Shown: piece after piece, positions 1 through 64,000 of the stretch | How the letters are laid out: the number at the start of each line of letters is the position of its first letter | Position numbering within the stretch: position 1 is the stretch's first letter | Origin: Acidipropionibacterium acidipropionici | GTDB taxonomy: Bacteria > Actinomycetota > Actinomycetes > Propionibacteriales > Propionibacteriaceae | Reading direction: 5' to 3' | DNA length: 64,000 bases | NCBI RefSeq assembly: GCF_001441165.1 | Contig: NZ_CP013126.1 | Location: 186,001 to 250,000, forward strand | Notes under the pieces: model-generated | Database searches by the model: none | Told to the model about the DNA's origin: nothing | Seen by the model: only the letters and a program-made list of their open reading frames with translations | Position numbers and translations under genes: made by a program

Positions 1-76
1 TAGATCCTCTCGTGACCCGGCCGAGTCACGAGAACAATCCTCGCGCGCGGGCCCGATCCCCGGCAACATCGGGCGT

Positions 77-117
77 CCTGCACCGTCGGACCCTGCACCG
101 TCGGCCCCTGCACCGTC
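77..117. repeat. Short tandem repeat, 15-bp period
   Basis: The unit CCTGCACCGTCGG occurs at 77-89 and 92-104, with a third shortened copy at 107-117. No function is apparent. It lies in non-coding DNA left of the first gene. Confidence 0.6.
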
Positions 118-154
118 ATCCCACCGAACCTGTGCATTGCCTGAGGAGATTCTC

Positions 155-208
155 CTCCCAACACGCCGTCCCCCGGCTCTGGCGGGCTCCGGGACGGCGT
201 GTTGGGAG
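155..208. terminator. Perfect 18-bp hairpin, copy A1 of a repeated terminator-like element
   Basis: The left arm CTCCCAACACGCCGTCCC (155-172) pairs perfectly with 191-208 around an 18-nt loop. The same 18-nt arm recurs at 9830 in another hairpin. No T-tract follows on either strand. It probably ends whatever transcription unit lies left of the window, but that gene is not visible. Confidence 0.6.
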
Positions 209-509
209 CAGATTCCCCAGGACGAGGACGTCTCACAATCCCGAACTGTGACATATCTCACCGAATTCTGGACACAGATGAGACGCCGTCAAAGTCCCCC
301 ACACAGATCCCAACGAGCCTCTTCGACAATCCTCATCTCGCCCCGCCATGATGGGCTCAGACGCAGATCACGGCCACCCCCTCACCGACCCGTATTCCGG
401 CCACGGATCGCCCGGAACTGCTTGTCCGAAAGGCCATCGTGCCTTGACATTCGCCTCTCGGCCGCCTTGACTCGAAAACACGTCACGCGCCGTGTGGAGG
501 AGATTTCCT
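209..509 (+). other. Non-coding leader upstream of the choline operon
   Basis: No convincing gene is seen in these 300 bases. A TTGACA hexamer at 444-449 is a possible -35 box for the choline operon, but no good -10 sits at the expected distance, so the promoter is not assigned. No BetI-like regulator gene is adjacent. Confidence 0.35.
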
Positions 510-2033
510 GTGCCAGAATTGTTCATCGGTGGAAGCTGGCGAGAGGCCTCTGACAGTGCCGTCCGGGAGATTCACTGCCCCGCCGACCAGAATCTCGTGG
601 CCACCGTTTCGGAGGCCACCGCCCAGGACGCCGCCGACGCGATTCTCGCCGCCAGGCGGGCCTTCGAGGAGGGCACCTGGCGGGCCACCCCGGCCGCCGA
701 GAGGGGCCGCCTCCTGGCACGGCTCGCCGACCGCCTGGAGGCCGAGATCGACGACGTCGCCCGGCTCGAGGCCCTGGACACCGGCAAGCGCCTGGTGGAG
801 GCCCGCGCCGACATGGCCGACATCATCTCCGTCTTCCGGTTCTTCGCCACCCGGGCCGATTCAGACGCCGGCCGCGTCATCGACACCGGCCGGCCCGACG
901 TCGTCTCCAAGGTGGTCCACGAGCCGGTCGGCGTGTGCAGCCTCATCACCCCGTGGAACTACCCCCTGCTGCAGACCTCGTGGAAGGTGGCCCCGGCTCT
1001 GGCGGCCGGCAACTCCTTCGTCCTCAAGCCCAGCGAGCTCACCCCGTCGACGTCGATCTGGCTGCTGCGCACCCTCACCGATCTCGGCCTGCCCGCCGGC
1101 GTGGGCAATCTCATCCTGGGCGACGGCGGCACAGTCGGACCGGTGCTCACCAGCCATCCCGAGGTGGATCTGGTCTCCTTCACCGGCGGCCTGGTCACCG
1201 GGCGCGCCATCTCCGCCTCCGCCGCCCCCACCGTCAAGAAGGTCGCCCTGGAGCTGGGCGGCAAGAACCCCAACGTCGTCTTCGCCGACGCCGACCTGGA
1301 CGCCGCCGTCGACATGGCCGCCACCGCCGTCTTCCTCGACTCCGGGCAGGTCTGCTCGGCTGGCGCCCGGCTCATCGTCGAGGAATCGATCCACGACCGC
1401 TTCGTCGCCGAACTGGTGCGCCGGGCAGAGCTCATCCGGCTCGGCGGCCCCTTCGACCCCGACGCCGAGACCGGCCCGCTGATCAGCGCGGAGCACCGCC
1501 AGAAGGTCGAGAGCTACGTCCGCGACGCCGTGGCCGAGGGCGCCACGCTGCTGGTCGGCGGGCGGCGCCCGACCGATGACCGGCTCGCCGACGGGTTCTA
1601 CTACCTCCCCACCATCCTGGACGGCTGCACCGCCGACATGGGCTGCGTCCAGAACGAGTCCTTCGGCCCGGTGCTCACAGTCGAGACCTTCTCCGGAGCC
1701 ACCCGCGACCAGGCCGAGGACCAAGCGGTGAAGCTGGCCAACCACACCATCTACGGGCTGGCCGGGGCGGTGTGGACGCGTGACGGTGGACGGGCCGAGA
1801 GGGTCGCCGCACGGCTGCGCCACGGCACCATCTGGATCAACGACTACCACCCCTATGTGGCCCAGGCCGAGTGGGGCGGATACAAGCAGAGCGGTATCGG
1901 ACGAGAGCTCGGCCAGGCCGGCCTGGACGAGTACCGCGAGACCAAGCACATCTGGCAGAACACCCGGCCCGCACCGGGCCACTGGTTCGGTTCCGCCGAC
2001 GAGAAGCAGAACTCGATCAAGGAGGATGATTGA
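510..2033 (+). CDS. betB: Betaine aldehyde dehydrogenase (NAD(P)-dependent aldehyde dehydrogenase)
   Basis: This 507-residue cytosolic enzyme of the ALDH superfamily probably oxidises betaine aldehyde to glycine betaine. The catalytic Cys282 lies in GQVCSAGAR and the general-base Glu248 in LELGGKNPN; the cofactor-binding strand reads SFTGGLVTG where most relatives have FTGS. The GTG at 510 is preferred over the in-frame GTG at 492 because GGAGGAGA (496-503) sits six bases before it. The stop overlaps the start of the choline dehydrogenase gene by one base. The substrate is inferred mainly from the neighbours (choline dehydrogenase and an OpuC-type importer); the family alone covers many aldehydes. 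Confidence 0.88.
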
Positions 2034-3760
2034 TGGGAAAGCACTACGACTACGTGATCGTGGGCGGCGGATCAGCGGGCTCGGTACTGGCCAACAGACT
2101 CAGCGCCGACCCGGGCACATCGGTCCTCGTCCTTGAGGCCGGTCGCAGCGACTTCCGGATCGACCCCTTCGTCCACATGCCGGCCGCGCTGTCCTTCCCG
2201 ATCGGCAGCCGGTTCTACGACTGGCGGTACGAGACCGAGCCCGAGCCCTATATGGGCGGGAGGCGCGTCTACCACGCCCGTGGCAAGGTGCTCGGCGGCT
2301 CGTCGAGCATCAACGGCATGATCTTCCAGCGCGGCAACGCGATGGACTACCAGCGCTGGGCCGCCGATCCCGGGATGGAGCACTGGGACTACGCCCACTG
2401 CCTGCCCTACTTCAAGCGGATGGAGGACTGCACCGCCGGGGCGGACGCCTGGCGGGGCGGCTCCGGACCGCTGCGGCTGGAGCGCGGCCCGGCCGACAAG
2501 CCCATCTTCGGCGCCTTCTTCGAGGCCGCCCAGCAAGCCGGCTATCCGCTGACCGATGACATCAACGGCTACCGTCAGGAGGGCTTCGCCCCCTTCGACA
2601 AGAACGTCGTCAACGGCCGGCGCCTCAGCGCCGCCAGAGCCTATCTGCATCCGGTGATGAACCGTCACAACCTCACCGTGCACACCCTGTCGACGGTCAC
2701 CCGGCTGCGCACCCGCACTTCGGGCGGGCGCACCAGCCGCGTCACCGGCGTCGACTACCTGCACGGGCGACGGAAGGCCTCGGCCGACGCCGGCGAGGTG
2801 ATTCTGTGCGGCGGGGCCTTCAACACCCCTCAGCTGCTCCAGCTCACCGGCATCGGCAACCCCGACGACCTGCGGGCCGTCGGCGTCTCCCCCATCGCCG
2901 AGGTGCCCGGCGTCGGCCGCAACATGCAGGACCACCTCGAGGTCTACCTGCAGCACGAGGCCAAGCAGCCGGTCTCCATCGGGCCGTGGATGAAGTACCG
3001 CCACTACCCGCGGATCGGCGCCGAGTGGCTCTTCCTGCGCCGGGGCATGGGTGCCACCAACCACTTCGAGGCCGGCGGCTTCGTGCGGACCAATGACGAG
3101 GTCGACCACCCCAACCTCATGTTCCACTTCCTGCCCATCGCGATCCGCTACGACGGCGGCGCGCCGGTGGTCGAGGAGGGCTATCAGGTGCACATCGGGC
3201 CGATGTACTCCGACGCCCGCGGGACGCTGAGGATCAAGTCCCAGGACCCCCTGCAGCACCCGGCCATCCGGTTCAACTACCTGTCCACCGAGCAGGACCG
3301 CCGCGAATGGGTCGAGGTGGTCAACACGGCGCGCACCATCCTCGCCCAGCCCGCCTTCTCGGCCATCGACGCCGGCGAGATCTCGCCGGGGCCCGCCGTC
3401 TCCTCGGATTCCGAGATCCTCGACTGGGTGGCCCGCGACGCCGAGACCGCCCTGCACCCCTCCTGCACCGCGCGGATGGGCACCGGCCAGGACGCGGTGG
3501 TGGACCCGGAGACGATGAAGGTGAACGGCGTCGAGGGGCTGCGTGCCGCCGACGCCTCCGTGATGCCCTACGTCACCAACGGGAACATCTACGCGCCGGT
3601 CATGATGATCGCCGAGAAGGCCGCCGACCTCATCGCCGGGAACACCCCGCTCGATCCGCTGACCGACGTCCCCTACTACCGCGCCGGCGAGGGCATGCCG
3701 CTCTTCTGGCCGCCCGCCGACCCGCGCAACAGCGACCAGACCCTGGCCGCCCACAACTGA
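2033..3760 (+). CDS. betA: Choline dehydrogenase (GMC oxidoreductase)
   Basis: This 575-residue flavoprotein of the glucose-methanol-choline family should oxidise choline to betaine aldehyde at the membrane or in the cytosol. The FAD-binding GGGSAG motif is at residues 11-16, the second GMC signature [13 protein letters not shown] follows near residue 85, and the catalytic histidine is His475 in HPSCTARMG. The length is close to E. coli BetA. The ATG at 2033 has AAGGAGGA immediately upstream, inside the end of the aldehyde dehydrogenase gene, and overlaps its TGA by one base, so the two are translationally coupled. Together they form the complete two-step choline to glycine betaine route. Confidence 0.9.
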
Positions 3761-3781
3761 TATATCCGGGAGCACATCACC

Positions 3782-4432
3782 ATGTGGCAGTACGTCATCG
3801 ACCACTGGGGCCAGATCTGGTTCGCAGCCTGGCAGCACCTGTGGCTGGTGACCCAGTGCATCATCCTCGGCACCGTCATCGCGGTGGCCCTGGGAGCGCT
3901 GGTCTACCGCAGCCGGGCGGCGTCCGGCCTGGCCAACGGCGTCAGCGCGGTGGGCCTCACCATCCCCGAGATGGCGCTGGTCGGCGTGCTCATCCTCACC
4001 CCGATGGGCTTCGGGGTGACGCCGTCGGTCACCACGGTGACCTTCTACGCCGTGCTGCCCATCCTGCGCAACGCCATCGTCGGGCTGAGCGGCGTCCCAC
4101 GATCACTGGTCGAATCCGCCCGCGGCGTGGGGATGAGTCGCACGGCCACCTTCCTGCGGGTCGAACTGCCGATGGCCTGGCCGGTGATCCTCACCGGGAT
4201 GCGGGTCTCGGCCCAGATGTGCATGGGCATCGCCGCGATCACCGCCTACGCCCTGGGCCCGGGGCTCGGCGGATTCATCTTCCAGGGCCTGCTGCGGCTG
4301 GGCGGGGCCAACGCCTTGAACTCCGTGGTGGTGGGAACGGTCGGCATCGTGATCGTCGCCTTCATTCTTGATCTCCTTCTCATCGGCCTCGGCCGACTGA
4401 CCACCTCGAGAGGTATCCGTGTCCAGAACTGA
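3782..4432 (+). CDS. Choline/betaine ABC importer permease (OpuCB/ProW type)
   Basis: This 216-residue integral membrane protein is one of two permeases of an osmoprotectant importer. It is hydrophobic throughout, with about five or six membrane segments and an EAA-type coupling loop near residues 111-130 (ESARGVGMSRTATFLRVELP). It begins 21 bp after the choline dehydrogenase gene and its end overlaps the ATPase gene by 14 bp. The arrangement permease-ATPase-permease-binding protein is typical of OpuB/OpuC systems. Given the two upstream enzymes, choline is the most likely cargo. Confidence 0.88.
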   Translation: MWQYVIDHWGQIWFAAWQHLWLVTQCIILGTVIAVALGALVYRSRAASGLANGVSAVGLTIPEMALVGVLILTPMGFGVTPSVTTVTFYAVLPILRNAIVGLSGVPRSLVESARGVGMSRTATFLRVELPMAWPVILTGMRVSAQMCMGIAAITAYALGPGLGGFIFQGLLRLGGANALNSVVVGTVGIVIVAFILDLLLIGLGRLTTSRGIRVQN

Positions 4433-5693
4433 GACCACGACCGACTTCACCGACGCCACCGTCAGCGGCGACATCGCGGGAAGCGAGATCCTCATCGATC
4501 ACGTCACCAAGCGCTACCCCGGCGCAAGGAAGGCCGCCGTCGACCACCTGACGCTGGAGATCCCGGCCGGGGAGATCGTCACCCTAGTCGGGCCGTCGGG
4601 ATGCGGCAAGACGACGACGTTGAAGATGATCAACCGGCTCATCGAGCCCACCCGCGGACGCATCGTCATCGGCGGGGACGACGTCACGAAGATGAACGGC
4701 GACAAGCTGCGGCGCCGGATCGGCTACGTCATCCAGGGCGGCGGGCTGTTCCCGCACATGAGCGTGGCCGCCAATATCGCGGTGGTGCCGAAGATGCTGC
4801 ACTGGTCCCGGCCGAAGATCACCGAGAGGGTGGACGAGCTGCTCGATCTGGTCTCCCTGGATCCCGACACCTACCGGAACCGCTACCCGGGGGAGCTGTC
4901 CGGGGGCCAGCAGCAGCGCGTCGGCGTCGCCCGGGCGCTGGCCGCCGACCCGCCCGTACTGCTGATGGACGAGCCCTTCGGGGCCGTCGACCCTCTCACC
5001 CGGCAGCGACTGCAGGACGAGCTGCTGCGGATCCAGGGCCAGCTCAACAAGACCATCGTCGTCGTCACCCACGACTTCGAGGAGGCCATGAAGCTCGGCG
5101 ACTGGACGGCGGTGTTCTCCGAGGGGGCCAACGTCGTCCAGTACGACTCCCCCGAGCACATCCTCGCCCAGCCGGCCAACGAGTTCGTCGAGGGGTTCAT
5201 CGGCGAGGGGGCCGGGCTGAAACAGCTCAACCTGTCGCGGGTCCGCGAGGTGGAGCTGTGGCCGGCGGTCACCTGCTCTCCCGGCGAGCCCACCGCCGAC
5301 GTGCTGCGGCGCATGGAGGAGGCCGGCCATCACGAGCACGCGGTGGTGCTGGACGCCAAGCGCCGGCCGCTGCGCTGGCCCTCGGCCAAGCAGCTCAGGC
5401 AGATGGAGACGGTGCCTGCGGGATGGCTGGCCGATCTGCCGGTGGTCAGCCAGAAATCGACCCTGACCGACGCCCTCAACACGATGCTGGTCTCCACCAC
5501 CGGCGCCGCCCTGGTCACCGGCGTCGGGGACGCCTTCGCCGGGGTCATCACCGTCGAGATCATCATGGACACCATCACCCGCGCCCAGCGGGAGGCCGAG
5601 GCCGACTACGACACCCCCACCGGTGAGAACGAGGAGGTCGCGGCCCAGGCCGGGGACGAGGAGCCCGATCTGGTGGGTGAGGCCGATGAGTGA
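4419..5693 (+). CDS. Choline/betaine ABC importer ATPase with C-terminal CBS region (OpuCA/ProV type)
   Basis: This is the 424-residue ATP-binding subunit. Walker A is GPSGCGKTT near residue 58, the signature LSGGQQQR lies near 160, and Walker B LLMDEPFGAVD follows. Residues from about 280 to 390 look like a CBS-type regulatory region, which in OpuA/OpuC proteins senses ionic strength or nucleotides. The tail is strongly acidic. The start is the GTG at 4419 behind GAGAGG, inside the previous permease gene; the end overlaps the next permease by 8 bp. Confidence 0.9.
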   Translation: MSRTETTTDFTDATVSGDIAGSEILIDHVTKRYPGARKAAVDHLTLEIPAGEIVTLVGPSGCGKTTTLKMINRLIEPTRGRIVIGGDDVTKMNGDKLRRRIGYVIQGGGLFPHMSVAANIAVVPKMLHWSRPKITERVDELLDLVSLDPDTYRNRYPGELSGGQQQRVGVARALAADPPVLLMDEPFGAVDPLTRQRLQDELLRIQGQLNKTIVVVTHDFEEAMKLGDWTAVFSEGANVVQYDSPEHILAQPANEFVEGFIGEGAGLKQLNLSRVREVELWPAVTCSPGEPTADVLRRMEEAGHHEHAVVLDAKRRPLRWPSAKQLRQMETVPAGWLADLPVVSQKSTLTDALNTMLVSTTGAALVTGVGDAFAGVITVEIIMDTITRAQREAEADYDTPTGENEEVAAQAGDEEPDLVGEADE

Positions 5694-6462
5694 CGCCGCC
5701 ATCTCCGGCTCCCGGGCTCCCCGCAAGGCCCGTCACAGCTTCTACATCCCGCGGTCCCTGCTGATACAGCCGATCGTCGTGCTGGTGGTTCTGGCCGCCT
5801 ACATCGTCTGGCTCGCCAACGCCGATCTGGCTGTCTCCGAGGAGTCCCTGCTCAATGCGAGCTCCCTGCTCACCAGCACCGGCCAGCACCTGCGCCTGAC
5901 CCTCATCTCCGCGCTCATCGTGCTGGTGATCGGGATCCCGCTGGGGGTGCTGCTCACCCGCGGGCCGTTCCGCCGGGCCTCGGGGGTGATTCTGGCGATC
6001 GCCAACGTCGGCCAGGCGGCCCCGGCCGTCGGCGTCGTCGTGCTGCTGGCGGCCTGGCTGGGATTCAACGCGAGGGCGGCGATCGTCGCCCTGGTGCTGT
6101 ACACGATCCTTCCGGTGCTGCGGAACACCATGATCGGCCTGGACCGGGTGGACCGCAGGATGATCGAGGCCTCACGCGGGATGGGCATGAGCGCCACCGC
6201 GACACTGCTGCGGGTGGAGCTGCCGCTGGCCTCCCCGGTGATCCTGGCCGGGGTGCGCACCGCCCTGGTGCTGCTGGTCGGGGCGGCCACCCTGGCCACC
6301 TTCATCGGCGCCGGCGGGCTCGGCGTCTTCATCATCACCGGCATCACCCTCTTCCTGCCCAGGGTGATCCTGTCAGGGGCGCTGCTGAGCGCCCTGCTGG
6401 CACTGCTCATCGACTGGCTGGGCGCAGTCATCGCCTACATCGCCCGGCCGAAGGGAATCTGA
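5686..6462 (+). CDS. Choline/betaine ABC importer permease (OpuCD/ProW type)
   Basis: This is the second permease of the importer, 258 residues. It has an N-terminal membrane segment, a periplasm-facing loop and five further hydrophobic segments; the EAA loop IEASRGMGMSATATLLRVEL is at about residues 160-179 and closely resembles the loop in the first permease. The ATG at 5686 is chosen over the upstream in-frame ATG at 5623 because the latter would overlap the ATPase gene by about 70 bp. Its stop shares one base with the start of the binding-protein gene. Confidence 0.88.
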   Translation: MSDAAISGSRAPRKARHSFYIPRSLLIQPIVVLVVLAAYIVWLANADLAVSEESLLNASSLLTSTGQHLRLTLISALIVLVIGIPLGVLLTRGPFRRASGVILAIANVGQAAPAVGVVVLLAAWLGFNARAAIVALVLYTILPVLRNTMIGLDRVDRRMIEASRGMGMSATATLLRVELPLASPVILAGVRTALVLLVGAATLATFIGAGGLGVFIITGITLFLPRVILSGALLSALLALLIDWLGAVIAYIARPKGI

Positions 6463-7496
6463 TGGCAAGCCTGTTCTCCCGGTCCGCATCCTCGAAGCGC
6501 CGACCGCGTCGCCGACTGCGCGCCGCCGCGGCCCTGGCCACGGCGTCGATCATGGCGACGATGACCGGCTGCGGGCTGCAGACGGCGTCCTCCTATGTGC
6601 CCGACGCCGAACCCGGATCCATCAAGCCGATCAAGAACCTGCCCGACGACGCCACGCTGACCGTCACCTCGCAGAACTTCACCGAGCAGCTCATCCTGGG
6701 CAAGATCGGCGTGCTGGCCGCCAAGGCCGCCGGGTTCCATGTGAAGGACCAGACCAACGTCCCCGGTTCGGTGGCCACCCGCCGGCTCATGACCAGCCAC
6801 AAGGGCGACGTCACCTACGAGTACACCGGGGTGGCGTGGCTGACCTTCATGGGTCATGAGAAGAAGATCGACGGCGAGCAGCAGCAGTGGAAGGCCATCC
6901 ACGACGAGGATCTGGGCAACGGGCTCACCTGGCTCAAGCCGTCGAAGGCCAACAACACCTATGCGCTGACCATGGGCCCCGGCGTCGCCAAGAAGCACAA
7001 GAACGTCAAGAAGCTCTCCGACATCGCGAAGCTGCCGGTCTCCGAGCGCACATTCTGCGTCGAGTCGGAGTTCAACTCGCGGGCCGACGGGTTCAAGCCC
7101 ATGCTGGCGAAGTACGGCATGAAGCTCGGGGACGCCAACGGGGTGCCGGAGAAGAACGTCACCATCCTGGACACCGGGGCCGTCTACAACGCCACCGCCG
7201 AGGGCAAGTGCAATTTCGGCGAGGTGTTCACCACCGACGGACGCATCGAGAGTCTGGATCTGACTCTGCTGGCCGATGACAAGAAGTTCTTCCCGGAGTA
7301 CAACATCACCCCGTACGTGAACTCCGCCAAGCTGAAGCAGTACCCGCAGATGGCGTCGGTGTACAACCAGGTCTCGGCGAAGATGACCAACGCCGAGATG
7401 ATGCGCCTCAACCGGCAGGTCGACGTCGAGGGCCGGGAGCCCGCCGACGTCGCCTACGACTGGATGGTCCAGAAGGGATTCATCACGAAGGGCTGA
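6462..7496 (+). CDS. Choline/betaine-binding lipoprotein (OpuCC/OsmF type)
   Basis: This 344-residue extracellular solute-binding lipoprotein has an arginine-rich N-terminus, a hydrophobic stretch and a lipobox MTGC with acylated Cys37. The mature part begins with a stretch typical of the OpuAC/OpuCC fold (TVTSQNFTEQLILGKIGV). It captures a quaternary ammonium compound, probably choline, and hands it to the two permeases. It is the last gene of the operon and is followed at once by a long hairpin. Choline versus betaine or carnitine cannot be settled from sequence alone. Confidence 0.87.
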   Translation: MASLFSRSASSKRRPRRRLRAAAALATASIMATMTGCGLQTASSYVPDAEPGSIKPIKNLPDDATLTVTSQNFTEQLILGKIGVLAAKAAGFHVKDQTNVPGSVATRRLMTSHKGDVTYEYTGVAWLTFMGHEKKIDGEQQQWKAIHDEDLGNGLTWLKPSKANNTYALTMGPGVAKKHKNVKKLSDIAKLPVSERTFCVESEFNSRADGFKPMLAKYGMKLGDANGVPEKNVTILDTGAVYNATAEGKCNFGEVFTTDGRIESLDLTLLADDKKFFPEYNITPYVNSAKLKQYPQMASVYNQVSAKMTNAEMMRLNRQVDVEGREPADVAYDWMVQKGFITKG

Positions 7497-7499
7497 CGG

Positions 7500-7578
7500 C
7501 TCCGACGATTACTCTCCCGAGGCCCCCCTGTCGCGATTTCCTGCGCTGAGAGGGGCCTCGGGAGAGTGATCGTCGGAG
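7500..7578. terminator. Bidirectional terminator-like hairpin, 27-bp stem
   Basis: Arms 7500-7526 and 7552-7578 pair over 27 bp with a single mismatch (T against A-C position, a wobble in one RNA) around a 25-nt loop. It lies between two convergent operons ending at 7496 (plus) and 7598 (minus), so it can serve both. No T-tract is visible. Confidence 0.7.
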
Positions 7579-7597
7579 GTCGTGTCGGGCTTGCCCG

Positions 7598-8326
7598 TCA
7601 GGCAGGGGTCCTGCGCAGGATGAGGGACGTGGCGGCGGCCGCGATGATCTCGAGGGGGATCGCCCACAGCGCCACGCCGAAGGGCCCGACCCGCCCGACC
7701 CAGTTACCCACCTGGGGCCAGGCGTCCAGGTATCCGATGACTGCGGCGGCCGCGGCGATGACGACCACGACTCCCAGAATGGCCACCCAGATGGCGATCG
7801 ATCCGAAGCGCTGCCGCAGCGTCGCGGCGAACAGGCCGGCGATGTAGGCGCCCAGCAGGGTGATCAGCCAGGTCGCCAGGGCCGCGGCGAGGCCGCGATC
7901 GAAGACGGCCGGGGAGTACGACAGGTGAACGCCCAGGCCGAAGCCCTCGGTGACGTGCTCGGCGGCACCCAGGACGGTCAGTGCGATCGAGAGGATGACG
8001 GCCCCGATGAGGCCCACGGCGCCCGCCCCTGCCAGGTACTCCCGCCGGGTGAGGCCCAGAGCCTGGGAGAGGCTGAACACCGAGGAGACGGATTGGTAGG
8101 CCTGCATCATGAAGAACACGGCCATGATGGGGCCCAGGGACGTGCCTCCGCCGGGCCCGGCGATCGCCGCGATGGCGACGAAGACGGCCAGCAGTCCGAA
8201 GAACGCGATGAGAGGCGCCCAGACGAAGGCCCACGGGTTCGTGAGGTAGTGGAGTCTGGCGGCTCCGGCGACACGGCTGCCGGGGTTGGTTGGAGTGTTC
8301 GTTGGGGTGACGCCGATGGTGCTCAT
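7598..8326 (-). CDS. ABC transporter membrane protein of a YtrA-type operon
   Basis: This 242-residue membrane protein has about six hydrophobic segments and belongs with the ABC-2-like permeases controlled by YtrA-type GntR repressors. It is the third gene of a regulator-ATPase-permease operon; its start overlaps the ATPase stop by four bases (ATGA). The cargo is unknown; relatives take part in cell-envelope stress responses. The identification as the transporter partner rests on membrane topology and operon position more than on a conserved motif. Confidence 0.8.
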   Translation of the reverse strand: MSTIGVTPTNTPTNPGSRVAGAARLHYLTNPWAFVWAPLIAFFGLLAVFVAIAAIAGPGGGTSLGPIMAVFFMMQAYQSVSSVFSLSQALGLTRREYLAGAGAVGLIGAVILSIALTVLGAAEHVTEGFGLGVHLSYSPAVFDRGLAAALATWLITLLGAYIAGLFAATLRQRFGSIAIWVAILGVVVVIAAAAAVIGYLDAWPQVGNWVGRVGPFGVALWAIPLEIIAAAATSLILRRTPA

Positions 8327-9234
8327 GACAGTGCTCCTTGCTGATCGACGGTGCGGCCGGCGTCGGAGGGCGATGTCGTTCTCCCGATCACCAGCTCCTG
8401 CAGCGAGACCGGGACCAGATCCAGCCCGTCGCGGGCCGCCTGGTCTTCTTCGTCGTCAGTGAGACGGCCGAGGAAGCTGACCCGGGCCGAACGGCCCAGC
8501 ACCTCTCGCCTGAGGATCGGGCGGTCTTCGAGAATCCGTGTGATGGCTGCGGCATCGCCGACCAGCGTGCCGGCCTCGGCCAGGGCGTCCTCGGTGGGTT
8601 CGTCCATGAGGATCCGACCCTTGTCGATCACCAGGACGTGCTCCAGGAGGTGGGCCACCTCGTCGATCAGATGGCTGGACAGCACGATGGTGCGGGGGTG
8701 TTCGCCGTAATCTGCCAGCAGCCGGTCGTAGAAGAGCTGCCGGGCCACGGCGTCCAGCCCGGCGTAGGGCTCGTCGAAGAAGGTGATCTCCGCCCTGGAT
8801 GCCAGCCCGAGAACCGCTCCTAGGGCCGACCTCTGGCCGGTGGACATCTTGCGCACCTTCGTGCGCCGGGGAAGTTCGAAGTCGCTTGCCAGCGAGTCGG
8901 CGAATGCGGCGTCCCACCGGGGGTGGAACATTCCGGCCGCCTTGAGGACGCGGTCGACGGTGGCCTCTTCGGGATAGGTCTGGTGCTCGTGGACGAAGCA
9001 CATCCTCGAGACCACGGCGGCGTTCTCGTAGGGGTCGGCGCCGAAGACCCGCACAGTGCCCGATGAGGGCGCCCTACGCGCGGTGAGCAGGTCCATCAGG
9101 GTGGTCTTGCCGGCCCCGTTGCGCCCCAGGAGACCGGTGATCACGTCGGGCTGGATCTTGACGTCGACGCCGTCGAGAGCGGTCGTGTCCTTGTACCGCC
9201 TGGTGAGGTCATGGGTCGTGATGACCGGTGTCAT
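8323..9234 (-). CDS. ABC transporter ATP-binding protein of a YtrA-type operon
   Basis: This 303-residue ATPase has Walker A GRNGAGKTT near residue 35, a shortened signature MSTGQRSALG, Walker B FFDEPYAGLD and the H-loop SSHLIDE. The domain is followed by about 90 residues of C-terminal extension, common in export-type ATPases. It overlaps both neighbours by four bases, which implies translational coupling. With the permease it forms an exporter of unknown substrate under GntR control. Confidence 0.88.
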   Translation of the reverse strand: MTPVITTHDLTRRYKDTTALDGVDVKIQPDVITGLLGRNGAGKTTLMDLLTARRAPSSGTVRVFGADPYENAAVVSRMCFVHEHQTYPEEATVDRVLKAAGMFHPRWDAAFADSLASDFELPRRTKVRKMSTGQRSALGAVLGLASRAEITFFDEPYAGLDAVARQLFYDRLLADYGEHPRTIVLSSHLIDEVAHLLEHVLVIDKGRILMDEPTEDALAEAGTLVGDAAAITRILEDRPILRREVLGRSARVSFLGRLTDDEEDQAARDGLDLVPVSLQELVIGRTTSPSDAGRTVDQQGALS

Positions 9235-9632
9235 GACTCCTCCTTCACGAGTTCGGGGGTGGACAGTTCGGGGTGCTCCGCGGCGACGTCGTCGATCATC
9301 GAGCGGACCTGCCCCGGGGTGAGGCCGAGCTTGACGGCTTCGGTCATGAGCGGTTGGACGTAGTGCGCGGCGAATGACTGGCGGCGTTCGTCGAGCAGCT
9401 GTTGCCGGGCGCCGGGGGTGACGAACATGCCGAGCCCGCGGCGTTTGGCCAGCACTCCCTTGTCGACGAGCATGTTCACTCCATTCGCGGCAGTGGCCGG
9501 GTTGATGTGGTGGAAAGCGGCCAGCTCGTTCTTCGACGGGGCCCGGTCGCCCTCGGCGAGGGTGCCGTCGATGATCGAGTCCTCGACCTGCTCCGCGATC
9601 TGGCGGAACAGCGGCTGTCTGTCATCGGCCAT
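9231..9632 (-). CDS. GntR-family transcriptional regulator, YtrA subfamily
   Basis: This 133-residue regulator has an N-terminal winged helix (residues about 10-75) and a short C-terminal helical region, the short architecture typical of the YtrA subfamily. The ATG at 9632 has AGGAGG five bases upstream; the adjacent GTG at 9635 is too close to that site. It heads the operon and very probably represses it through the repeated TGGTT/AACCA half-sites just upstream. Confidence 0.87.
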   Translation of the reverse strand: MADDRQPLFRQIAEQVEDSIIDGTLAEGDRAPSKNELAAFHHINPATAANGVNMLVDKGVLAKRRGLGMFVTPGARQQLLDERRQSFAAHYVQPLMTEAVKLGLTPGQVRSMIDDVAAEHPELSTPELVKEES

Positions 9633-9646
9633 CACATCCTCCTGCC

Positions 9647-9673
9647 TGGTTGGTTACTCAACCATACAACCAT
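9647..9673. promoter_or_regulatory. Candidate operator of the YtrA-type regulator
   Basis: TGGTT half-sites at 9647 and 9651 oppose AACCA at 9660-9664, with a further AACCAT at 9668-9673. The block sits 15-40 bp upstream of the regulator start, where an autoregulatory GntR operator is expected. The motif assignment is by eye. Confidence 0.5.
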
Positions 9674-9718
9674 CCAGGGTCGCCGGCGTCAACCTTGACG
9701 TCGACCCGGACAGAACAC

Positions 9719-9770
9719 ACCCGACCCGCCGTCCGTCGACTCATGTGAGTCTCTGGACGGCGGGTCGGGT
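9719..9770. terminator. 16-bp hairpin with nested palindrome
   Basis: Arms ACCCGACCCGCCGTCC (9719-9734) and 9755-9770 pair perfectly. The loop itself contains GACTCA-TG-TGAGTC, so the whole 52 bases could form one long cruciform. It lies between the GntR operon promoter and the end of the proX operon. Confidence 0.5.
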
Positions 9771-9829
9771 CTGCGTATTCAGCCCGTGGGGCGGCATTCG
9801 CCTACGTGCGGTTCGGGCCGGAGATCCTG

Positions 9830-9883
9830 CTCCCAACACGCCGTCCCGCAGCCCTGGTGAGCTGCGGGACGGCGTGTTGGGAG
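9830..9883. terminator. Perfect 22-bp hairpin, copy A2, at the end of the betaine importer operon
   Basis: Arms 9830-9851 and 9862-9883 match perfectly over 22 bp around a 10-nt loop. The outer 18 bases are identical to the hairpin at 155. It lies 47 bp past the stop of the last gene of the minus-strand importer operon, so it is its likely terminator. Confidence 0.65.
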
Positions 9884-9929
9884 TGAAATCCCCGGGGGAG
9901 GACGGCGTCTGGAGCCGTCGTCCGGCCTG

Positions 9930-10949
9930 CTACTTCTGGTTGCCGGTCAGCTTGCCCTGCTCCCACTTCTGGATCCAGTCGGAGTTCTGACCGGCCCACT
10001 CCGCGACGGCCTTGTCATTGTTCTTGCCGCCGTACTTGGAGTCGGAGAACATGATGTTCTCCAGGCTGGACAGCTGCTCGTCGCTGAAGGCGAGGTTCTT
10101 GACGAGCTGCGCGGCCTTCGGGTTGTCCTTCCCGAAGCCGGGACGCCCGAAGCTGTAGATCTTCTCCGCGCCGCCCATGGCTCCCTTCGGATCGGCCAGG
10201 TCACGGACCGGGAAGGCCTCGTAGGCCCAGTGCGGGCGCCACAGGGTCACGGCCACATCCTGATTGGCGGCGGTGGCCTTCTTGAGCTGGGAGAGCATCG
10301 CCGGGGTCGAGGAGACCTTCAGCTGCATCTTCTTCAGCCCGTACTTCGGGATCATCGTGTCCTGGACGACCTTCGTCTCGCCGGCACCTGCCTCGATGCC
10401 GTAGAGGGTGTTGCCGAAGTCACTGCTCATCGACTCCAGGTCGGCAATCGACTTGGCCTTCGAGTCCTTGTTGACGGCGATGGTCAACTTGGCGTTGTCG
10501 TACCAGCAGCCCATCGACTCCAGCTTGTCACCGTACCGCTTGATGTAGTCGGCGTGGGTCAGCGGCAACCACGAGTCGGTGATGAGGTCGATGTCGCCAC
10601 CGGCCAAGCCTGTGTAGCCCGGGCCGGCGTCGAGCCCTTCGACCTTCACGTTGTACCCGTCCTTGTCCAGGACGTATTTGAGGAGATGGGCGGTGGCGAA
10701 GGATTCGTCCCAGCCGTTGAAGGCGCCGATGGTGATGTCCTTCTTGCTGTCGGCATCCATGCTGCTGGTGTCTTTGGCACCCGAGGCGGGATCGCAGTTG
10801 GCCCATTTCTGGTCGATGTTGGCAGAGGGGCCCGCCGCGGAACTCGAGTCACCTGAGCCGCCCCCGGTGTTGGAGGCGCCACACGCCGACAAGGTCATCG
10901 CTGCCGCACCGAACAGTGCGGTGAGCGCCACAAGCTTCTTCCTGATCAT
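9930..10949 (-). CDS. Glycine betaine-binding lipoprotein, second tandem copy (ProX/OpuAC type)
   Basis: This 339-residue solute-binding lipoprotein has a KK-rich signal peptide and lipobox LSAC with Cys23. The mature protein matches the OpuAC fold and keeps the aromatic residues expected for a quaternary-amine cage, for example in GAFNGWDESFATAH. The ATG at 10949 is preferred over the in-frame start at 10967 because GAGGAAG lies seven bases upstream. It is closely similar along its length to the preceding gene (11193-12206). The two may differ in affinity or ligand, for instance betaine versus proline betaine. Confidence 0.87.
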   Translation of the reverse strand: MIRKKLVALTALFGAAAMTLSACGASNTGGGSGDSSSAAGPSANIDQKWANCDPASGAKDTSSMDADSKKDITIGAFNGWDESFATAHLLKYVLDKDGYNVKVEGLDAGPGYTGLAGGDIDLITDSWLPLTHADYIKRYGDKLESMGCWYDNAKLTIAVNKDSKAKSIADLESMSSDFGNTLYGIEAGAGETKVVQDTMIPKYGLKKMQLKVSSTPAMLSQLKKATAANQDVAVTLWRPHWAYEAFPVRDLADPKGAMGGAEKIYSFGRPGFGKDNPKAAQLVKNLAFSDEQLSSLENIMFSDSKYGGKNNDKAVAEWAGQNSDWIQKWEQGKLTGNQK

Positions 10950-11115
10950 CCTTGAACTTCCTCTCAACCTGGTGAGATTGGTCGCAGTTGCAGTGGAGTA
11001 GCGGTCACTTCGATGTCCGGGCGAGCCCGAACAGTTAGGGAGATGTTAGCCGCAGACCGCTCAACCGCAAGGCTGAGAACAGGTCCAGGTCCGTATAGAG
11101 AGACCGCCGAAGACA

Positions 11116-11170
11116 CTCCCGCCCCGTTGTCCCTCGCCTCTGGCGAGAGGGGGAACGACGGGGCGGGAAT
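11116..11170. terminator. Hairpin between the two tandem binding-protein genes
   Basis: TCCCGCCCCGT pairs with ACGGGGCGGGA at the base, and CTCGCC-TCT-GGCGAG (11133-11147) forms a perfect inner stem. It lies 23 bp after the stop of the first binding-protein gene and well before the second. It may partly terminate transcription or stabilise the upstream mRNA, so giving unequal expression of the two paralogues. Confidence 0.55.
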
Positions 11171-11192
11171 GAAGAGCCAGAAGGGCCTCAGA

Positions 11193-12206
11193 TCACTTGA
11201 CCTGCAGCTTTCCTTCCTGCCAGTTCTTCATCCAATCGGGATTGTCCTTGGCCCATTCGGCCACGGCCTTGTCCTGATCCTCTCCGCCATAGTTATCGTC
11301 GGAGAACATCACATTCTCCAGGCTTGAGAGGTTCTTGTCGTCGAATGCCATGTTCTTGACAAGCTGGGCCGCCTTCGGGAAGTCCTTCTCGAAGCCTGGC
11401 CGGCCGAAGCTGTACAGCACCTCGGCGCCGCCCATGGCCCCCTTCGGATCCTTCAGGTCACGCACCGGGTAGGCATCGTAGGCCCAGTGGGGGGTCCACA
11501 GGGTCACCGCGATGTCCTGCTTGGCCTCGGTGGACTTCTTCAGCTGGGCCAGCATGGCCGGCGTCGAGGACACCTTGAAGTTCAAGTTGTCCAGACCGTA
11601 CTTCGGGATGGCCGAGTTCTGCGTGGTCTTGGTCAGACCGGCGCCCGCCTCGATGCCGTACAGCGTGTTGTTGTACTCGCTGGCCATCGACTTGAGGTCG
11701 CCGATGGACTGAGCCTTCGAGTCCTTGTTCACGGCGATGGTCAGCTTGGCGTTGTCGTACCAGCAGCCCAGGTTCTCCAGCTTGTCGCCGAACTTCTTGA
11801 TGTAGTCGGCGTGGGTCAGCGGCAGCCAGGCGTCGGTGATGAGATCGATATCCCCACCGGCCACGCCGGTGTACCCGGGGCCTGCGTCGAAGCCCTTGAT
11901 CGTCACGTTGTAGCCCTGCTTGTCCAGCTCATACTTGATGAGGTGGGCGGTGGCGAAGGACTCGTCCCAGCCGTTGAAGGCACCGATCGTGATGTCCTTC
12001 TTGCTGTCGGCGTCCATGCTGCTGGAGTCCTTGACCCCGTCGGTGACCTTGCAGTTGGCCCACTTCTGATCGACGTTGGACGACGGCTCGTCGGACGAGC
12101 TGCCCGCCGCCGATCCTCCTCCGCTGTTGGAGGCGCCACAGCCCGACAGCGCCAAGGCTCCCGCGCTGAGCAGCGCGGTGAGCGCCAGAAGCTTCTTCCT
12201 AACCAT
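11193..12206 (-). CDS. proX: Glycine betaine-binding lipoprotein, first tandem copy (ProX/OpuAC type)
   Basis: This 337-residue lipoprotein has lipobox LSGC with Cys23 and an OpuAC-type binding domain. The start has AAGGAG five bases upstream. It follows the permease gene in the same operon and is the paralogue of the protein at 9930-10949; signal peptide, GAFNGWDESFATAH, AGPGYTG and GRPGFEKD blocks are shared almost unchanged. It delivers glycine betaine or a similar osmolyte to the ProW/ProV transporter. Confidence 0.9.
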   Translation of the reverse strand: MVRKKLLALTALLSAGALALSGCGASNSGGGSAAGSSSDEPSSNVDQKWANCKVTDGVKDSSSMDADSKKDITIGAFNGWDESFATAHLIKYELDKQGYNVTIKGFDAGPGYTGVAGGDIDLITDAWLPLTHADYIKKFGDKLENLGCWYDNAKLTIAVNKDSKAQSIGDLKSMASEYNNTLYGIEAGAGLTKTTQNSAIPKYGLDNLNFKVSSTPAMLAQLKKSTEAKQDIAVTLWTPHWAYDAYPVRDLKDPKGAMGGAEVLYSFGRPGFEKDFPKAAQLVKNMAFDDKNLSSLENVMFSDDNYGGEDQDKAVAEWAKDNPDWMKNWQEGKLQVK

Positions 12207-12269
12207 CTCTACTCCTTCGTGTTGGGGGAATGACGGGGTCGAACGGTGACCCCAGGTCTCATCGGGTGC

Positions 12270-13139
12270 TCAGCCGGCCGCCTGAGCGCGCGCCAGCGGG
12301 GTCCGCTTGGCCAGGCCGCTCGTGATGCGGTCCAGGAAGACCGCGACGACCACGACGGCCACTCCGGCCTCCATACCCAGGCCGATGTCGACCTGCGAGA
12401 GGGCGGCGACGACGTCTCCTCCGAGGCCGCCGGCGCCGACCATGCCGGACAGCACCACCATAGACAGCGCGAGCATGATCACCTGGTTGACGCCGGCCAT
12501 GATGGTGGGCATCGCCAGCGGGATCTGGATCCGGGCGAGGATGTGGGTCGGGCTCGCCCCGAAGGCCGCGCCGGCCTCCACGGTCTCGGCGTCGACCTGC
12601 CGGATACCCAGTTCGGTGAATCGCACACCGGGCGGCAGCGCGAAGATGATCGTCGCGACCGCGCCGGGCACCTGACCGACGCTGAACAGCACGATCATCG
12701 GCACCAGGTAGGCCAGTGCCGGCATGGTCTGCATGAAGTCCAGCACCGGTTTGATGAACGCCGAGAAGCCGGCGCGTTTGGCCGCCAGGATGCCCAGCGG
12801 GATGGCGATGATGAGCGCGATCACCACGGCGACGAGCACCAGGGCGAGTGTGCTCATGGTGTTCTCCCACTGGTCCACGGCGCGCACCACGTAGAAGCCG
12901 ATCAACGTGAACAGCGCCACCTTCCATGAGGCGCACAGCCATGCGATGGCCGCCAAAATGACGATCATGATCAGGTAGAGGGGGGCGGACAGCACCGCGG
13001 ACAGGCCGTCGTAGAGCCCCCCGACGACGATGTTGAAGAACGAGATCAACCAGTCGAACGTCTGCTGGAACCAGGTGAAGAAGCTCTCGATCCAGCTACC
13101 GAGCGGGATTCGAGGGCTGGCGAAATCAAAACCACCCAT
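12270..13139 (-). CDS. proW: Glycine betaine ABC importer permease (ProW/OpuAB type)
   Basis: This 289-residue membrane protein has an N-terminal hydrophilic segment, about six membrane spans and an EAA loop around VEAGAAFGASPTHILARIQIPLA. It begins five bases after the ATPase stop, and the last codons of that gene (AAGGAGG) supply the ribosome site. It forms the channel of the importer. Confidence 0.9.
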   Translation of the reverse strand: MGGFDFASPRIPLGSWIESFFTWFQQTFDWLISFFNIVVGGLYDGLSAVLSAPLYLIMIVILAAIAWLCASWKVALFTLIGFYVVRAVDQWENTMSTLALVLVAVVIALIIAIPLGILAAKRAGFSAFIKPVLDFMQTMPALAYLVPMIVLFSVGQVPGAVATIIFALPPGVRFTELGIRQVDAETVEAGAAFGASPTHILARIQIPLAMPTIMAGVNQVIMLALSMVVLSGMVGAGGLGGDVVAALSQVDIGLGMEAGVAVVVVAVFLDRITSGLAKRTPLARAQAAG

Positions 13140-13144
13140 GGAGA

Positions 13145-14512
13145 TCAGGCCTCCTTCTGGTCATCGTCGGTGTGCGTGGGGGTGTCGGTCGCCTGGTCTG
13201 AGCCGCTACCGCTCACCGACCCGGTCGTGCGCTGATCGGCCGGTTCCAGGCCGATCGGCTCATCCTCGGTGATGATCGGGAGTTCGCCGGTGTCCTCCAG
13301 GGAGGTGACCACACCCTCGGCGGCCTTGCCCTCGTTCATCCGCGACATGGAGTCGAGCAGCGCGACGCGCGGAACAATGCCCAGGAGGTGGAACCCGTCG
13401 TCGACCACCGCCAGCGGCACCCGGGCGTTCGAGCTGGGTGCGAAGAGCTGGGCCAGCGGGGCGTCCGGTTTGACGGTGAGGATGTCCGAGTTGTCGACGA
13501 TCGAGGAGATCTCGGTCTTGCCCTCACGGGCCGCATTGACCACGGACTGGTCGTCCACGGTGCCCAGCAGACGCCGGTTCTCATCGACGACGAACACGCC
13601 GGAGACCCCGAGGGTCTCCATGATGCGCAGCACCCGTCGGGGCCTGGCGATGGTGGACACCACCGCGTCGGTCTCCCTCATCACGGTCGAGGCGGTGAGC
13701 ACGCGGGTGCGGTCGACATCCTGGATGAAGTCGGCCACGTAGTCGTCGGCCGGCTGGGTGAGGATCTCCTCGGAGGTACCGATCTGGGCGATGCGTCCGT
13801 TGCGCATGACCGCGATGTGATCCCCGAGGTACATCGCCTCGTTGAGGTCGTGGGTGATGAAGATGATGGTCTTCTGGATCTTCGACTGCAGCTCGACGAG
13901 CTCGTCCTGCATCTCGCGGCGGATCAGCGGGTCGAGCGCCGAGAAGGCCTCATCCATCAGAAGGATGTCGGTTCCGGCGGCCAGCGCCCTGGCCAGCCCG
14001 ACACGCTGCTGCATGCCGCCGGAGAGCTGGTGCGGATATTTGTCCCCCCAGCCTTTCAGCCCGACGGTGTGAAGCCACTCATTGGCCTTCTCGAGCTGCT
14101 CCTTCTTGTCACCCTTGCGCTGGAGCTTCAGCCCGTAGGCGGCGTTCTCGCGCACCGTGAGGTGCGGCAGCAGGGCGAAGTGCTGGAACACCATCGAGAC
14201 GTGCTCGCGACGCAGCGCGCGCAGCTGTGTGGCGCCCATCTCGGAGACGACGTTCTCGCCGATCGTGATCTCACCGGCCGATGGGGCCCACAGGCCGTTG
14301 ACCATGCGGATGAGTGTGGACTTGCCCGACCCGGACAGGCCCATGACGACGAACGTCTCGCCCTTCTCGACGCCGAAGCTGGCGTCGATGACGGCGGCAG
14401 TACCCAGATGGGCGAGCTCAGATCTGCGTTCCCCCGCCTTCAGGCGGTCGACGACTTCCTGCTCGTGCCGTCCAAACACCTTGAAGACGTGTGACGCACG
14501 TACTATAGCCAC
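13145..14512 (-). CDS. proV: Glycine betaine ABC importer ATPase with CBS domains (ProV/OpuAA type)
   Basis: This 455-residue ATPase has Walker A GLSGSGKST, signature LSGGMQQR, Walker B LLMDEAFSALD and the ProV-specific N-terminal helical segment (VFKVFGRHEQEVVDRLKAG). Residues about 290-410 carry a CBS pair (TVMRETDAVVSTI, then VDENRRLLG), followed by an acidic, serine/threonine-rich tail. The GTG at 14512 fits the family N-terminus; a TTG at 14557 would add 15 atypical residues. It is the first gene of the four-gene operon. Confidence 0.9.
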   Translation of the reverse strand: MAIVRASHVFKVFGRHEQEVVDRLKAGERRSELAHLGTAAVIDASFGVEKGETFVVMGLSGSGKSTLIRMVNGLWAPSAGEITIGENVVSEMGATQLRALRREHVSMVFQHFALLPHLTVRENAAYGLKLQRKGDKKEQLEKANEWLHTVGLKGWGDKYPHQLSGGMQQRVGLARALAAGTDILLMDEAFSALDPLIRREMQDELVELQSKIQKTIIFITHDLNEAMYLGDHIAVMRNGRIAQIGTSEEILTQPADDYVADFIQDVDRTRVLTASTVMRETDAVVSTIARPRRVLRIMETLGVSGVFVVDENRRLLGTVDDQSVVNAAREGKTEISSIVDNSDILTVKPDAPLAQLFAPSSNARVPLAVVDDGFHLLGIVPRVALLDSMSRMNEGKAAEGVVTSLEDTGELPIITEDEPIGLEPADQRTTGSVSGSGSDQATDTPTHTDDDQKEA

Positions 14513-14546
14513 TTCGTGTAAGACCTTCCTTTTGATTCCTGCTGGA

Positions 14547-14571
14547 TATTCCCTCAATTAATTCTGGAATA
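14547..14571. promoter_or_regulatory. Candidate operator upstream of proV
   Basis: TATTCC (14547-14552) and GGAATA (14566-14571) form an inverted repeat around an A/T-rich centre that is itself the palindrome AATTAATT. In such G+C-rich DNA this A/T patch 35 bp before the start codon is a good candidate for promoter or operator sequence. No specific regulator is implied. Confidence 0.4.
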
Positions 14572-15052
14572 CCACGGCTCATCAGAACAGATAGGCTGAC
14601 AAACGATTTCAGCCACGCTATCAGCGAGATTCACAGGACGCAAGGCGATCCGCTCGAATGCCGCCACATCGGGATGTCCGGACAAGACCCGCCAGAACGG
14701 AGCGAGACGGATTCATGACTCATGTTCATGCTGTCTACTTCAAAGAGTTCGCGCGATGCTTTTCGCTTGCCGTGAACGTCGGATGTACTGCTACAACCAT
14801 CGTCGACCAAGGGGTGCAGTCATCCAGCGGCACCGGCGCGGTACCGCCTGCTCGGATGTAGACGGCCGTACACATTGCGTCATGGCGATGACCTTTCGCC
14901 GCGTCCTTGCGAGACCCCCGGCCGCGGCCCCGGCGCCTCACAGATTCTGGACATGATTCACAGACTCCGGGCTCCTCACACCGCCGCCACCGGTCCCCAT
15001 CCGGCCGCGCCGCACGCTTCTGAGAGCGGCGCGGACGCGAAAGAATGAGGGC
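14572..15052. other. Intergenic region between proV and the SEC-C protein
   Basis: About 480 bases lie between divergent genes. The small ORFs here lack a ribosome site and family features, so none is called. It presumably holds both divergent promoters; no clear hexamer pair was found. Confidence 0.4.
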
Positions 15053-15442
15053 ATGAGAGCCGAACAGATGTGCCCCTGCGGGTCCGGAACGCCCCTTTCC
15101 TCGTGCTGCGGTCCGGTGATCGACGACCCTCGGGTCGCGACCACTGCCGAACAGTTGATGCGCTCGCGATACACGGCCCGTGCCCTGGGACGCTGGAACC
15201 ATCTGTGGGTGACCTGGCATCCACGGACCCGGCCGGAACTGGCCGACGAGGACGGGTTGCGGTGGACCGGTCTGGAGGTGCTGCGGGCCGAGGCGGGAAC
15301 CGCCGGTGATGACGCCGGCGTCGTGGAGTACCGCGCCTCGTACCGGGAGGGCGCGCGCCCCGGCGTCCTCCATGAGGTGGCCCGATTCCGCAGAAGGGCT
15401 GGGCGGTGGTTCTACGTCGACGGCGACCTCCTCGAGACCTGA
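15053..15442 (+). CDS. YchJ/UPF0225-like protein with N-terminal SEC-C motif
   Basis: This 129-residue protein starts with a zinc-binding SEC-C motif (CPCGSG...CC, residues 7-19) followed by the conserved YchJ core (AEQLMRSRYTA, W..TWHP, GVVEYRASY, FRR..GRWFYVDG). The family has an NTF2-like fold and no established enzymatic role. It is a single gene with no evident operon partner. Confidence 0.85.
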   Translation: MRAEQMCPCGSGTPLSSCCGPVIDDPRVATTAEQLMRSRYTARALGRWNHLWVTWHPRTRPELADEDGLRWTGLEVLRAEAGTAGDDAGVVEYRASYREGARPGVLHEVARFRRRAGRWFYVDGDLLET

Positions 15443-15607
15443 CATCCTGCGCCGTCACGGCCCTCCTGTCGCTGGCCCGTACCGCCCCGGCCGTCTTGAC
15501 CACCCCCTACTGTTCGTCCCCATCCCCCCTGAACCGTCCCTGTCTTCCCCGCCCCATCTGTTCGTCCCCACCCTCTCCTCAGCCTCGTCCACCCCTCCGA
15601 CCCCTGC

Positions 15608-15656
15608 ACGTCGCGCCAGATATTCCTGGCGCTACGTACGGACTCTGGCGCGACGT
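15608..15656. terminator. 13-bp perfect hairpin
   Basis: ACGTCGCGCCAGA (15608-15620) pairs with 15644-15656. It lies downstream of the SEC-C gene and at the tail of the broken gene on the opposite strand, and could terminate either. Confidence 0.5.
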
Positions 15657-16623
15657 CGGATCAAGAACTGCCAGGGAGGACCCCATGGATAGTTGTCCTG
15701 ATGGTCAGGCGGTGCTTGGGGAACGGGATTGGTCCAGGGCGTGGGAACCAAACCACGTTGGTTGAGCAGCCGGCATACACGGGCGGAGGCAGCATCCGGG
15801 TTCCTGAGGTCGGCGACACAGAACCTGATGACCTCAAGGCTCTGATCCCGGATATCCGCCTCACGGGCCTTCTCCCGGACGACGACGTCCGAGAGGCTCT
15901 CGCCGGGCTTGCGGTTACGGGGATACTTCTGCGGGCCATCGCACTCTCCGATCACGCCCCACTCCAGCCACCAGAAGGCGCTACGGGCCGCGAGCCGCCC
16001 GCACGCACGTTGAATCTGCTGCTCCAGTCGATCCTGTGATCCCCCAAGAGCCAGGACAGCGTCGGCGATGGTGACACCGGTCACGGAGCCGGACTACCGT
16101 GCCATGTGCACAGCGGTGCGTTCTGGCGAGGTCACACGCAGACCGTCGACCAGGAGGATCTCATCAGGTTCAAGACCGCAGCCCCGAGTGACGAGCTGCG
16201 GACGACGGTGGCCCCCGATCCCGGGGGTCGTGTGACCCATATCGCATCGGCTCCGTCCCGCATCATCGGCAGTCCCCGGAGAGCCACAGCAGTTGCGTGA
16301 CTGAGCACCCAGGCGTCGCCCATCAGCACTGGGACGGTCCCGGCGAGCAGTTCGAACTGCCGGCTCCTTCGGTCCGGGTGGATGGAGCCTTCCACCACTG
16401 CACCATGCCTGACCTTCGTCATGGCCCCGGTCCGGAGGCTTTCCGGGAGTCCCTTGTACGACATGGCACCGTCGGTCAGGTCTCCCGCCCGAAAGACCTT
16501 CCGGATTTCGTCATCGCCCTTCATGCCCAAAGTTCTAGAGGCGGCGGACCCCGATCTGTCGTCCGGGAGCAGATTTGTGGACAACTCCTGTCCGGAGCGA
16601 TGAAGGACCTCCTCCATGGACAA
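15632..16623 (-). pseudogene. Broken AbiEi/DUF559-type protein gene
   Basis: The N-terminal part (16623 to about 16165) encodes a typical start of this family, including GDDEIRKVFRAGDLTDGA and WVLSHATAVALRGLP. The frame then runs into TGA at 16132, while the expected continuation DEILLVDGLRVTSPERTA lies in another frame and meets a TAG at 16096-16094. After that a third segment (to 15632) supplies the family's C-terminal pieces GVIGECDGPQKY and REKAREADIRDQSLEVIRF, with a stretch between them apparently missing. So there is at least one frameshift, one nonsense codon and a probable deletion. An intact relative is at 38188-39120. Confidence 0.7.
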
Positions 16624-16655
16624 CCTCCGTTACCACGTCGGGCCAGAGAGCGGGA

Positions 16656-17399
16656 TCAGCTCTGGAACATCACCGCGGTGTGCACGAAGTCGGGATTGAC
16701 CTCCATGACGATGTCCTTGGGGTTGGCGACACCGTAGCCGACGGTGAATCTCACCTCTCGTCCGTTGAGGAGCTTGGTGCTGGGCGCGCCGTCCAGGCCA
16801 CCCTCACTGTCAAAGATCTGCTCCCCCTCCTCGTTGTCCGACTGCACCGTGGCGTTGAACATCCCAGGATCCCATGGCTTGCCCGTGTTGTTCACAACGC
16901 GCACGTCAAACTTCACATAGGTGTCGAACCGGCCTTCATCCGACGAGTACTCGGACGGCTGGTAATCCTTCGGGGCTGAGACAGTCACCGACAGCCCGTC
17001 CTGGTAGGCGAAGGCCCCGCCGAACGTCGCGACCGCGCCCTTGCTCCCCGCCGCGGCTCCGGCGGACGACGCTGCGGAGGGAGAATTCGAACCGTGTCCG
17101 GCGTCGTCGGTCTGCGAGGCCGACTCACCGCCTCCAAGATTGCTGATGATCATGATGCCGACGAGCACGTAGATGCAGATCATCCACCAGCGCTTCCAGA
17201 TGGACTTCTTCGGCTTCTGGGGCGGCTGCTGGAAGCTCTGCGGGGATTGCTGGAAGCTCTGGCCCTCGGCATACCCGATGTACTGGTGCCCCGGAACCTG
17301 CTGGTACGGATCCTGATACGACCCATACTGCTTCTGGGGCGGCTGATTGCCCATCGGCTGTTCGGGATTCTGCGGGTAGCCGGGGGGCTGCTGGGACAT
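16656..17399 (-). CDS. Membrane-anchored DUF4352-like protein
   Basis: This 247-residue protein has a Q/P/Y-rich cytoplasmic N-terminus (residues 1-70), one membrane segment (WWMICIYVLVGIMII), a short low-complexity linker and a C-terminal Ig-like DUF4352-type domain from about residue 115. The ATG at 17399 lies six bases behind AGG and is preferred over the ATG at 17405. The C-terminal domain is very similar to that of the lipoprotein at 19769-20335. An IS256-family element sits 41 bp upstream and may have cut the gene from its original promoter. Confidence 0.75.
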   Translation of the reverse strand: MSQQPPGYPQNPEQPMGNQPPQKQYGSYQDPYQQVPGHQYIGYAEGQSFQQSPQSFQQPPQKPKKSIWKRWWMICIYVLVGIMIISNLGGGESASQTDDAGHGSNSPSAASSAGAAAGSKGAVATFGGAFAYQDGLSVTVSAPKDYQPSEYSSDEGRFDTYVKFDVRVVNNTGKPWDPGMFNATVQSDNEEGEQIFDSEGGLDGAPSTKLLNGREVRFTVGYGVANPKDIVMEVNPDFVHTAVMFQS

Positions 17400-17447
17400 A
17401 TGCATCCTTATCAAACAGGGATTCAAAGGTGAGAGACCCCGTCGCAC

Positions 17448-18879
17448 GGATCGCGTCTCTTATGGTGGTGTCAAATCTGTGGTGATCGCTGGGGCGCTCG
17501 ACCAGCGGGTCTGAGACGTTGAGGGGTCACCGCGGTACCCGTCTCTATCAACGACCAAGAATCTAGAAAGAAGCCACCGCGATGACCCAGAACCAGTCTG
17601 CCCTGTCAACCCTGCTCACGGAACTCCTCGACGATCCTGACATGGCCCACGACCAAGTCTTCCGTCGCCTGTTGCAGGCCGGCCTGCAGGACCTGATCGA
17701 CGCCGAGGCCACCGCCAAGATCGGTGCCGGTCGCTACGAACGCAGCTCCGCCCGAACGACCAGGCGTAACGGGTCCCGATCCAAGACCCTGGAGACCCCG
17801 GCCGGCGAGGTGAACCTGGAGATCCCCAAACTGCGTCAGGGATCGTTCTTCCCGGCCCTGCTCCACCCCCGCCGCCGGGTCGACAAGGCCCTTTACGCCG
17901 TGGTCGCCCAAGCCTGGGTCGACGGGGTCTCCACCCGCAAGGTCGACCAGTTGATGCACGCCCTGGGCAACGAGTCGGGGATCTCGAAGGCCACAGTCTC
18001 CCGAGTGTGTGCCGACATCGATCAGACCGTCACCGAGTTTCTCACTCGCCCACTGGACCACACCTGGTTCCCCTACCTGTACCTGGATGCCACCTTCCTC
18101 GACGTGCGCCTGCACGGCCGCGTGGTCTCTCAGGCCGTGGTGGTGGCCACCGGGGTCTCGGGGCAGGGACGCCGCGAGATCCTGGGCATGAGCGTGGGGG
18201 ACACCGAGTCCACCGACTTCTGGACACAGTTCTTGCGCAGCCTGCGCGACCGGGGTCTCAAGGTTTCCACCGAGACCGATCCCCTCGGTGTCGTGCTGGT
18301 CACCTCGGATGCCCACGGCGGCATCCGTAATGCGGTCAAGGCCATCCTGCCCGGCGCCGGCTGGCAACGATGCCGAGTGCACTTCGCCCGCAATGTGACC
18401 CAGAAGCTCGGCAGTAGAGCGGCCAAGCCGGTCAACGCCCTGATCTCGGCGGTCTTCGCCCAGACCACCCCGCACGCGCTGAAGGCCCAGTACCGCCAAG
18501 TCGCCGAATCGTTGGCCGGCCCGTTCCCCGAGATCGCAAAGATGATGGATGCCGCGGAGCCCGACCTGACCGCGTTCACCGGGTTCCCGCCCGAGCACTG
18601 GGTCAAGATCTGGTCCAACAATCCGATCGAACGGCTCAACCGGGAGATCAAACGCCGCTCCGACGTGGTCCAGATCTTCCCCAACCGTGAATCGGTCACC
18701 CGGCTGGTAGGAGCCGTGCTCCAGGAGCAGCACGAGGAATGGCAGTACGGGGAACGCCGCTACCTCTCCGAGACCTCCATGCGCCGCCTCGTCGACGCCC
18801 TCACCAACACCGATGAGCCCCAGCCTCACGCTCTGCCCCTGACCGCCTGATCAAAGAACACCACCTCATGAGACTTGAC
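17448..18879 (+). mobile_element. IS256-family insertion sequence, complete, with 8-bp target duplication
   Basis: The element is about 1.43 kb. The direct repeat CGTCGCAC flanks it at 17440-17447 and 18880-18887. Imperfect terminal inverted repeats are seen: the left end has GTCTCTTATGGTGGTGT and the right end, read inward, GTCTCATGAGGTGGTGT. It contains one intact transposase gene. The clean duplication suggests a relatively recent insertion. Exact outer ends depend on the alignment of the repeats. Confidence 0.8.
17582..18850 (+). CDS. IS256-family transposase (mutator-type DDE)
   Basis: This 422-residue transposase appears intact. The DDE residues are in YLDATFLDV (first Asp), LVTSDAHGG (second Asp) and NPIERLNREIKRRSDVVQIFPN (Glu). 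The N-terminus has the DNA-binding region with R..RRNGSRSKTLETPAGEVNLEIPKLR, typical of the family. A GAAAGAAG stretch lies upstream of the ATG. Confidence 0.95.
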   Translation: MTQNQSALSTLLTELLDDPDMAHDQVFRRLLQAGLQDLIDAEATAKIGAGRYERSSARTTRRNGSRSKTLETPAGEVNLEIPKLRQGSFFPALLHPRRRVDKALYAVVAQAWVDGVSTRKVDQLMHALGNESGISKATVSRVCADIDQTVTEFLTRPLDHTWFPYLYLDATFLDVRLHGRVVSQAVVVATGVSGQGRREILGMSVGDTESTDFWTQFLRSLRDRGLKVSTETDPLGVVLVTSDAHGGIRNAVKAILPGAGWQRCRVHFARNVTQKLGSRAAKPVNALISAVFAQTTPHALKAQYRQVAESLAGPFPEIAKMMDAAEPDLTAFTGFPPEHWVKIWSNNPIERLNREIKRRSDVVQIFPNRESVTRLVGAVLQEQHEEWQYGERRYLSETSMRRLVDALTNTDEPQPHALPLTA

Positions 18880-19031
18880 CGTCGCACGTGCATGATGCGC
18901 GGCAGGTTCAGAACTGCTGGGCAAGACCCTAGCGGTTCTCACAGACTCCTGGGGGGTCGGAGGTACTTCGTCACAGCGATCCTGGGTCCGTATGACGCCC
19001 CGCAAGACCTGGAGTGTCGTGGAGGGGAGGC

Positions 19032-19478
19032 TCAGGGCAGCGAGACCTCGGCCGGCGAGCTGAGGGCCGAACCCCGGAACTCTACGGTCACCGGCTTCGT
19101 GCCGGCCGGAACGTCGTAGTACGCGACCCCTGTGACCTTCTTCCCAGGGTGTATCTGCTTGAGGAAAATGCTCCCGTCCGCACCCATCGTTGCAGCAGAT
19201 GCCCTGTGCACCTTCCCGTTGGAATCCTTCACCGTGGTCTGGGCGGCCACGACGGTGACAACGCCCGATCCGTCGTTCCTGACCGTCATCGACAGCCTGC
19301 AGAACTGACCTTTCGGCAAGACCCTTCCCCGGCCGTCGCTCACGGATGCACCGCATTTCACGTCCATCACCGTGACAGTGAGATCCCCCGACGTCGCCGA
19401 TTCGCGTGCCCGCGTCGGCCATGCACAGCTCCAGACCAGCAGCAAGATCGCCAGGCCAGCCGGCACCAGTCTCGCCAT
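19032..19478 (-). CDS. Secreted DUF4352-like protein, unassigned
   Basis: This protein of about 148 residues has an N-terminal hydrophobic segment (LVPAGLAILLLVWSCAW) and an exported domain of beta-rich character (LTVTVMDVKCGAS, CRLSMTVRNDGSGVVTV, FRGSALSSPAEVSL) resembling DUF4352 or related Ig-like modules. The ATG at 19478 lacks a strong ribosome site; the open frame continues to 19640, but those residues look non-coding. The Cys after WS is not a good lipobox. It lies between two other DUF4352-like genes. Confidence 0.55.
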   Translation of the reverse strand: MARLVPAGLAILLLVWSCAWPTRARESATSGDLTVTVMDVKCGASVSDGRGRVLPKGQFCRLSMTVRNDGSGVVTVVAAQTTVKDSNGKVHRASAATMGADGSIFLKQIHPGKKVTGVAYYDVPAGTKPVTVEFRGSALSSPAEVSLP

Positions 19479-19710
19479 GGGAGATCTGGCCCCTAGGGCC
19501 ACATACCGCGGCCCATCATGGCGAGGACCTCTCCTGCCTGAATCCTGAATCGTCACCTCTGAATCGCCACCGCACCGTAGGCATCCGGGTCCAAGTAGTT
19601 GTTGGCGATGAACGAATCCATTTCGGCGCTGCTGCGACATGGGGCTTCCTTGGAGGGATGTGATTCACGGCGGTGTTGGAGCCGGACGCCATTCATCGCG
19701 TCGGAAGGTG

Positions 19711-19747
19711 TGTCGGGAGTTGGGCCGTCATTGCCCCAACTTCCGAC
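19711..19747. terminator. Hairpin downstream of the DUF4352 lipoprotein gene
   Basis: TGTCGGGAGTTGGG (19711-19724) pairs with CCCAACTTCCGACA (19734-19747) with one mismatch. It follows the minus-strand gene ending at 19769 by about 20 bp. Confidence 0.55.
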
Positions 19748-19768
19748 ACAGCATCAGGCCGAGCGGCC

Positions 19769-20335
19769 TCAGTTCTGGAACATCACAGGCTCGTGATCGA
19801 AGTCCGGGTTGACCTCCATGACGATGTCCTCGGGATTCGCGATTCCGTAGCCGACGGTGAACTTCGACTCGCGGCCGTTCAGCAACTTGGTGCTCGGTGC
19901 TCCTTCGAGACCGCCCTCGGAGTCATAGACCTCATCCCCCTCCTCGTTGTCCGACTGGACGGTCGCAGTGAACATGCTGGGGTCCATGGCCTTGCCCGTC
20001 TTGTTGACGATCCGGACCTCAAACTTGACGTAGTTGTCGTACTTGCCCTCGTCGGCGGCGTACTCGCTCGGGGTGAAGGCCTTCGGGGCGGAGACAGTCA
20101 CCGACAACCCGTCGGTGTACGTGTAGGCGGAACCGAACCTGGCTACCGCATCCTGGTCGGCCGAACTCTGGTCGCCGGCCGGCTCGGTGGCCTGGCCGTC
20201 GGCCGCGCTCGACTCTGCCGCCGCCGGCACGTTGGAACCCTCCCCTGCGTCGCCGGTCTCCGATGCGGGCACGCCGCAGCCGGTGAAGATGAGAGCGACG
20301 CCGGCGAGCGCCGCGATGATGGTGGTCTTGTGCAT
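19769..20335 (-). CDS. DUF4352-like lipoprotein
   Basis: This 188-residue lipoprotein has lipobox FTGC with Cys20, an acidic Ala/Ser linker and a C-terminal domain that is plainly paralogous to the one at 16656-17399. Shared blocks include DGLSVTVSAPK, ATVQSDNEEG, GAPSTKLLNGRE, FTVGYG and IVMEVNPDF. The ATG at 20335 has AAGGAG five bases before it. Function is unknown; the domain is extracytoplasmic. It diverges from the restriction operon, with an operator-like palindrome between them. Confidence 0.8.
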   Translation of the reverse strand: MHKTTIIAALAGVALIFTGCGVPASETGDAGEGSNVPAAAESSAADGQATEPAGDQSSADQDAVARFGSAYTYTDGLSVTVSAPKAFTPSEYAADEGKYDNYVKFEVRIVNKTGKAMDPSMFTATVQSDNEEGDEVYDSEGGLEGAPSTKLLNGRESKFTVGYGIANPEDIVMEVNPDFDHEPVMFQN

Positions 20336-20423
20336 TGTCACTCCTTGTGCGCTTGCCGTCGGCCCTCGCCGGCGGCGACATCACAACTGTGACCGAGGCC
20401 CGGTCTCTCCAGTGCCGATGATC

Positions 20424-20443
20424 CTGATAACCTCCCTTATCAG
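20424..20443. promoter_or_regulatory. Candidate operator CTGATAA-N6-TTATCAG
   Basis: A perfect 7-bp inverted repeat with 6-bp spacer stands in the 216-bp region between the divergent lipoprotein gene (start 20335) and the restriction operon (start 20552). The dimension and symmetry suit a dimeric HTH protein. Which regulator binds is unknown; the HTH-containing first gene of the restriction operon is one candidate. Confidence 0.45.
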
Positions 20444-20551
20444 CTTCTTCTGACTACGATCATCCCGTGCCGTCGGTCGTCCGCCCTAGAGTGCGGGCAT
20501 CACGGAAAGCACCACGGAGTGACGGAAAGACGGACGGAGAGGAGGTCTCGC

Positions 20552-22513
20552 ATGACCACCACGCTCTCCCTGGCTGACGTCGCCCGCCTGGCCGGCGTCC
20601 AACGCCCAGTCGTCTCCATGTGGCGGCGCCGACCCCTCCCCGACACCCCGTTCCCCACTCCCCAGCCCGACGGCCGCTTCCTGACAGACGACGTCGTGGC
20701 CTATCTGCGCACGACCGGCCGGGGCAACAATCCCGAACCCGAACTGGCAACAGACCTGGCCGTCACCGCCAGTCCCGCCGCCGCCGCCGCTGACCGCGCC
20801 GACGTCCTGGTCCTGCTGGCGGCCCGCGCGATCCTGGGTGGCGACGCCCTGACCGGCGTCGACGTCGAGGACCTCCTGGACGACGTCGAGGCCCTCGACC
20901 CCGACGACGAGTGGCTCTTCTCCGAGATCGAGGACGCCGACATCGACCGCCTCGCACCGCAGGCCGACGCCATCGCCGACAACGCCTACTCCACCGCCGA
21001 GGCCTACGAGGAGCTCAGGTCGCGCACCGCCCCGGGTGGGCTGGCAACCGACCTCATCACCACCCTCGCCGACATCGCCACCGCCCTCCTCGGAGAGAAC
21101 GGCACCCTCGTCGACGTCGACGCCACCGCCTGCGACATCGCCCTGGCCACCACCGCCGACGAGTCCCGGACGGCGACCCGCGTCCTGGTGGCCACCTCAC
21201 CCGCCCCGGCCCAGGGAAACACCGCTGTCCACACAACCACCGCGGCCACCGCACCCATCCGCCAGTGCCTGCGCCGCTACCGGGTTCACAGCCTGGCTGC
21301 ACGAACGACAGACCTGCTGGGCGACTGGGATCTCACCGAGGGCTCGGTCATCCTCGCCCGCGTCGCCCCCTCCCCGGGCGCCGCGATGGCCACCATCGAC
21401 GAGCTCACCCTCCACATGGACCCGACCACCACCGCGCTGGTCATCGGCCCGGCGTCGATCCTCATCGACGAGCTGCCGACCGATCAGGTGGGCGCCCGCG
21501 ACGCCTTCCTGCGCGACGGGCTGGTCCGGGCCGCCGTCCGCCTGCCCCGCGGGCTGCTGAGCGAGGGCGGCGGCGAGCACCTGGCCCTGTGGCTCATGGG
21601 CCCCGGCGACCCCGGGCACCTGTGGGCCGGCGACCTGTCGGGCATCGGTTTCGGGGAGTCGACGAGGCAGCAGCTTCTGGACGACGTCGTCGCGGCCGCC
21701 CGCGCATCCCACCACGGACGCCGCGCCTTCGCCCTGCTCCACCGCACCGACACCACCCGGCTGCTCGCCCGGTCGCTGCCGCTCACCGCCCTGGACGTCT
21801 CCCCCACCGACCCCTTCCCGGTCTCGGCGGCCGACGACGCCGCCCGGATGGCCGATCTCCTCCGCGAACTGGCCGCGCCCATGACCGACCCCTTCCACGA
21901 GGTCCGCCCCCGGGCGACCGGATCAGGATCAGCGGGCTCCTCGACCCTGGGCGATCTGGCCCGCAACCGGCTCATCCAGGTGCTCCCGGGCCATCGCTTC
22001 GAGCCCCTGCCTCCCGGACAGCAGCGGATGTGGACCGCCGAGACGGTGGCCTCACGCCGCCCCGACGCCGTCGACCTCATGACGCTGACCGCCCGCCACC
22101 CCGACGTCGCCCTCACCAGGCCCGGCGACGTCGTCTTCACCAGCGCCGGATCCCCGCACGCCGTGGTGGACGCCGAGGGCGGCTCCGCGGTCGCCGAACC
22201 GGCCAGGGTGCTGCGCATCTCCCCCACCGCATCCCTGTCCGCCCGGGCGATCGCGTCCGCCATCAACGCCCTGGCTCCCACCCCGGGCAAGGGGAGATGG
22301 CGGTCCTGGACGGTTCCGGTGGTCACCGGATCCCGCTCCGACGCCGAGGAGGCCCTCGCACGCGTCGACTCGTGGGAGGATCAGATCCGCACCCGACTCG
22401 ACCTGCTCGACGAACTGCGCCGCCTGGCGACCCGCTCGGTCACCTCCGGAGCGGTCAGCTTCGTCGACACCCATGCCAACCCCCGTGATGGAAAGGCCAG
22501 TGATGGCTCGTAG
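20552..22513 (+). CDS. HTH, degenerate N6-methylase-like and HsdS-like protein leading a type I restriction operon
   Basis: This 653-residue protein begins with a MerR/excisionase-like DNA-binding segment (LADVARLAGVQRPVVSMWRRR, residues 6-26, wing to about 55). The middle (about 85-420) follows the layout of N6-adenine methylases, including RDAFLRDGLVRAAVRLPRGLL near 315 and the strand ALWLMG, but the SAM site has decayed (LVDVDATACD where DPxxGxG is expected) and no NPPY/F motif is present. Residues near 520-635 resemble HsdS: PGDVVFTSAGSPHAVV, then a long terminal helix pair. The ATG at 20552 follows GAGAGGAGG. It overlaps hsdM by 11 bp. A regulator, specificity adaptor or defence sensor are possible roles; catalysis is unlikely. 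Confidence 0.7.
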   Translation: MTTTLSLADVARLAGVQRPVVSMWRRRPLPDTPFPTPQPDGRFLTDDVVAYLRTTGRGNNPEPELATDLAVTASPAAAAADRADVLVLLAARAILGGDALTGVDVEDLLDDVEALDPDDEWLFSEIEDADIDRLAPQADAIADNAYSTAEAYEELRSRTAPGGLATDLITTLADIATALLGENGTLVDVDATACDIALATTADESRTATRVLVATSPAPAQGNTAVHTTTAATAPIRQCLRRYRVHSLAARTTDLLGDWDLTEGSVILARVAPSPGAAMATIDELTLHMDPTTTALVIGPASILIDELPTDQVGARDAFLRDGLVRAAVRLPRGLLSEGGGEHLALWLMGPGDPGHLWAGDLSGIGFGESTRQQLLDDVVAAARASHHGRRAFALLHRTDTTRLLARSLPLTALDVSPTDPFPVSAADDAARMADLLRELAAPMTDPFHEVRPRATGSGSAGSSTLGDLARNRLIQVLPGHRFEPLPPGQQRMWTAETVASRRPDAVDLMTLTARHPDVALTRPGDVVFTSAGSPHAVVDAEGGSAVAEPARVLRISPTASLSARAIASAINALAPTPGKGRWRSWTVPVVTGSRSDAEEALARVDSWEDQIRTRLDLLDELRRLATRSVTSGAVSFVDTHANPRDGKASDGS

Positions 22514-24137
22514 ACCTGTGAAGGCCCAGCCCTCGACCCGCAAGGAGCTCAAGGACACCCTGTGGAAGGCGGCCGACAAGCTGCGCGGCTCGATGAGCGC
22601 CGCCCAGTACAAGGACGTCGTGCTGGGGCTCATCTTCCTCAAGTACGTCTCGGACGCCTTCAACGAGCGGCGCGAGCAGATCACCGAGGAGCTGCGCGCC
22701 GACGGCTACGACGACGAGGCGATCGCCGAGACCCTGGAGGATCGCGACGAGTACGCCTCGGGCGCCTTCTGGGTGGATCCCGACGCCCGCTGGGACTCCC
22801 TGGTGGCCGACGCGAAGGTGGCCGGGGAGACGACCATCGGCCAGCGGATCAATGAGGCGATGGATCTGCTGATGCACGACAACCCGTCGCTGGAGGGCAC
22901 CCTGCCGAGGCTCTTCAACCGGGACAATGTGGATCAGCGCCGGCTGGCCGAGCTGCTGGATCTGCTGAACTCGGTGCAGTTCTCCGGGATGGGGGCTGCG
23001 AAGGCGCGGGATCTTCTGGGCGAGGTGTACGAATACTTCCTGGCGAATTTCGCCTTGTCGGAGGGCCATCGGGGTGGGGAGTTCTACACCCCCGCATCTG
23101 TGGTGCGCGTGATCGTGGAGGTGCTTCAGCCCAGGAAGGGCCGGGTGTACGACCCGTGCTGCGGATCGGGCGGCATGTTCGTCCAGGCGGAGAAATTCCT
23201 GGACGCCCACGACGCCGACCCGACGAACCTGTCGGTCTACGGGCAGGAGCTCAACGAGTCGACGTGGCGGATGGCGAAGATGAATCTGGCCATCCACGGG
23301 CTCAACGGGGATCTGGGGCCGCACTGGGGAGACACTTTCGCGATGCCCTATCACGGGGACCGCCAGATGGACTACGTGATGGCCAATCCGCCCTTCAACA
23401 TCAAGGACTGGAGCCGCCGCGAGTCCGACCCACGCTGGGTCTACGGGGTGCCGCCGGCCAAGAATGCGAACTACGCGTGGATGCAGCACATCATCTCCAA
23501 GCTGGCGCCGGGCGGGATGGCCGGTGTGGTGATGGCCAACGGGTCGATGACGTCGACGTCGAACGGCGAGGGCGACATCCGGGCCCAGTTCGTGGAGAAC
23601 GACCTGGTCGCGGCCATGGTGGCGCTGCCCGACAAGCTGTTCCGCTCGACCGGGATTCCGGCCTGCCTGTGGTTCTTCGCGAAAGACAAAGGGGCCGGAG
23701 ACAGTGGCTCGGTGGATCGGCGCGGGCAGGTGCTGTTCATCGACGCCCGTGAGATGGGCTACATGATCACCAGGGCTCAGCGGGGATTGAAGGCCGAGGA
23801 GATCCAGCGGATCGCCGACACCTTCCACGCCTGGCGCGGGATGGAGCAGCTGAGTCTGGCTACCGCGGATGTCACGGTCGACGACGAGGACTCGGTCTCT
23901 GCTTCCGGGACTGAATATGAGGATGTGCCCGGATTCTGCAAGAGCGTGAGCATCGCGGAGATCAAGGACGCCGGATACGCGCTGACGCCGGGCAGGTATG
24001 TCGGAATGGCGGGAGCCGAGGAGGACGACGAACCCCTGGACGAGAAGATCGCGAGGCTGACGAGTGAGTTGAACAAGCAGCTCGACGAGGCCACGGCACT
24101 CGGTGCAACAGTGCGCGAGCAGCTCGGGAGGCTGTGA
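22503..24137 (+). CDS. hsdM: Type I restriction-modification methylase subunit
   Basis: This 544-residue subunit adds a methyl group to adenine at the sites chosen by HsdS. The N-terminal helical HsdM domain (LRGSMSAAQYKDVVLGLIFLKYVSDAF) is followed by the SAM-binding motif DPCCGSGG near residue 217 and the catalytic NPPF near 296. The ATG at 22503 has GAAAGG six bases before it; two upstream in-frame ATGs lack this. The stop overlaps the hsdS start by one base. Confidence 0.95.
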   Translation: MARRPVKAQPSTRKELKDTLWKAADKLRGSMSAAQYKDVVLGLIFLKYVSDAFNERREQITEELRADGYDDEAIAETLEDRDEYASGAFWVDPDARWDSLVADAKVAGETTIGQRINEAMDLLMHDNPSLEGTLPRLFNRDNVDQRRLAELLDLLNSVQFSGMGAAKARDLLGEVYEYFLANFALSEGHRGGEFYTPASVVRVIVEVLQPRKGRVYDPCCGSGGMFVQAEKFLDAHDADPTNLSVYGQELNESTWRMAKMNLAIHGLNGDLGPHWGDTFAMPYHGDRQMDYVMANPPFNIKDWSRRESDPRWVYGVPPAKNANYAWMQHIISKLAPGGMAGVVMANGSMTSTSNGEGDIRAQFVENDLVAAMVALPDKLFRSTGIPACLWFFAKDKGAGDSGSVDRRGQVLFIDAREMGYMITRAQRGLKAEEIQRIADTFHAWRGMEQLSLATADVTVDDEDSVSASGTEYEDVPGFCKSVSIAEIKDAGYALTPGRYVGMAGAEEDDEPLDEKIARLTSELNKQLDEATALGATVREQLGRL

Positions 24138-25240
24138 TGCTCCGCAAATTGACTGACTGCTGCGAGAGCATCGACTACGGTTTCACGCAGAGCAGCAGCG
24201 CCGAAGAGATCGGCCCGCACTTTTTGCGTATCACTGACATCGACCCGGAATGCATCGATTGGGAGTCGGTCCCATACTGCGAAGCCTCTCCGGCGGAGCG
24301 CAACAAGTACGCCTTGGCGGCGGGCGATATCGTAGTGGCACGAACCGGAGCATCAACAGGGAACTCACGATGGATAGAATCTCCGCACGGATCTGTTTTC
24401 GCATCGTACCTTGTGCGACTCGTAGCACGTCCAGAAGTAAATTCTCGATACCTGTCCTACGTGCTCAAAGGCGCACAATGGAATCACTACGTGAGCAGCA
24501 TTTCCAGCTCAAAGTCAGCGCAACCAAACATGTCAGCTTCTGCTATGGGTCAGTTCACGTTCGAGATCCACAGTCTCCCCGAGCAGCAGGCCATTGCGGA
24601 GGTGTTGGGGGCGCTGGACGACAAGATCGCCGCCAACCGCAAGCTCGTCACCACCAGCCTCACCCTCGCCGAGGCGGTGCACGACCTCGCCCTCTCCGAT
24701 GAGCAGCGCCCCTTGGGTGACTTTATGGAGTTCGCCTATGGAAAGTCTTTGCCTGCGACTCGACGCATCCCGGGTGAAGTCCCGGTCGTCGGAAGCGGCG
24801 GAGTCACTGGAAGTCACGACGAAGCACTGGTCAATCGACCCGGAATTGTCGTCGGGCGCAAGGGAAGTATGGGCACAGTGCGTTGGATGGATGAACCGTT
24901 CTTTCCGATCGACACGACGTTCTACGTCACGAACAAGACCGGAATCCCAGATCAGTTCTGGTACTTCTCACTTAAACAGGCCCGATTCGAGGGACTGAAC
25001 TCAGATTCTGCAGTTCCCGGCCTCAACCGAGAGGCCGCCTTGGAACAGCTGACGCGCACCCCGAGCGAAAGCGGAATCAAGCGTTTCGAGGATTTCGCGC
25101 TGCCGTTGTTCGAGCTTGCGACGGCCAACCGACGGGAATCACAAACCCTCTCCCAACTTCGTGACACTCTTCTTCCCGCCCTCATGGACGGGACCATCCG
25201 CGTCAAGGACGCCGAACGACTCACCGAGGAGGCGGTCTGA
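24137..25240 (+). CDS. hsdS: Type I restriction-modification specificity subunit
   Basis: This 367-residue protein has two target-recognition domains. TRD1 (residues about 5-135) ends at the conserved helix LPEQQAIAEVLGALDDKIAANRKL; TRD2 (about 195-310) is followed by the second helix region QTLSQLRDTLLPALMDG. The TRD parts have clearly more A/T at third codon positions than hsdM or hsdR, while the helix regions are G/C-rich like them, the usual sign of TRD exchange. GGGAGG lies five bases before the ATG. The recognised sequence cannot be predicted. Confidence 0.92.
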   Translation: MLRKLTDCCESIDYGFTQSSSAEEIGPHFLRITDIDPECIDWESVPYCEASPAERNKYALAAGDIVVARTGASTGNSRWIESPHGSVFASYLVRLVARPEVNSRYLSYVLKGAQWNHYVSSISSSKSAQPNMSASAMGQFTFEIHSLPEQQAIAEVLGALDDKIAANRKLVTTSLTLAEAVHDLALSDEQRPLGDFMEFAYGKSLPATRRIPGEVPVVGSGGVTGSHDEALVNRPGIVVGRKGSMGTVRWMDEPFFPIDTTFYVTNKTGIPDQFWYFSLKQARFEGLNSDSAVPGLNREAALEQLTRTPSESGIKRFEDFALPLFELATANRRESQTLSQLRDTLLPALMDGTIRVKDAERLTEEAV

Positions 25241-28200
25241 ATGATCAGTGAGGCCGACTGGGAGGCCGACATGCTCGACTGGCTCGGTGAACTGGGCTGG
25301 GAGCCGGGCACGGGCAGTGACATCGACGGCCAACGTCGATCTGCCGCCGACCTCGTCCTCCAGACCGATCTGCTCAACGCACTACGGCGTCTGAACCCCG
25401 ACGTCCCCGACCAGCGCCTGGCCGAGGCCGCCGCCGAGATCACCGCCCCGAAGTCCCAGGATGCGATCGCCGAGAACGAGCGCCTCCATGACTTCCTGGT
25501 CCACGGGTTCCGCGGCCTCACCTACATCGACACCCAGGGCCGCGAACAGACTCCCACCCTGCGTCTGCTGTCGGACAACCCCACCGAGAACACCTATCGC
25601 GCCATCCACCAGGTCACCATCGTCTCGGGCCAGCACTCCCGCCGCTTCGACGTCGTGCTGTACGTCAACGGACTGCCCCTGGTGATCGCCGAACTCAAGA
25701 AGGCGTCCGCGTCGGCCACCATCACCGACGCCTACAACCAGCTGCAGACCTATCTCGCCGAGTTCCCCACCGCCTTCCGCACCGTGGTCGCCACCGTCAT
25801 CTCCGACGGCCTGGAGGCGAAGTACGGCACGCCCTTCACCCCTTCGAACCACTTCACCCCGTGGAACCTCAACGACCAGGGCGACCGCATCGACGACGAC
25901 AACGAGGGCCTGCAGCACCTGTGCTACGGGCTGCTGGAACCGCGTCGCTTTGTCGACATCGTCAAGCACTTCGTCACCTTCGAACACGACGACGGCGTCA
26001 CCAAGAAGATCGCCAAACCGCATCAGTACATGGCGGTCCGCAAGGCCGTCGAGCGCACCCTGACGGCCGTCGACTCCAACGGGAAGGCCGGCGTCGTCTG
26101 GCACACCCAGGGATCCGGCAAGTCGATGGAGATGGAGCTCTACGCCAACCTGGTGATGAGCGATCCGAAGCTGCTCAATCCCACGATCGTCGTCATCACC
26201 GACCGGCGTGATCTCGACGGGCAGCTCTACGACACCTTCGCCCGATCCACCCTGCTCCCCGAGAAGCCCACACAGATCCGCCGGCGTCAGGAGCTGCGCG
26301 ACTCGCTGTCCAACCGCAATTCCGGGGGCATCTACTTCACCACCCTGCAGAAGTTCGGCCTCACCGATGAGGAGCGAGGGCGGGGCGCCGACCACCCCCT
26401 GCTCACCGACCGGCACAACGTCATCGTCATCGTCGACGAGGCCCACCGCAGTCACTACGACGACCTCGATGGCTACGCCCGCCACCTCAAGGACGCCCTA
26501 CCCCACGGCACCCTCATCGCCTTCACCGGCACCCCCATCAGCGAGCCCGAGCGCAACACCCGTGACGTCTTCGGCGACTACATCGACATCTACGACCTCA
26601 CCCAGGCCGTGGAGGACGGCGCCACCGTTCCGGTGCACTTCGAGCCGCGCCTGGTGAAGGTGTCCCTGGCCTCCGAACTGACACCCGAGGAGATCGACGA
26701 GGCCGCCGACAAGGAGACTGCCGGGCTCGACGATTCAGAGCGGGAGCGCATCGAGCGCACCGTCGCCGTCATCAACGCCATCTACGGGGCGCCCGAGCGC
26801 CTGGAAGCCCTGGCTCGCGACATCGTCACCCACTGGGAACGGCGCCGCGACCTCATGGACGAGTATCTGCAGCCCTCCGATCCCGATGACGATGCGGTGC
26901 CCCACGGCAAGGGGATCATCGTGTGCAGCACCCGGGAGATCGCCGCGAAGCTCTACGACGAGATCGTGAAACTGCGGCCCGGATGGCATTCCGACGACGA
27001 CCGCACCGGCGTCATCAAGGTGGTGTATTCGGGGTCGGCCTCCGACCCGGATCCGATCCAGAAGCATGTGCGCCGCGAGTCGCAGAACAAGGCCATCAAG
27101 AACCGGCTCAAGAACGTCAATGACGAGCTGGAACTGGTGATCGTCAAGGACATGATGCTCACCGGTTTCGACGCGCCTGCCTGGCACACCATGTACCTGG
27201 ACCGGCCACTCAAAGGCGCCCAGTTGATGCAGGCCCTGGCCCGGGTGAACCGCATTTTCCGGGGGAAGAAGGACGGGCTGCTGGTGGCCTACGCGCCGCT
27301 GGCCGACAACCTCAAGAAGGCGCTGGGGGAATACACGACCCGCGATGCGCAGAACGAGCCGGTCGGCAAGAACATCTCGGAGGCCGTGCGGGAGACCCGG
27401 CGTCTGGTGGAGGCGCTGCGGGCGTTGCTGGCCGGTTGCGACTGGCGACCGGTTCTGGCGGGGGGAGGACGCCGCGCCGCCAAGGACGCCGTCTCGATGG
27501 CCGTGAACTATCTGCGGTCGCCGAGCACTCCCGGGAACCGTGTCGAGGAGGGGCAGGCCACCCTCAAGGAGCGGTTCCGGATGCTGTCGGGGCAGCTGGG
27601 GAGGATGTGGGCCCTGTCGGCGGGTTCGGAGCATCTGGATGACCTGCGTCACGAGATCCGGTTCTACGAGGAGGTCCGCGGCTGGATGGCCAAGTGGGAC
27701 GCCCGGGAGAGGGAGGCCCTGGGCCAGCCGATCCCCGAGGATGTCCGGCGGATGCTCAAGGGGCTGGTGGCCGAGGCGACCGCGGCCGGGGAGGTCACCG
27801 ACATCTACGCCGAGGCTGGCATCGACCTGCCGGATCTGCGGGAGTTGACACCGGAGAAGGCCGAGGAGCTGGCCAGGAGCGACAAGCCGCAGCTGGCCAT
27901 CGAGGCCCTGCGGGACATGCTGATGGCCGAGGCGAAGGCCGCGACCGCGCACAACCTGACGCGGCGGACGATGTTCAGCGAGCGGATCAACGGCCTCATG
28001 ATCCGCTACACGAACCAGCAGCTGACGTCGGTGGAGGCCATCACGCTGATCCTCGGAATGGCGGGGGACGTCGCCGCCGAGGCGGCCCGCGGGGAGAGAT
28101 TCAACCCGCCGTTGAGCGCCGACGAGCTGGCCTTCTACGACGCCGTGAGCCAGAACGACTCGGCGGTGGAGTTGATGGGCGACGACGTCCTGGCCGAGAT

Positions 28201-28399
28201 CGCCCGGGAACTCGTGGGCGTGATGCAGCGGGACACCCGGACCGACTGGAGGGTCCGGGCCGATATGCAGGCCAAGCTCCGGGTGTCGATCAAGCGGCTC
28301 CTGCGCAAGTACAAGTACCCGCCGGACAAGCAGCCCGCCGCGGTGAAGCGCGTCATCGACCAGATGGAGGAGTTGGCACCAAGGTATCCGACGAAGTGA
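25241..28399 (+). CDS. hsdR: Type I restriction enzyme motor/nuclease subunit
   Basis: This 1052-residue protein has a PD-(D/E)XK-type nuclease region (FDVVLYVNGLPLVIAELKK, near residue 136-154) and an SF2 translocase with Walker A TQGSGKS near 288, the DEAH box in VIVDEAHRS near 397, motif III FTGTPIS and motif VI QALARVNRIFR. The long C-terminal helical part would contact HsdM. It starts directly after the hsdS stop. All three subunits look intact, so the system should be able to cut unmethylated DNA. Confidence 0.95.
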   Translation: MISEADWEADMLDWLGELGWEPGTGSDIDGQRRSAADLVLQTDLLNALRRLNPDVPDQRLAEAAAEITAPKSQDAIAENERLHDFLVHGFRGLTYIDTQGREQTPTLRLLSDNPTENTYRAIHQVTIVSGQHSRRFDVVLYVNGLPLVIAELKKASASATITDAYNQLQTYLAEFPTAFRTVVATVISDGLEAKYGTPFTPSNHFTPWNLNDQGDRIDDDNEGLQHLCYGLLEPRRFVDIVKHFVTFEHDDGVTKKIAKPHQYMAVRKAVERTLTAVDSNGKAGVVWHTQGSGKSMEMELYANLVMSDPKLLNPTIVVITDRRDLDGQLYDTFARSTLLPEKPTQIRRRQELRDSLSNRNSGGIYFTTLQKFGLTDEERGRGADHPLLTDRHNVIVIVDEAHRSHYDDLDGYARHLKDALPHGTLIAFTGTPISEPERNTRDVFGDYIDIYDLTQAVEDGATVPVHFEPRLVKVSLASELTPEEIDEAADKETAGLDDSERERIERTVAVINAIYGAPERLEALARDIVTHWERRRDLMDEYLQPSDPDDDAVPHGKGIIVCSTREIAAKLYDEIVKLRPGWHSDDDRTGVIKVVYSGSASDPDPIQKHVRRESQNKAIKNRLKNVNDELELVIVKDMMLTGFDAPAWHTMYLDRPLKGAQLMQALARVNRIFRGKKDGLLVAYAPLADNLKKALGEYTTRDAQNEPVGKNISEAVRETRRLVEALRALLAGCDWRPVLAGGGRRAAKDAVSMAVNYLRSPSTPGNRVEEGQATLKERFRMLSGQLGRMWALSAGSEHLDDLRHEIRFYEEVRGWMAKWDAREREALGQPIPEDVRRMLKGLVAEATAAGEVTDIYAEAGIDLPDLRELTPEKAEELARSDKPQLAIEALRDMLMAEAKAATAHNLTRRTMFSERINGLMIRYTNQQLTSVEAITLILGMAGDVAAEAARGERFNPPLSADELAFYDAVSQNDSAVELMGDDVLAEIARELVGVMQRDTRTDWRVRADMQAKLRVSIKRLLRKYKYPPDKQPAAVKRVIDQMEELAPRYPTK

Positions 28400-28559
28400 T
28401 CAGACACGATCGCCAAGTCGCCCCGCTGTCAGCCAAATTCCACGAAGTAGTGACGAAATCACCCACATCACGGGCTGCAACAGAAACCGAGACCGTTAGA
28501 CCTGAGACCCAATATACAAGGCACGACGGTATCTGAACAACAGTGGACATGTCAGTGGA

Positions 28560-31358
28560 TTGGATAATGAAGTGAGCGGATTGGAAGCACCGGTTGTAGC
28601 CACTGGTGGACGTCTCCTCGCGCCCTTGGCAGCCACCGCGAGTCGAGCACTCGTCAAGAAACTCACGTTCAGATGGGCTGTCTCCCATCGAGTCCGCGCA
28701 CGGACAGAATTTCAATGTGACTGGAAGGTCTATCGTAAATGGCTAAAGACCATCACCATTGATGAACTTTCGAATCCAATCGTGGAGATCCAAGGAACAC
28801 TGGCGAATCGGCTTGACGAAGCGTTATGCGCCTCAGGAACGCACTGGTCCGATCCGACTGATCACCTCTCACGTGCGTTGCGTCTGGTCGAGCTGACCTA
28901 TCCTGCCATCGCCGCCACGATTGAGGACGCAGATCGCGCACAACTATGCGAATCATGGGCCCAACAGCGCGACGCCACGGTGCGGAAGGTGCTCTATGAG
29001 CTTGCGGGCCCAGATGCGGCCTTCAGCGCTCAAGACCTCGCGCAGGTGCTCCGCCAGCGATCGGCCGCGCGACGTACGGTGCGCCTCCAGGCGTTCAACA
29101 CGGATGAAGCCGCCCTGAGGTCATACCTCGAGCGAATACATATGCCGAATGTTCCGTCTGGGAGTGTGGTCGTCCTGCAGGGCGACTTCGGCTCAGGCAA
29201 GTCGGAGGTCGCGGAAACCTGGCACAGGGCCTGCATCAACGAGCTTGCTATGGGCGACATTGCGCCGATACCAGTCTGGTTCAATGCCAGTGCCATGACC
29301 GGGATGAGCCTCGAGAACGCTCTGGACGCACAAACCGGCCATGCTTGGCGACGCGGCCAAGGCGCATCCATCACAATCGATGGCCTTGATGAGATCGAGC
29401 CAGCTACGGCTCAAGCGCTGCTCGATGCCTCACGGGTGCTGGCCAAGACTTACACCAGCATCCGGGTCCTACTTACTTCGCGCCCCGGCATTTTGACTCC
29501 GACAACGGATGAGGAGCAGGCGATAGACCTGCTCTCCGCGTCGGACGCGCTTGACCTCGTCGAGGCGATCGGCGGGGAACGACGTGAAACCTGGCGTTGG
29601 ACGACGGACATGCGAGAGACCGTTAGGAGACCATTCTTCGCCCTTGCCGCAGGAATCATGCTTGCATCAGGCAGCGTCCCAGATGGTGAGGCGGACCTGA
29701 TCCGCAACTTGGTTGAGCATGCCCTTGCCACGGGCGCCGAGCGCCAAGCAGTGACTTCGAGCACGACTCGCGGGGTCCTTGAGAAGCTCGCAGTCAGACT
29801 CACTCATTCAGGTCGTGATGGTCTGTCATTCAGCGATCGTCAAGTGGCCCGTTCAAGCCGACTCGTTGCTGATGGGCCTCAAGGATCAGTCATATTCTCG
29901 CTGCCGATCTTTCAACACTGGTTTGCCGCACAAGCTATTCTTGCGGGCGATGTTCCACCGGAGGATATCGTTGCGACACGTCAAAGTTTCGTCCGGTGGA
30001 GGTGGGCCGCTGCGGTGGCGGTAATGAGCCTAACCGACGATTCACAGATTGATGAACTCCTTGGAACCTGGGTTTCCGGAAATCCAGGAGCTGCAGCTTG
30101 GATTATCCGCGAGGCATTTAGTGGCCGTGGGAACTTCCACACAGACGCCGACGGTAGCCTTGACGCAATCAGCAGTAGGCGACGCATTCTTCGTGCCCTG
30201 AGAACTTGGACAAATGGTCTTGGGCCATTCGCTCCTGGGCTTCTTCCAGACTCATTGGTGCATGGTCCCGTGGGGCTGGGTGTGGCCGTATCTGGTCGCT
30301 GCATTAACATCGCGTTTGCGGAGCCATCGCCGAAATCCGATTACGTGACCGAGCTTCCTGAGGGAATTCATCCACTCTCCTGGGGATCCATATCCAAGCC
30401 TGCCTGGATTCCATGGATGTGCGGCGGAGTGCCGCGAGGTAGCGCTTGGCCTTGGACGATGACGAGGGAACTGATCGCTCGCGAGACACTAAAGAAGCTC
30501 TCGAATGACCCCCATTTGGGCACGTCGGACGGAATCTGGACTCAGGAACGCCGTTTTGATCTTTCTAGGGTTCTCCTTCGGCGCGGACGGCAGTCCCTTG
30601 ATCCACTTCCCGCAGACGAAGTTAGAACTCGCGCCGTCGAGCTGTTTGAGTCTTTGGGCGGGAACCGCAAATCCTCAGTCACCTTCAATCTAGGCGGAAG
30701 CTATTCTGGCGCGGAACTCGAAGATCTAATCTTATCAATCGATACGAATCGACCGTCTGTAATTGCGTCGCCACTTCCCCAGCCAGATCTGAATCCTCCG
30801 CCGCCTAGTTCATGGATTTGGGAATGGTATTCACAGCAACGCATCATGGAGTTTGAGGTCGCTGTCTACAGTCGTGCTTGTAAGGCGTATGACGAAGCAC
30901 TAGATAACGCGTTCGCTCGACTAGGATGGTCAATGTCAAGTTCTATTCTTGCACCTTTTGGAGTTGTCATGCGCCTGAACTTGAATGACGATGATTCTGA
31001 GCGTAGATTGCGGGACCGCTGGGGATCAATATCTCTATCTCTCACCAGGGTTCCTATGGCGCTTCTCCCCGAGCTTGCACCAACGGATCCGGAACCTATA
31101 TGGTCTACAGACCGGCGTGTAGTGATATCGAGGAGCGAAGTGTCGCTCGAGACGGCTTACTTTTCCTGGGTCCTTGAGCGCATAGGTTCGTGGTTGCAAA
31201 TGCAAGAGCGAGAGCTTATCGGCGGCCTCAGTTGGTCGACCACGATCGCGAATCAGATGTCCAAGGTGCGTCCCGCCTGTGACATCGCGGCAAAATGGCT
31301 CTACGACGATCTGAAGAAAACCGGCTTGGGTGAAGGAACGTTCCCACAACTCCGATAG
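28560..31358 (+). CDS. NACHT/STAND-like NTPase, putative defence protein
   Basis: This protein of about 932 residues has a P-loop ATPase centre: Walker A GDFGSGKS near residue 208, Walker B ITIDGLDEIE near 272 and a sensor-like VLLTSRPG near 303. This resembles NACHT or related STAND ATPases of antiviral and signalling proteins. The N-terminal 200 residues are helical and unassigned; the C-terminal 500 residues match nothing I recognise and show no clear repeats. Codon use has far more A/T than neighbouring genes, which points to transfer. The start is uncertain (TTG 28560 or GTG 28572). It lies 160 bp after hsdR on the same strand. Confidence 0.7.
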   Translation: MDNEVSGLEAPVVATGGRLLAPLAATASRALVKKLTFRWAVSHRVRARTEFQCDWKVYRKWLKTITIDELSNPIVEIQGTLANRLDEALCASGTHWSDPTDHLSRALRLVELTYPAIAATIEDADRAQLCESWAQQRDATVRKVLYELAGPDAAFSAQDLAQVLRQRSAARRTVRLQAFNTDEAALRSYLERIHMPNVPSGSVVVLQGDFGSGKSEVAETWHRACINELAMGDIAPIPVWFNASAMTGMSLENALDAQTGHAWRRGQGASITIDGLDEIEPATAQALLDASRVLAKTYTSIRVLLTSRPGILTPTTDEEQAIDLLSASDALDLVEAIGGERRETWRWTTDMRETVRRPFFALAAGIMLASGSVPDGEADLIRNLVEHALATGAERQAVTSSTTRGVLEKLAVRLTHSGRDGLSFSDRQVARSSRLVADGPQGSVIFSLPIFQHWFAAQAILAGDVPPEDIVATRQSFVRWRWAAAVAVMSLTDDSQIDELLGTWVSGNPGAAAWIIREAFSGRGNFHTDADGSLDAISSRRRILRALRTWTNGLGPFAPGLLPDSLVHGPVGLGVAVSGRCINIAFAEPSPKSDYVTELPEGIHPLSWGSISKPAWIPWMCGGVPRGSAWPWTMTRELIARETLKKLSNDPHLGTSDGIWTQERRFDLSRVLLRRGRQSLDPLPADEVRTRAVELFESLGGNRKSSVTFNLGGSYSGAELEDLILSIDTNRPSVIASPLPQPDLNPPPPSSWIWEWYSQQRIMEFEVAVYSRACKAYDEALDNAFARLGWSMSSSILAPFGVVMRLNLNDDDSERRLRDRWGSISLSLTRVPMALLPELAPTDPEPIWSTDRRVVISRSEVSLETAYFSWVLERIGSWLQMQERELIGGLSWSTTIANQMSKVRPACDIAAKWLYDDLKKTGLGEGTFPQLR

Positions 31359-31486
31359 GCATCCAAGGTGATTGCGTGATCATTCTTCATACTTGGCTTG
31401 TGGCTGGCTCCAAGAAGAAATCCCGGAACGAGCGCCTCCTGATGCAGAGCCAATTGGTCACGGCCGTCCAGAGGGAAAGGCCGGAT

Positions 31487-31772
31487 CAGGCGTGCGCCCA
31501 CTCGTCCAGCGCCTCGCGGATCGCGTCGGAGCGGCTGCGGTGCTCGCGATTGGCACGCGCCATCACGGCGTCGAGTTCGGACTCGCTCAGTCGCACCGTC
31601 ACTGGACGCGTCGGCTCATCGGTCCCGGCCCGCCTGGCAACAGACCGGAACGTCGCGCCCGGGAACCCTCCTCAGCATTCTTGACGAGGCGCGCGATCAC
31701 GTCCTCGGTGATCTCCACGCCGTCGATCTCTCCATAGGATCGGTCGACCGGCTTCGGAATCTCTTTATTCAT
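31487..31772 (-). pseudogene. Ribbon-helix-helix antitoxin gene with a frameshift
   Basis: The ATG at 31772 opens MNKEIPKPVDRSYGEIDGVEIT and continues to NAEEG, a typical CopG/RHH antitoxin N-terminus. The frame then goes off and stops after 57 codons. In the next frame the expected continuation is present: FPGATFRSVARR, then VTVRLSESELDAVMARA and SDAIREALDEWA, ending at 31487. A single missing base in GAGGAGGGTTCCC (near 31668) explains everything. Its start overlaps the stop of the toxin remnant upstream (ATGA). Confidence 0.7.
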
Positions 31773-31840
31773 GTGGACCTCGCTTGGATCGCATCCTCCT
31801 CGGGCACTCCGTGCTTCACAGCAGTGGTATGTATGGACCC
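31769..31840 (-). pseudogene. Remnant of a small toxin gene
   Basis: The reading EGSIHTTAVKHGVPEEDAIQA, directly after the RHH antitoxin gene, has the look of the N-terminus of small BrnT-like toxins that pair with such antitoxins (IH..A.KHGV..EDA..A). It stops after about 24 codons; the remaining two-thirds of a normal toxin is absent. The assignment is from family knowledge and is tentative. Confidence 0.5.
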
Positions 31841-31841
31841 T

Positions 31842-32099
31842 TCATGCCGACTCAGGCAGGAGCACGCCGCGAATGTAGGCGGACCGGGTCTTGTGCGCAG
31901 CGGCCGCTCTTTCATCCACTTCGGCCAACTCATCGGGAGTGAGTCGGACAGCCACCGCCTGGGACGGCTGAGCGCCGCGCCCGGGTCTGCCGCGTCCTCG
32001 TCGACGGAGCTTCTCGACGTCGTACCCGGCTTCAGCCTCAGCTGCCCATTCGGCGATCTGATCCTCTGTGACTGGACGGCCGTTGATCATCTCCGTCAT
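31842..32099 (-). CDS. Ribbon-helix-helix antitoxin-like protein
   Basis: This 85-residue protein has an acidic N-terminal part (EDQIAEWAAEAEAGYD), a basic linker (RRRGRGRPGR) and a C-terminal RHH fold (VAVRLTPDELAEVDERAAAAHKTRSAYIRGVLL). This is the usual design of antitoxins that bind their own operator. Its partner toxin is reduced to a fragment immediately downstream, so the gene is now an orphan. The ATG at 32099 is supported by family N-termini beginning MTEMINGRPVT. Confidence 0.78.
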   Translation of the reverse strand: MTEMINGRPVTEDQIAEWAAEAEAGYDVEKLRRRGRGRPGRGAQPSQAVAVRLTPDELAEVDERAAAAHKTRSAYIRGVLLPESA

Positions 32100-32181
32100 G
32101 GGAATATTGTAGTACGCCGATGAATGAGGGGACACCGCCGCCGGGCGGACGGCACAGGTCCATTCTGGTCGGAGCTGCACG

Positions 32182-32233
32182 GAGAGCGTGTAGGAAGTGT
32201 GGGAAAAGACGCCCACATCTCCTACACGCTCTC
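32182..32233. repeat. Palindromic element B1 of a three-copy family
   Basis: Arms 32182-32203 (GAGAGCGTGTAGGAAGTGTG...) and 32212-32233 pair at 20 of 22 positions around an 8-nt loop. The element recurs at 38098 and 39295. It lies 22 bp after the stop of the QorB-like gene, so it may serve as its terminator. Confidence 0.7.
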
Positions 32234-32255
32234 CCGAGTCCTGACTCGGACAGGC

Positions 32256-33122
32256 TCAGCCCTGCGTGAGAGCCGGAGCCAGGGCGTCCTTCAGCGAGGT
32301 AGTGGGGTGCCCGATGAGCTTCGACAGGGTGCCGGGGTGCTCGTCGAAGAGTTCGCCCTCCTTGATGGCCAGATCGGTGGATGTGGCGAAGCCGATCCCG
32401 AACTCCGGGACCCCGGCGGCCTTGAGGATCTGCTCGTGCTCCTCGGCGCTCACGTTCTTCAGCGCCACCGGCTTACCGGTGAGCTCGGCGATGACGTTCG
32501 CGAGGTCTCCGTAGGTGAAGGACTCGTCGCCGCTCAGCTCGTAAACGGCGTCATCGGCGGACTCAGCGCTGATCACAGCCGCCGCGGCCTCGGCGAAGTC
32601 CTTGCGGACGGCCGAGGAGATCCGGCCCGCTCCGGCGCTGGTCAGCAGCGTCCCGGTCTCGGCGGCCTGCTGCGCCTGGGGGATGAAGTTCTCGGTGTAC
32701 AAGCCGTTGCGCAGCAGACCGACCTTGATCGGGGCGGCGGCCAGCAGCTTCTCGGTCTCCTTGTGCTCGGGAGCGACGGCGATGATCGAGGCCTCCTCGG
32801 TGTGCAGGAAGCTCGTGTAGGCGATGAACTCGACGTCGGCGGCCACTGCGGCGTCGATGACGGCCTTGTGCTGGGGGATTCGCTGACCGACGGCGTTGCC
32901 CGAGATGAGGAGCAGCCGGTCGACGCCCTTCAGGGCCGGCTCGAGGCCTTCCGGCTGGTTGTAGTCGAAGTGGCGGACGTCGATCCCGCGGGAGGCCAGC
33001 CCGGCGGCCTTCTCGGTGTTGCGGGCCAGAGCGACGATCTCGGTGGCCGGGACGCGGGCGAGCAGGGAATCGATGACGAGGCCGCCGAGCTGGCCGGTGG
33101 CTCCGGTGATGGCAATGGTCAT
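32256..33122 (-). CDS. NmrA-like NAD(P)H:quinone oxidoreductase (QorB type)
   Basis: This 288-residue atypical short-chain dehydrogenase has the N-terminal nucleotide-binding motif TGATGQLGG and family blocks AYTSFLHT and LLRNGLYTENF. QorB/YtfG proteins reduce quinones with NADPH. The start has GGGAGAGG upstream. It is divergent from the TetR gene 231 bp away, and the TetR operator between them might act on both. Confidence 0.85.
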   Translation of the reverse strand: MTIAITGATGQLGGLVIDSLLARVPATEIVALARNTEKAAGLASRGIDVRHFDYNQPEGLEPALKGVDRLLLISGNAVGQRIPQHKAVIDAAVAADVEFIAYTSFLHTEEASIIAVAPEHKETEKLLAAAPIKVGLLRNGLYTENFIPQAQQAAETGTLLTSAGAGRISSAVRKDFAEAAAAVISAESADDAVYELSGDESFTYGDLANVIAELTGKPVALKNVSAEEHEQILKAAGVPEFGIGFATSTDLAIKEGELFDEHPGTLSKLIGHPTTSLKDALAPALTQG

Positions 33123-33272
33123 GGGTGAGTCCTCTCCCGGCTGGCGATCAGCCGTTGGACCAGTCCTATCCGTGACATGTCACCCAGTTCAACGATTCGA
33201 GCCGGACGTTCGCCGTCAGCGCGTCCTGCACGGTGCTGCGTCGGGACCCTGATACGCCCGCCGATGAGCCTC

Positions 33273-33309
33273 GATACCGATGGTATCGAAGTCTGATACC
33301 ATCGGTATC
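33273..33309. promoter_or_regulatory. Double palindromic operator, probably for the TetR regulator
   Basis: GATACCGATGGTATC (33273-33287) and GATACCATCGGTATC (33295-33309) are each palindromic around a 3-bp centre and are reverse complements of each other, so the 37 bp form one large palindrome with a 7-bp spacer. It lies 45 bp before the TetR start. A tandem pair 22 bp apart fits two TetR dimers side by side. Confidence 0.7.
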
Positions 33310-33353
33310 CGTTCGGCCCGGAACCGGTCCGGACGGATGATCGAGGAGTAGCC

Positions 33354-34061
33354 ATGCAGACCGCCACCCACCCGGACCTGACGGTGGAGACCGACAACAC
33401 CACCCGGGACGACGCCCCGGGGGCAGTCTCCCCCGCAGACGCCCCGGCCCACGCGCCCCTCCCCGGCCGGCCCAGCCACGACAGCGTCCGGGCGAAGATC
33501 CTGGAGGCCGCGGCCGCCAATTTCGAGGAGTTCGGCTACGCCGGCACCAACCTGCGCAAGATCGCCTCGGACGCCGGATTCACCAAGGGCGCGGTCTACT
33601 CGAACTTCGGCTCCAAGCCCGACCTGTTCTGCCAGGTCGCCACAGAGCGGATGAGCGGGGCCGGCGCCGACGTCTTCGCCTCCCTCACCCCGGTCCTGGC
33701 GACGGCGGCCGACCGCCGCGAACTCGTCGAGGGTCTGGGCCGCGCACTCACCCAGTCGCTGCTGGGCTACACGGCGTGGGAGCTCATCATCGCCGAGTTC
33801 CGCGGCCTGGCGCCCACCGACCCGCAGGTCGCCGCCGGCTACGCGGCCCTGAGCCGGGAACGGATCGACAGGCTCATCGAGCTGCTGGTCACCAGCCCGC
33901 TGCTCGCCGAACTGGCCGATCCCGATCTGCGCAGCCTCGCCGCCGGGGCGCTGGGCCTGCTCAACGTCATGGCCGTCGACCACATCGCGGCCCCTGAGGT
34001 CTACACCGAGGACTTCATCACCGAGATCGTCACCCACGCCGTCGAAGGCCTCATCCGGTGA
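33354..34061 (+). CDS. TetR-family transcriptional regulator
   Basis: This 235-residue regulator has a disordered, Pro/Ala-rich N-terminal extension (residues 1-45), then the TetR HTH (AAANFEEFGYAGTNLRKIASDAGFTKGAVYSNFGSKPDLF, about 52-95) and a C-terminal ligand-binding helical domain. AGGAG stands six bases before the ATG. It overlaps the next gene by four bases and so is expected to regulate its own three-gene operon through the palindromes upstream. Confidence 0.92.
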   Translation: MQTATHPDLTVETDNTTRDDAPGAVSPADAPAHAPLPGRPSHDSVRAKILEAAAANFEEFGYAGTNLRKIASDAGFTKGAVYSNFGSKPDLFCQVATERMSGAGADVFASLTPVLATAADRRELVEGLGRALTQSLLGYTAWELIIAEFRGLAPTDPQVAAGYAALSRERIDRLIELLVTSPLLAELADPDLRSLAAGALGLLNVMAVDHIAAPEVYTEDFITEIVTHAVEGLIR

Positions 34062-34918
34062 GCCCCCGCCACGCAGCCGCCACACCGGCAACCCTCAGCC
34101 CCTCCGACCTGAGCCCCACTGGCGCATCCCCATCCGGATCCGGCCTCGTCCTCCACGCCCGCGGCCTCACGGCCTCCGGCTCCCGCGGAGTGATCTTCGG
34201 GCCCGTCGATCTGGATCTCTCCCCCAGGCAGCTCACCGTCATCCACGGCCCCAAGGGCACCGGGAAATCCGCCCTGCTGCTGGCCCTGACCGGCCGCTTC
34301 CGCAGGACCCGGGGCACCCTGATCATCGACGGGATCGACGCCATCGCCGACCCCTACCGCGCCATCCGGCGCACCAGCGTCGCCACCATCGGCGACTACG
34401 TCCAGCCCGAGGACCGCCTCACCCTGGCCGAGTCCGTCGCCGAACGCAGCTACCTCGACTCGGTCCCCCTGGCCCACGCCGAGGACCGGATGCGCCGGAT
34501 CGAGGAACTCGTCGGATACACCATCGAGCGCTCCACCGAGCTGGAGCAGCTCACCGCCATGGAACGCGCCATCGCCTCCGTGGCTCTGGCCATGATCCGG
34601 CCCTCGAAGCTCATCGTCATCGACGACGCCGACGTCATGGTGCCCCACGCCGAGCAGAAGGAGCTCTTCGAGATCTTCCTGCGCATGACCGAACTCGACG
34701 ACTCGGCCATCGTGGCCACCACCGTCGACGACGACATGGCCCCGCCCGGCTCCATCGACATCGCCCTGCCCGCCCGTCACAGGGCCAAGGTGCATCCCAT
34801 CAGCGGCGAACAGGTGGCGGCCTCCCCGGCCACTCCCGACGACGCCGACGATTCCGCAGACGGAGACCCGTCCCACGCCCCCTCCTCCACCCAGGCCACA
34901 GAGGTGACCGATTCATGA
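34058..34918 (+). CDS. Atypical ABC ATP-binding protein partnered with a YhgE-like protein
   Basis: This 286-residue protein has Walker A GPKGTGKSA at residue 64, but other ATPase motifs are weak. The signature position reads LTAMERA rather than LSGGQ, Walker B ends in Asp189-Asp190 instead of Asp-Glu, and no H-loop His is evident (ATTVDDDM). Hydrolysis may be slow or absent. The N-terminal 28 residues and the C-terminal 40 are low-complexity. The GTG start overlaps the TetR stop. It probably drives or gates the membrane protein encoded next. Confidence 0.78.
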   Translation: MSPRHAAATPATLSPSDLSPTGASPSGSGLVLHARGLTASGSRGVIFGPVDLDLSPRQLTVIHGPKGTGKSALLLALTGRFRRTRGTLIIDGIDAIADPYRAIRRTSVATIGDYVQPEDRLTLAESVAERSYLDSVPLAHAEDRMRRIEELVGYTIERSTELEQLTAMERAIASVALAMIRPSKLIVIDDADVMVPHAEQKELFEIFLRMTELDDSAIVATTVDDDMAPPGSIDIALPARHRAKVHPISGEQVAASPATPDDADDSADGDPSHAPSSTQATEVTDS

Positions 34919-37089
34919 CTTCATTCCTGAGGCTCATCCAGTTCGAGTTCCGCCGATTCAAAGGCAAGTCGAAGCTGGCGCTCATCTTCATTCTCGTGAT
35001 CCCGCTGCTCTACGGCGGGGTGTACCTGCATGCCAACTGGGACCTGTACAACAACACCGACAAGGTGAAGATCGCCGTCGTCAACCATGACAGGCCCGCC
35101 TCCTACGCCGGCGCCACCGTCGACGGCGGGGCGGCCTTCGAGCAGGCGCTCAAGAAGCAGGGCACCTTCGACTGGCAGTTCCTCGGCACCGACGATGACA
35201 AGGCCAATGAGGGGCTGCGCAAGGGCGACTACTACATGGTCATCAATGTGCCCTCGAACTTCTCGACAAACATCGTCAGCGCCGGAAACTTCAAGCCGGC
35301 GAGGGCCAGCCTGCAGCTGCACCGCGACGACGCCAACGGGTTCATCATCGGCCTGCTCACCTCCCAGGTGGACAACGCCGTCGGCAAGACCCTGGACGCC
35401 ACGGTCTCCCAGACCTACTTCGACGCCCTCTTCGTCAACCTCGGCACCATCAAGTCGAGCCTAGGGACGGCCTCCTCCGGCGCCAAGACCCTCGACACGA
35501 ACCTGGCCACCGCCACCAAGGGCGTCAAGACGATGAACGACTCGGTGCTCGGCGCCACCAAGAGCCTGTCCGGGCTGTCGGCCGCCACCACCAAGAACTC
35601 CGACGCCCTCAACAACATCGACACCGCCTCCACCAAACTCTCCACCGCGATGACCCAGGCCCAGGGAGGCGTCAACACCATCTCGAGCGCAGCCGGGGAC
35701 CTCACCGGAGACGCCAAGAAGATGACGTCGTCCACCGCGGCGCTCGCCGACAAGGCCGCCAAGGACTATCCGACCATCAAGGCCAAGGCCGCCAACCTCG
35801 TCACCGCCACGGGGAGGATGCAGAACTCCGGAACCATCCAGACCCAGACCGACATCAACGCCTCGCTCACCTCCCTGGCCTCCCTGGAGGCCTCCCACCC
35901 GGACCTGGCCAAGGACTCCGACTACGTCGCGCTGCGCAAGCAGCTCAACGCCGCGGCCACCGCCAACACCACGGTGACCGCCAACGTCAACACCGTCGTC
36001 AACGCCTCCGCGGGGCTCAACCTCCAGCTCAACCAGTCCGACCTCGACAAGCTGGCCGCCGACGCCAAGAAGGACGCCGCCAACCTCAATGCCGACGCCG
36101 ACAAGGTGAACAAGGGCGTCCAGCAGCTCAACAGCGCGATGAAGACGGCCGACGACGGCGTCCAGAACATCGACAAGGGGGTCAAACAGGCCACCAGCGC
36201 CGGACGCGACCTGCTGGCCGTCGCCCCCAAGGCCATCGACGGCGTCATGCAGCTGTCCAACGCGCTGGGGAGCCTCAACACCGCCATGCCGCAGCTGTCC
36301 AATGGCATGCACACCCTGGCGACCGGCCTGGACAAGGGCAACAAGCAGATCCCCGACCTGTCCGACAGACAGCGCACCAACCTGGCCGACGTCATGAGCT
36401 CGCCGGTCGACATCACCCAGACCGTCGACCACTCCGCGAAGTACTACGGACGCGGGCTGGCGCCGATGTTCCTGTCCATCGCGATGTGGATCGCCTGCAT
36501 CTCGACCTTCCTGGTGGTGCGCACCGCCTCGGGGCGGTCACTGACCGGGCGGGCGAACTCGCTGAAGATCGCGATGATGGGATTCGGGCCGCTGGCCACC
36601 ATCGGCCTGGCGGGCTCCTTCCTCATGGTCGCCGGGGTGTGGCTGCTGCTCGGCCTGGACCCCGTCCATCCCTGGCTGTTCATCGGCTTCGTCACCGTGA
36701 CGTCCCTGGCGTGGATGGCGCTGGCGTACTGGATACGGCTGATCCTGGGATCCCCGCAGACGGCGGTCTTCCTCATTCTGCTGGTGCTCCAGTTACCGAC
36801 CTGCGGCGGCACCTTCCCGGTGACGATGCTGCCGCCCTTCTACCAGAAGCTGTCGGTCATCATGCCGATGAAGTACTCCGTCGACACCTTCCGGGCGCTC
36901 ATCTCGGGCGGTCAGATGTCGACGGTGGGGCTCGGGTTCGGCGTGCAGGCCGGGATCCTGGCGGCCTCGATCGGGTTGATCGTCTGGCTGATCCGGCGGC
37001 ACAAGATCTTCCGGATGCGTGACCTGCACCCGCCGATGGTGACCTCGACGACCACCGCCGACTACGCCTTCTCGGTGCGGCCGCGCTGA
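34915..37089 (+). CDS. YhgE/Pip-family membrane protein (ABC-2-like)
   Basis: This 724-residue protein has one N-terminal membrane segment (residues about 20-38), a long extracytoplasmic region rich in Ala, Asn, Thr and Lys with heptad character (about 100-500), and five or six C-terminal membrane segments from about residue 517. The family includes phage-infection protein Pip and YhgE; members work with ABC ATPases in export of proteins or envelope components. It overlaps the ATPase gene by four bases. The substrate is unknown. Confidence 0.87.
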   Translation: MTSFLRLIQFEFRRFKGKSKLALIFILVIPLLYGGVYLHANWDLYNNTDKVKIAVVNHDRPASYAGATVDGGAAFEQALKKQGTFDWQFLGTDDDKANEGLRKGDYYMVINVPSNFSTNIVSAGNFKPARASLQLHRDDANGFIIGLLTSQVDNAVGKTLDATVSQTYFDALFVNLGTIKSSLGTASSGAKTLDTNLATATKGVKTMNDSVLGATKSLSGLSAATTKNSDALNNIDTASTKLSTAMTQAQGGVNTISSAAGDLTGDAKKMTSSTAALADKAAKDYPTIKAKAANLVTATGRMQNSGTIQTQTDINASLTSLASLEASHPDLAKDSDYVALRKQLNAAATANTTVTANVNTVVNASAGLNLQLNQSDLDKLAADAKKDAANLNADADKVNKGVQQLNSAMKTADDGVQNIDKGVKQATSAGRDLLAVAPKAIDGVMQLSNALGSLNTAMPQLSNGMHTLATGLDKGNKQIPDLSDRQRTNLADVMSSPVDITQTVDHSAKYYGRGLAPMFLSIAMWIACISTFLVVRTASGRSLTGRANSLKIAMMGFGPLATIGLAGSFLMVAGVWLLLGLDPVHPWLFIGFVTVTSLAWMALAYWIRLILGSPQTAVFLILLVLQLPTCGGTFPVTMLPPFYQKLSVIMPMKYSVDTFRALISGGQMSTVGLGFGVQAGILAASIGLIVWLIRRHKIFRMRDLHPPMVTSTTTADYAFSVRPR

Positions 37090-37180
37090 GCCGGGCGGCC
37101 GGGCCTGATGACCGTCGGGGCCGGGGACGGGGGAACGTGCCCGCGGCTCCGGCGGCCGTCGCACCCGGCCGACCGGCATG

Positions 37181-37216
37181 CCGGTGCCCGGCCTCCTCGA
37201 GGGGACCGGGCACCGG
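37181..37216. terminator. 11-bp perfect hairpin between convergent genes
   Basis: CCGGTGCCCGG (37181-37191) pairs with CCGGGCACCGG (37206-37216). It lies between the YhgE gene end (37089) and the hsp20 gene end (37235), so it probably terminates both. Confidence 0.65.
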
Positions 37217-37234
37217 ATCGTTCTGTTGTGCGAT

Positions 37235-37771
37235 TCAGTTGTGATGTTCAGGTTCGGATGGGCCCATGGGCTCAGGCGCGGCCTTCGCGTCAGTGCTCGT
37301 CTCGGCCTTCTGCTCCGAGGCGTCGGACTCGTCGGTGCCGACGGTCACGGCGCGGTGCTGGCCCTGGGTCACCTGGATCTTCTGCGGCTTGGCCTCCTCG
37401 GCCACCGGAATGGTGAGGACGAGCTCGCCGTCGGTGTAGTCGGCGGTGATCCTCGAGGCGTCGAGGCTGGAGTCCAGGCTCAACTGGCGGGCGAAGGAGC
37501 CGTAGCTGCGCTCGCGGGACACCCAGCCGGAGTGCTCGTCGTGCTTGACGTCGTTGGCCTTGCGCTCGGCGCGCACGGTGAGGACGTTGTCGTGGACGTC
37601 GATGTCGATGCTGCTGGGATCGACACCCGGCAGATCCATCCTGGCCACGAAGTCGTCGCCGTCGCGGTAGAGATCCATGGGCATCAGACGCGAGTCACCA
37701 GAAGCCATCTGAGCGAACTGGTCGAAGAAGCGATCCAGACCACGGAACGGGTTGTACTCAACAAGAGCCAT
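37235..37771 (-). CDS. Small heat-shock protein, Hsp20 family
   Basis: This 178-residue chaperone has an alpha-crystallin domain at about residues 30-130 (VARMDLPGVDPSSIDIDV, SYGSFARQLSL, DGELVLTIPV) and a Lys/Glu/Ala-rich tail. The start MALVEYNPFRGLDRFFDQF is typical of actinobacterial Hsp20. A HAIR box upstream places it under HspR control, like clpB at 48646. Confidence 0.92.
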   Translation of the reverse strand: MALVEYNPFRGLDRFFDQFAQMASGDSRLMPMDLYRDGDDFVARMDLPGVDPSSIDIDVHDNVLTVRAERKANDVKHDEHSGWVSRERSYGSFARQLSLDSSLDASRITADYTDGELVLTIPVAEEAKPQKIQVTQGQHRAVTVGTDESDASEQKAETSTDAKAAPEPMGPSEPEHHN

Positions 37772-37925
37772 CGTTGTTCCCCCTTCTCAGGCAGGCACCC
37801 GGAGTCTCCGGGTCACCACGAATGTTGACTTGTCGCATCGATCGGGGCTCGGGAGGTTGCCCTCCCGGCGGCCCCTCTCGCCGTCACATACAGCACAACC
37901 ACGTAGCCGGGGTGGTTATTCCAGA

Positions 37926-37946
37926 CTTGAGCGAGAAAGACTCAAC
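37926..37946 (-). promoter_or_regulatory. HAIR operator (HspR site) upstream of hsp20
   Basis: CTTGAGC-N7-ACTCAAC matches the HspR consensus CTTGAGT-N7-ACTCAAG. Read on the minus strand the TTGAGT half can double as a -35 box, with GAATAA about 18 bp on. HspR itself is not encoded here. Confidence 0.75.
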
Positions 37947-37991
37947 TTTTTTCGATCCACGCCCTCAACTTGACTGGACCTCGCTCATACC

Positions 37992-38078
37992 CCGTCCCAC
38001 CGAGTCCCGGACCTCACAGGTCGCAGGACCACGATGAGCCGGGAGAGGAGGTCCGTCCCACCGTGTCCCGGACCTCAC
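37992..38078. repeat. 26-bp direct repeat, two copies 61 bp apart
   Basis: CCGTCCCACCG(A/T)GTCCCGG followed by ACCTCAC occurs at 37992-38017 and 38053-38078, with one mismatch. The region lies between the hsp20 promoter and palindrome B2, and has no gene. Confidence 0.6.
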
Positions 38079-38097
38079 CCGCCCACCCCGGCGGGGA

Positions 38098-38144
38098 TGT
38101 GTAGGTAGTGCGGGCGTCATTTCCCACACGTCCTACACACTCTC
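38098..38144. repeat. Palindromic element B2 of a three-copy family
   Basis: TGTGTAGGTAGTGCGGG (38098-38114) pairs imperfectly with 38123-38139. The stretch CGTCATTTCCCACACGTCCT is identical to element B3 at 39295. It lies 44 bp after the stop of the AbiEi/DUF559 gene. Confidence 0.65.
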
Positions 38145-38187
38145 GGCAGTACTCCCGGTGATGTGAGCTCTCCGGTGGAGACGTAGG

Positions 38188-39120
38188 TCATCGTGGCACC
38201 GGACAGGACGGACAGAGCTGCATCTGGCCATCCCAGCCGCGGACCTGGAGCACCCCGGCGACCATGGCGGCCACCTCGCACGGCCTCACCGTGACATCGG
38301 CCCAGCCGAATCGCATGCTCTCGATACCTCGCAGAAGCAGTTCGGAGTCCCGCCAGGTGTCGTGATTCTCGCCCTCGCCGAAGTGGCCCACCAGCCCGTC
38401 GAGTTCCACCACCAGCTTGTACTGCTCGTAGATGACGTCGGTGAACTTGTGGGCCACCACTGACTTCTGCCGCACCCCCCGCGGCAGCCCGTGCGCCTTC
38501 TCCACGTCACGCAGGTATCGAACCTCCATCGAACTCTGCGCCCCGATCGACACCGCATCGATGCCCTCGAGGATGAGCCTCCGGTTCGGCAGGGTGGGCG
38601 CCCGGACGATCGCTGCTCGTAGCCGGTCGGGAGTCGTGCGGTAGTCGCTGAGAGCCTTCCCCAGCCACCCGTTGACGTTGTCGGCCCCACCGGCAGAGCA
38701 CAGCTCCAGGACGGTCTCCTCGACAGTGAGGCGCGGTGGCCGCCCGATGCTCTTGCGGGTGCCGCGGTGGAAGTCCCAGGGATGCGGGGATGCGCGCCAC
38801 TTGTAGCTCGTGCCTCTGGGAGCCCAGATGTCGATGATCTCCGGCTGCGGGCCCATCCCGTGGAGGAAGGCTGCGGCCTTCCCACCGACCGCCGATCCTG
38901 GCCCGCCGATCACCACCCCGGCTGACGCCCACTGCTCCCATGTGGGCGGCCCGATGCTGAAGACCCCGGATGACAGGCGCACCCAGCGGCCGCTGTGGAC
39001 CATCCCGCGCACCCCGTCGCGGGTCATCCCGCCCTCCAGGGCCTGGCGCATCGTCACCACGTCGCACTGCTCCCCCGCGAAGATCAGCAGCGACCGGGGA
39101 GGTACCGTTCTGGCTTTCAT
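38188..39120 (-). CDS. AbiEi/DUF559-type protein, intact
   Basis: This 310-residue protein has an N-terminal winged-helix-like part (TMRQALEGGMTRDGVRGMVHSGRWVRLSSGVF), a central HG-containing segment (AVGGKAAAFLHGMG) and a C-terminal Vsr-like/DUF559 nuclease-fold part (YEQYKLVVELDGLVGHF, WRDSELLLRGIESMRFGWADV). Such proteins are common in actinobacteria; some are called AbiEi antitoxins, but no AbiEii-like toxin is beside it. The ATG at 39120 is chosen because the open frame beyond it, to 39237, covers a repeat array. Confidence 0.7.
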   Translation of the reverse strand: MKARTVPPRSLLIFAGEQCDVVTMRQALEGGMTRDGVRGMVHSGRWVRLSSGVFSIGPPTWEQWASAGVVIGGPGSAVGGKAAAFLHGMGPQPEIIDIWAPRGTSYKWRASPHPWDFHRGTRKSIGRPPRLTVEETVLELCSAGGADNVNGWLGKALSDYRTTPDRLRAAIVRAPTLPNRRLILEGIDAVSIGAQSSMEVRYLRDVEKAHGLPRGVRQKSVVAHKFTDVIYEQYKLVVELDGLVGHFGEGENHDTWRDSELLLRGIESMRFGWADVTVRPCEVAAMVAGVLQVRGWDGQMQLCPSCPVPR

Positions 39121-39171
39121 GCCGGAGAGCCTGACCTCCGGCGCCCTCCCGTGGCCAGAGTCTGTCGGAGA

Positions 39172-39224
39172 CGGGCAACACCTGCCCTCGAACGGGCAAC
39201 ACCTTCGGGATCCGGGCAACACCT
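39172..39224. repeat. Three direct repeats CGGGCAACACCT
   Basis: Exact copies stand at 39172-39183, 39193-39204 and 39213-39224, about two helical turns apart, with a degenerate fourth (GGACAACACC, 39226). They are 50-105 bp upstream of the AbiEi/DUF559 start, a good position for a regulator-binding array. Confidence 0.65.
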
Positions 39225-39294
39225 GGGACAACACCATGTCCCTGGGCTGTCAGTCTCTTGTGCCAGCCACGGCTTCCTGAGACGCCCCCCCACA

Positions 39295-39344
39295 GAGCGC
39301 GTAGGAGATGTGGGCGTCATTTCCCACACGTCCTACACGCTCTC
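39295..39344. repeat. Palindromic element B3 of a three-copy family
   Basis: GAGCGCGTAGGAGATGTGGG pairs with the right arm ending at 39344. The reverse complement of element B1 matches this copy at nearly every base. It lies 66 bp after the GH4 gene stop and may act as its terminator. Confidence 0.7.
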
Positions 39345-39409
39345 AGAGGTCCCCGCCCTCGACCGCCGGCAGCCGCGGCGCCGAAGCGCTCCGGCAGTGA
39401 CCCGGACCG

Positions 39410-40759
39410 CTACCGCCCGGAGAACACCGCCTCCACCTCGGGGATGGCGGCCCGGTACCCCGCCAGCAGCTCACCGGCGGCCGTCACCGAATCCACCAGC
39501 GGATGGACGGCCAGGGCCCGCACCGCCTCGGCGTCCGAACCGCTCTCGGCCGCGGAGATGATCCCCATCTCGCACTCCTTGACCGTGGCGGCCAGCCCCA
39601 GCATGTGGCCGGTGAGCTGTTCGGGCTCCAGGGGCACCGGACCGGAGCCGTCGACGACGCAGGGCACCTCGACCACCGCGTCGGCGGGCAGCCCGGCCAG
39701 CGCCGAACCGTTGCGCACGTTGAGGATGATCGAGGCCCGCTCGCCGGCGCTGATGGCCCTCATGATCGCCACCGCCACGCCCTCGTAGCCGCCGGCGGCC
39801 ATATCCGCCTCGTCGCGCTCCTCGCCCTCGGCGCGAGCCTCGGCCATGTAGCTCGCGTCGCGTCCGTGATGAGCCTCGACCCACACCCGGTAGGGATCAT
39901 CTGAAGCTGCCGCGTCGCGGTAGAACTGGGCCTGAGTACGCCGGAGATACTCTCCCCTGGTCTCCGCGGCCCCCCGGATCGCGGCCACGGCGTCACGGTT
40001 GAAGTAGTAGTAGTAGAGGTACTCGTTGGGGATCGCACCGAGCATCCCGAGCCACTCCGGGCCGAAGAGACGGCCCTCCTCAGTGCCCTTCAGAAGGTCC
40101 GGCCGGGCCAGCAGATCGGGCAGCACGTCGCGGCCCTGGACGGTCAACGACTGCAGCCAGCCCAGATGGTTGAGCCCCGAGTAGCCGAAGCGGGTGGCGG
40201 CCGGATCCAGGCCCAGGGCCTGGGCGGCACGGCGCCCCAGCCCGATGGGGGAATCGCAGATCCCGATCACCCGGGGCCCCAGCACCTGTTGCATCGCCTG
40301 GGTGATCATGCCGGCCGGGTTGGTGAAGTTGATGACCCACGCACCCGGCGCCTCCTCGGCCACCACCCGGGCGATGCGCATCGCCTCGGGCAGGGTCCGC
40401 AGCCCGTAGATGAGTCCCCCGGCCCCGGTGGTCTCCTGGCCCAGCAGACCCATGTCCAGGGCGACCCGCTCGTCGCAGCAGCGCCCCTCCAGCCCGGAGA
40501 CCCGGATCGCGGAGAAGACGAAATCGGCCCCCGCCACCGCCTCCGGCAGGGAGATCGTGGCGTGCAGGCTGGGAGCGCCGGGCCGCCCGGCCACCTGTCC
40601 GCGAAGCACCCGGACCATCGTGTCGAGGCGCTCGGAGCTGACATCGTGGAGCCAGATCTCGTCGATGCGCGTGCCGTCCTCCGGGCCCATCTGGTCCAGG
40701 ACGGCCCCGTGCACCAGCGGCACCCTGAACCCGCCGCCACCAAGGATCGCGAGCTTCAT
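39410..40759 (-). CDS. Glycoside hydrolase family 4 (6-phospho-beta-glucosidase-like)
   Basis: This 449-residue enzyme uses NAD and a divalent metal to open glycosidic bonds by an oxidation-elimination mechanism. The NAD-binding start is MKLAILGGGGFRVP; NFTNPAGMITQAM, GICDSPIGL with metal ligand Cys168 and GLNHLGW with His198 are GH4 hallmarks. The sequence is nearest the 6-phospho-beta-glucosidase branch by eye. Its start overlaps the DeoR regulator stop by four bases. No PTS genes are nearby, so the phosphate on the substrate, if needed, must come from elsewhere, possibly the PfkB kinase encoded divergently. Confidence 0.87.
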   Translation of the reverse strand: MKLAILGGGGFRVPLVHGAVLDQMGPEDGTRIDEIWLHDVSSERLDTMVRVLRGQVAGRPGAPSLHATISLPEAVAGADFVFSAIRVSGLEGRCCDERVALDMGLLGQETTGAGGLIYGLRTLPEAMRIARVVAEEAPGAWVINFTNPAGMITQAMQQVLGPRVIGICDSPIGLGRRAAQALGLDPAATRFGYSGLNHLGWLQSLTVQGRDVLPDLLARPDLLKGTEEGRLFGPEWLGMLGAIPNEYLYYYYFNRDAVAAIRGAAETRGEYLRRTQAQFYRDAAASDDPYRVWVEAHHGRDASYMAEARAEGEERDEADMAAGGYEGVAVAIMRAISAGERASIILNVRNGSALAGLPADAVVEVPCVVDGSGPVPLEPEQLTGHMLGLAATVKECEMGIISAAESGSDAEAVRALAVHPLVDSVTAAGELLAGYRAAIPEVEAVFSGR

Positions 40760-41529
40760 GCGACCACCACCTCAACCTGTCTGTCCGCGAGCATCTCCAG
40801 GGCCTCCTGTCCGGTCTGATGGTCGGTGACCACGGCGTCGAACCCCTCGACGCCGGTCACCTCCAGGGCACCCGCCCCGGGAAACTTGTCATGATCGGCC
40901 AGCAGCACGTGGCGCCCGGCGGCGCGCAGCATCGCGCGTTTCACCGGCACCTCCACCAGGCTGGTGTCCAGTACCTGGCCGCGCGCATTGACGCCGCTGG
41001 TCCCCAGGAAGGCGAGGTCCGCCGAGAGCTTCGACAGCACATCCTCGGCGATCACGCCGACCAGGCTGTGGTACGCCCGTCGCAGCACCCCGCCCACCAG
41101 GATCACCTCGGTGGCGGGATCGGGGCGCAGCTCGTCGAGCACCGTGAGGCTCGTCGTGACGACGGTCACCGCCCGGCCGCGCAAGTGGCGGGCCAGCAGC
41201 CGGGTGGTAGTGCCGATGTCGATGATGACGACGTCGCCGTCGGCGACCATGGAGACCGCCCGCCTCGCGATGGCCTCCTTGGCGAGCCGGTTGTGCTCGG
41301 CCACCTCGACGAAGGGGGTGGCCTCGTCGGCGTCGGAGCTGTCGGCGGAGCGCGCTCCCCCGCGCTCACGCACCACCTCGCCACGGGCCGCGAGATCGGC
41401 TAGGTCGCGTCGGATCGTCGAGGGACTGACCCCGAGTCCTCGGACGAGCTCGGCGACAGTGCAGATCTCATGACGGGCCAGCATGGCCTGGATCTGACCC
41501 TGCCTGATGGCCTTCATGTCACGCACCAT
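40756..41529 (-). CDS. DeoR-family transcriptional regulator
   Basis: This 257-residue regulator has an N-terminal DeoR HTH (RQGQIQAMLARHEICTVAELVRGLGVSPSTIRRDLADLAARGEV) and a C-terminal sugar-phosphate sensor domain with the family blocks IDIGTTTRLLARHL, VGGVLRR and FLGTSGVNARG. It probably controls the GH4 gene with which it overlaps and the divergent kinase/importer operon. The start may also be the second Met, at 41517. Confidence 0.9.
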   Translation of the reverse strand: MVRDMKAIRQGQIQAMLARHEICTVAELVRGLGVSPSTIRRDLADLAARGEVVRERGGARSADSSDADEATPFVEVAEHNRLAKEAIARRAVSMVADGDVVIIDIGTTTRLLARHLRGRAVTVVTTSLTVLDELRPDPATEVILVGGVLRRAYHSLVGVIAEDVLSKLSADLAFLGTSGVNARGQVLDTSLVEVPVKRAMLRAAGRHVLLADHDKFPGAGALEVTGVEGFDAVVTDHQTGQEALEMLADRQVEVVVA

Positions 41530-41534
41530 AACAT

Positions 41535-41576
41535 GCAGAATCGCGCAGAATCGCGCATTTCTCCCATACGTTGACT
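41535..41576. promoter_or_regulatory. Divergent control region with tandem repeats and a -35 candidate
   Basis: GCAGAATCGC is repeated head-to-tail at 41535-41544 and 41545-41554, right beside the DeoR start, and is a plausible DeoR-binding array. TTGACT at 41571-41576 could be the -35 box of the kinase operon; the -10 is unclear. Confidence 0.4.
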
Positions 41577-41650
41577 ACTCTTGATCGCAGCGGCATTCAG
41601 CCGGGCATCGCCGCCGGAGGTTCTCTCCACGGGTCCCAGGGAGGTCGGAC

Positions 41651-42748
41651 ATGACTCAGCAGGACGGCAATCCGTCGCCCCACAGGCCTGCCGACGTCGT
41701 GCTGACCGGCACAGTGTTCTGGGACCTCGTGATGACCGGCCTGCCCAGGATCCCCGGCAACGGCGAGGAGATCCGGGTGCAGCGGATGGCCACCGCCCCC
41801 GGCGGTGTCGCGAACCTGGCGATCGCCTCCGCCCGGCTGGGGCTGCGCACCGCCCTGGTCACCGAGATGGGCCGCGACATGGCGGGCCGGTTCTGCTGGT
41901 CGACCCTGGAGCAGGAGGGCGTCGATCTGTCGGCCTCGCGAATCCACGAGGGATGGACGACGCCGGTCACGGTCTCCATGACCCACGACGGGGACCGCAG
42001 GATGGTCACCCATCAGACCCCTCCCCCGGCCGGGCCCACGACGGACGACGGTCTGGCCACGGTCCCCTCTCCCCGCGCCGCCCTCATCGACCTCGACCAG
42101 CTCCACAGTGCCGACCAGACCCGCAGCTCCGGCCGCCTCTCGGACTGGGTGCGGCACGCCCACGACGCGGGCACCGTCGTGCTGGCCGACATCGGCTTCG
42201 ACGAGACCGGGCGCTGGGACCCTGCGGTCCTCGACGGTCTTCGGCACTGCGACCTCTTCACCCCGAACGCCACCGAGGCGATGGGATTCACCCGCACCGC
42301 CACCGCCCGCGACGCCGCGCGCGCCCTGGCGGCACGGGTGCCACTCGTGGTGGTCACCGACGGCCTCGACGGCGCCTGGGCCGTCGACTCCTCGGCCGGC
42401 ACCGAGATCCATGCCGCCGCCGTGCCGGTTCCTCCCGACGAGGTGGTCGACGCCACCGGGGCGGGCGACGTCTTCGACGCCGCCCTGGTCTGGGGAACCC
42501 TCGCCGGCTGGCCGCTGGACCGCCGGCTCGACCTGGCCTGCCTGTGCTCCAGCCTGGCGGTGCGCGGACTCACCGGATCGATGGGAGCCCCCGGCTGGGC
42601 CGAGGTCGGAGCCTGGTGGCGCGGCATCGCCGGCTCCGCGGCCGATCCGGACCTCGCAGATCGATTCGCCTTCCTGGACGAGTGCGAGCTGGACGCCCCG
42701 CCCCGCCTGCCCGCCCCGACGTCCATCGGCTGGAACCTGCCCGCCTGA
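41651..42748 (+). CDS. PfkB-family carbohydrate kinase
   Basis: This 365-residue ribokinase-like enzyme has the signature DATGAGDVFDAAL near residue 265, with the catalytic Asp, and the N-terminal GG motif in APGGVANLAIASARLG. It phosphorylates a sugar or sugar derivative with ATP. AGGGAGG is well placed before the ATG. It leads the importer operon and is divergent from the GH4 gene, so it likely acts on the imported sugar or on a cleavage product. Confidence 0.87.
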   Translation: MTQQDGNPSPHRPADVVLTGTVFWDLVMTGLPRIPGNGEEIRVQRMATAPGGVANLAIASARLGLRTALVTEMGRDMAGRFCWSTLEQEGVDLSASRIHEGWTTPVTVSMTHDGDRRMVTHQTPPPAGPTTDDGLATVPSPRAALIDLDQLHSADQTRSSGRLSDWVRHAHDAGTVVLADIGFDETGRWDPAVLDGLRHCDLFTPNATEAMGFTRTATARDAARALAARVPLVVVTDGLDGAWAVDSSAGTEIHAAAVPVPPDEVVDATGAGDVFDAALVWGTLAGWPLDRRLDLACLCSSLAVRGLTGSMGAPGWAEVGAWWRGIAGSAADPDLADRFAFLDECELDAPPRLPAPTSIGWNLPA

Positions 42749-42812
42749 ACCCCTGCCCACCAGACACCCACCGGACCCGTACCCACAAGCCCATGCTCAC
42801 GAGGAGAACGCG

Positions 42813-44162
42813 ATGAAGCGCCGAGATTTCCTGACCATGTCCGCCGGACTCGCCCTGCTGGCCGGCTGCGCCCCCGGATCGGGCCAGTCCACGTCGACCG
42901 GCTCCGCCACCGCCCCGAGTGCCGTATCGACCGATCCGGCGAAGATCGGTAGGGCCACGCTGACGGTGTGGGACCAGGAGGTTCGCGGAGGCGGCAACTC
43001 CGAGCTGACCAAGCTCATCGCCAGCTTCCAGAAGGCCTACCCGGACATCACCATCAAGCGCGTCTCCCGGTCTTTCGACGATCTCACGAAGACATTGCGC
43101 CTGGCCCTGTCGGGAAATGATGCCCCCGACGTCATCCAGGCCAACAACACGCGGTCCCAGATGGGTGAGTTCGTCAAGGCGAAATACATCATTCCGCTGG
43201 ACTCCTACGCCACCGCGTACAAGTGGAACGACCGCTACTCCGAGTCGCTGCGCGCCACCGCCTCCTACTCCACCGACGCGAAGACCTTCGGCTCGGGCAC
43301 CCTCTACGGCCTGCCCCAGATGGGCGAGGTGGTGGCGATCTACACCAACAAGTCCAAGCTCTCCTCGCTCGGCATCAAGAGCCCCTCGACCTGGGAGGAG
43401 TTCGAGGCCGCCCTCGCCAGGGCCAAGAGCTCCGGCGAGGTGCCGCTGGCCTTCGGCAATCTCGACAAGTGGCCCGCCATCCACATCCTAGGCGTCCTCC
43501 AGGGCCAGTACGAGCAGCCCGCCGCCGCCCGCAAACTCGGCTACGGCGACGCGGGTGCCAGCTGGACGAGCGAGGGCAACAGGAAGGCCCTGACGAAATT
43601 CCAGGAATGGGTGACCAAGGGGTATTTCACCCCCGGTTTCAACGGCCTGGGATACGACCCGGCCTGGCAGCAGTTCAGCAAGGGCAAGGGGGTCTTCCTC
43701 ATCGCCGGAACGTGGCTCGCCGCCGACCTGACCACCGCCATGAAGGACAACGTCGGATTCATCCTGCCGCCCCCGGCCAAGGCAGGGGGCGTCTCCTACA
43801 CCACGGGCGCGACGAGCCTCCCCTTCGCCATCACCGGCAAGTGCAAGAACCCGGATGCCGCCGCCGCATTCATCAACCACATCACCAGCTCCGAGGCCAT
43901 GAAAGTCATCGCCGAGACCGGGAACCTGCCCGTCGTCGAGTCCGACAAGCAGAAGGCCCCGGACGCGCTCAGCAAGCAGCTCTTCGACGCCTTCGGAACC
44001 ACCACGAAGAACGACGCCCTGCTGCCCTATCTCGACTGGGCGACCCCGACGATGAGCGACACCCTGGGAGCGGCGCTCCAGGACCTGCTGGCCAAGCGCG
44101 CCTCCGTCGACCAGACGGCTCAGACGATCCAGAAGGACTACGGCGACTTCACATCGAAGTGA
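42813..44162 (+). CDS. Sugar ABC importer binding lipoprotein
   Basis: This 449-residue family 1 solute-binding lipoprotein starts with MKRRDFL (twin-arginine-like) and lipobox LAGC with Cys19. The mature part has the family features TLTVWDQE, DAPDVIQANN, LYGLPQMGEVVAIYTNKS and PSTWEEFEAAL. GAGGAG lies upstream of the ATG. It is followed by two permease genes but no ATPase gene. Confidence 0.9.
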   Translation: MKRRDFLTMSAGLALLAGCAPGSGQSTSTGSATAPSAVSTDPAKIGRATLTVWDQEVRGGGNSELTKLIASFQKAYPDITIKRVSRSFDDLTKTLRLALSGNDAPDVIQANNTRSQMGEFVKAKYIIPLDSYATAYKWNDRYSESLRATASYSTDAKTFGSGTLYGLPQMGEVVAIYTNKSKLSSLGIKSPSTWEEFEAALARAKSSGEVPLAFGNLDKWPAIHILGVLQGQYEQPAAARKLGYGDAGASWTSEGNRKALTKFQEWVTKGYFTPGFNGLGYDPAWQQFSKGKGVFLIAGTWLAADLTTAMKDNVGFILPPPAKAGGVSYTTGATSLPFAITGKCKNPDAAAAFINHITSSEAMKVIAETGNLPVVESDKQKAPDALSKQLFDAFGTTTKNDALLPYLDWATPTMSDTLGAALQDLLAKRASVDQTAQTIQKDYGDFTSK

Positions 44163-44207
44163 GCCCCGGCGACGAGATGGTGAGCAGATGATCAGAGTGG
44201 GGACACG

Positions 44208-45134
44208 GTGAACAGGGTGGCGGATCAGCCCACCGCGCCCCTGAGCGGGCGGGCGCGCCGCGGCCACGGCGCGCCCGGGGAGCCGCGCCGGGTGGCGTGG
44301 CTCTACATCCTGCCCGGGTTTCTCATCTACGGGCTGTTCCTGCTGTATCCGTTGATCCGTTCGGTCCAGATCTCGCTCTACGACTGGGACGGGCTGACCC
44401 TGGGCACCTGGGCGGGGCTGGGAAATTACGCGAAGGTCTTCACCGATGTGTCGCTGCGCGGCGCCTTCGGTCACGCCCTGGTGTTGATGGTCTTCTTCGC
44501 GGTGCTGCCATTGGTGATCGGGCTCGTCCTGGCAGCCGCCATCAACCACGGGAAGGTGCGGGGACTGTCCTTCTTCCGCACCGTCATCTTCCTGCCCCAG
44601 GTGGTCGCGATGGTGGCGATCGGCGTCGCCTGGCGCCACATCTACGAACCCGACGGGCCCCTCAATCAGGCTCTGCAGGGGATCGGGCTGGGTGCCCTGG
44701 CCCGCGCCTGGCTCGGCGACTACACGTGGTCACTGCCGGCGGTGGGGTTCGTGGGGACGTGGTTCGAGATCGGGCTGGTGACGATCCTCATGCTGGCGGG
44801 AATGTCGCGCATCGGACGCGACCAGTACGAGGCGGCCCGGCTCGACGGCGCCGGGCCGGTGCGCGAGTTCTTCGCGATCACTCTGCCCTCGGTGCGCGGC
44901 GAGACGGCGGTCGCGCTCACCATGACGGTCATCGCGGCCCTCAAGACCTTCGATCTGGTCTACATCATGACCAAGGGAGGGCCCGGCAATCAGACCTCGG
45001 TGCCCTCCTACGAGGTCTACCACCGGGCCTTCGAACTCGGGAATGTGGGCACCGCCGCGGCCATCGGCGTCGTGCTCACCGCACTCATCTTCGTCATCTC
45101 GGTGGGCATCCAGCGGCTCGGGAGGCAGGACTGA
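44208..45134 (+). CDS. Sugar ABC importer permease (MalF/UgpA type)
   Basis: This 308-residue membrane protein has six membrane segments and an EAA loop (YEAARLDGAGPVREFFAITLP). It begins with GTG at 44208 after GGGGACAC and ends sharing one base with the next gene. Confidence 0.9.
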   Translation: MNRVADQPTAPLSGRARRGHGAPGEPRRVAWLYILPGFLIYGLFLLYPLIRSVQISLYDWDGLTLGTWAGLGNYAKVFTDVSLRGAFGHALVLMVFFAVLPLVIGLVLAAAINHGKVRGLSFFRTVIFLPQVVAMVAIGVAWRHIYEPDGPLNQALQGIGLGALARAWLGDYTWSLPAVGFVGTWFEIGLVTILMLAGMSRIGRDQYEAARLDGAGPVREFFAITLPSVRGETAVALTMTVIAALKTFDLVYIMTKGGPGNQTSVPSYEVYHRAFELGNVGTAAAIGVVLTALIFVISVGIQRLGRQD

Positions 45135-45931
45135 TGCGGACCAGTCGCAGCGAGACCCTCGTCAACTACCTCATCCTCGGGATCTTCGCGGTCTTCGCGC
45201 TCGCTCCCCTGGCGACACTTCTCTCCTCGGCCCTGGGCCACGACACCGGCGCCCCGGGAGGCGTGGCGAATTTCGCCACCGCCTGGACGCAGGGCCACTT
45301 CGGCCGCTCGATGGTCACCAGCATCGTCGTGTCAGTGATCGTGGTCGTGGTGGCGACCACGGCGTCGATCATGACCGGCTATGCCTTCGGGACCATGCGG
45401 TTCCGCGGCTCCACGCCGGTCTTCTACCTCTTCCTGCTGGGCATGATGATGCCCTCGGAGGCCATCGTGGTGCCGCTCTACTTCGACCTGCGATCGCTGC
45501 ACATGACCGACACCATCTGGGCGATCGTGCTACCCCAGACCGCCCAGTCGATCGCCTTCGGCACCTTCTGGCTGCGCGCCTACTTCCGCACCTCGAGCCG
45601 GGAGCTGGTGGAGGCCGCCCGCCTGGACGGGTTGAACTCCTGGCAGACGCTGTGGCGCATCGTCGCGCCCGTGGGCCGGCCCTCGATCCTCACCCTGGTG
45701 GTGCTGGAGTTCATGTGGACCTGGAACGAGTTCCTCATACCGCTGGTGATGGCCAGCTCGGAGAGCCTGCGCACCGCCCCGCTGGGCCTGGCCTTCTTCC
45801 AGGGCCAGTACACCCAGGGGTTCACCCTGCTGGCGGCTGGAGCCGTGATCGTGGCGCTGCCGGTGGTGATCGCCTATGTCTTCCTGCAGCGCCACTTCAT
45901 CGCCGGCATGACGGAGGGGGCCGTGAAGTAG
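45134..45931 (+). CDS. Sugar ABC importer permease (MalG/UgpE type)
   Basis: This 265-residue membrane protein has six membrane segments and the EAA loop (LVEAARLDGLNSWQTLWRIVAP). It completes the importer together with the preceding permease and binding protein. The ATPase is probably a shared MsiK-like protein encoded elsewhere, as is usual in actinobacteria. Confidence 0.9.
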   Translation: MRTSRSETLVNYLILGIFAVFALAPLATLLSSALGHDTGAPGGVANFATAWTQGHFGRSMVTSIVVSVIVVVVATTASIMTGYAFGTMRFRGSTPVFYLFLLGMMMPSEAIVVPLYFDLRSLHMTDTIWAIVLPQTAQSIAFGTFWLRAYFRTSSRELVEAARLDGLNSWQTLWRIVAPVGRPSILTLVVLEFMWTWNEFLIPLVMASSESLRTAPLGLAFFQGQYTQGFTLLAAGAVIVALPVVIAYVFLQRHFIAGMTEGAVK

Positions 45932-45978
45932 CGGCACGGTGCAGCACATGGGCGCCGCGCACGGACCCAGAACATCAT

Positions 45979-46016
45979 TGTGGAGTCGTGGGGCGAGTTC
46001 ACCCCACGACTCCACA
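45979..46016. terminator. Perfect 15-bp hairpin between convergent operons
   Basis: TGTGGAGTCGTGGGG (45979-45993) pairs perfectly with 46002-46016 around an 8-nt loop. It lies between the permease stop (45931) and the clpB stop (46049) and can terminate both. No T-tract follows. Confidence 0.7.
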
Positions 46017-46048
46017 GTGTTCACGGCGTCGCCCCACCCGCGGGAGGC

Positions 46049-48646
46049 TCAGGCGACCGGTGCGGGATCGCCGGTGACGATCTCCAGTCCGTCGGAGTCC
46101 GAGCTCACGTCGAAGGTGACGGCATCACCCTCCACGGTCTGGCCCGACAGCATCCGCCTGGCCAGCTTGTCCTCGACGGTCGTCTGGATCAGCCTGCGCA
46201 GCGGACGGGCGCCGTAGACCGGGTCGTAGCCGGTCATCGCCAGCCAGTCCTTGGCGGCCTGGGTCAGCTCGACGGTGATCTGGCGCTCGGCCAGCCGGGA
46301 GTTGAGCTTGGCCAGGTTGGTGTCGACGATCCGGCTCAGGTCCGCCGTGGTGAGCGGGTCGAACAGGACGATGTCGTCGAGCCTGTTGAGGAACTCCGGA
46401 CGGAAGGCGGCGTGCACCGCACCCATCACGGCCTCACGCCTGGCGGTCTCGTCCAGGCTCTGGTCCGAGAGGAACTGGGAGCCCAGATTCGAGGTGAGGA
46501 TGAGGATGGTATTGCGGAAGTCCACCGTGCGGCCCTGGCCGTCGGTCAGGCGTCCGTCGTCGAGCACCTGCAGCAGGATGTTGAAGACGTCGCGATGGGC
46601 CTTCTCCACCTCGTCGAGCAGGATGACCGAGTAGGGACGCCGGCGCACCGCCTCGGTGAGCTGACCGCCCTCCTCGTAGCCGACGTAGCCCGGAGGGGCG
46701 CCGACGAGGCGGGAGACCGAGTGCTTCTCCATGTACTCGCTCATGTCGATGCGGACCATCGAGGACTCGTCGTCGAAGAGGAACTCGGCCAGGGATTTCG
46801 CCAGCTCGGTCTTGCCGACGCCGGTGGGCCCCAGGAACAGGAAGGAACCGGTGGGTCGGTTCGGGTCGGAGATTCCGGCCCGGGAGCGGCGCACGGCGTC
46901 GGCCACCGTCGCCACGGCCTTGTCCTGGCCGATGAGGCGGTCGTGGATCCGCGACTCCATCTTGAGCAGCTTCTCCTGCTCCCCCTGCATCATCCGGCCG
47001 ACCGGGATTCCGGTCCACGCCGAGACGACCTCGGCGATGTCGGTGGTGCCGACCTCCTCCGAGACCATCCGGGGAGTCTCCTCCTCGGCCTGCGCGGCCG
47101 CCTCCATCTCCTTCTCCAGGCCGGGGATCTGCCCGTAGAGGATCTCCGAGGCCTTGCCGAAATCACCCTCGCGCTGGAACTTGTCGGCGGTGGTGCGCAG
47201 ACCGTCGATCTGCGTCTTGAGCTCGCCGACCCGGTTCAGCCCAGCCTTCTCGGCCTGCCAGCGGGACTCGAGACCGCGCAGCCTCTCCTGCTTGTCGGCC
47301 ATCTCGCCCTGCAGGCGGGCCAGCCGCTGCCGCGACGCCGGGTCCTCCTCCTTCTCGACGGCGAAGATCTCCATCTTCATCCGGTCCACCTCGCGGCGCA
47401 GCGTGTCGATCTCCTCCGGGGAGGAGTCGATCTCCATGCGCAGCCTCGAGGCGGCCTCGTCGATCAGGTCGATGGCCTTGTCGGGCAGCTGCCGCGCGGT
47501 GATGTACCGGTTCGACAGGGACGCGGCGGCCACCAGCGCGCCATCGGTGATGCGCACCTTGTGGTGGGCCTCGTAGCGTTCACGCAGACCACGCAGGATG
47601 GCGATGGTGTCCTCCACCGACGGCTCGCCGACGAAGACCTGCTGGAACCGGCGCTCGAAAGCGGGATCCTTCTCGATGTGCTCGCGGTACTCGTCGAGGG
47701 TGGTGGCGCCGATCATCCGCAGCTCGCCGCGCGCCAGCATCGGCTTGAGCATGTTCCCGGCGTCCATCGATCCCTCACCGGTGGCGCCGGCACCGACGAC
47801 GGTGTGCAGCTCGTCAATGAAGGTGATGATCTGCCCCTCGGCCTCCTTGATCTCGTTCAGGACGGCCTTGAGGCGCTCCTCGAACTCGCCGCGGTACTTG
47901 GCCCCGGCGACCATCGAGGACAGATCCAGGGAGACCACCCGGCGGCCCTTCAGGGAGTCGGGGACGTCGCCAGCGACCACGCGCTGGGCCAGGCCCTCGA
48001 CGACGGCGGTCTTGCCGACGCCGGGCTCCCCGATCAGCACCGGGTTGTTCTTGGTACGACGGGCCAGCACCTGCACCACCCGGCGGATCTCGGCATCACG
48101 GCCGATCACCGGGTCGAGCTTGCCGGAGCGGGCGCGCTCGGTGAGGTCCACCGAGTACTTGGCCAGGGCGGACTCGCCGCCCTCGGACTCCTCGGAGGTC
48201 ACGCGGCGGTCGCCGCGGGCCTCGTTGAAGGCGCGGGTCAGGGCGTCGGCCCTGAGGCCGAGTGCGGCCAGCCCGGGCTGGACGTCGCTGGGGACGGTGG
48301 TCAGGGAGATGAGCAGGTGCTCGGTGGCCACGAAGGAGTCGCCGAGCTGCTGGGCGCGGTTCTGCGCATCGGCGATGACCCGGGCGAAGGAGCCGGACAG
48401 CTGGGGCTGTGAGACCGATGCGCCCGAGGACGACGGCAGCTTGCGCATCGCCTCGGTGGCCACCCGGTCGACCTGCTCGGGCTCGGCCCCGAGGCCCTTG
48501 ACCAGCGGCCCGACGGTGTTGTCAGGAATCGTGAACAGGGCGTGGAGAAGGTGTGAGGGCTCGACGGAGGGGTTGCCGTGAGCCAAGGCGTGACGCGAGG
48601 CGGCTGAGACCGCGTCGCGACTCATCGTGGTGAGATTCGTGTCCAT
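46049..48646 (-). CDS. clpB: ClpB disaggregase (Hsp100 AAA+ chaperone)
   Basis: This 865-residue chaperone pulls proteins out of aggregates together with DnaK. It has the N-domain (about 1-145), AAA1 with Walker [10 protein letters not shown] near residue 206, the coiled-coil middle domain (about 410-520) and AAA2 with Walker [10 protein letters not shown] near 607, plus arginine-finger regions. The length is normal and there is no internal start of note. Two HAIR boxes lie upstream. Confidence 0.97.
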
Positions 48647-48652
48647 GTATGC

Positions 48653-48742
48653 CTCGCAAGGTTGAGTACTACTTACTCAAGTATGGTCCCTTGACACGGA
48701 ACGTCAAGTGAGACTTGAGCGATATAGACTCAACCTTGCGAG
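48653..48742 (-). promoter_or_regulatory. clpB promoter with two HAIR operators in a large inverted repeat
   Basis: HAIR 1 is GTTGAGT-N7-ACTCAAG (48661-48681) and HAIR 2 is CTTGAGC-N7-ACTCAAC (48714-48734). A promoter on the minus strand reads TTGACG (48707-48702), 16 bp, CATACT (48685-48680), so HAIR 1 overlaps the -10. In addition, CTCGCAAGGTTGAGT (48653-48667) and its exact complement at 48728-48742 form a 15-bp inverted repeat around the whole region. Confidence 0.75.
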
Positions 48743-48780
48743 CGGTGGGGTTATTCCGGTGTCACGCCGGCACCAGGCCC

Positions 48781-50163
48781 TCAGCCCAGATGTGGCTTCA
48801 CCTGGCTGGTGTAGATCCCCTCGAGGGTCGTCCTCAGCGCCTTCATGGTGGTGGAGACCTCAGCCCCCTGGCTGACGATGGCAGCGACCGACTTGGCCAT
48901 CTCCTGATCGGCTCCCGGCATGAAGACCCGCGCCCAGTCCTGGGTGCGGATCACGTCAAGCTGGGAGATCGCGGTGCCGATCAGCGGATTCTTGGCCAGC
49001 AGACCCGAGGTGTCGGCGGAGGTGCGCACCGGCAGATAGCCCGTCGCCCCGGAGAAGGTGACCGTGTTCTGCGGGTTGGTGAGGAAGGCGATGAACTTGG
49101 CCGCGGCCAGCTGGCGGGACTTGTCGATCCCCTTGGGGATGCCGACCCCACAGCCACCGGTGGGGCACACCGGCCTGGTGGCTGCCGGGCCGCCGGGAAG
49201 ATTCCCCACCCCCACCTCGAATCTGGACCCGACCGCCTTCTGCACACCCACCAGAGAACCGGTGGACTCGATGGTCGACGAGCAGGCACCGGCGGCCAGG
49301 TCGTCGATCGCGGCCGTGCTGGCCACCCCGGCCCACTTCGACCTGCGTACCGAATCGGCGACGACCTGCAGCGCCGCGATGCTGGCCGCAGAGTCGCAGG
49401 TGATGTCGAAGCTGTCCTTCTTCGACCAGCCGCCGCCGTATCCCCACAGAATGTTCTGCAGGGTCCAGCCCGCGTAGTCGGCCAGGGCCGGCACCTCGTA
49501 GGCGTACTTGGCCTTCGTCGCCGCCTTCACAGCCATCAGCCTGGGGCCCCAGGCGGCGAACTCGGCCCAGGTGGCCGGGGCCCGGTCAGGCAGCCCGGCA
49601 GCCTTGAAATGGGACTTGTTGTAGTAGAACAGCGGCGTGGAGCGGGCCCACGGCACCGCCCACTGCTCACCCTTGTACTGGTAGTCGGCCACCAGACCCG
49701 GCCGGTAGTCCGACAGGCTCAGGCCGGCCGCCTTGAGCACATTTCCCAGCGGGATGATCGAGTCCTGCATGAAGTAGCGGAACCACCAGACGTCGGAGAG
49801 CACCACCAGGTCGGGCAGCTGCCCGCCGGCCTGGGCGCTCTGGAACTTCTGGGCGACATCCTCGTAGGAGCTGCCGGCGGTCACCAGCTTGACGGTGATA
49901 CCGGACTGCTTCTTGAAGGCGTCGATGATCGACTGGGTGACGGCCTGCGAGCCGCCCGGATGGTTCGACCAGAAGGAGATGGACTTCGCCGGCGTCACCC
50001 CCGTGAAGCTGGGCCCCCCGGAAGCCGAGGAGGAGGCGCTGGCAGCTGTGGCCGTGGTGGAGGGTCCCGAGCAGGCCGTCAGCGCCGCGGCGCTGACGCC
50101 GATCCCGGCCAGGCCGAGGAGGCTGCGCCGGGACAGGGCGCGGCCAGAGATGTCATGGAGCAT
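48781..50163 (-). CDS. UgpB-like ABC importer binding lipoprotein
   Basis: This 460-residue binding protein has a signal with SRRSLLG and lipobox LTAC with Cys31. The mature part resembles UgpB: SISFWSNHPGGSQAVTQ, then SYEDVAQKFQSAQAGGQLPDLVVLSDVWWF and GIPKGIDKSRQLAAAKFIAFL. UgpB binds glycerol-3-phosphate or its diesters. AAGGAG lies eight bases before the ATG at 50163. It is the last of three transporter genes, so the order is permease-permease-binding protein. Confidence 0.83.
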   Translation of the reverse strand: MLHDISGRALSRRSLLGLAGIGVSAAALTACSGPSTTATAASASSSASGGPSFTGVTPAKSISFWSNHPGGSQAVTQSIIDAFKKQSGITVKLVTAGSSYEDVAQKFQSAQAGGQLPDLVVLSDVWWFRYFMQDSIIPLGNVLKAAGLSLSDYRPGLVADYQYKGEQWAVPWARSTPLFYYNKSHFKAAGLPDRAPATWAEFAAWGPRLMAVKAATKAKYAYEVPALADYAGWTLQNILWGYGGGWSKKDSFDITCDSAASIAALQVVADSVRRSKWAGVASTAAIDDLAAGACSSTIESTGSLVGVQKAVGSRFEVGVGNLPGGPAATRPVCPTGGCGVGIPKGIDKSRQLAAAKFIAFLTNPQNTVTFSGATGYLPVRTSADTSGLLAKNPLIGTAISQLDVIRTQDWARVFMPGADQEMAKSVAAIVSQGAEVSTTMKALRTTLEGIYTSQVKPHLG

Positions 50164-50195
50164 GGAAGAGGACTCCTTGCGGATAGCGGGCACGC

Positions 50196-51101
50196 TCACT
50201 TGACCGCGCCCTGGGTGAGTCCGGCGACGATGTGTCGCTGGAGGAAAAGGAAGATGAGCAGCACCGGCGCGATGACGACAACTGCCCCGGCCATGAGCAC
50301 CGGGTAGGCGCTCGGGTCACCCTCGATGTTCTTGAGCAGGGTGAGCCCCACCGGTAGGGTCATCCGGGAGTCGTCGGTGGTGATGACCAGAGGCCAGATG
50401 TAGTTGTTCCATTCGTCGACGATGGTGATCAGAGCCACAGTGGCGATCGCCGGGGCCGCCATCGGGACCACCATCCGCGACAGCCGGCCCAGGTGCCCGG
50501 CGCCGTCTATCTCCGCCGCCTCCAGAACGTCTATCGGCAGGGCCATGAAGCTCTGGCGCAGCAGGAAGGTGCCGAAGGCGGTGCCCAGGCCGGGCAGGAT
50601 GATGCCCCAGTAGGTGTTGACCCCGCCCAGGCCGGCGATCGTGATGTAGTTCGGCACCATGCTCACCTGCGAGGGCACCATCAGCGCCACCAGGATCAGG
50701 GTGAAGATGATCCGGCGCTCGGGGAAGCGCAGGAAGCTGAAGGCGTAGCCACTCGTGATCGCCAGGACCAGCTTGATGAACGCGCCCACCGCGGTGACCA
50801 GCACCGAGTTGGCGAACAGCCGGGGGAAGTTCACCTTGGAGGAAGCGCTGGTATAGGCGTCGAAGCTCGGGTGGTGGGGCCACAGCACGAGATCCTGGGT
50901 GACCACCTCACCGGAGGTCTTGAAGGACCCCAGCACCATCCACAGCAGCGGCGCCACGATGAGCAGGCAGGCGGCGATCAGGGGGAGGTAGCCGCCGAGG
51001 AGACGGCGTGTCCAGGGGTCGGGGCCGACGATCGACTCATCGGCGGGCACCCCGGCCGCCTTCGGGATCCTGACGCGGGTCCGGTTCAGGACAAGGCTCA
51101 T
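50196..51101 (-). CDS. UgpE-like ABC importer permease
   Basis: This 301-residue membrane protein has six membrane segments and the EAA loop (VLEAAEIDGAGHLGRLSRMVVP). The open frame extends farther upstream, but the start at 51101 overlaps the previous gene's stop by four bases (ATGA) and gives the expected length. Confidence 0.87.
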   Translation of the reverse strand: MSLVLNRTRVRIPKAAGVPADESIVGPDPWTRRLLGGYLPLIAACLLIVAPLLWMVLGSFKTSGEVVTQDLVLWPHHPSFDAYTSASSKVNFPRLFANSVLVTAVGAFIKLVLAITSGYAFSFLRFPERRIIFTLILVALMVPSQVSMVPNYITIAGLGGVNTYWGIILPGLGTAFGTFLLRQSFMALPIDVLEAAEIDGAGHLGRLSRMVVPMAAPAIATVALITIVDEWNNYIWPLVITTDDSRMTLPVGLTLLKNIEGDPSAYPVLMAGAVVVIAPVLLIFLFLQRHIVAGLTQGAVK

Positions 51102-52021
51102 GCGTAATGCACCTTCCGCTCCAGGAGCCTCATCTGAATCACGGTGAGGAGCAGCAGGATGAGGACCAGGACAGTTGAGATGACGGCCGAATAGCCGGCC
51201 CGGTTGTAGCCGCCGAAGGCCTGCAGGTAAGAGGCGTACATCAGGGTGGTGGTGCCCTGGCCCATCGGCGTCATGATGCGGATCAGGTCGAAGGCCTGCA
51301 GGGACGACAGGATCGTCGTCATGAGCAGGAAGAAGGTTGTCGGGGAGATGAGCGGCCAGATGATCGCCCGGAAGATCCGGGAGTGCCCCGCGCCGTCCAG
51401 TGAGGCGGCTTCGAGGAGGTCTCTGGGGACGGCCTGCAGGGCGGCCAGATAGATGACCGCGCAGTAACCGAGGTTCTTCCAGATGTAGACGATGATCACC
51501 ATCGTCAGGGCCAGGGAGGGCTGGAGGAACCACTGCGGGGAGGACGCCCCGAAGCCGCGCAGGATCGCCGCCAGGACCCCGCCGACCGGATCGAAGATGA
51601 AGGTCCACACCAGGCCGACGCCGACCCCCGACAGCACATAGGGGGCGAAGACGGTGGCCCGGGCGAGGTTTCGCCCGATCAGCCGGCGGTTGAGCACCAC
51701 CGCCAGGCCCAGCCCGATGAGCATCGAGCCCCCGACGGTGGCCACCGTGAAGATGAGCGTCGTCCCGAGCACGCCGGCGGCATCGCGGCTGAAGAACTCC
51801 CGGTAGTTGCCCAGCCCGATGAAGGTGGCCCTCGGGGAGCCCAAGGTCCAGTCCAGCAGGGAGTACCAGATGTTGAGGATCAGCGGCCGGTAGGTGAAGA
51901 CCGCGATGAGCGCGGCATTGGGAACGACGAGTGCCACGAACAGGAGAGCCTCGCGGACCCGGCGTCTGCCGAACTGCCCGCGAGCCCTTGCGCCCAATAC
52001 ATCAATACTGCCCACATCCAT
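51098..52021 (-). CDS. UgpA-like ABC importer permease
   Basis: This permease of about 307 residues has six membrane segments and the EAA loop (LLEAASLDGAGHSRIFRAIIWP). The start is uncertain: ATG at 52021 is adjacent to GAGGAG, GTG at 52015 is six bases behind it, and TTG at 52051 gives a longer form. No ATPase gene is in the operon; UgpC/MsiK must be elsewhere. Confidence 0.85.
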   Translation of the reverse strand: MDVGSIDVLGARARGQFGRRRVREALLFVALVVPNAALIAVFTYRPLILNIWYSLLDWTLGSPRATFIGLGNYREFFSRDAAGVLGTTLIFTVATVGGSMLIGLGLAVVLNRRLIGRNLARATVFAPYVLSGVGVGLVWTFIFDPVGGVLAAILRGFGASSPQWFLQPSLALTMVIIVYIWKNLGYCAVIYLAALQAVPRDLLEAASLDGAGHSRIFRAIIWPLISPTTFFLLMTTILSSLQAFDLIRIMTPMGQGTTTLMYASYLQAFGGYNRAGYSAVISTVLVLILLLLTVIQMRLLERKVHYA

Positions 52022-52186
52022 CTCCTCGTCCGGCGAAGTTGCCTCTGACAAGGTAGGAGTCTCAGGTGAAGGGCAGGGGTGCCCAAAGTTACGGGTAGCT
52101 GATGGTTGTCTTCACCGCCGATGACGCGGGGTCCGGGGCTCGCTGATCGGCCATGCGCCGCCAAAGAGGATGTGCGCCTGGGCGCC

Positions 52187-52957
52187 TCACGCCACCGGTT
52201 CGGCGCCGAGCAGCTCCTCGAGCTTGGCGACGGTGTCCTGCCAGTCGCGCACCGCGAGGCAGGGCACCCCCATCGCCTTGACCGGGTAGTCGTTGCCGTG
52301 CACGTCGAGGCGGTCGCCGTAGAACAGCAGGTCCTCCTTGGACAGCCCGGTGGACTCCATCAGCTTCTCCATGCCGAAGGACTTGTCGCGGCCCACCCGG
52401 GTGATGTCCACCGACGTCGATCCTCCGGCGCGGACCTCCAGATCCGGCAGCTCGGCGGCCACCGCCTCGCGCAGGGCGAGCTTCTTCTCACCGGTCGGGT
52501 CCCAGGACCGCTTGGCATTGACGGGGGCCTCCTGCCCCAGGGCCGAGAAGGTGATCTGGGAGTCGCGGTCCTCGATCGGCGCGCCCCAGGTGTGGGACTC
52601 CCACAGCCCCAGACGCCGTGCGCACGCCTCCAGCGCACCCTTGGCCCGGGTCTTCTCATCAGCGCTGAGCGCCTCGAGGTAGACCCGTGACCACTGCCCG
52701 TCGATGAACCGGTAGTACTGGGTGCCGCAGGCCGGCATGAGATGAAGACGGTCCAGATGAGCCGCCCCAATGCCATCAAGGGGTTCGACCACCTGTGTAC
52801 GGAACTGGCCGAACTGGCCGCCCGAGATGACGCACACCTGGGTGCGGCTCAGCAACCGGCCGAGGAGCCCGGCCATCTGGTCGGGCAGCCTCGTCTTCGA
52901 GGGTGCCAGGGTGTCGTCGAGGTCGAAGACCACGACCTGGGGGAGTTTAGCCGTCAC
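52187..52957 (-). CDS. HAD-superfamily phosphatase (type IIB)
   Basis: This 256-residue hydrolase has motif I DLDDTLAPS with nucleophile Asp, motif II VISGG, a C2-type cap and motif IV FYGDRLDVHGNDYPV. It resembles phosphomannomutase/sugar-phosphatase type HAD-IIB proteins. The start is a GTG at 52957. It is divided from the importer by 129 bp and from the aldolase by 55 bp. The actual substrate is not known. Confidence 0.82.
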   Translation of the reverse strand: MTAKLPQVVVFDLDDTLAPSKTRLPDQMAGLLGRLLSRTQVCVISGGQFGQFRTQVVEPLDGIGAAHLDRLHLMPACGTQYYRFIDGQWSRVYLEALSADEKTRAKGALEACARRLGLWESHTWGAPIEDRDSQITFSALGQEAPVNAKRSWDPTGEKKLALREAVAAELPDLEVRAGGSTSVDITRVGRDKSFGMEKLMESTGLSKEDLLFYGDRLDVHGNDYPVKAMGVPCLAVRDWQDTVAKLEELLGAEPVA

Positions 52958-53012
52958 ATGGCAAAACCTACCGCGAACGGCACCCCGGCCGGCTGCCCCC
53001 CGCCCGGGCGGT

Positions 53013-53906
53013 TCAGCTGATCGACGCCTGGTAGATCGACGCGATGGAGCTAGCCAGGGTGGCGTCGAAGTCCTCGGCGGACTGGCCGGCGCTCAGCCCC
53101 TCGCTCAGCGCCCGGGAGAAGCTGGCGATCAGGCCGTGGTTGCGGGACAGGATCTCGTTGGCGTCGTGCCTGGAGTACCCGCCCGACAGTGCTGCCACTC
53201 TCACCACCTTCGGGTCGGCGATGAAGTCGGAATACAGGCCGTCGGAGGTCGGTGGGGTCAGCTTCAGCATGATCCGAGCGTCCTCGGGCAGGCCGTCGAT
53301 GAGTTCGCGGATCCCGGCGTGGAGCTGGTCCTCGGCCTGCTCCTTGTGCGCGGCGTGGATGTCGACCTCCGGCTCCAGGATCGGCACCAGGCCGGCCGCC
53401 CGCACCCGATTGCCGATCTCGAACTGCTGGTCGACGATGCGGGCCACCCCGGCGTCGTCGGCGTCCAGGATCACCGAACGGGCCTTCGTGCCGAAGATGT
53501 GCTTCTCGTCGCGGGCCCTGGCCAGAGTCTCGTCGAGGCCCGGGATGGGCTTCATGGCGCGGACATGATCGGCCTCATCCTCCAGGCCCTTGTCGATCTT
53601 GAGAATGGGGACGATCCCCTTGCGCTCCCACAGGAAGTCAGCCGTGGGGAGGCCCTCGATCTCACGGTCCATGGTCTGCTCGAAGAGGATGGCGGCCAGG
53701 ATGTGAGCCGCCGTGAAGGACGGGCTGGTGATGATGCGGGTCCTCATCTCATGGATGAGGTCGAACATCTTGTCCTTGTCATCGCCGTAGGCATCCTCCT
53801 CGATGCCGTAGGCCTTCAACGCCCTGGGAGTGCTGCCGCCCGACTGGTCCAGCGCCGCGATGAAACCCGGGGCCGAGTGCATCCGATCCAACTGAGTCGT
53901 GTTCAT
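53013..53906 (-). CDS. fda: Fructose-bisphosphate aldolase, class I
   Basis: This 297-residue glycolytic enzyme splits fructose-1,6-bisphosphate through a Schiff base. Conserved blocks are FIAALDQSGGSTPRALKAYGI, VPILKIDKGL, the pair ILEPEVD and MLKLTPP, and ALSGGYSRH. AAGGAG precedes the ATG at 53906. It is the short bacterial class I form. Confidence 0.92.
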   Translation of the reverse strand: MNTTQLDRMHSAPGFIAALDQSGGSTPRALKAYGIEEDAYGDDKDKMFDLIHEMRTRIITSPSFTAAHILAAILFEQTMDREIEGLPTADFLWERKGIVPILKIDKGLEDEADHVRAMKPIPGLDETLARARDEKHIFGTKARSVILDADDAGVARIVDQQFEIGNRVRAAGLVPILEPEVDIHAAHKEQAEDQLHAGIRELIDGLPEDARIMLKLTPPTSDGLYSDFIADPKVVRVAALSGGYSRHDANEILSRNHGLIASFSRALSEGLSAGQSAEDFDATLASSIASIYQASIS

Positions 53907-54093
53907 GACGTTCTCCTTCCACCTGAGTACCCCCGGCGAAAGGCGGCGCGCCCGACGTCGAGGCACGTCACCAGCCTACGCGAGCCTGCCGGCCGGCATG
54001 CCGAGTGGGCGGAACCCGGCACCCCCGCCTGTCAATCCGCTTTGCGAGCCCACAGGAGACGAACGTGGACATGGTGAACCTGGGCGGAGGGTC

Positions 54094-54594
54094 TCAGCGC
54101 GGCAGCGTGTACCAACCCCGGCCCATCCGCACCAGGGCCGCCGAACCACGGCGCCCCACCTCGATCCTCTCGATGGTCAGCGCCACCAGGGTGGCCGAGC
54201 CGGTGTCGATCATCCGTGCCACCACTGCATGCAGCCTGGGTGTCTCGACGTCGAGCTGGGGCGCGTTCTCGGCCGTCCGCTCCCAGTCGATGCCGACGGC
54301 GGGCACTCCGGGACGGGCGAAGGAGTCGGCCAGGTCCTCCTGGCCGGCGTCGAGGAGGTGGACGACGGCGCGGCCCCCCAGGTGAAGTGCGGCCAGAGTG
54401 GTCGAGGAGTTGGCCATCGACACGCTGACCATCGGCGGGGCGACCGAGACCGAGGCCAGCGAGGAGACTGTGATGCCGACCGGCCGGGAGGGCCCGTCGG
54501 CGGTGAGCACGGCGACACCGGCGGGATGCCAACGGAAGACATCGGCCAGCAGGGTGCCGGTGCCGGGGACCTGGGGGACGGGATTCGCACTCAC
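54094..54594 (-). CDS. Flavin reductase-like domain protein
   Basis: This 166-residue protein has the flavin reductase-like/HpaC fold: VFRWHPAGVAVLTA, PVGITVSSLASVSVAPPMVSVSMA and FARPGVPA are typical. It would bind FMN or FAD and supply reduced flavin, or act as a flavoprotein. No monooxygenase gene is next to it. Confidence 0.82.
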   Translation of the reverse strand: MSANPVPQVPGTGTLLADVFRWHPAGVAVLTADGPSRPVGITVSSLASVSVAPPMVSVSMANSSTTLAALHLGGRAVVHLLDAGQEDLADSFARPGVPAVGIDWERTAENAPQLDVETPRLHAVVARMIDTGSATLVALTIERIEVGRRGSAALVRMGRGWYTLPR

Positions 54595-54673
54595 GTCCCC
54601 GACATTCGCACACCGGCCGTCCGTGGCGCCAGACCACCAGAGGCCCGGTTCGCGAGCGGCTGAGAGCGCAGGA

Positions 54674-55936
54674 TCACCCGGAACTGGTCAGCGTGAGCCA
54701 GACGAGCGCCAGGTTGAGCACCGTGATGAGCCCGGTCACCAGCCACGAGGCGATCCGCATCGGGGTGCCGTTGACGAACTGCCCCATGAGATCGCGGTCA
54801 TTGGTGAGCCGGGCGAGTGGGGCGATCGCGAAGGGCAGGCCCATGCTCAGCAGCACCTGGGAGAGCACCAGCGCCCAGGTGGGCGAGATCGGGGTGGCCA
54901 ACAGCACCAGAGCGGGGATGAGAGTGATGAGGCGGCGGGTGAGCAGGGGCACCCGGATATGCAGCAGGCCCCTCATGATCTCCGCCCCGGCGTAAGCGCC
55001 CACCGACGTGGAGGCCAGACCCGAGGCCAGCAGTCCCACCGCGAAGACCAGCGCGACGGCCGGCCCCAGCGCGCCGCCGATGGCGGCGTGGGCGGCCTGG
55101 ATGCCGTCGATCCCGTGGACGCCGAACAGGCTGGAGGCCGCCAGCAGCAGCATGGCGACATTGACCGAGCCGGCGATGGCCAGGGACAGGCCGACGTCCC
55201 ACCTGGTGACCGACAGCAGCCTGCGGATCCGCGCCGGATCATCGGAGGAACCGTGGCGGTCGCGCACCAGGGCCGAGTGCATGTAGATGGCGTGCGGCAT
55301 GATCGTCGCACCGAGCATCGAGGTGGCCAGGATGAGCGAGCGCTGCCCGTCGAAGCGTGGGAGGAGCCCGTCCAGCGCGCTCCCCCAGGACACCCCGGAG
55401 ACGAACAGGCCCGCGCTGAAACCGACGGTGACCACCAGCAGCATGCCGATGATCACCAGCTCGAAGGCGTGCTGGCTGTGCCGCGAGGGGATGGCCAGCA
55501 ACCCCATGGACACGGCCCCGATGATGACTCCGCCGGCCAGCAGCGGCAGGCCGAACAGCAGATTGAGGGCGATCGCCCCGCCGATCACCTCGGCCAGATC
55601 GGTGGCGGCGGCCACCAGCTCCGCCTGGGCCCAGAAGGCGATCCGGGCCGCACGGTGCTCGATCCGCCCACCGATGATCTGGGGAAGGCTCTGGCCGGTG
55701 ACCAGCCCGAGCTTGGCCGAGAGGTACTGCGCCAGCATGGCCATGACGTTGGAGGCCACCAGCACCCACACGAGCAGGTAACCGAACTCTGCCCCGGCCG
55801 ACAGGTTGGCGGCCACATTGCCAGGATCGACGTAGGCCACCGCGGCCACGAAGCCGGGGCCCAGCAGCCGCCAGAGATGACGCCGCCCACCCGCGTCCCT
55901 GCGCAGGGCACGATCCACCGATCCGACGTCGCTCAC
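54674..55936 (-). CDS. mntH: Nramp-family manganese/metal transporter
   Basis: This 420-residue protein has eleven membrane segments and the Nramp motifs DPGN in TM1 (VAYVDPGNVAANLS) and MPH in TM6 (ATIMPHAIYMHSALV), which bind the metal. It imports Mn(II) or related ions by proton symport. The GTG at 55936 gives the typical N-terminus; the longer frame to 56011 lacks family similarity. No MntR site was identified. Confidence 0.92.
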   Translation of the reverse strand: MSDVGSVDRALRRDAGGRRHLWRLLGPGFVAAVAYVDPGNVAANLSAGAEFGYLLVWVLVASNVMAMLAQYLSAKLGLVTGQSLPQIIGGRIEHRAARIAFWAQAELVAAATDLAEVIGGAIALNLLFGLPLLAGGVIIGAVSMGLLAIPSRHSQHAFELVIIGMLLVVTVGFSAGLFVSGVSWGSALDGLLPRFDGQRSLILATSMLGATIMPHAIYMHSALVRDRHGSSDDPARIRRLLSVTRWDVGLSLAIAGSVNVAMLLLAASSLFGVHGIDGIQAAHAAIGGALGPAVALVFAVGLLASGLASTSVGAYAGAEIMRGLLHIRVPLLTRRLITLIPALVLLATPISPTWALVLSQVLLSMGLPFAIAPLARLTNDRDLMGQFVNGTPMRIASWLVTGLITVLNLALVWLTLTSSG

Positions 55937-56079
55937 GCCCCGAAAGCTACCCGATCCGGACCGGCCTCGAACCCGGAACGAATCCAATACACGATTGACA
56001 TGTTTCACCAATAGCGTCTCGCAGACACAGACAATCCAGCTTCGAGGACCACGGCTTGAAATCGAGGAGGGGAATCAGC

Positions 56080-57456
56080 ATGGCAGATTTCAATGGGACG
56101 CGAACTCTCGACGGAACCGCGAGTGCGGAGTGCCTCGAGCATGCACTGGGACGACGAGACCTGTTCCGGGTCGCCGGGGCCATGGGCACCACGACCGGGG
56201 CGGGAGCCCTCCTGTCCGCCGCGGCACCAGCCAGGGCCGACGCCGCGCCGCGCAACCCCGTCCGAAACCGATCCGAGCAGATCCTCCAACCCGGTAAGGG
56301 CCGGATCAGCGGCGACCACTACCTGCGCTCGGACGCCGACGAGGTGCTGTGGGGATATGTGCCCACCACGCATGCCGAGCCGGTGGTCAGCATGAGATCG
56401 GGCCAGACGATCACTGTCGACACCGTCTCCCATGAGGGGATCCTCGAGGATCAGGGCCGCGATCCGGTCGCATTCTTCCGTGGCAAGGGCGTCTCCCGGG
56501 ACAAGGTGCTCGCCGACGCCGTGACTATCGCGTCGAGCTACCGGCGCACGACGCGCGACTTTGACGTCGACGGCCCCCATGTGGTCACCGGTCCGATACG
56601 GGTCCGCGGCGCCGAACCCGGCGACGTGCTGAAGATCGAGACCCTGGAGGCCCTGCCCCGGGTGCCCTACGGCGTCGTCTCCAGTCGCCATGGGAAGGGG
56701 GCTCTGGGACGCAAGGCGGACGGCTCGGCCCCCGACGGAATCAGCCTGGCCGAGGTGATGCCGCCGACGGCCACCGACGGCCGGTCGACCGGCGATCCCA
56801 CCAGATACGGGAACGTGTCGACCTTCGCCTCCGTCGAGAACGGCCGGGCGGTCATGCGCCACCGGGGTGGAAAGGTGTCGTTCCCGCTGAATTGTTTCAT
56901 GGGAATCATGGGGGTGGCCTACAGCGACGCCGATGGGCTCACCTCCCCCAATGCCAATTCCATTCCCCCGACTCTCGGCGGAGGGAATATCGACATCCGG
57001 CTGCTGGGAGTCGGGTCAACCTTCTACCTCCCGGTCTTCGCCGACGGCGCGCTGTTCTATGTCGGCGACCCACACATGGCGATGGGAGACGGCGAGGTGG
57101 CCCTGACAGCCATGGAGGGCTCGCTGCGCGCCACCTTCCGGCTCACCGTCGTCAAGAAGGGGTCGAAGAAGGCACCCAGCCCGGCCTTCGAATATCCCTT
57201 CGCCGAGACGCGGGACGCCTGGATCCCGATCGGCCTGTCCGATCCGGACGGGGCGGCCGGCGGCCAGGGCAGCGACCTCGACATCGCGATGCGCCGTGCC
57301 GTCCTCAACGCCCTGGACTTCCTGGAGCACGACCGGAGCATGGACCGCGCGACGGCCTACGCCTACCTGTCGGCGGCCTCGAACTTCATCGTCTCCCAGG
57401 TGGTCGACCGGACCGTGGGCGTGCACGGGCAGATCTTCAAGAGTCACTTCGTCTGA
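56080..57456 (+). CDS. Acetamidase/formamidase-family protein with probable Tat signal
   Basis: This 458-residue protein of the FmdA/AmdA family would hydrolyse short amides to ammonia and an acid. The core begins near residue 60 and shows the characteristic GPIRVRGAEPGDVLKIE, CFMGIMGVAY and GGNIDIRLLGVGS. The N-terminus is unusual: GRRDLFRVAGAMGTTT followed by an Ala-rich stretch ending ARADAA looks like a Tat signal peptide, which would make it an exported amidase. GGAGGGG is seven bases upstream of the ATG. Confidence 0.82.
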   Translation: MADFNGTRTLDGTASAECLEHALGRRDLFRVAGAMGTTTGAGALLSAAAPARADAAPRNPVRNRSEQILQPGKGRISGDHYLRSDADEVLWGYVPTTHAEPVVSMRSGQTITVDTVSHEGILEDQGRDPVAFFRGKGVSRDKVLADAVTIASSYRRTTRDFDVDGPHVVTGPIRVRGAEPGDVLKIETLEALPRVPYGVVSSRHGKGALGRKADGSAPDGISLAEVMPPTATDGRSTGDPTRYGNVSTFASVENGRAVMRHRGGKVSFPLNCFMGIMGVAYSDADGLTSPNANSIPPTLGGGNIDIRLLGVGSTFYLPVFADGALFYVGDPHMAMGDGEVALTAMEGSLRATFRLTVVKKGSKKAPSPAFEYPFAETRDAWIPIGLSDPDGAAGGQGSDLDIAMRRAVLNALDFLEHDRSMDRATAYAYLSAASNFIVSQVVDRTVGVHGQIFKSHFV

Positions 57457-57676
57457 ACCCTCGGGGCACTTTGTCCAGACAATCTGTCCGCAGTGGGCGA
57501 ACCTCCGAGGCCGGCCTCCCGGGAATAATCCGCACCGGCCGAGGGAGGAGTTCGCTGCATGCAGTATCACACCTTGTCAGCTCCATTTAGTGCCCAGTCG
57601 TCAGGAAGTCCGACGCACCTCCGACCACGCTGCGGGTAGCCGGTCTGCAGGGATGCTCACAGCTCTCGGAACTGAG

Positions 57677-57754
57677 TTGCGCCGCACCCCGGACAGGTGC
57701 GTATAGTTCTCCATGTCAGGTCAAATGATCTGACGCCTCCGGGAGATCCGGAGG
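57677..57754 (+). promoter_or_regulatory. Candidate promoter and structured leader
   Basis: TATAGT at 57702-57707 is a good -10 box, with TTGCGC (57677-57682) upstream at a rather long 19-bp spacing. Just after it come a near-palindrome TCAGGTCAAATGATCTGA (57716-57733) and a perfect 7-bp hairpin CCTCCGG/CCGGAGG (57736-57754). It would give the next small gene a leader of about 110 nt. The rest of 57457-57676 shows no gene. Confidence 0.45.
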
Positions 57755-57824
57755 ACGCACGAAGCCGTGCCGGGCACGGACTCCTCGTCGTGTCTGGCAC
57801 CAGTTCATGGAAGCAGGCACCCAC

Positions 57825-58049
57825 ATGACCACCATCTCTCTCAACTCCCCGATCGTCGCCACCAACCGCGCCGAGGTCTCCGGCTTCACCGTCAAGGCTG
57901 TCGCCGTCATCCTGATGGCCGTATCCCTGGTGCTCGCGGTCACCGGCATCGCGATCTTCTCGCCCGCCATCGTCATCGCCGCCGGCATCATGACCGCCGG
58001 CGCCGGCATCACCCTGGCCTGGCGCGGGATGCTCTCCGAGCTCAGCTGA
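57825..58049 (+). CDS. Small two-span membrane protein, unassigned
   Basis: This is a 74-residue protein (80 if it starts at 57807) with two closely spaced hydrophobic segments, residues about 23-44 and 46-65. The ends are short and polar. I do not recognise the family. It is followed by a strong terminator, so it is probably transcribed alone. Neither candidate start has a clear ribosome site. Confidence 0.55.
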   Translation: MTTISLNSPIVATNRAEVSGFTVKAVAVILMAVSLVLAVTGIAIFSPAIVIAAGIMTAGAGITLAWRGMLSELS

Positions 58050-58147
58050 CCCGAGGCGGCACCCGGCCGCTGACGATCCCGTCCTGAGACGCAACGATGA
58101 GTCTCATGCCTGTGGCTCCTGGAGCCGAGACACATCTCCCAACGTCA

Positions 58148-58179
58148 CGAAGGGGCCCGCCGCACGGCGGGCCCCTTCG
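58148..58179 (+). terminator. Rho-independent terminator-like hairpin
   Basis: CGAAGGGGCCCGCCG (58148-58162) pairs with 58165-58179, so about 14 bp with a tetraloop. It follows the small membrane protein by about 100 bp and precedes the histidine kinase gene. Confidence 0.75.
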
Positions 58180-58277
58180 TCATCCCCAGGGTCCTCGACG
58201 TGAGACCGGAATCCGGATCCGGCCCGCTCCGACCTGGGGAGGATGCCCGGGACCAGGCATCTTCGTAGGCTCGGGAT

Positions 58278-59501
58278 GTGACTGTTCACGGAATACACGA
58301 CTGGATCGCGCGGCGCCCCATAGTCTGGGATGCCGTTCTCGCGTTGATCCTGTGGCTGCCGGCCGCCGCGGGAGTCATGTCGTCCACCTATTCCGTGCTT
58401 CGACTGCTGTGGTCGCTGCTCTACGTGATACCGCTGATCTGGCGGCGCACCCGCCCCGACGTCGCCGCCCTAGGCGTCGCGCTGGCCTGCCTCATCCAGC
58501 TCTTCGTCCAGGACGGGCCCAACGGCGGCGACTTGTGCGTGCCGGTCGTCATCTATGCGGTGATCGCCTACGGGAGCCCCCGGCGCGCCAGGTGGTGGCT
58601 GTGGACCGCTCTGGCCGGCAGTGTCGCCGCCGGTCTGCGATGGTCGATCACCGACAGCTTCGTCATCCACCGCACGACCCGGGAGTTCATCGTCAACACC
58701 GTGGCGCTGACGATGGTCTGCGCGGTGATCGTGCTGATGGCCTGGTACGCCGGCCGCTTCGCCCGGGAGCGCCGCCTCCACGTCGAACAGCTGCGCCGGC
58801 GGGCCGACGATCTGGAACGGGAGCGCGACCAGCGGGTCCGGCTGGCCACCCAGGAGGAGCGCGCCAGAATCGCCCGCGAGATGCACGACATCGTCGCCCA
58901 CTCGCTGTCCGTCATCGTGGTGCAGGCCGACGGCGGGGCCTATCTGGCCCATCACGAGGACGCCGGCGACGCCGCCACCCGCCTCGACGCCTCCGGCAAG
59001 GCCCTGGACACCATCGCCGAGACCGCCAGGCGGGCCCTCACCGAGACTCGCAGACTCGTCGGCGTGCTGCGCGACGACTCCGACACCACTCCCGAGCTGG
59101 CGCCATCCCGCGGGCTCGCCGAACTGCCCGGGCTCATCGCTGAGACCCGCCGGGCGCTGCCGGTGACGCTCACCGTCGAGGGCGATCCGGACTCCCACCC
59201 ACCGCTGCCCGAGGGCGCCGACCTGGCCGCCTACCGCGTCGTCCAGGAGTCGCTGACCAATGTGCTCAAGCACGCCGGGCCGGCCGCCACCGCGCGGGTG
59301 CGGATCTCGCACTCCCCCGAGGCCGTGGAGATCCAGGTGAGCGATGACGGTCGGGGCACCGCCGGAGCCACCGACGACGGCGCCGGGCACGGCCTGGTGG
59401 GCATGCGTGAGAGGGTGGCCGCGTGGGGCGGCACCCTGGAGGCCCGGGACCGCCTCGACGGCGGCTTCCAGGTGCGCGCCGTGATCCCCACCGAACACTG
59501 A
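58278..59501 (+). CDS. Histidine kinase, NarL/DesK-type (HisKA_3)
   Basis: This 407-residue sensor has about five membrane segments (residues 15-160), a coiled-coil linker rich in Arg and Glu (about 165-195), the phosphoacceptor His203 in REMHDIVAHSLSV, and a HATPase domain ending with DDGRGTAG and GHGLVGMRERV. No large extracellular sensor is visible, so it may sense membrane perturbation or a transporter, as in antibiotic-detoxification modules. The start is GTG at 58278. Confidence 0.92.
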   Translation: MTVHGIHDWIARRPIVWDAVLALILWLPAAAGVMSSTYSVLRLLWSLLYVIPLIWRRTRPDVAALGVALACLIQLFVQDGPNGGDLCVPVVIYAVIAYGSPRRARWWLWTALAGSVAAGLRWSITDSFVIHRTTREFIVNTVALTMVCAVIVLMAWYAGRFARERRLHVEQLRRRADDLERERDQRVRLATQEERARIAREMHDIVAHSLSVIVVQADGGAYLAHHEDAGDAATRLDASGKALDTIAETARRALTETRRLVGVLRDDSDTTPELAPSRGLAELPGLIAETRRALPVTLTVEGDPDSHPPLPEGADLAAYRVVQESLTNVLKHAGPAATARVRISHSPEAVEIQVSDDGRGTAGATDDGAGHGLVGMRERVAAWGGTLEARDRLDGGFQVRAVIPTEH

Positions 59502-59555
59502 CCGCACCCTTACCACCGCCCAGATCCAGCCGCCCGCCACCGAGGAGACGACACC

Positions 59556-60233
59556 GTGACCGCCGACCATCCCATCCGCCTGCTGCTCGCCGATGACCAG
59601 GAGATGGTGCGCGTCGGCTTCCGGATGGTGCTGGACGCGCAGTCCGACATGACGGTCGTCGGGGAGGCCGCCGACGGCGCCGAGGCCGTGGGGCTGGCCG
59701 GGAAGCTGTACCCCAACGTGGTGCTGATGGACATCCGGATGCCGCGGATGGACGGTCTGGCGGCCACGCGTCAGATCATCGACGCCGATCCCGCCACCCG
59801 GGTCCTGGTGCTCACCACCTTCGACCTCGACGAGTACGTGCACGCGGCGCTGCGCGCCGGGGCCGCGGGATTCCTGCTCAAGGACGCCGGGCCGGCCGAA
59901 CTGCTGGCCGGGATCCGGGCGGTGAGCTCCGGGGACGCCGTGGTGGCTCCCTCGGCCACCCGGCGGCTGCTGGAACGCTTCCTGCCCAAGGATTCCGAGG
60001 CTGCCGCACCGACCGATCCGAAACTCATCGAGACCCTGTCGGACCGGGAGCGGGAGGTGCTCACCCTGGTGGGCCAGGGCCTCACGAACACCGAGATCGC
60101 CGGCACCCTGTTCCTGGCCGAGACCACGGTCAAGACCCACATCGGCCACATCCTCACCAAACTGGACCTGCGGGACAGGGTGCAGATGGTGATCACCGCC
60201 TACGACGCCGGACTGGTGAGGCCGGGCCGGTGA
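59556..60233 (+). CDS. Response regulator, NarL/LuxR family
   Basis: This 225-residue regulator has a receiver domain with phosphorylated Asp59 in NVVLMDIRMPRMDG and a C-terminal LuxR HTH (LSDREREVLTLVGQGLTNTEIAGTLFLAETTVKTHIGHILTKL). It is the partner of the kinase just upstream. It probably controls the ABC exporter encoded downstream. GAGGAG precedes the GTG start. Confidence 0.94.
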   Translation: MTADHPIRLLLADDQEMVRVGFRMVLDAQSDMTVVGEAADGAEAVGLAGKLYPNVVLMDIRMPRMDGLAATRQIIDADPATRVLVLTTFDLDEYVHAALRAGAAGFLLKDAGPAELLAGIRAVSSGDAVVAPSATRRLLERFLPKDSEAAAPTDPKLIETLSDREREVLTLVGQGLTNTEIAGTLFLAETTVKTHIGHILTKLDLRDRVQMVITAYDAGLVRPGR

Positions 60234-60634
60234 GGCGCCTGCAGGCCGCCGTCGCCGGCTGGCGGGGATGGCGCAGCGGCAGGCTCCGGGTGGCCTGCAC
60301 GGTGGTGCTGGCCGCGGTGATCGGGGTCATCGTCTTCGATCCGGATCCAGGAACCGGCCCGGGTCTGCCTCCCTGGCTGGAGTTCACCGCCAACATCGTG
60401 ATGTTCAGCCCGGTGGGTGCGGTGGCCTGGTGGTGGCGCCGCTCGGTGCCGCGCAATGTGGCCGCCGGCCTGGTGTGCACGGTGATCATCGAGTCGGTGC
60501 AGGGGCTCCTCCTGCCGCTGCGGGTCGCCGACCCCCGCGACGTCGTCGCCAACACCGCCGGAGCCCTCATCGGATCCCTGCTGTGCTGGTGGATCGCCCG
60601 ATCGGCCCCGACGATCACTCGCACGACGCAGTGA
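60230..60634 (+). CDS. VanZ-like membrane protein
   Basis: This 134-residue protein has about four membrane segments and VanZ-type features: ANIVMFSPVGAVAWW, IIESVQGLLLP and DPRDVVANTAGALIG. VanZ proteins are tied to glycopeptide and lipoglycopeptide tolerance in some bacteria. It overlaps the response regulator by four bases, so it is co-translated with the two-component system. Confidence 0.82.
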   Translation: MRRLQAAVAGWRGWRSGRLRVACTVVLAAVIGVIVFDPDPGTGPGLPPWLEFTANIVMFSPVGAVAWWWRRSVPRNVAAGLVCTVIIESVQGLLLPLRVADPRDVVANTAGALIGSLLCWWIARSAPTITRTTQ

Positions 60635-60640
60635 TCCGGC

Positions 60641-60668
60641 GCTGGGACCCCGGGACCGGGTCCTCAGC
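60641..60668. terminator. Weak hairpin after the VanZ-like gene
   Basis: GCTGGGACCC (60641-60650) pairs with GGGTCCTCAGC (60658-60668), with one bulged base. A further small stem TCCTCC/GGAGGA stands at 60685-60700. They could separate the regulatory genes from the exporter genes. Confidence 0.4.
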
Positions 60669-60807
60669 CGAGTGATCGGCGCCATCCTCCTGCGGGAGGA
60701 GGCCCGGAACCGTCCCTCGGCATGATTCCCGACGATGCCGGCCCCTCATAGCTTCGGGATCGTTGATTCTCACGACGATTCGTTCGCAACGATCCGGAGG
60801 CACTCAG

Positions 60808-61596
60808 ATGTCACAGCGCACCCTTCCCGCCACCCTTCCGGCACCACCGGCCGGACCCGAGCCGCAGCCGGCGGTGCGCGCCGCGGGCCTCACCCGCGTC
60901 TACGGGTCCGGCGACACCCTGGTGCGGGCCCTGGACGCGGTGAGCCTGGAGCTGCCGGCCGGCCAGTTCACCGCGATCATGGGCGCCTCCGGTTCGGGAA
61001 AGTCGACGCTGCTGCACTGCCTCACCGGTCTTGACGCCCCCAGCGAGGGGCAGGTGTGGATCGGCGGCACCGACATCACCGCCCTGGACGACGACGCCCT
61101 CACCCGGCTGCGCCGCGACCGGATCGGATTCGTCTTCCAGTCCTTCAACCTCATGCCCACGCTGAGCGCCGAGAAGAACATCCTCCTGCCGCTCAAACTC
61201 TCGCGCCGTCGGGTCGACCGCGAATGGTTCGCCCGGATCACCCGGATGCTCGGCATCGACGACCGCCTGGCCCACCGCCCCTCCGAACTGTCGGGCGGCC
61301 AGCAGCAGCGGGTCGCGGTGGCCCGGGCCCTCATCACCCGCCCCGACGTCATCGTGGCCGACGAGCCCACCGGTGCCCTCGACTCGCAGGCCGGCGACGA
61401 CCTGCTCGCCTTCCTGCGCAACTGCGTCGACGACCTCGGTCAGACCGTGGTGATGGTCACCCACGACCACCACGCCGCCGACCGCGCCGACCGCGTCATC
61501 ACCCTGCGCGACGGCCGGATCGACTCCGACCGCTGGCGCTCGGTGCGCGCCGGCGCCATGTCCTCCGCCGCCCCCTCGCGGATGATGGAGGCCTGA
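60808..61596 (+). CDS. ABC exporter ATPase (LolD/MacB type)
   Basis: This 262-residue ATPase has Walker A GASGSGKST at residue 59, signature LSGGQQQR and Walker B IVADEPTGALDS. It is of the MacB/LolD/BceA class that works with FtsX-like permeases. The ATG at 60808 is preferred over that at 60763 because GGAGG lies seven bases before it. It stands two bases upstream of the permease gene. Confidence 0.93.
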   Translation: MSQRTLPATLPAPPAGPEPQPAVRAAGLTRVYGSGDTLVRALDAVSLELPAGQFTAIMGASGSGKSTLLHCLTGLDAPSEGQVWIGGTDITALDDDALTRLRRDRIGFVFQSFNLMPTLSAEKNILLPLKLSRRRVDREWFARITRMLGIDDRLAHRPSELSGGQQQRVAVARALITRPDVIVADEPTGALDSQAGDDLLAFLRNCVDDLGQTVVMVTHDHHAADRADRVITLRDGRIDSDRWRSVRAGAMSSAAPSRMMEA

Positions 61597-61597
61597 G

Positions 61598-64000
61598 ATG
61601 GTCCACGAACGCCGCAGACTTGTCCCCACCCTCATCGCCGTCGTCCTGGGGGTCGCCTTCCTGGCCGCCACCCTCATGCTCTCGGCCACCATCAGAAGCT
61701 CCATCGTCGCACAGACATCCGCCTCGGTCGACGGGGCCGACGCCGTCGTCTCCGCGGACGCCTCCACCACCATCCCCGCCTCCGCCCTCGCGCAGATCGC
61801 GGCCAGGCCCGGGGTGAGCGCCGCCGAACCGGCGATCTCCACCACACTTCAGCGCACCGACCGCGCCTCGGTCATCGAGGCCCACATCACCCCGAGGATC
61901 GGCCACGGCACGAGCGTGGTCTCGGGCCGTCTTCCCCGGACCGCCGGCGAAGTGGCCGTCAACCCGCTGGTCGCCGACTCCGGCGTGAGGATCGGCCACC
62001 AGATCAACCTGTCGGGCTTCTCGGAGGGCTCCACCGGACGCCGGTTCACGGTGGTCGGGGTCGTCGACCCGGGCCCCCGGGTGTCGGTGAACAACGACCA
62101 ACAGGCCTACCTGGACGCCGCCACCCTCATGTCCCTGCGCGGCGAACAGGGCTACGACACCATCTACGTCACCGGCTCCGGCGGGCAGGACGCCGTGGCC
62201 GACGCCGTCTCCAGGGTTCCGGGGCTCCACGCCAAGGGCATCTCGGTGCGCACCGCCGACCAGGAGCGGGACGTCCTCACCGACCGCGCCATGTCCGGGT
62301 CGCAGGCGATGACCGGATTCATGACCGCCTTCGCCGTCATCGCCCTGGTGGTGGGCGCCATCGTCATCGTCAACACCTTCACCATCCTCGTCGCCCAGCG
62401 CACCCGCACCCTGGCGCTGGCCCGCTGCGTGGGCGCCACCCGTTCCCAGGTGCGCCGATCCGTGCTCGCCGACGCCGTGGAGGTCGGGCTCGCCGGTTCC
62501 CTCCTCGGTGTTCTGGTGGGCGCCGGCCTGGCCCAGCTGCTCGTCTCGGTGGGCGGCAGCTCGACCAACCTCCCCCTCCAGAGCCACATCTCGGTGTCGG
62601 CCGTCTCGATCCTGGTGCCCGTCCTGGTCGGCACCCTGGTGACCCTTCTGGCGGCCCTTCCGCCGGCCCGCCGGGCCACCCGGGTGCCTCCGGTGGCGGC
62701 CCTGTCCCCGGTCCTCCCCGAACCCACCAGGACCGTCGGCCGGGTCCGGGTGGTCACGGGGGCGGTGCTGTTCATCGCCGGAGCGGGCCTGCTCATCTGG
62801 GCGGCGACCGGAACCGGCTCGATGACCTCCGCACTGATCGGCGGGATCGCCGGCGGGCTCATGAACTTCGCCGGCGTTCTGGTGCTCGCCGTCGTCATCA
62901 TCCCCGGGCTGGCCCGGTTGATCGGGCACGTCGCGGGCCGGGTCGGTGGCACCCCCGCCGAGCTGGCCGCCGAGAACGCCCAGCGCAACCCCGGACGCGC
63001 CGCCACCACGGTCTCCGCGCTGCTGGTCGGCGTCACCCTCATCGTGATGACAGCCGTCGGCGCGGCCTGCGGACGCACCACCATCGACGCCACCCTGGAC
63101 AAGCAGTTCCCCTTCGACGCCTCGGTGACCAGCTCCGCCTCCGTCGAGCCCGCGGCAGTCGGCGCGATCACCCGCACGAAGGGGGTCGCCGAGGCCGCGA
63201 CGGTCCCCCAGGTCGAACTCACCCTGGCCGTCGCGGGATCGAGTCATGGAACCCGCGTCACCGGATTCGGGTACAGCGAGCGGGCCCGGGCCACCTTCCG
63301 CGACGCCTCCTCCCTCAAGGGCCTTGACGACGGCCACGCCCTGGTCCAGGCCCCCGGGGCGAGCACCGGCGACAGGATCACCGTGAGATCGGGAGACCGC
63401 GCCCTCACCCTGACCGCAGTGGTGCCCGACGGCGCCGACCCGTCGCTCAACCGGGTGATGCTCACCGCCGATGCGCTCCAGAAGGTGGCCCCCGGGGCGC
63501 CCGCCCACCAGGTGCTGGTGCGCTACGCCGACGGGGCGCAGGCCGCCGACGTCAGCTCCGCGCTCACCACCGCGCTGGCCCCCTATCCGGCCATGAGCCT
63601 CAACTCCGCTGCGAACCAGCGCTCCCAGATGGAGCAGATCGTCACCCTCATGATGGCGCTGGTCATCGGCCTGCTGGCCATCTCGGTGATCATCGCCCTG
63701 GTCGGGGTGGCCAACACCCTGGGACTGTCGGTGCTGGAACGCACCCGGGAGATCGGGCTGCTGCGGGCCCTGGGGCTGACCCGCAGCCAGATCAAGGCGA
63801 TGTTCGGCCACGAGGCCGTCCAGGAATCGGTGGCCGCGATCCTCGTCGGTCTGGTCCTCGGGTCGGCCTACGGCATCGCCGGAGCCTTCGCGCTGCTGGG
63901 CACCGAGGGCTCGGTGACGATGCACATCTCCGTGCCGTGGGTCGAGCTGGCCGCGGTGACCGTGGTGGCCCTGGGGGCCGGCTGGCTGGCCTCGGTGATC
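61598..64000 (+). CDS. ABC exporter permease, FtsX/MacB type, partial at right edge
   Basis: The frame opens with ATG at 61598 (MVHERRRLVPTLIAVVLG) and stays open to the window end, 801 codons so far. It has an N-terminal membrane segment, an extracytoplasmic part, a first FtsX block from about residue 237 (AFAVIALVVGAIVIVNTFTILVAQRTRTLALARCVGATR), two central membrane segments, a second extracytoplasmic part and a second FtsX block from about 685 (GLLRALGLTRSQIKAMFGHEA). This duplicated layout is common in actinobacterial exporters linked to peptide antibiotic resistance. The C-terminus lies outside the window. Confidence 0.9.
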   Translation, partial: MVHERRRLVPTLIAVVLGVAFLAATLMLSATIRSSIVAQTSASVDGADAVVSADASTTIPASALAQIAARPGVSAAEPAISTTLQRTDRASVIEAHITPRIGHGTSVVSGRLPRTAGEVAVNPLVADSGVRIGHQINLSGFSEGSTGRRFTVVGVVDPGPRVSVNNDQQAYLDAATLMSLRGEQGYDTIYVTGSGGQDAVADAVSRVPGLHAKGISVRTADQERDVLTDRAMSGSQAMTGFMTAFAVIALVVGAIVIVNTFTILVAQRTRTLALARCVGATRSQVRRSVLADAVEVGLAGSLLGVLVGAGLAQLLVSVGGSSTNLPLQSHISVSAVSILVPVLVGTLVTLLAALPPARRATRVPPVAALSPVLPEPTRTVGRVRVVTGAVLFIAGAGLLIWAATGTGSMTSALIGGIAGGLMNFAGVLVLAVVIIPGLARLIGHVAGRVGGTPAELAAENAQRNPGRAATTVSALLVGVTLIVMTAVGAACGRTTIDATLDKQFPFDASVTSSASVEPAAVGAITRTKGVAEAATVPQVELTLAVAGSSHGTRVTGFGYSERARATFRDASSLKGLDDGHALVQAPGASTGDRITVRSGDRALTLTAVVPDGADPSLNRVMLTADALQKVAPGAPAHQVLVRYADGAQAADVSSALTTALAPYPAMSLNSAANQRSQMEQIVTLMMALVIGLLAISVIIALVGVANTLGLSVLERTREIGLLRALGLTRSQIKAMFGHEAVQESVAAILVGLVLGSAYGIAGAFALLGTEGSVTMHISVPWVELAAVTVVALGAGWLASVI

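Follow-up and report, generated by a model that had tools for sequence, protein, structure and literature searches.

The window analysed here is a stretch of 64,000 nucleotides (positions 186001-250000) of the 3.65 Mb single-contig genome of Acidipropionibacterium acidipropionici. It contains a type I restriction-modification operon on the + strand, which is headed by an additional gene referred to here as X. The X gene (20552..22513, + strand) extends from an ATG at 20552 to a stop codon at 22511-22513 and forms a stop-free frame of 653 codons for amino acids. A GTG at 20519 is an alternative start in the same frame. The following gene hsdM (22503..24137, + strand) starts with an ATG at 22503 and shares 11 bp with the end of X. 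Both the 653-residue ORF at the head of the operon and its 11-bp overlap with hsdM, which had been described from the letters alone, were confirmed by the translation and by the start of hsdM. The hsdM gene encodes an N6-adenine methylase of the active type with the motifs DPCCGSG and NPPF, matching N6_Mtase (E 7e-109) and also HsdM_N. It is followed by hsdS (24134..25240, + strand), coding for the specificity subunit (Methylase_S match), and by hsdR (25241..28399, + strand), coding for the restriction translocase/nuclease (TIGR00348 and T1RH-like_C matches). Directly after X, hsdM, hsdS and hsdR thus stand together as in a type I restriction-modification system.

To the left of the operon a divergent gene was identified (19769..20335, - strand), which encodes a putative lipoprotein of about 188 amino acids. 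A lipobox-like FTGC and an AAGGAG in front of the ATG were recognized by eye, and similar ORFs are located at the same place in two related loci (L035 and L037). A + strand ORF at 19673-20392 was considered as the upstream gene and has sequence matches in two loci (L021 and L032); it overlies the divergent lipoprotein gene and is most likely spurious. For the NTPase gene near the operon, no match was found in 12 relative loci.

The X protein has no match in PADLOC or NCBIfam and no significant match in Pfam (best E 0.37), and no significant match to the PDB was obtained by sequence. A Pfam scan of 34 relatives of X found HTH_17 in four (best 3e-07) and N6_Mtase in four (best 1e-06). The structure of X was modeled using AlphaFold (pLDDT 90.4, pTM 0.72). 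In the model, an HTH-like head is built by the helices 7-14 and 18-26, which is where an HTH had been read from the sequence (residues 6-26). The fold comparison was performed mainly with residues 66-616. Residues 66-419 superpose onto HsdM of EcoR124I (7bto_A) with a Z score of 22.7 over 321 residues at 3.8 A, and the N-terminal helical domain as well as the Rossmann methylase domain of the HsdM fold are present in X. The single-chain methyltransferase 7eew from Vibrio aligns over residues 66-650, but with a whole-chain rmsd of 30.6 A, so that this likeness holds domain by domain only. The tail of X resembles one half of HsdS and terminates in a long helix (residues 595-632) according to the model and the fold comparison. 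The methylase-like body and the specificity-like C-terminus proposed earlier are therefore borne out at the level of the predicted structure. The conserved M-like and S-like domains exceed what a plain DNA-binding activator needs.

X lacks both motifs that characterize an active N6-adenine DNA methylase. At the place of the SAM motif I (DPxxGxG), the protein of the window reads VDVDATACD. Among 77 aligned relatives of X, a motif I remnant of the form [DE]x2-3GxG is retained in 11, and GxG is gone in 66 including the window. The motif IV pattern [NDS]PP[YFWH] occurs in one of the 77 (L105, SPPW), which was not counted, because it does not align with the position of motif IV and the sister L103 lacks it. 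By inspection, motif IV is found at its proper place in none of them. For comparison, motif I is present in all 91 rows of HsdM and motif IV in 90 of them. The sequence-only reading, which saw neither a SAM glycine motif nor NPPY/F in X, is upheld by these counts; a catalytic equivalent of NPPY, which it had named as a finding that would speak against it, is absent as well. One protein outside the 77-relative set (L130) is nearer to the intact state (DLSAGAGAGLL and AYPPF).

The occurrence of X was analyzed in a scan of one genome per species, covering 84,980 species, with two peptide patterns, one of which lies inside the HTH. It yielded 146 relatives of X, of which the best 80 were used. Due to the pattern in the HTH, the conservation of the HTH and of the operator in these best 80 of 146 is partly selected. 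Every organism name among the best 80 of 146 is actinobacterial. Closer to the window, 12 of 95 relatives of its genome match X, two of these only in short frames. In 78 of the 80 loci (best 80 of 146), hsdM is located directly after X, the two exceptions being L078, where the contig ends, and L108, which is broken, and a match to hsdR lies downstream of X in 64 of the 80 fetched stretches. The homologues hence sit at restriction genes; an occurrence mainly away from such genes had been named in the sequence-only reading as a finding that would speak against it. Among the loci found through hsdM, three (L198, L200, and L210) have a gap of 0.8-3.1 kb between X and hsdM. Additionally, the gene order X-M-S-R is kept on three conjugative plasmids of the Arthrobacter group, in one of them (L233) with broken frames. 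On these plasmids, X is annotated as 'hypothetical protein'.

Upstream of X, a palindrome CTGATAA-N6-TTATCAG (20424..20443, no strand assigned) was identified as candidate operator, which is conserved in front of X across actinobacteria. This palindrome, which had already been pointed out, was confirmed: the 3.65 Mb genome contains no second exact copy, and the window has no further copy when up to two mismatches are allowed (0.10 expected). TGATAA-N6-TTATCA was found within 300 bp upstream of X in all 80 loci (best 80 of 146), 49 times exactly, 23 times with one and eight times with two mismatches. In control windows of the same loci, up to one mismatch was seen in 0 of 1600 and two mismatches in 2 of 1600. 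When spacers of 3-9 were compared, exact cases occurred at 6 only and none at 3-5 or 7-9. Fifty representatives with less than 60% identity, taken from the same best 80 of 146, comprise 26, 17, and 7 loci with zero, one, and two mismatches, respectively.

Two further sets of loci were not chosen by the HTH pattern and are free of that selection. The site was present at up to two mismatches in 26 of 30 new loci, most of which had been obtained through hsdM, and in 15 of 17 loci found by a whole-protein profile. Ten further loci of the family all have the site, three of which resemble copies of other loci (L036, L037, and L102). Deviating forms are the exact half-sites with a spacer of 5 in L198 and L200, a site with three mismatches in L199 and another palindrome in L030, L114, and L117. 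Across 394 genomes of the class, the exact site occurs 20 times in 19 genomes compared to 5 occurrences of a reversed control pattern. Twelve of the 20 exact sites are located at X or a fragment of X, one just behind an X operon and seven elsewhere. When at most one mismatch is allowed, the site is missing from all 19 hsdM loci that lack a full X; one of them (L143) has a site at two mismatches. Six loci of free-standing HTH-methylases showed neither a TGATAA site nor a shared palindrome.

The palindrome is followed by a -10-like box TANNNT at a distance of 31-35 nt in 73 of the 80 loci and at 42-45 nt in five more, with none at 36-41 (best 80 of 146); two loci (L054 and L099) have the box at neither distance. 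From shuffled sequences, 4% would be expected at 31-35. The 26 site-bearing loci of the 30-locus set have the box at 31-35 in 24 cases and at 41-46 in two, and 14 of the 15 site-bearing loci of the 17-locus set have it at 31-35. In the window, the -10 box TAGAGT of the X-M-S-R operon (20487..20492, + strand) is located 44 nt after the end of TTATCA, about one helical turn further than in the main class. If the -10 box is taken as -12 to -7, the centre of the palindrome lies by arithmetic at about -52 or -63 relative to an inferred transcription start. Such spacing on one face of the helix would be expected if RNA polymerase is contacted from an upstream site.

No conserved -35 was found, and TTGACA-like hexamers are present in 12 of 73 loci (16%) compared to 8.8% in shuffles. 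A scan of 19600-28700 with the sigma-70 consensus gave no promoter at X, because no -35 element pairs with the TAGAGT box. In GC-rich actinobacteria, promoters commonly lack a -35. For this reason, and because the TTGACA-like hexamers are doubled over the shuffles, the promoter geometry speaks for activation but does not prove it.

On the left side of the palindrome, 32 of the 80 loci have a mirror-image TANNNT at 32-33 nt, and 58 of the 80 have YANNNT at 29-35 nt (both in the best 80 of 146); the boxes precede divergent genes. As such, the longest divergent ORF of each locus was taken, so that some may be wrong picks. The divergent genes include one similarity cluster of 32 members, and among the others are RNase H, DUF4352 and DUF6119 proteins. 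In the window, the corresponding box CACAGT (20386..20391, - strand), 33 nt to the left of the operator, is weak with a C for T at position 1.

Furthermore, the palindrome was found at hsdR genes which are detached from the operon. An hsdR gene separated from hsdS by more than 2.9 kb carries a site of its own within 400 bp in 11 of 15 rows, compared to 2 of 46 rows with a gap of 61-2900 bp; this cut of 2.9 kb was chosen after the data had been seen, and two of the rows (L059 and L205) are one locus. Four detached hsdR genes (L037, L063, L103, and L218) have no site. Nine of the 13 hsdR rows with a site show a -10 box at 31-35 or 42 nt. A protein similarity search for hsdR at distant positions and on other contigs gave nine pieces, including two (L241 and L242) with sites already seen. 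One of the seven new pieces offered only 110 bp, which leaves six usable ones. Four of these have the site at up to two mismatches and one at three, and none was found in L237; all five sites have a -10 box at 32-34 or 42 nt. In one genome (G492), the site of X (L209) and that of hsdR (L239) share the odd half GATAG.

Changes in the recognition helix of X are accompanied by changes in the palindrome. Three X proteins carry RQAV in this helix, where the others that were read show RPVV or something close to it; each of the three has an altered palindrome. In two loci of one genus (L114 and L117, helix RQAVSMW) it reads GTTAA-N8-TTAAC, and in the third (L030, helix RQAVTNW) GTTTA-N8-TAAAC, which is present as CTGTTTA-N6-TAAACAG. 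The distance to the -10 box is kept in L030 (33) and L117 (35), but not in L114 (25). The closest relative found of L030 (L244, 45% identity) has the usual helix and the usual site. Since GATAA-type sites are kept with RQVV (L116), RAVV (L127 and L062), and RPSV (L130), the change from valine to alanine is the best candidate for the switch. Although it was recognized only in hindsight and comprises three loci, possibly representing two events, the covariation points to the HTH of X as the part that reads the palindrome.

Judged from its distribution, X goes with restriction and not with modification. In genome-wide searches, hsdR was present in all 11 X-bearing genomes checked, one of which has a copy interrupted by an internal stop, and none of the 11 X-less genomes yielded it at E 1e-60. 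Close relatives of hsdM without X have no intact hsdR nearby. Remnants of X are found in L143 (identical to L224, 114 amino acids) and L146 (identical to L227, 81 amino acids), and remnants of hsdR are kept in L225 and L227. A quick HsdM tree of 91 rows requires five changes for X. Of five independent pairs which differ in X, four differ in R the same way and one shows no difference; with a sign test p of 0.125, these pairs are too few for significance. More distant hsdM genes (nine rows with 40-53% identity, one group outside the clade) have hsdR but no X, which shows that X is dispensable for type I systems in general.

In profile comparisons, X matched the free-standing actinobacterial HTH-N6 methylases with E 4e-19 over 416 columns, among them those of the HTH, whereas the match to the HsdM proteins of the X operons was weak (E 0.028). 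As X is nearest to the former of the two sets compared and far from HsdM, it probably arose by recruitment of a regulator-methylase and not by duplication of HsdM. A comparison of two genomes from the genus of the window (G004 and G002) bears on the tail of X. The X proteins are 99.9% identical over 681 amino acids, and HsdM and HsdR reach 96.0 and 97.6%, respectively, but HsdS only 33.6%. The tail of X does not vary with the target specificity between strains as HsdS does, and this constancy means that it does not read the changing target of the restriction-modification system. The suggestion that X marks a target for the nearby NTPase finds no support and was abandoned, since X stays constant where HsdS changes, and since the DNA site that is conserved belongs to a promoter.

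We regard X as likely to be a dead regulatory methylase which acts as a dedicated transcriptional controller, probably an activator, of a type I subfamily. That X is the protein bound at the palindrome is held with high confidence on the basis of these comparisons, and that it activates transcription is favored with a good deal more reserve. X would be derived from relatives of the HTH-N6 methylases with its catalysis lost. As a dimer, held together perhaps by the HsdS-like C-terminal helix, it would read CTGATAA-N6-TTATCAG with the N-terminal HTH. From this position, some 52 or 63 bp ahead of the inferred transcription start, X would most likely bring RNA polymerase to promoters which have a -10 box and no conserved -35. 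In this way X would drive its own operon (autoactivation), hsdR where this gene stands apart, and often the divergent accessory gene. Such positive feedback would delay restriction on entry into a new cell and would coordinate R with M and S. We infer the dimerization, the sign of control and the restriction delay. From the earlier proposal that X could repress or time the operon, transcriptional control is retained, but the promoter geometry points to activation and not to repression.

On the same operator, X might instead be an autorepressor that keeps the restriction genes low until a signal arrives. This is possible but doubtful: HsdC and RptR, which are known to control type I systems, are reported to be repressors in the available parts of the literature (PMC5282649; PMC12255303), but a repressor site would be expected over -35/-10, as given for RptR in the part of the source at hand (PMC12255303), whereas the operator of X lies 31-35 nt before the -10 box, never at 36-41, with a second class one helical turn further. 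The same spacing is repeated at the detached hsdR promoters, and the mirror -10 boxes lie at equal distance on the other side, which both argue against autorepression. X could also be mainly a fourth subunit or assembly factor of M-S-R, a dead M with half an S that competes for S or M, and another regulator would then occupy the palindrome. Competition of X with HsdM for binding, as offered in the sequence-only reading, may or may not take place. The HsdM-like and HsdS-half-like folds are kept and X is lost together with R, as would suit a subunit. However, the palindrome and X occur together, the single exact site in the genome of the window is unlike a global regulator, helix and operator covary in L030, L114, and L117, and X has an HTH and stands first in the operon, which makes the role of a mere subunit improbable.

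Type I targets are bipartite with a spacer, like the N6 palindrome, and as the tail of X is HsdS-like, the palindrome might be read by this recognition domain with the HTH serving another purpose. We consider this hardly probable, since the operator changes in L030, L114, and L117 accompany changes of the recognition helix, and since the HTH residues V16, R18, V21, W24, and R27 are invariant in 77 rows, partly by selection. Least of all do we expect that X, by way of an unusual motif IV, has kept methylase activity, be it permanent or conditional. Its fold is intact in the AlphaFold model, and the GxG remnants in 11 of 77 relatives and the sequences of L130 would fit an active enzyme, but the loss of motif IV at its place in all 77 and of GxG in 66 of them, including the window, makes this very improbable.

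The proposed controller could have a further function. The dead HsdM body and the half-HsdS might exchange partners with HsdM and HsdS, and X would become free, or reach the right state, to switch on hsdR only when M2S is complete, an idea which is speculative and rather unlikely. If true, assembly sensing by X would be a licensing of restriction by the assembled methylase, a checkpoint for which no description was found in open PubMed Central papers. Independent of this extension, an actinobacterial type I subfamily would possess a built-in controller made from a dead methylase. Its operator is recognizable by eye and would mark the targets, including remote hsdR and accessory genes. The joint disappearance of R and X may explain orphan hsdM/hsdS loci in mycobacteria-like genomes, and X would be an example of a path from enzyme to regulator within defence systems.

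Discussions of how type I restriction is controlled mostly concern the post-translational level (ClpXP acting on HsdR), and the C proteins of type II systems are small stand-alone proteins. X, with 653 amino acids and three domains, is not a small stand-alone HTH protein of the kind represented by C proteins, RptR and HsdC. HsdC and RptR are the only dedicated type I controllers in the literature covered, as far as its available parts go (PMC5282649; PMC12255303). HsdC of Mollicutes is a C-protein encoded upstream of the hsd genes, which uses direct repeats and appears to repress its own promoter according to the part of the source available (PMC5282649). Like HsdC, X is encoded ahead of the hsd genes of a type I operon, but it is a methylase-derived protein with an inverted repeat and an activator-like geometry. 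RptR is described in the accessible part of the source as a small HTH-like repressor of gammaproteobacteria with TAGCTA sites overlapping the -10 (PMC12255303); like X as proposed here, it is a regulator linked to nearby type I systems and has a conserved operator. The type II C proteins C.PvuII and C.AhdI are autogenous activators bound upstream of -35 which delay restriction, as stated in the available parts of the sources (PMC5282649; PMC12707154). X differs from them, by their description, in being methylase-derived and in an operon with hsdM.

A closer likeness exists to the type II regulatory methyltransferases M.SsoII and Ecl18kI, which combine an N-terminal HTH with a methylase fold and have a site at their own promoter, and which are active methylases acting by competition at overlapping promoters, according to the part of the paper available (PMC12707154). 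X likewise has an N-terminal HTH, a methylase fold and a conserved site at its own promoter, which it probably binds. Unlike these active C5-cytosine methylases of type II systems, X is dead, belongs to a type I system, has an N6-type fold with lost motifs and an HsdS-like tail, and is accompanied by a separate HsdM with intact motifs in the operon. The free-standing actinobacterial HTH-N6 methylases (five rows), to which the X profile matches over the HTH and methylase parts, keep DPACGTG in their consensus, and six of their loci are without the TGATAA operator. HsdM, 7eew and M-S fusions have the HsdM fold and S-like tail as found in X, which adds the HTH and is without motif IV. No description of X or its operator was found in open PubMed Central papers. 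X thus joins the idea of a dedicated type I controller with that of an HTH-methylase and differs from the known examples in its dead N6 methylase, its tail, its operator and its phylum.

The putative lipoprotein gene at window 19769-20335, on the minus strand, is divergent from the gene of X, the HTH protein proposed as transcriptional controller of hsdM, hsdS and hsdR, and the two genes have the region of the palindromic candidate operator (CTGATAA-N6-TTATCAG) in common. This divergent position next to a common operator is an accessory slot with exchangeable genes. When the longest divergent ORF of each relative locus was taken, ORFs resembling the putative lipoprotein were found at the equivalent position in L035 and L037. 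Elsewhere, the divergent gene encodes a membrane-anchored protein of about 220 amino acids belonging to a cluster of 32 members. RNase H and DUF6119 proteins, as well as one of about 480 amino acids, are encoded there in other loci.

Further genes flank the system in the window. An IS256-family transposase (17582-18850) is located upstream of the defence genes, and a 932-residue P-loop protein (NACHT/AAA-like, 28560-31358) follows hsdR. For the latter, nothing matched above a curated cut-off, and none of the 12 relative loci compared contained a match. In Arthrobacter-type loci (L061, L079, L043, and others) hsdS and hsdR are often separated by about 0.8-1.8 kb, and in the plasmid locus L233 a YhcG-like gene is annotated in this interval.

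The orphan hsdM/hsdS loci L143, L147-L150 and L153, in which X and hsdR are gone, nest inside the clade with the gene order X, hsdM, hsdS, hsdR. Several of them adjoin ORFs which, read by eye, are thyA-like and dfrA-like.

The free-standing actinobacterial HTH-N6 methylases L132, L134, L137, L139 and L141 keep the SAM motif, and in some of them motif IV is altered (CTPP, CNLPF). These methylases may be regulators as well.

Finally, an additional exact operator was found past hsdR in L187 (position 11204) and L107 (position 18746). The gene that follows this site encodes 813 amino acids in L187 and 835 in L107 (Streptomyces). The L187 product, an SMC/AAA ATPase, has similarity to the LmuB, MADS and PDC-S06 proteins of PADLOC, and its gene is possibly an extra defence gene controlled by X.
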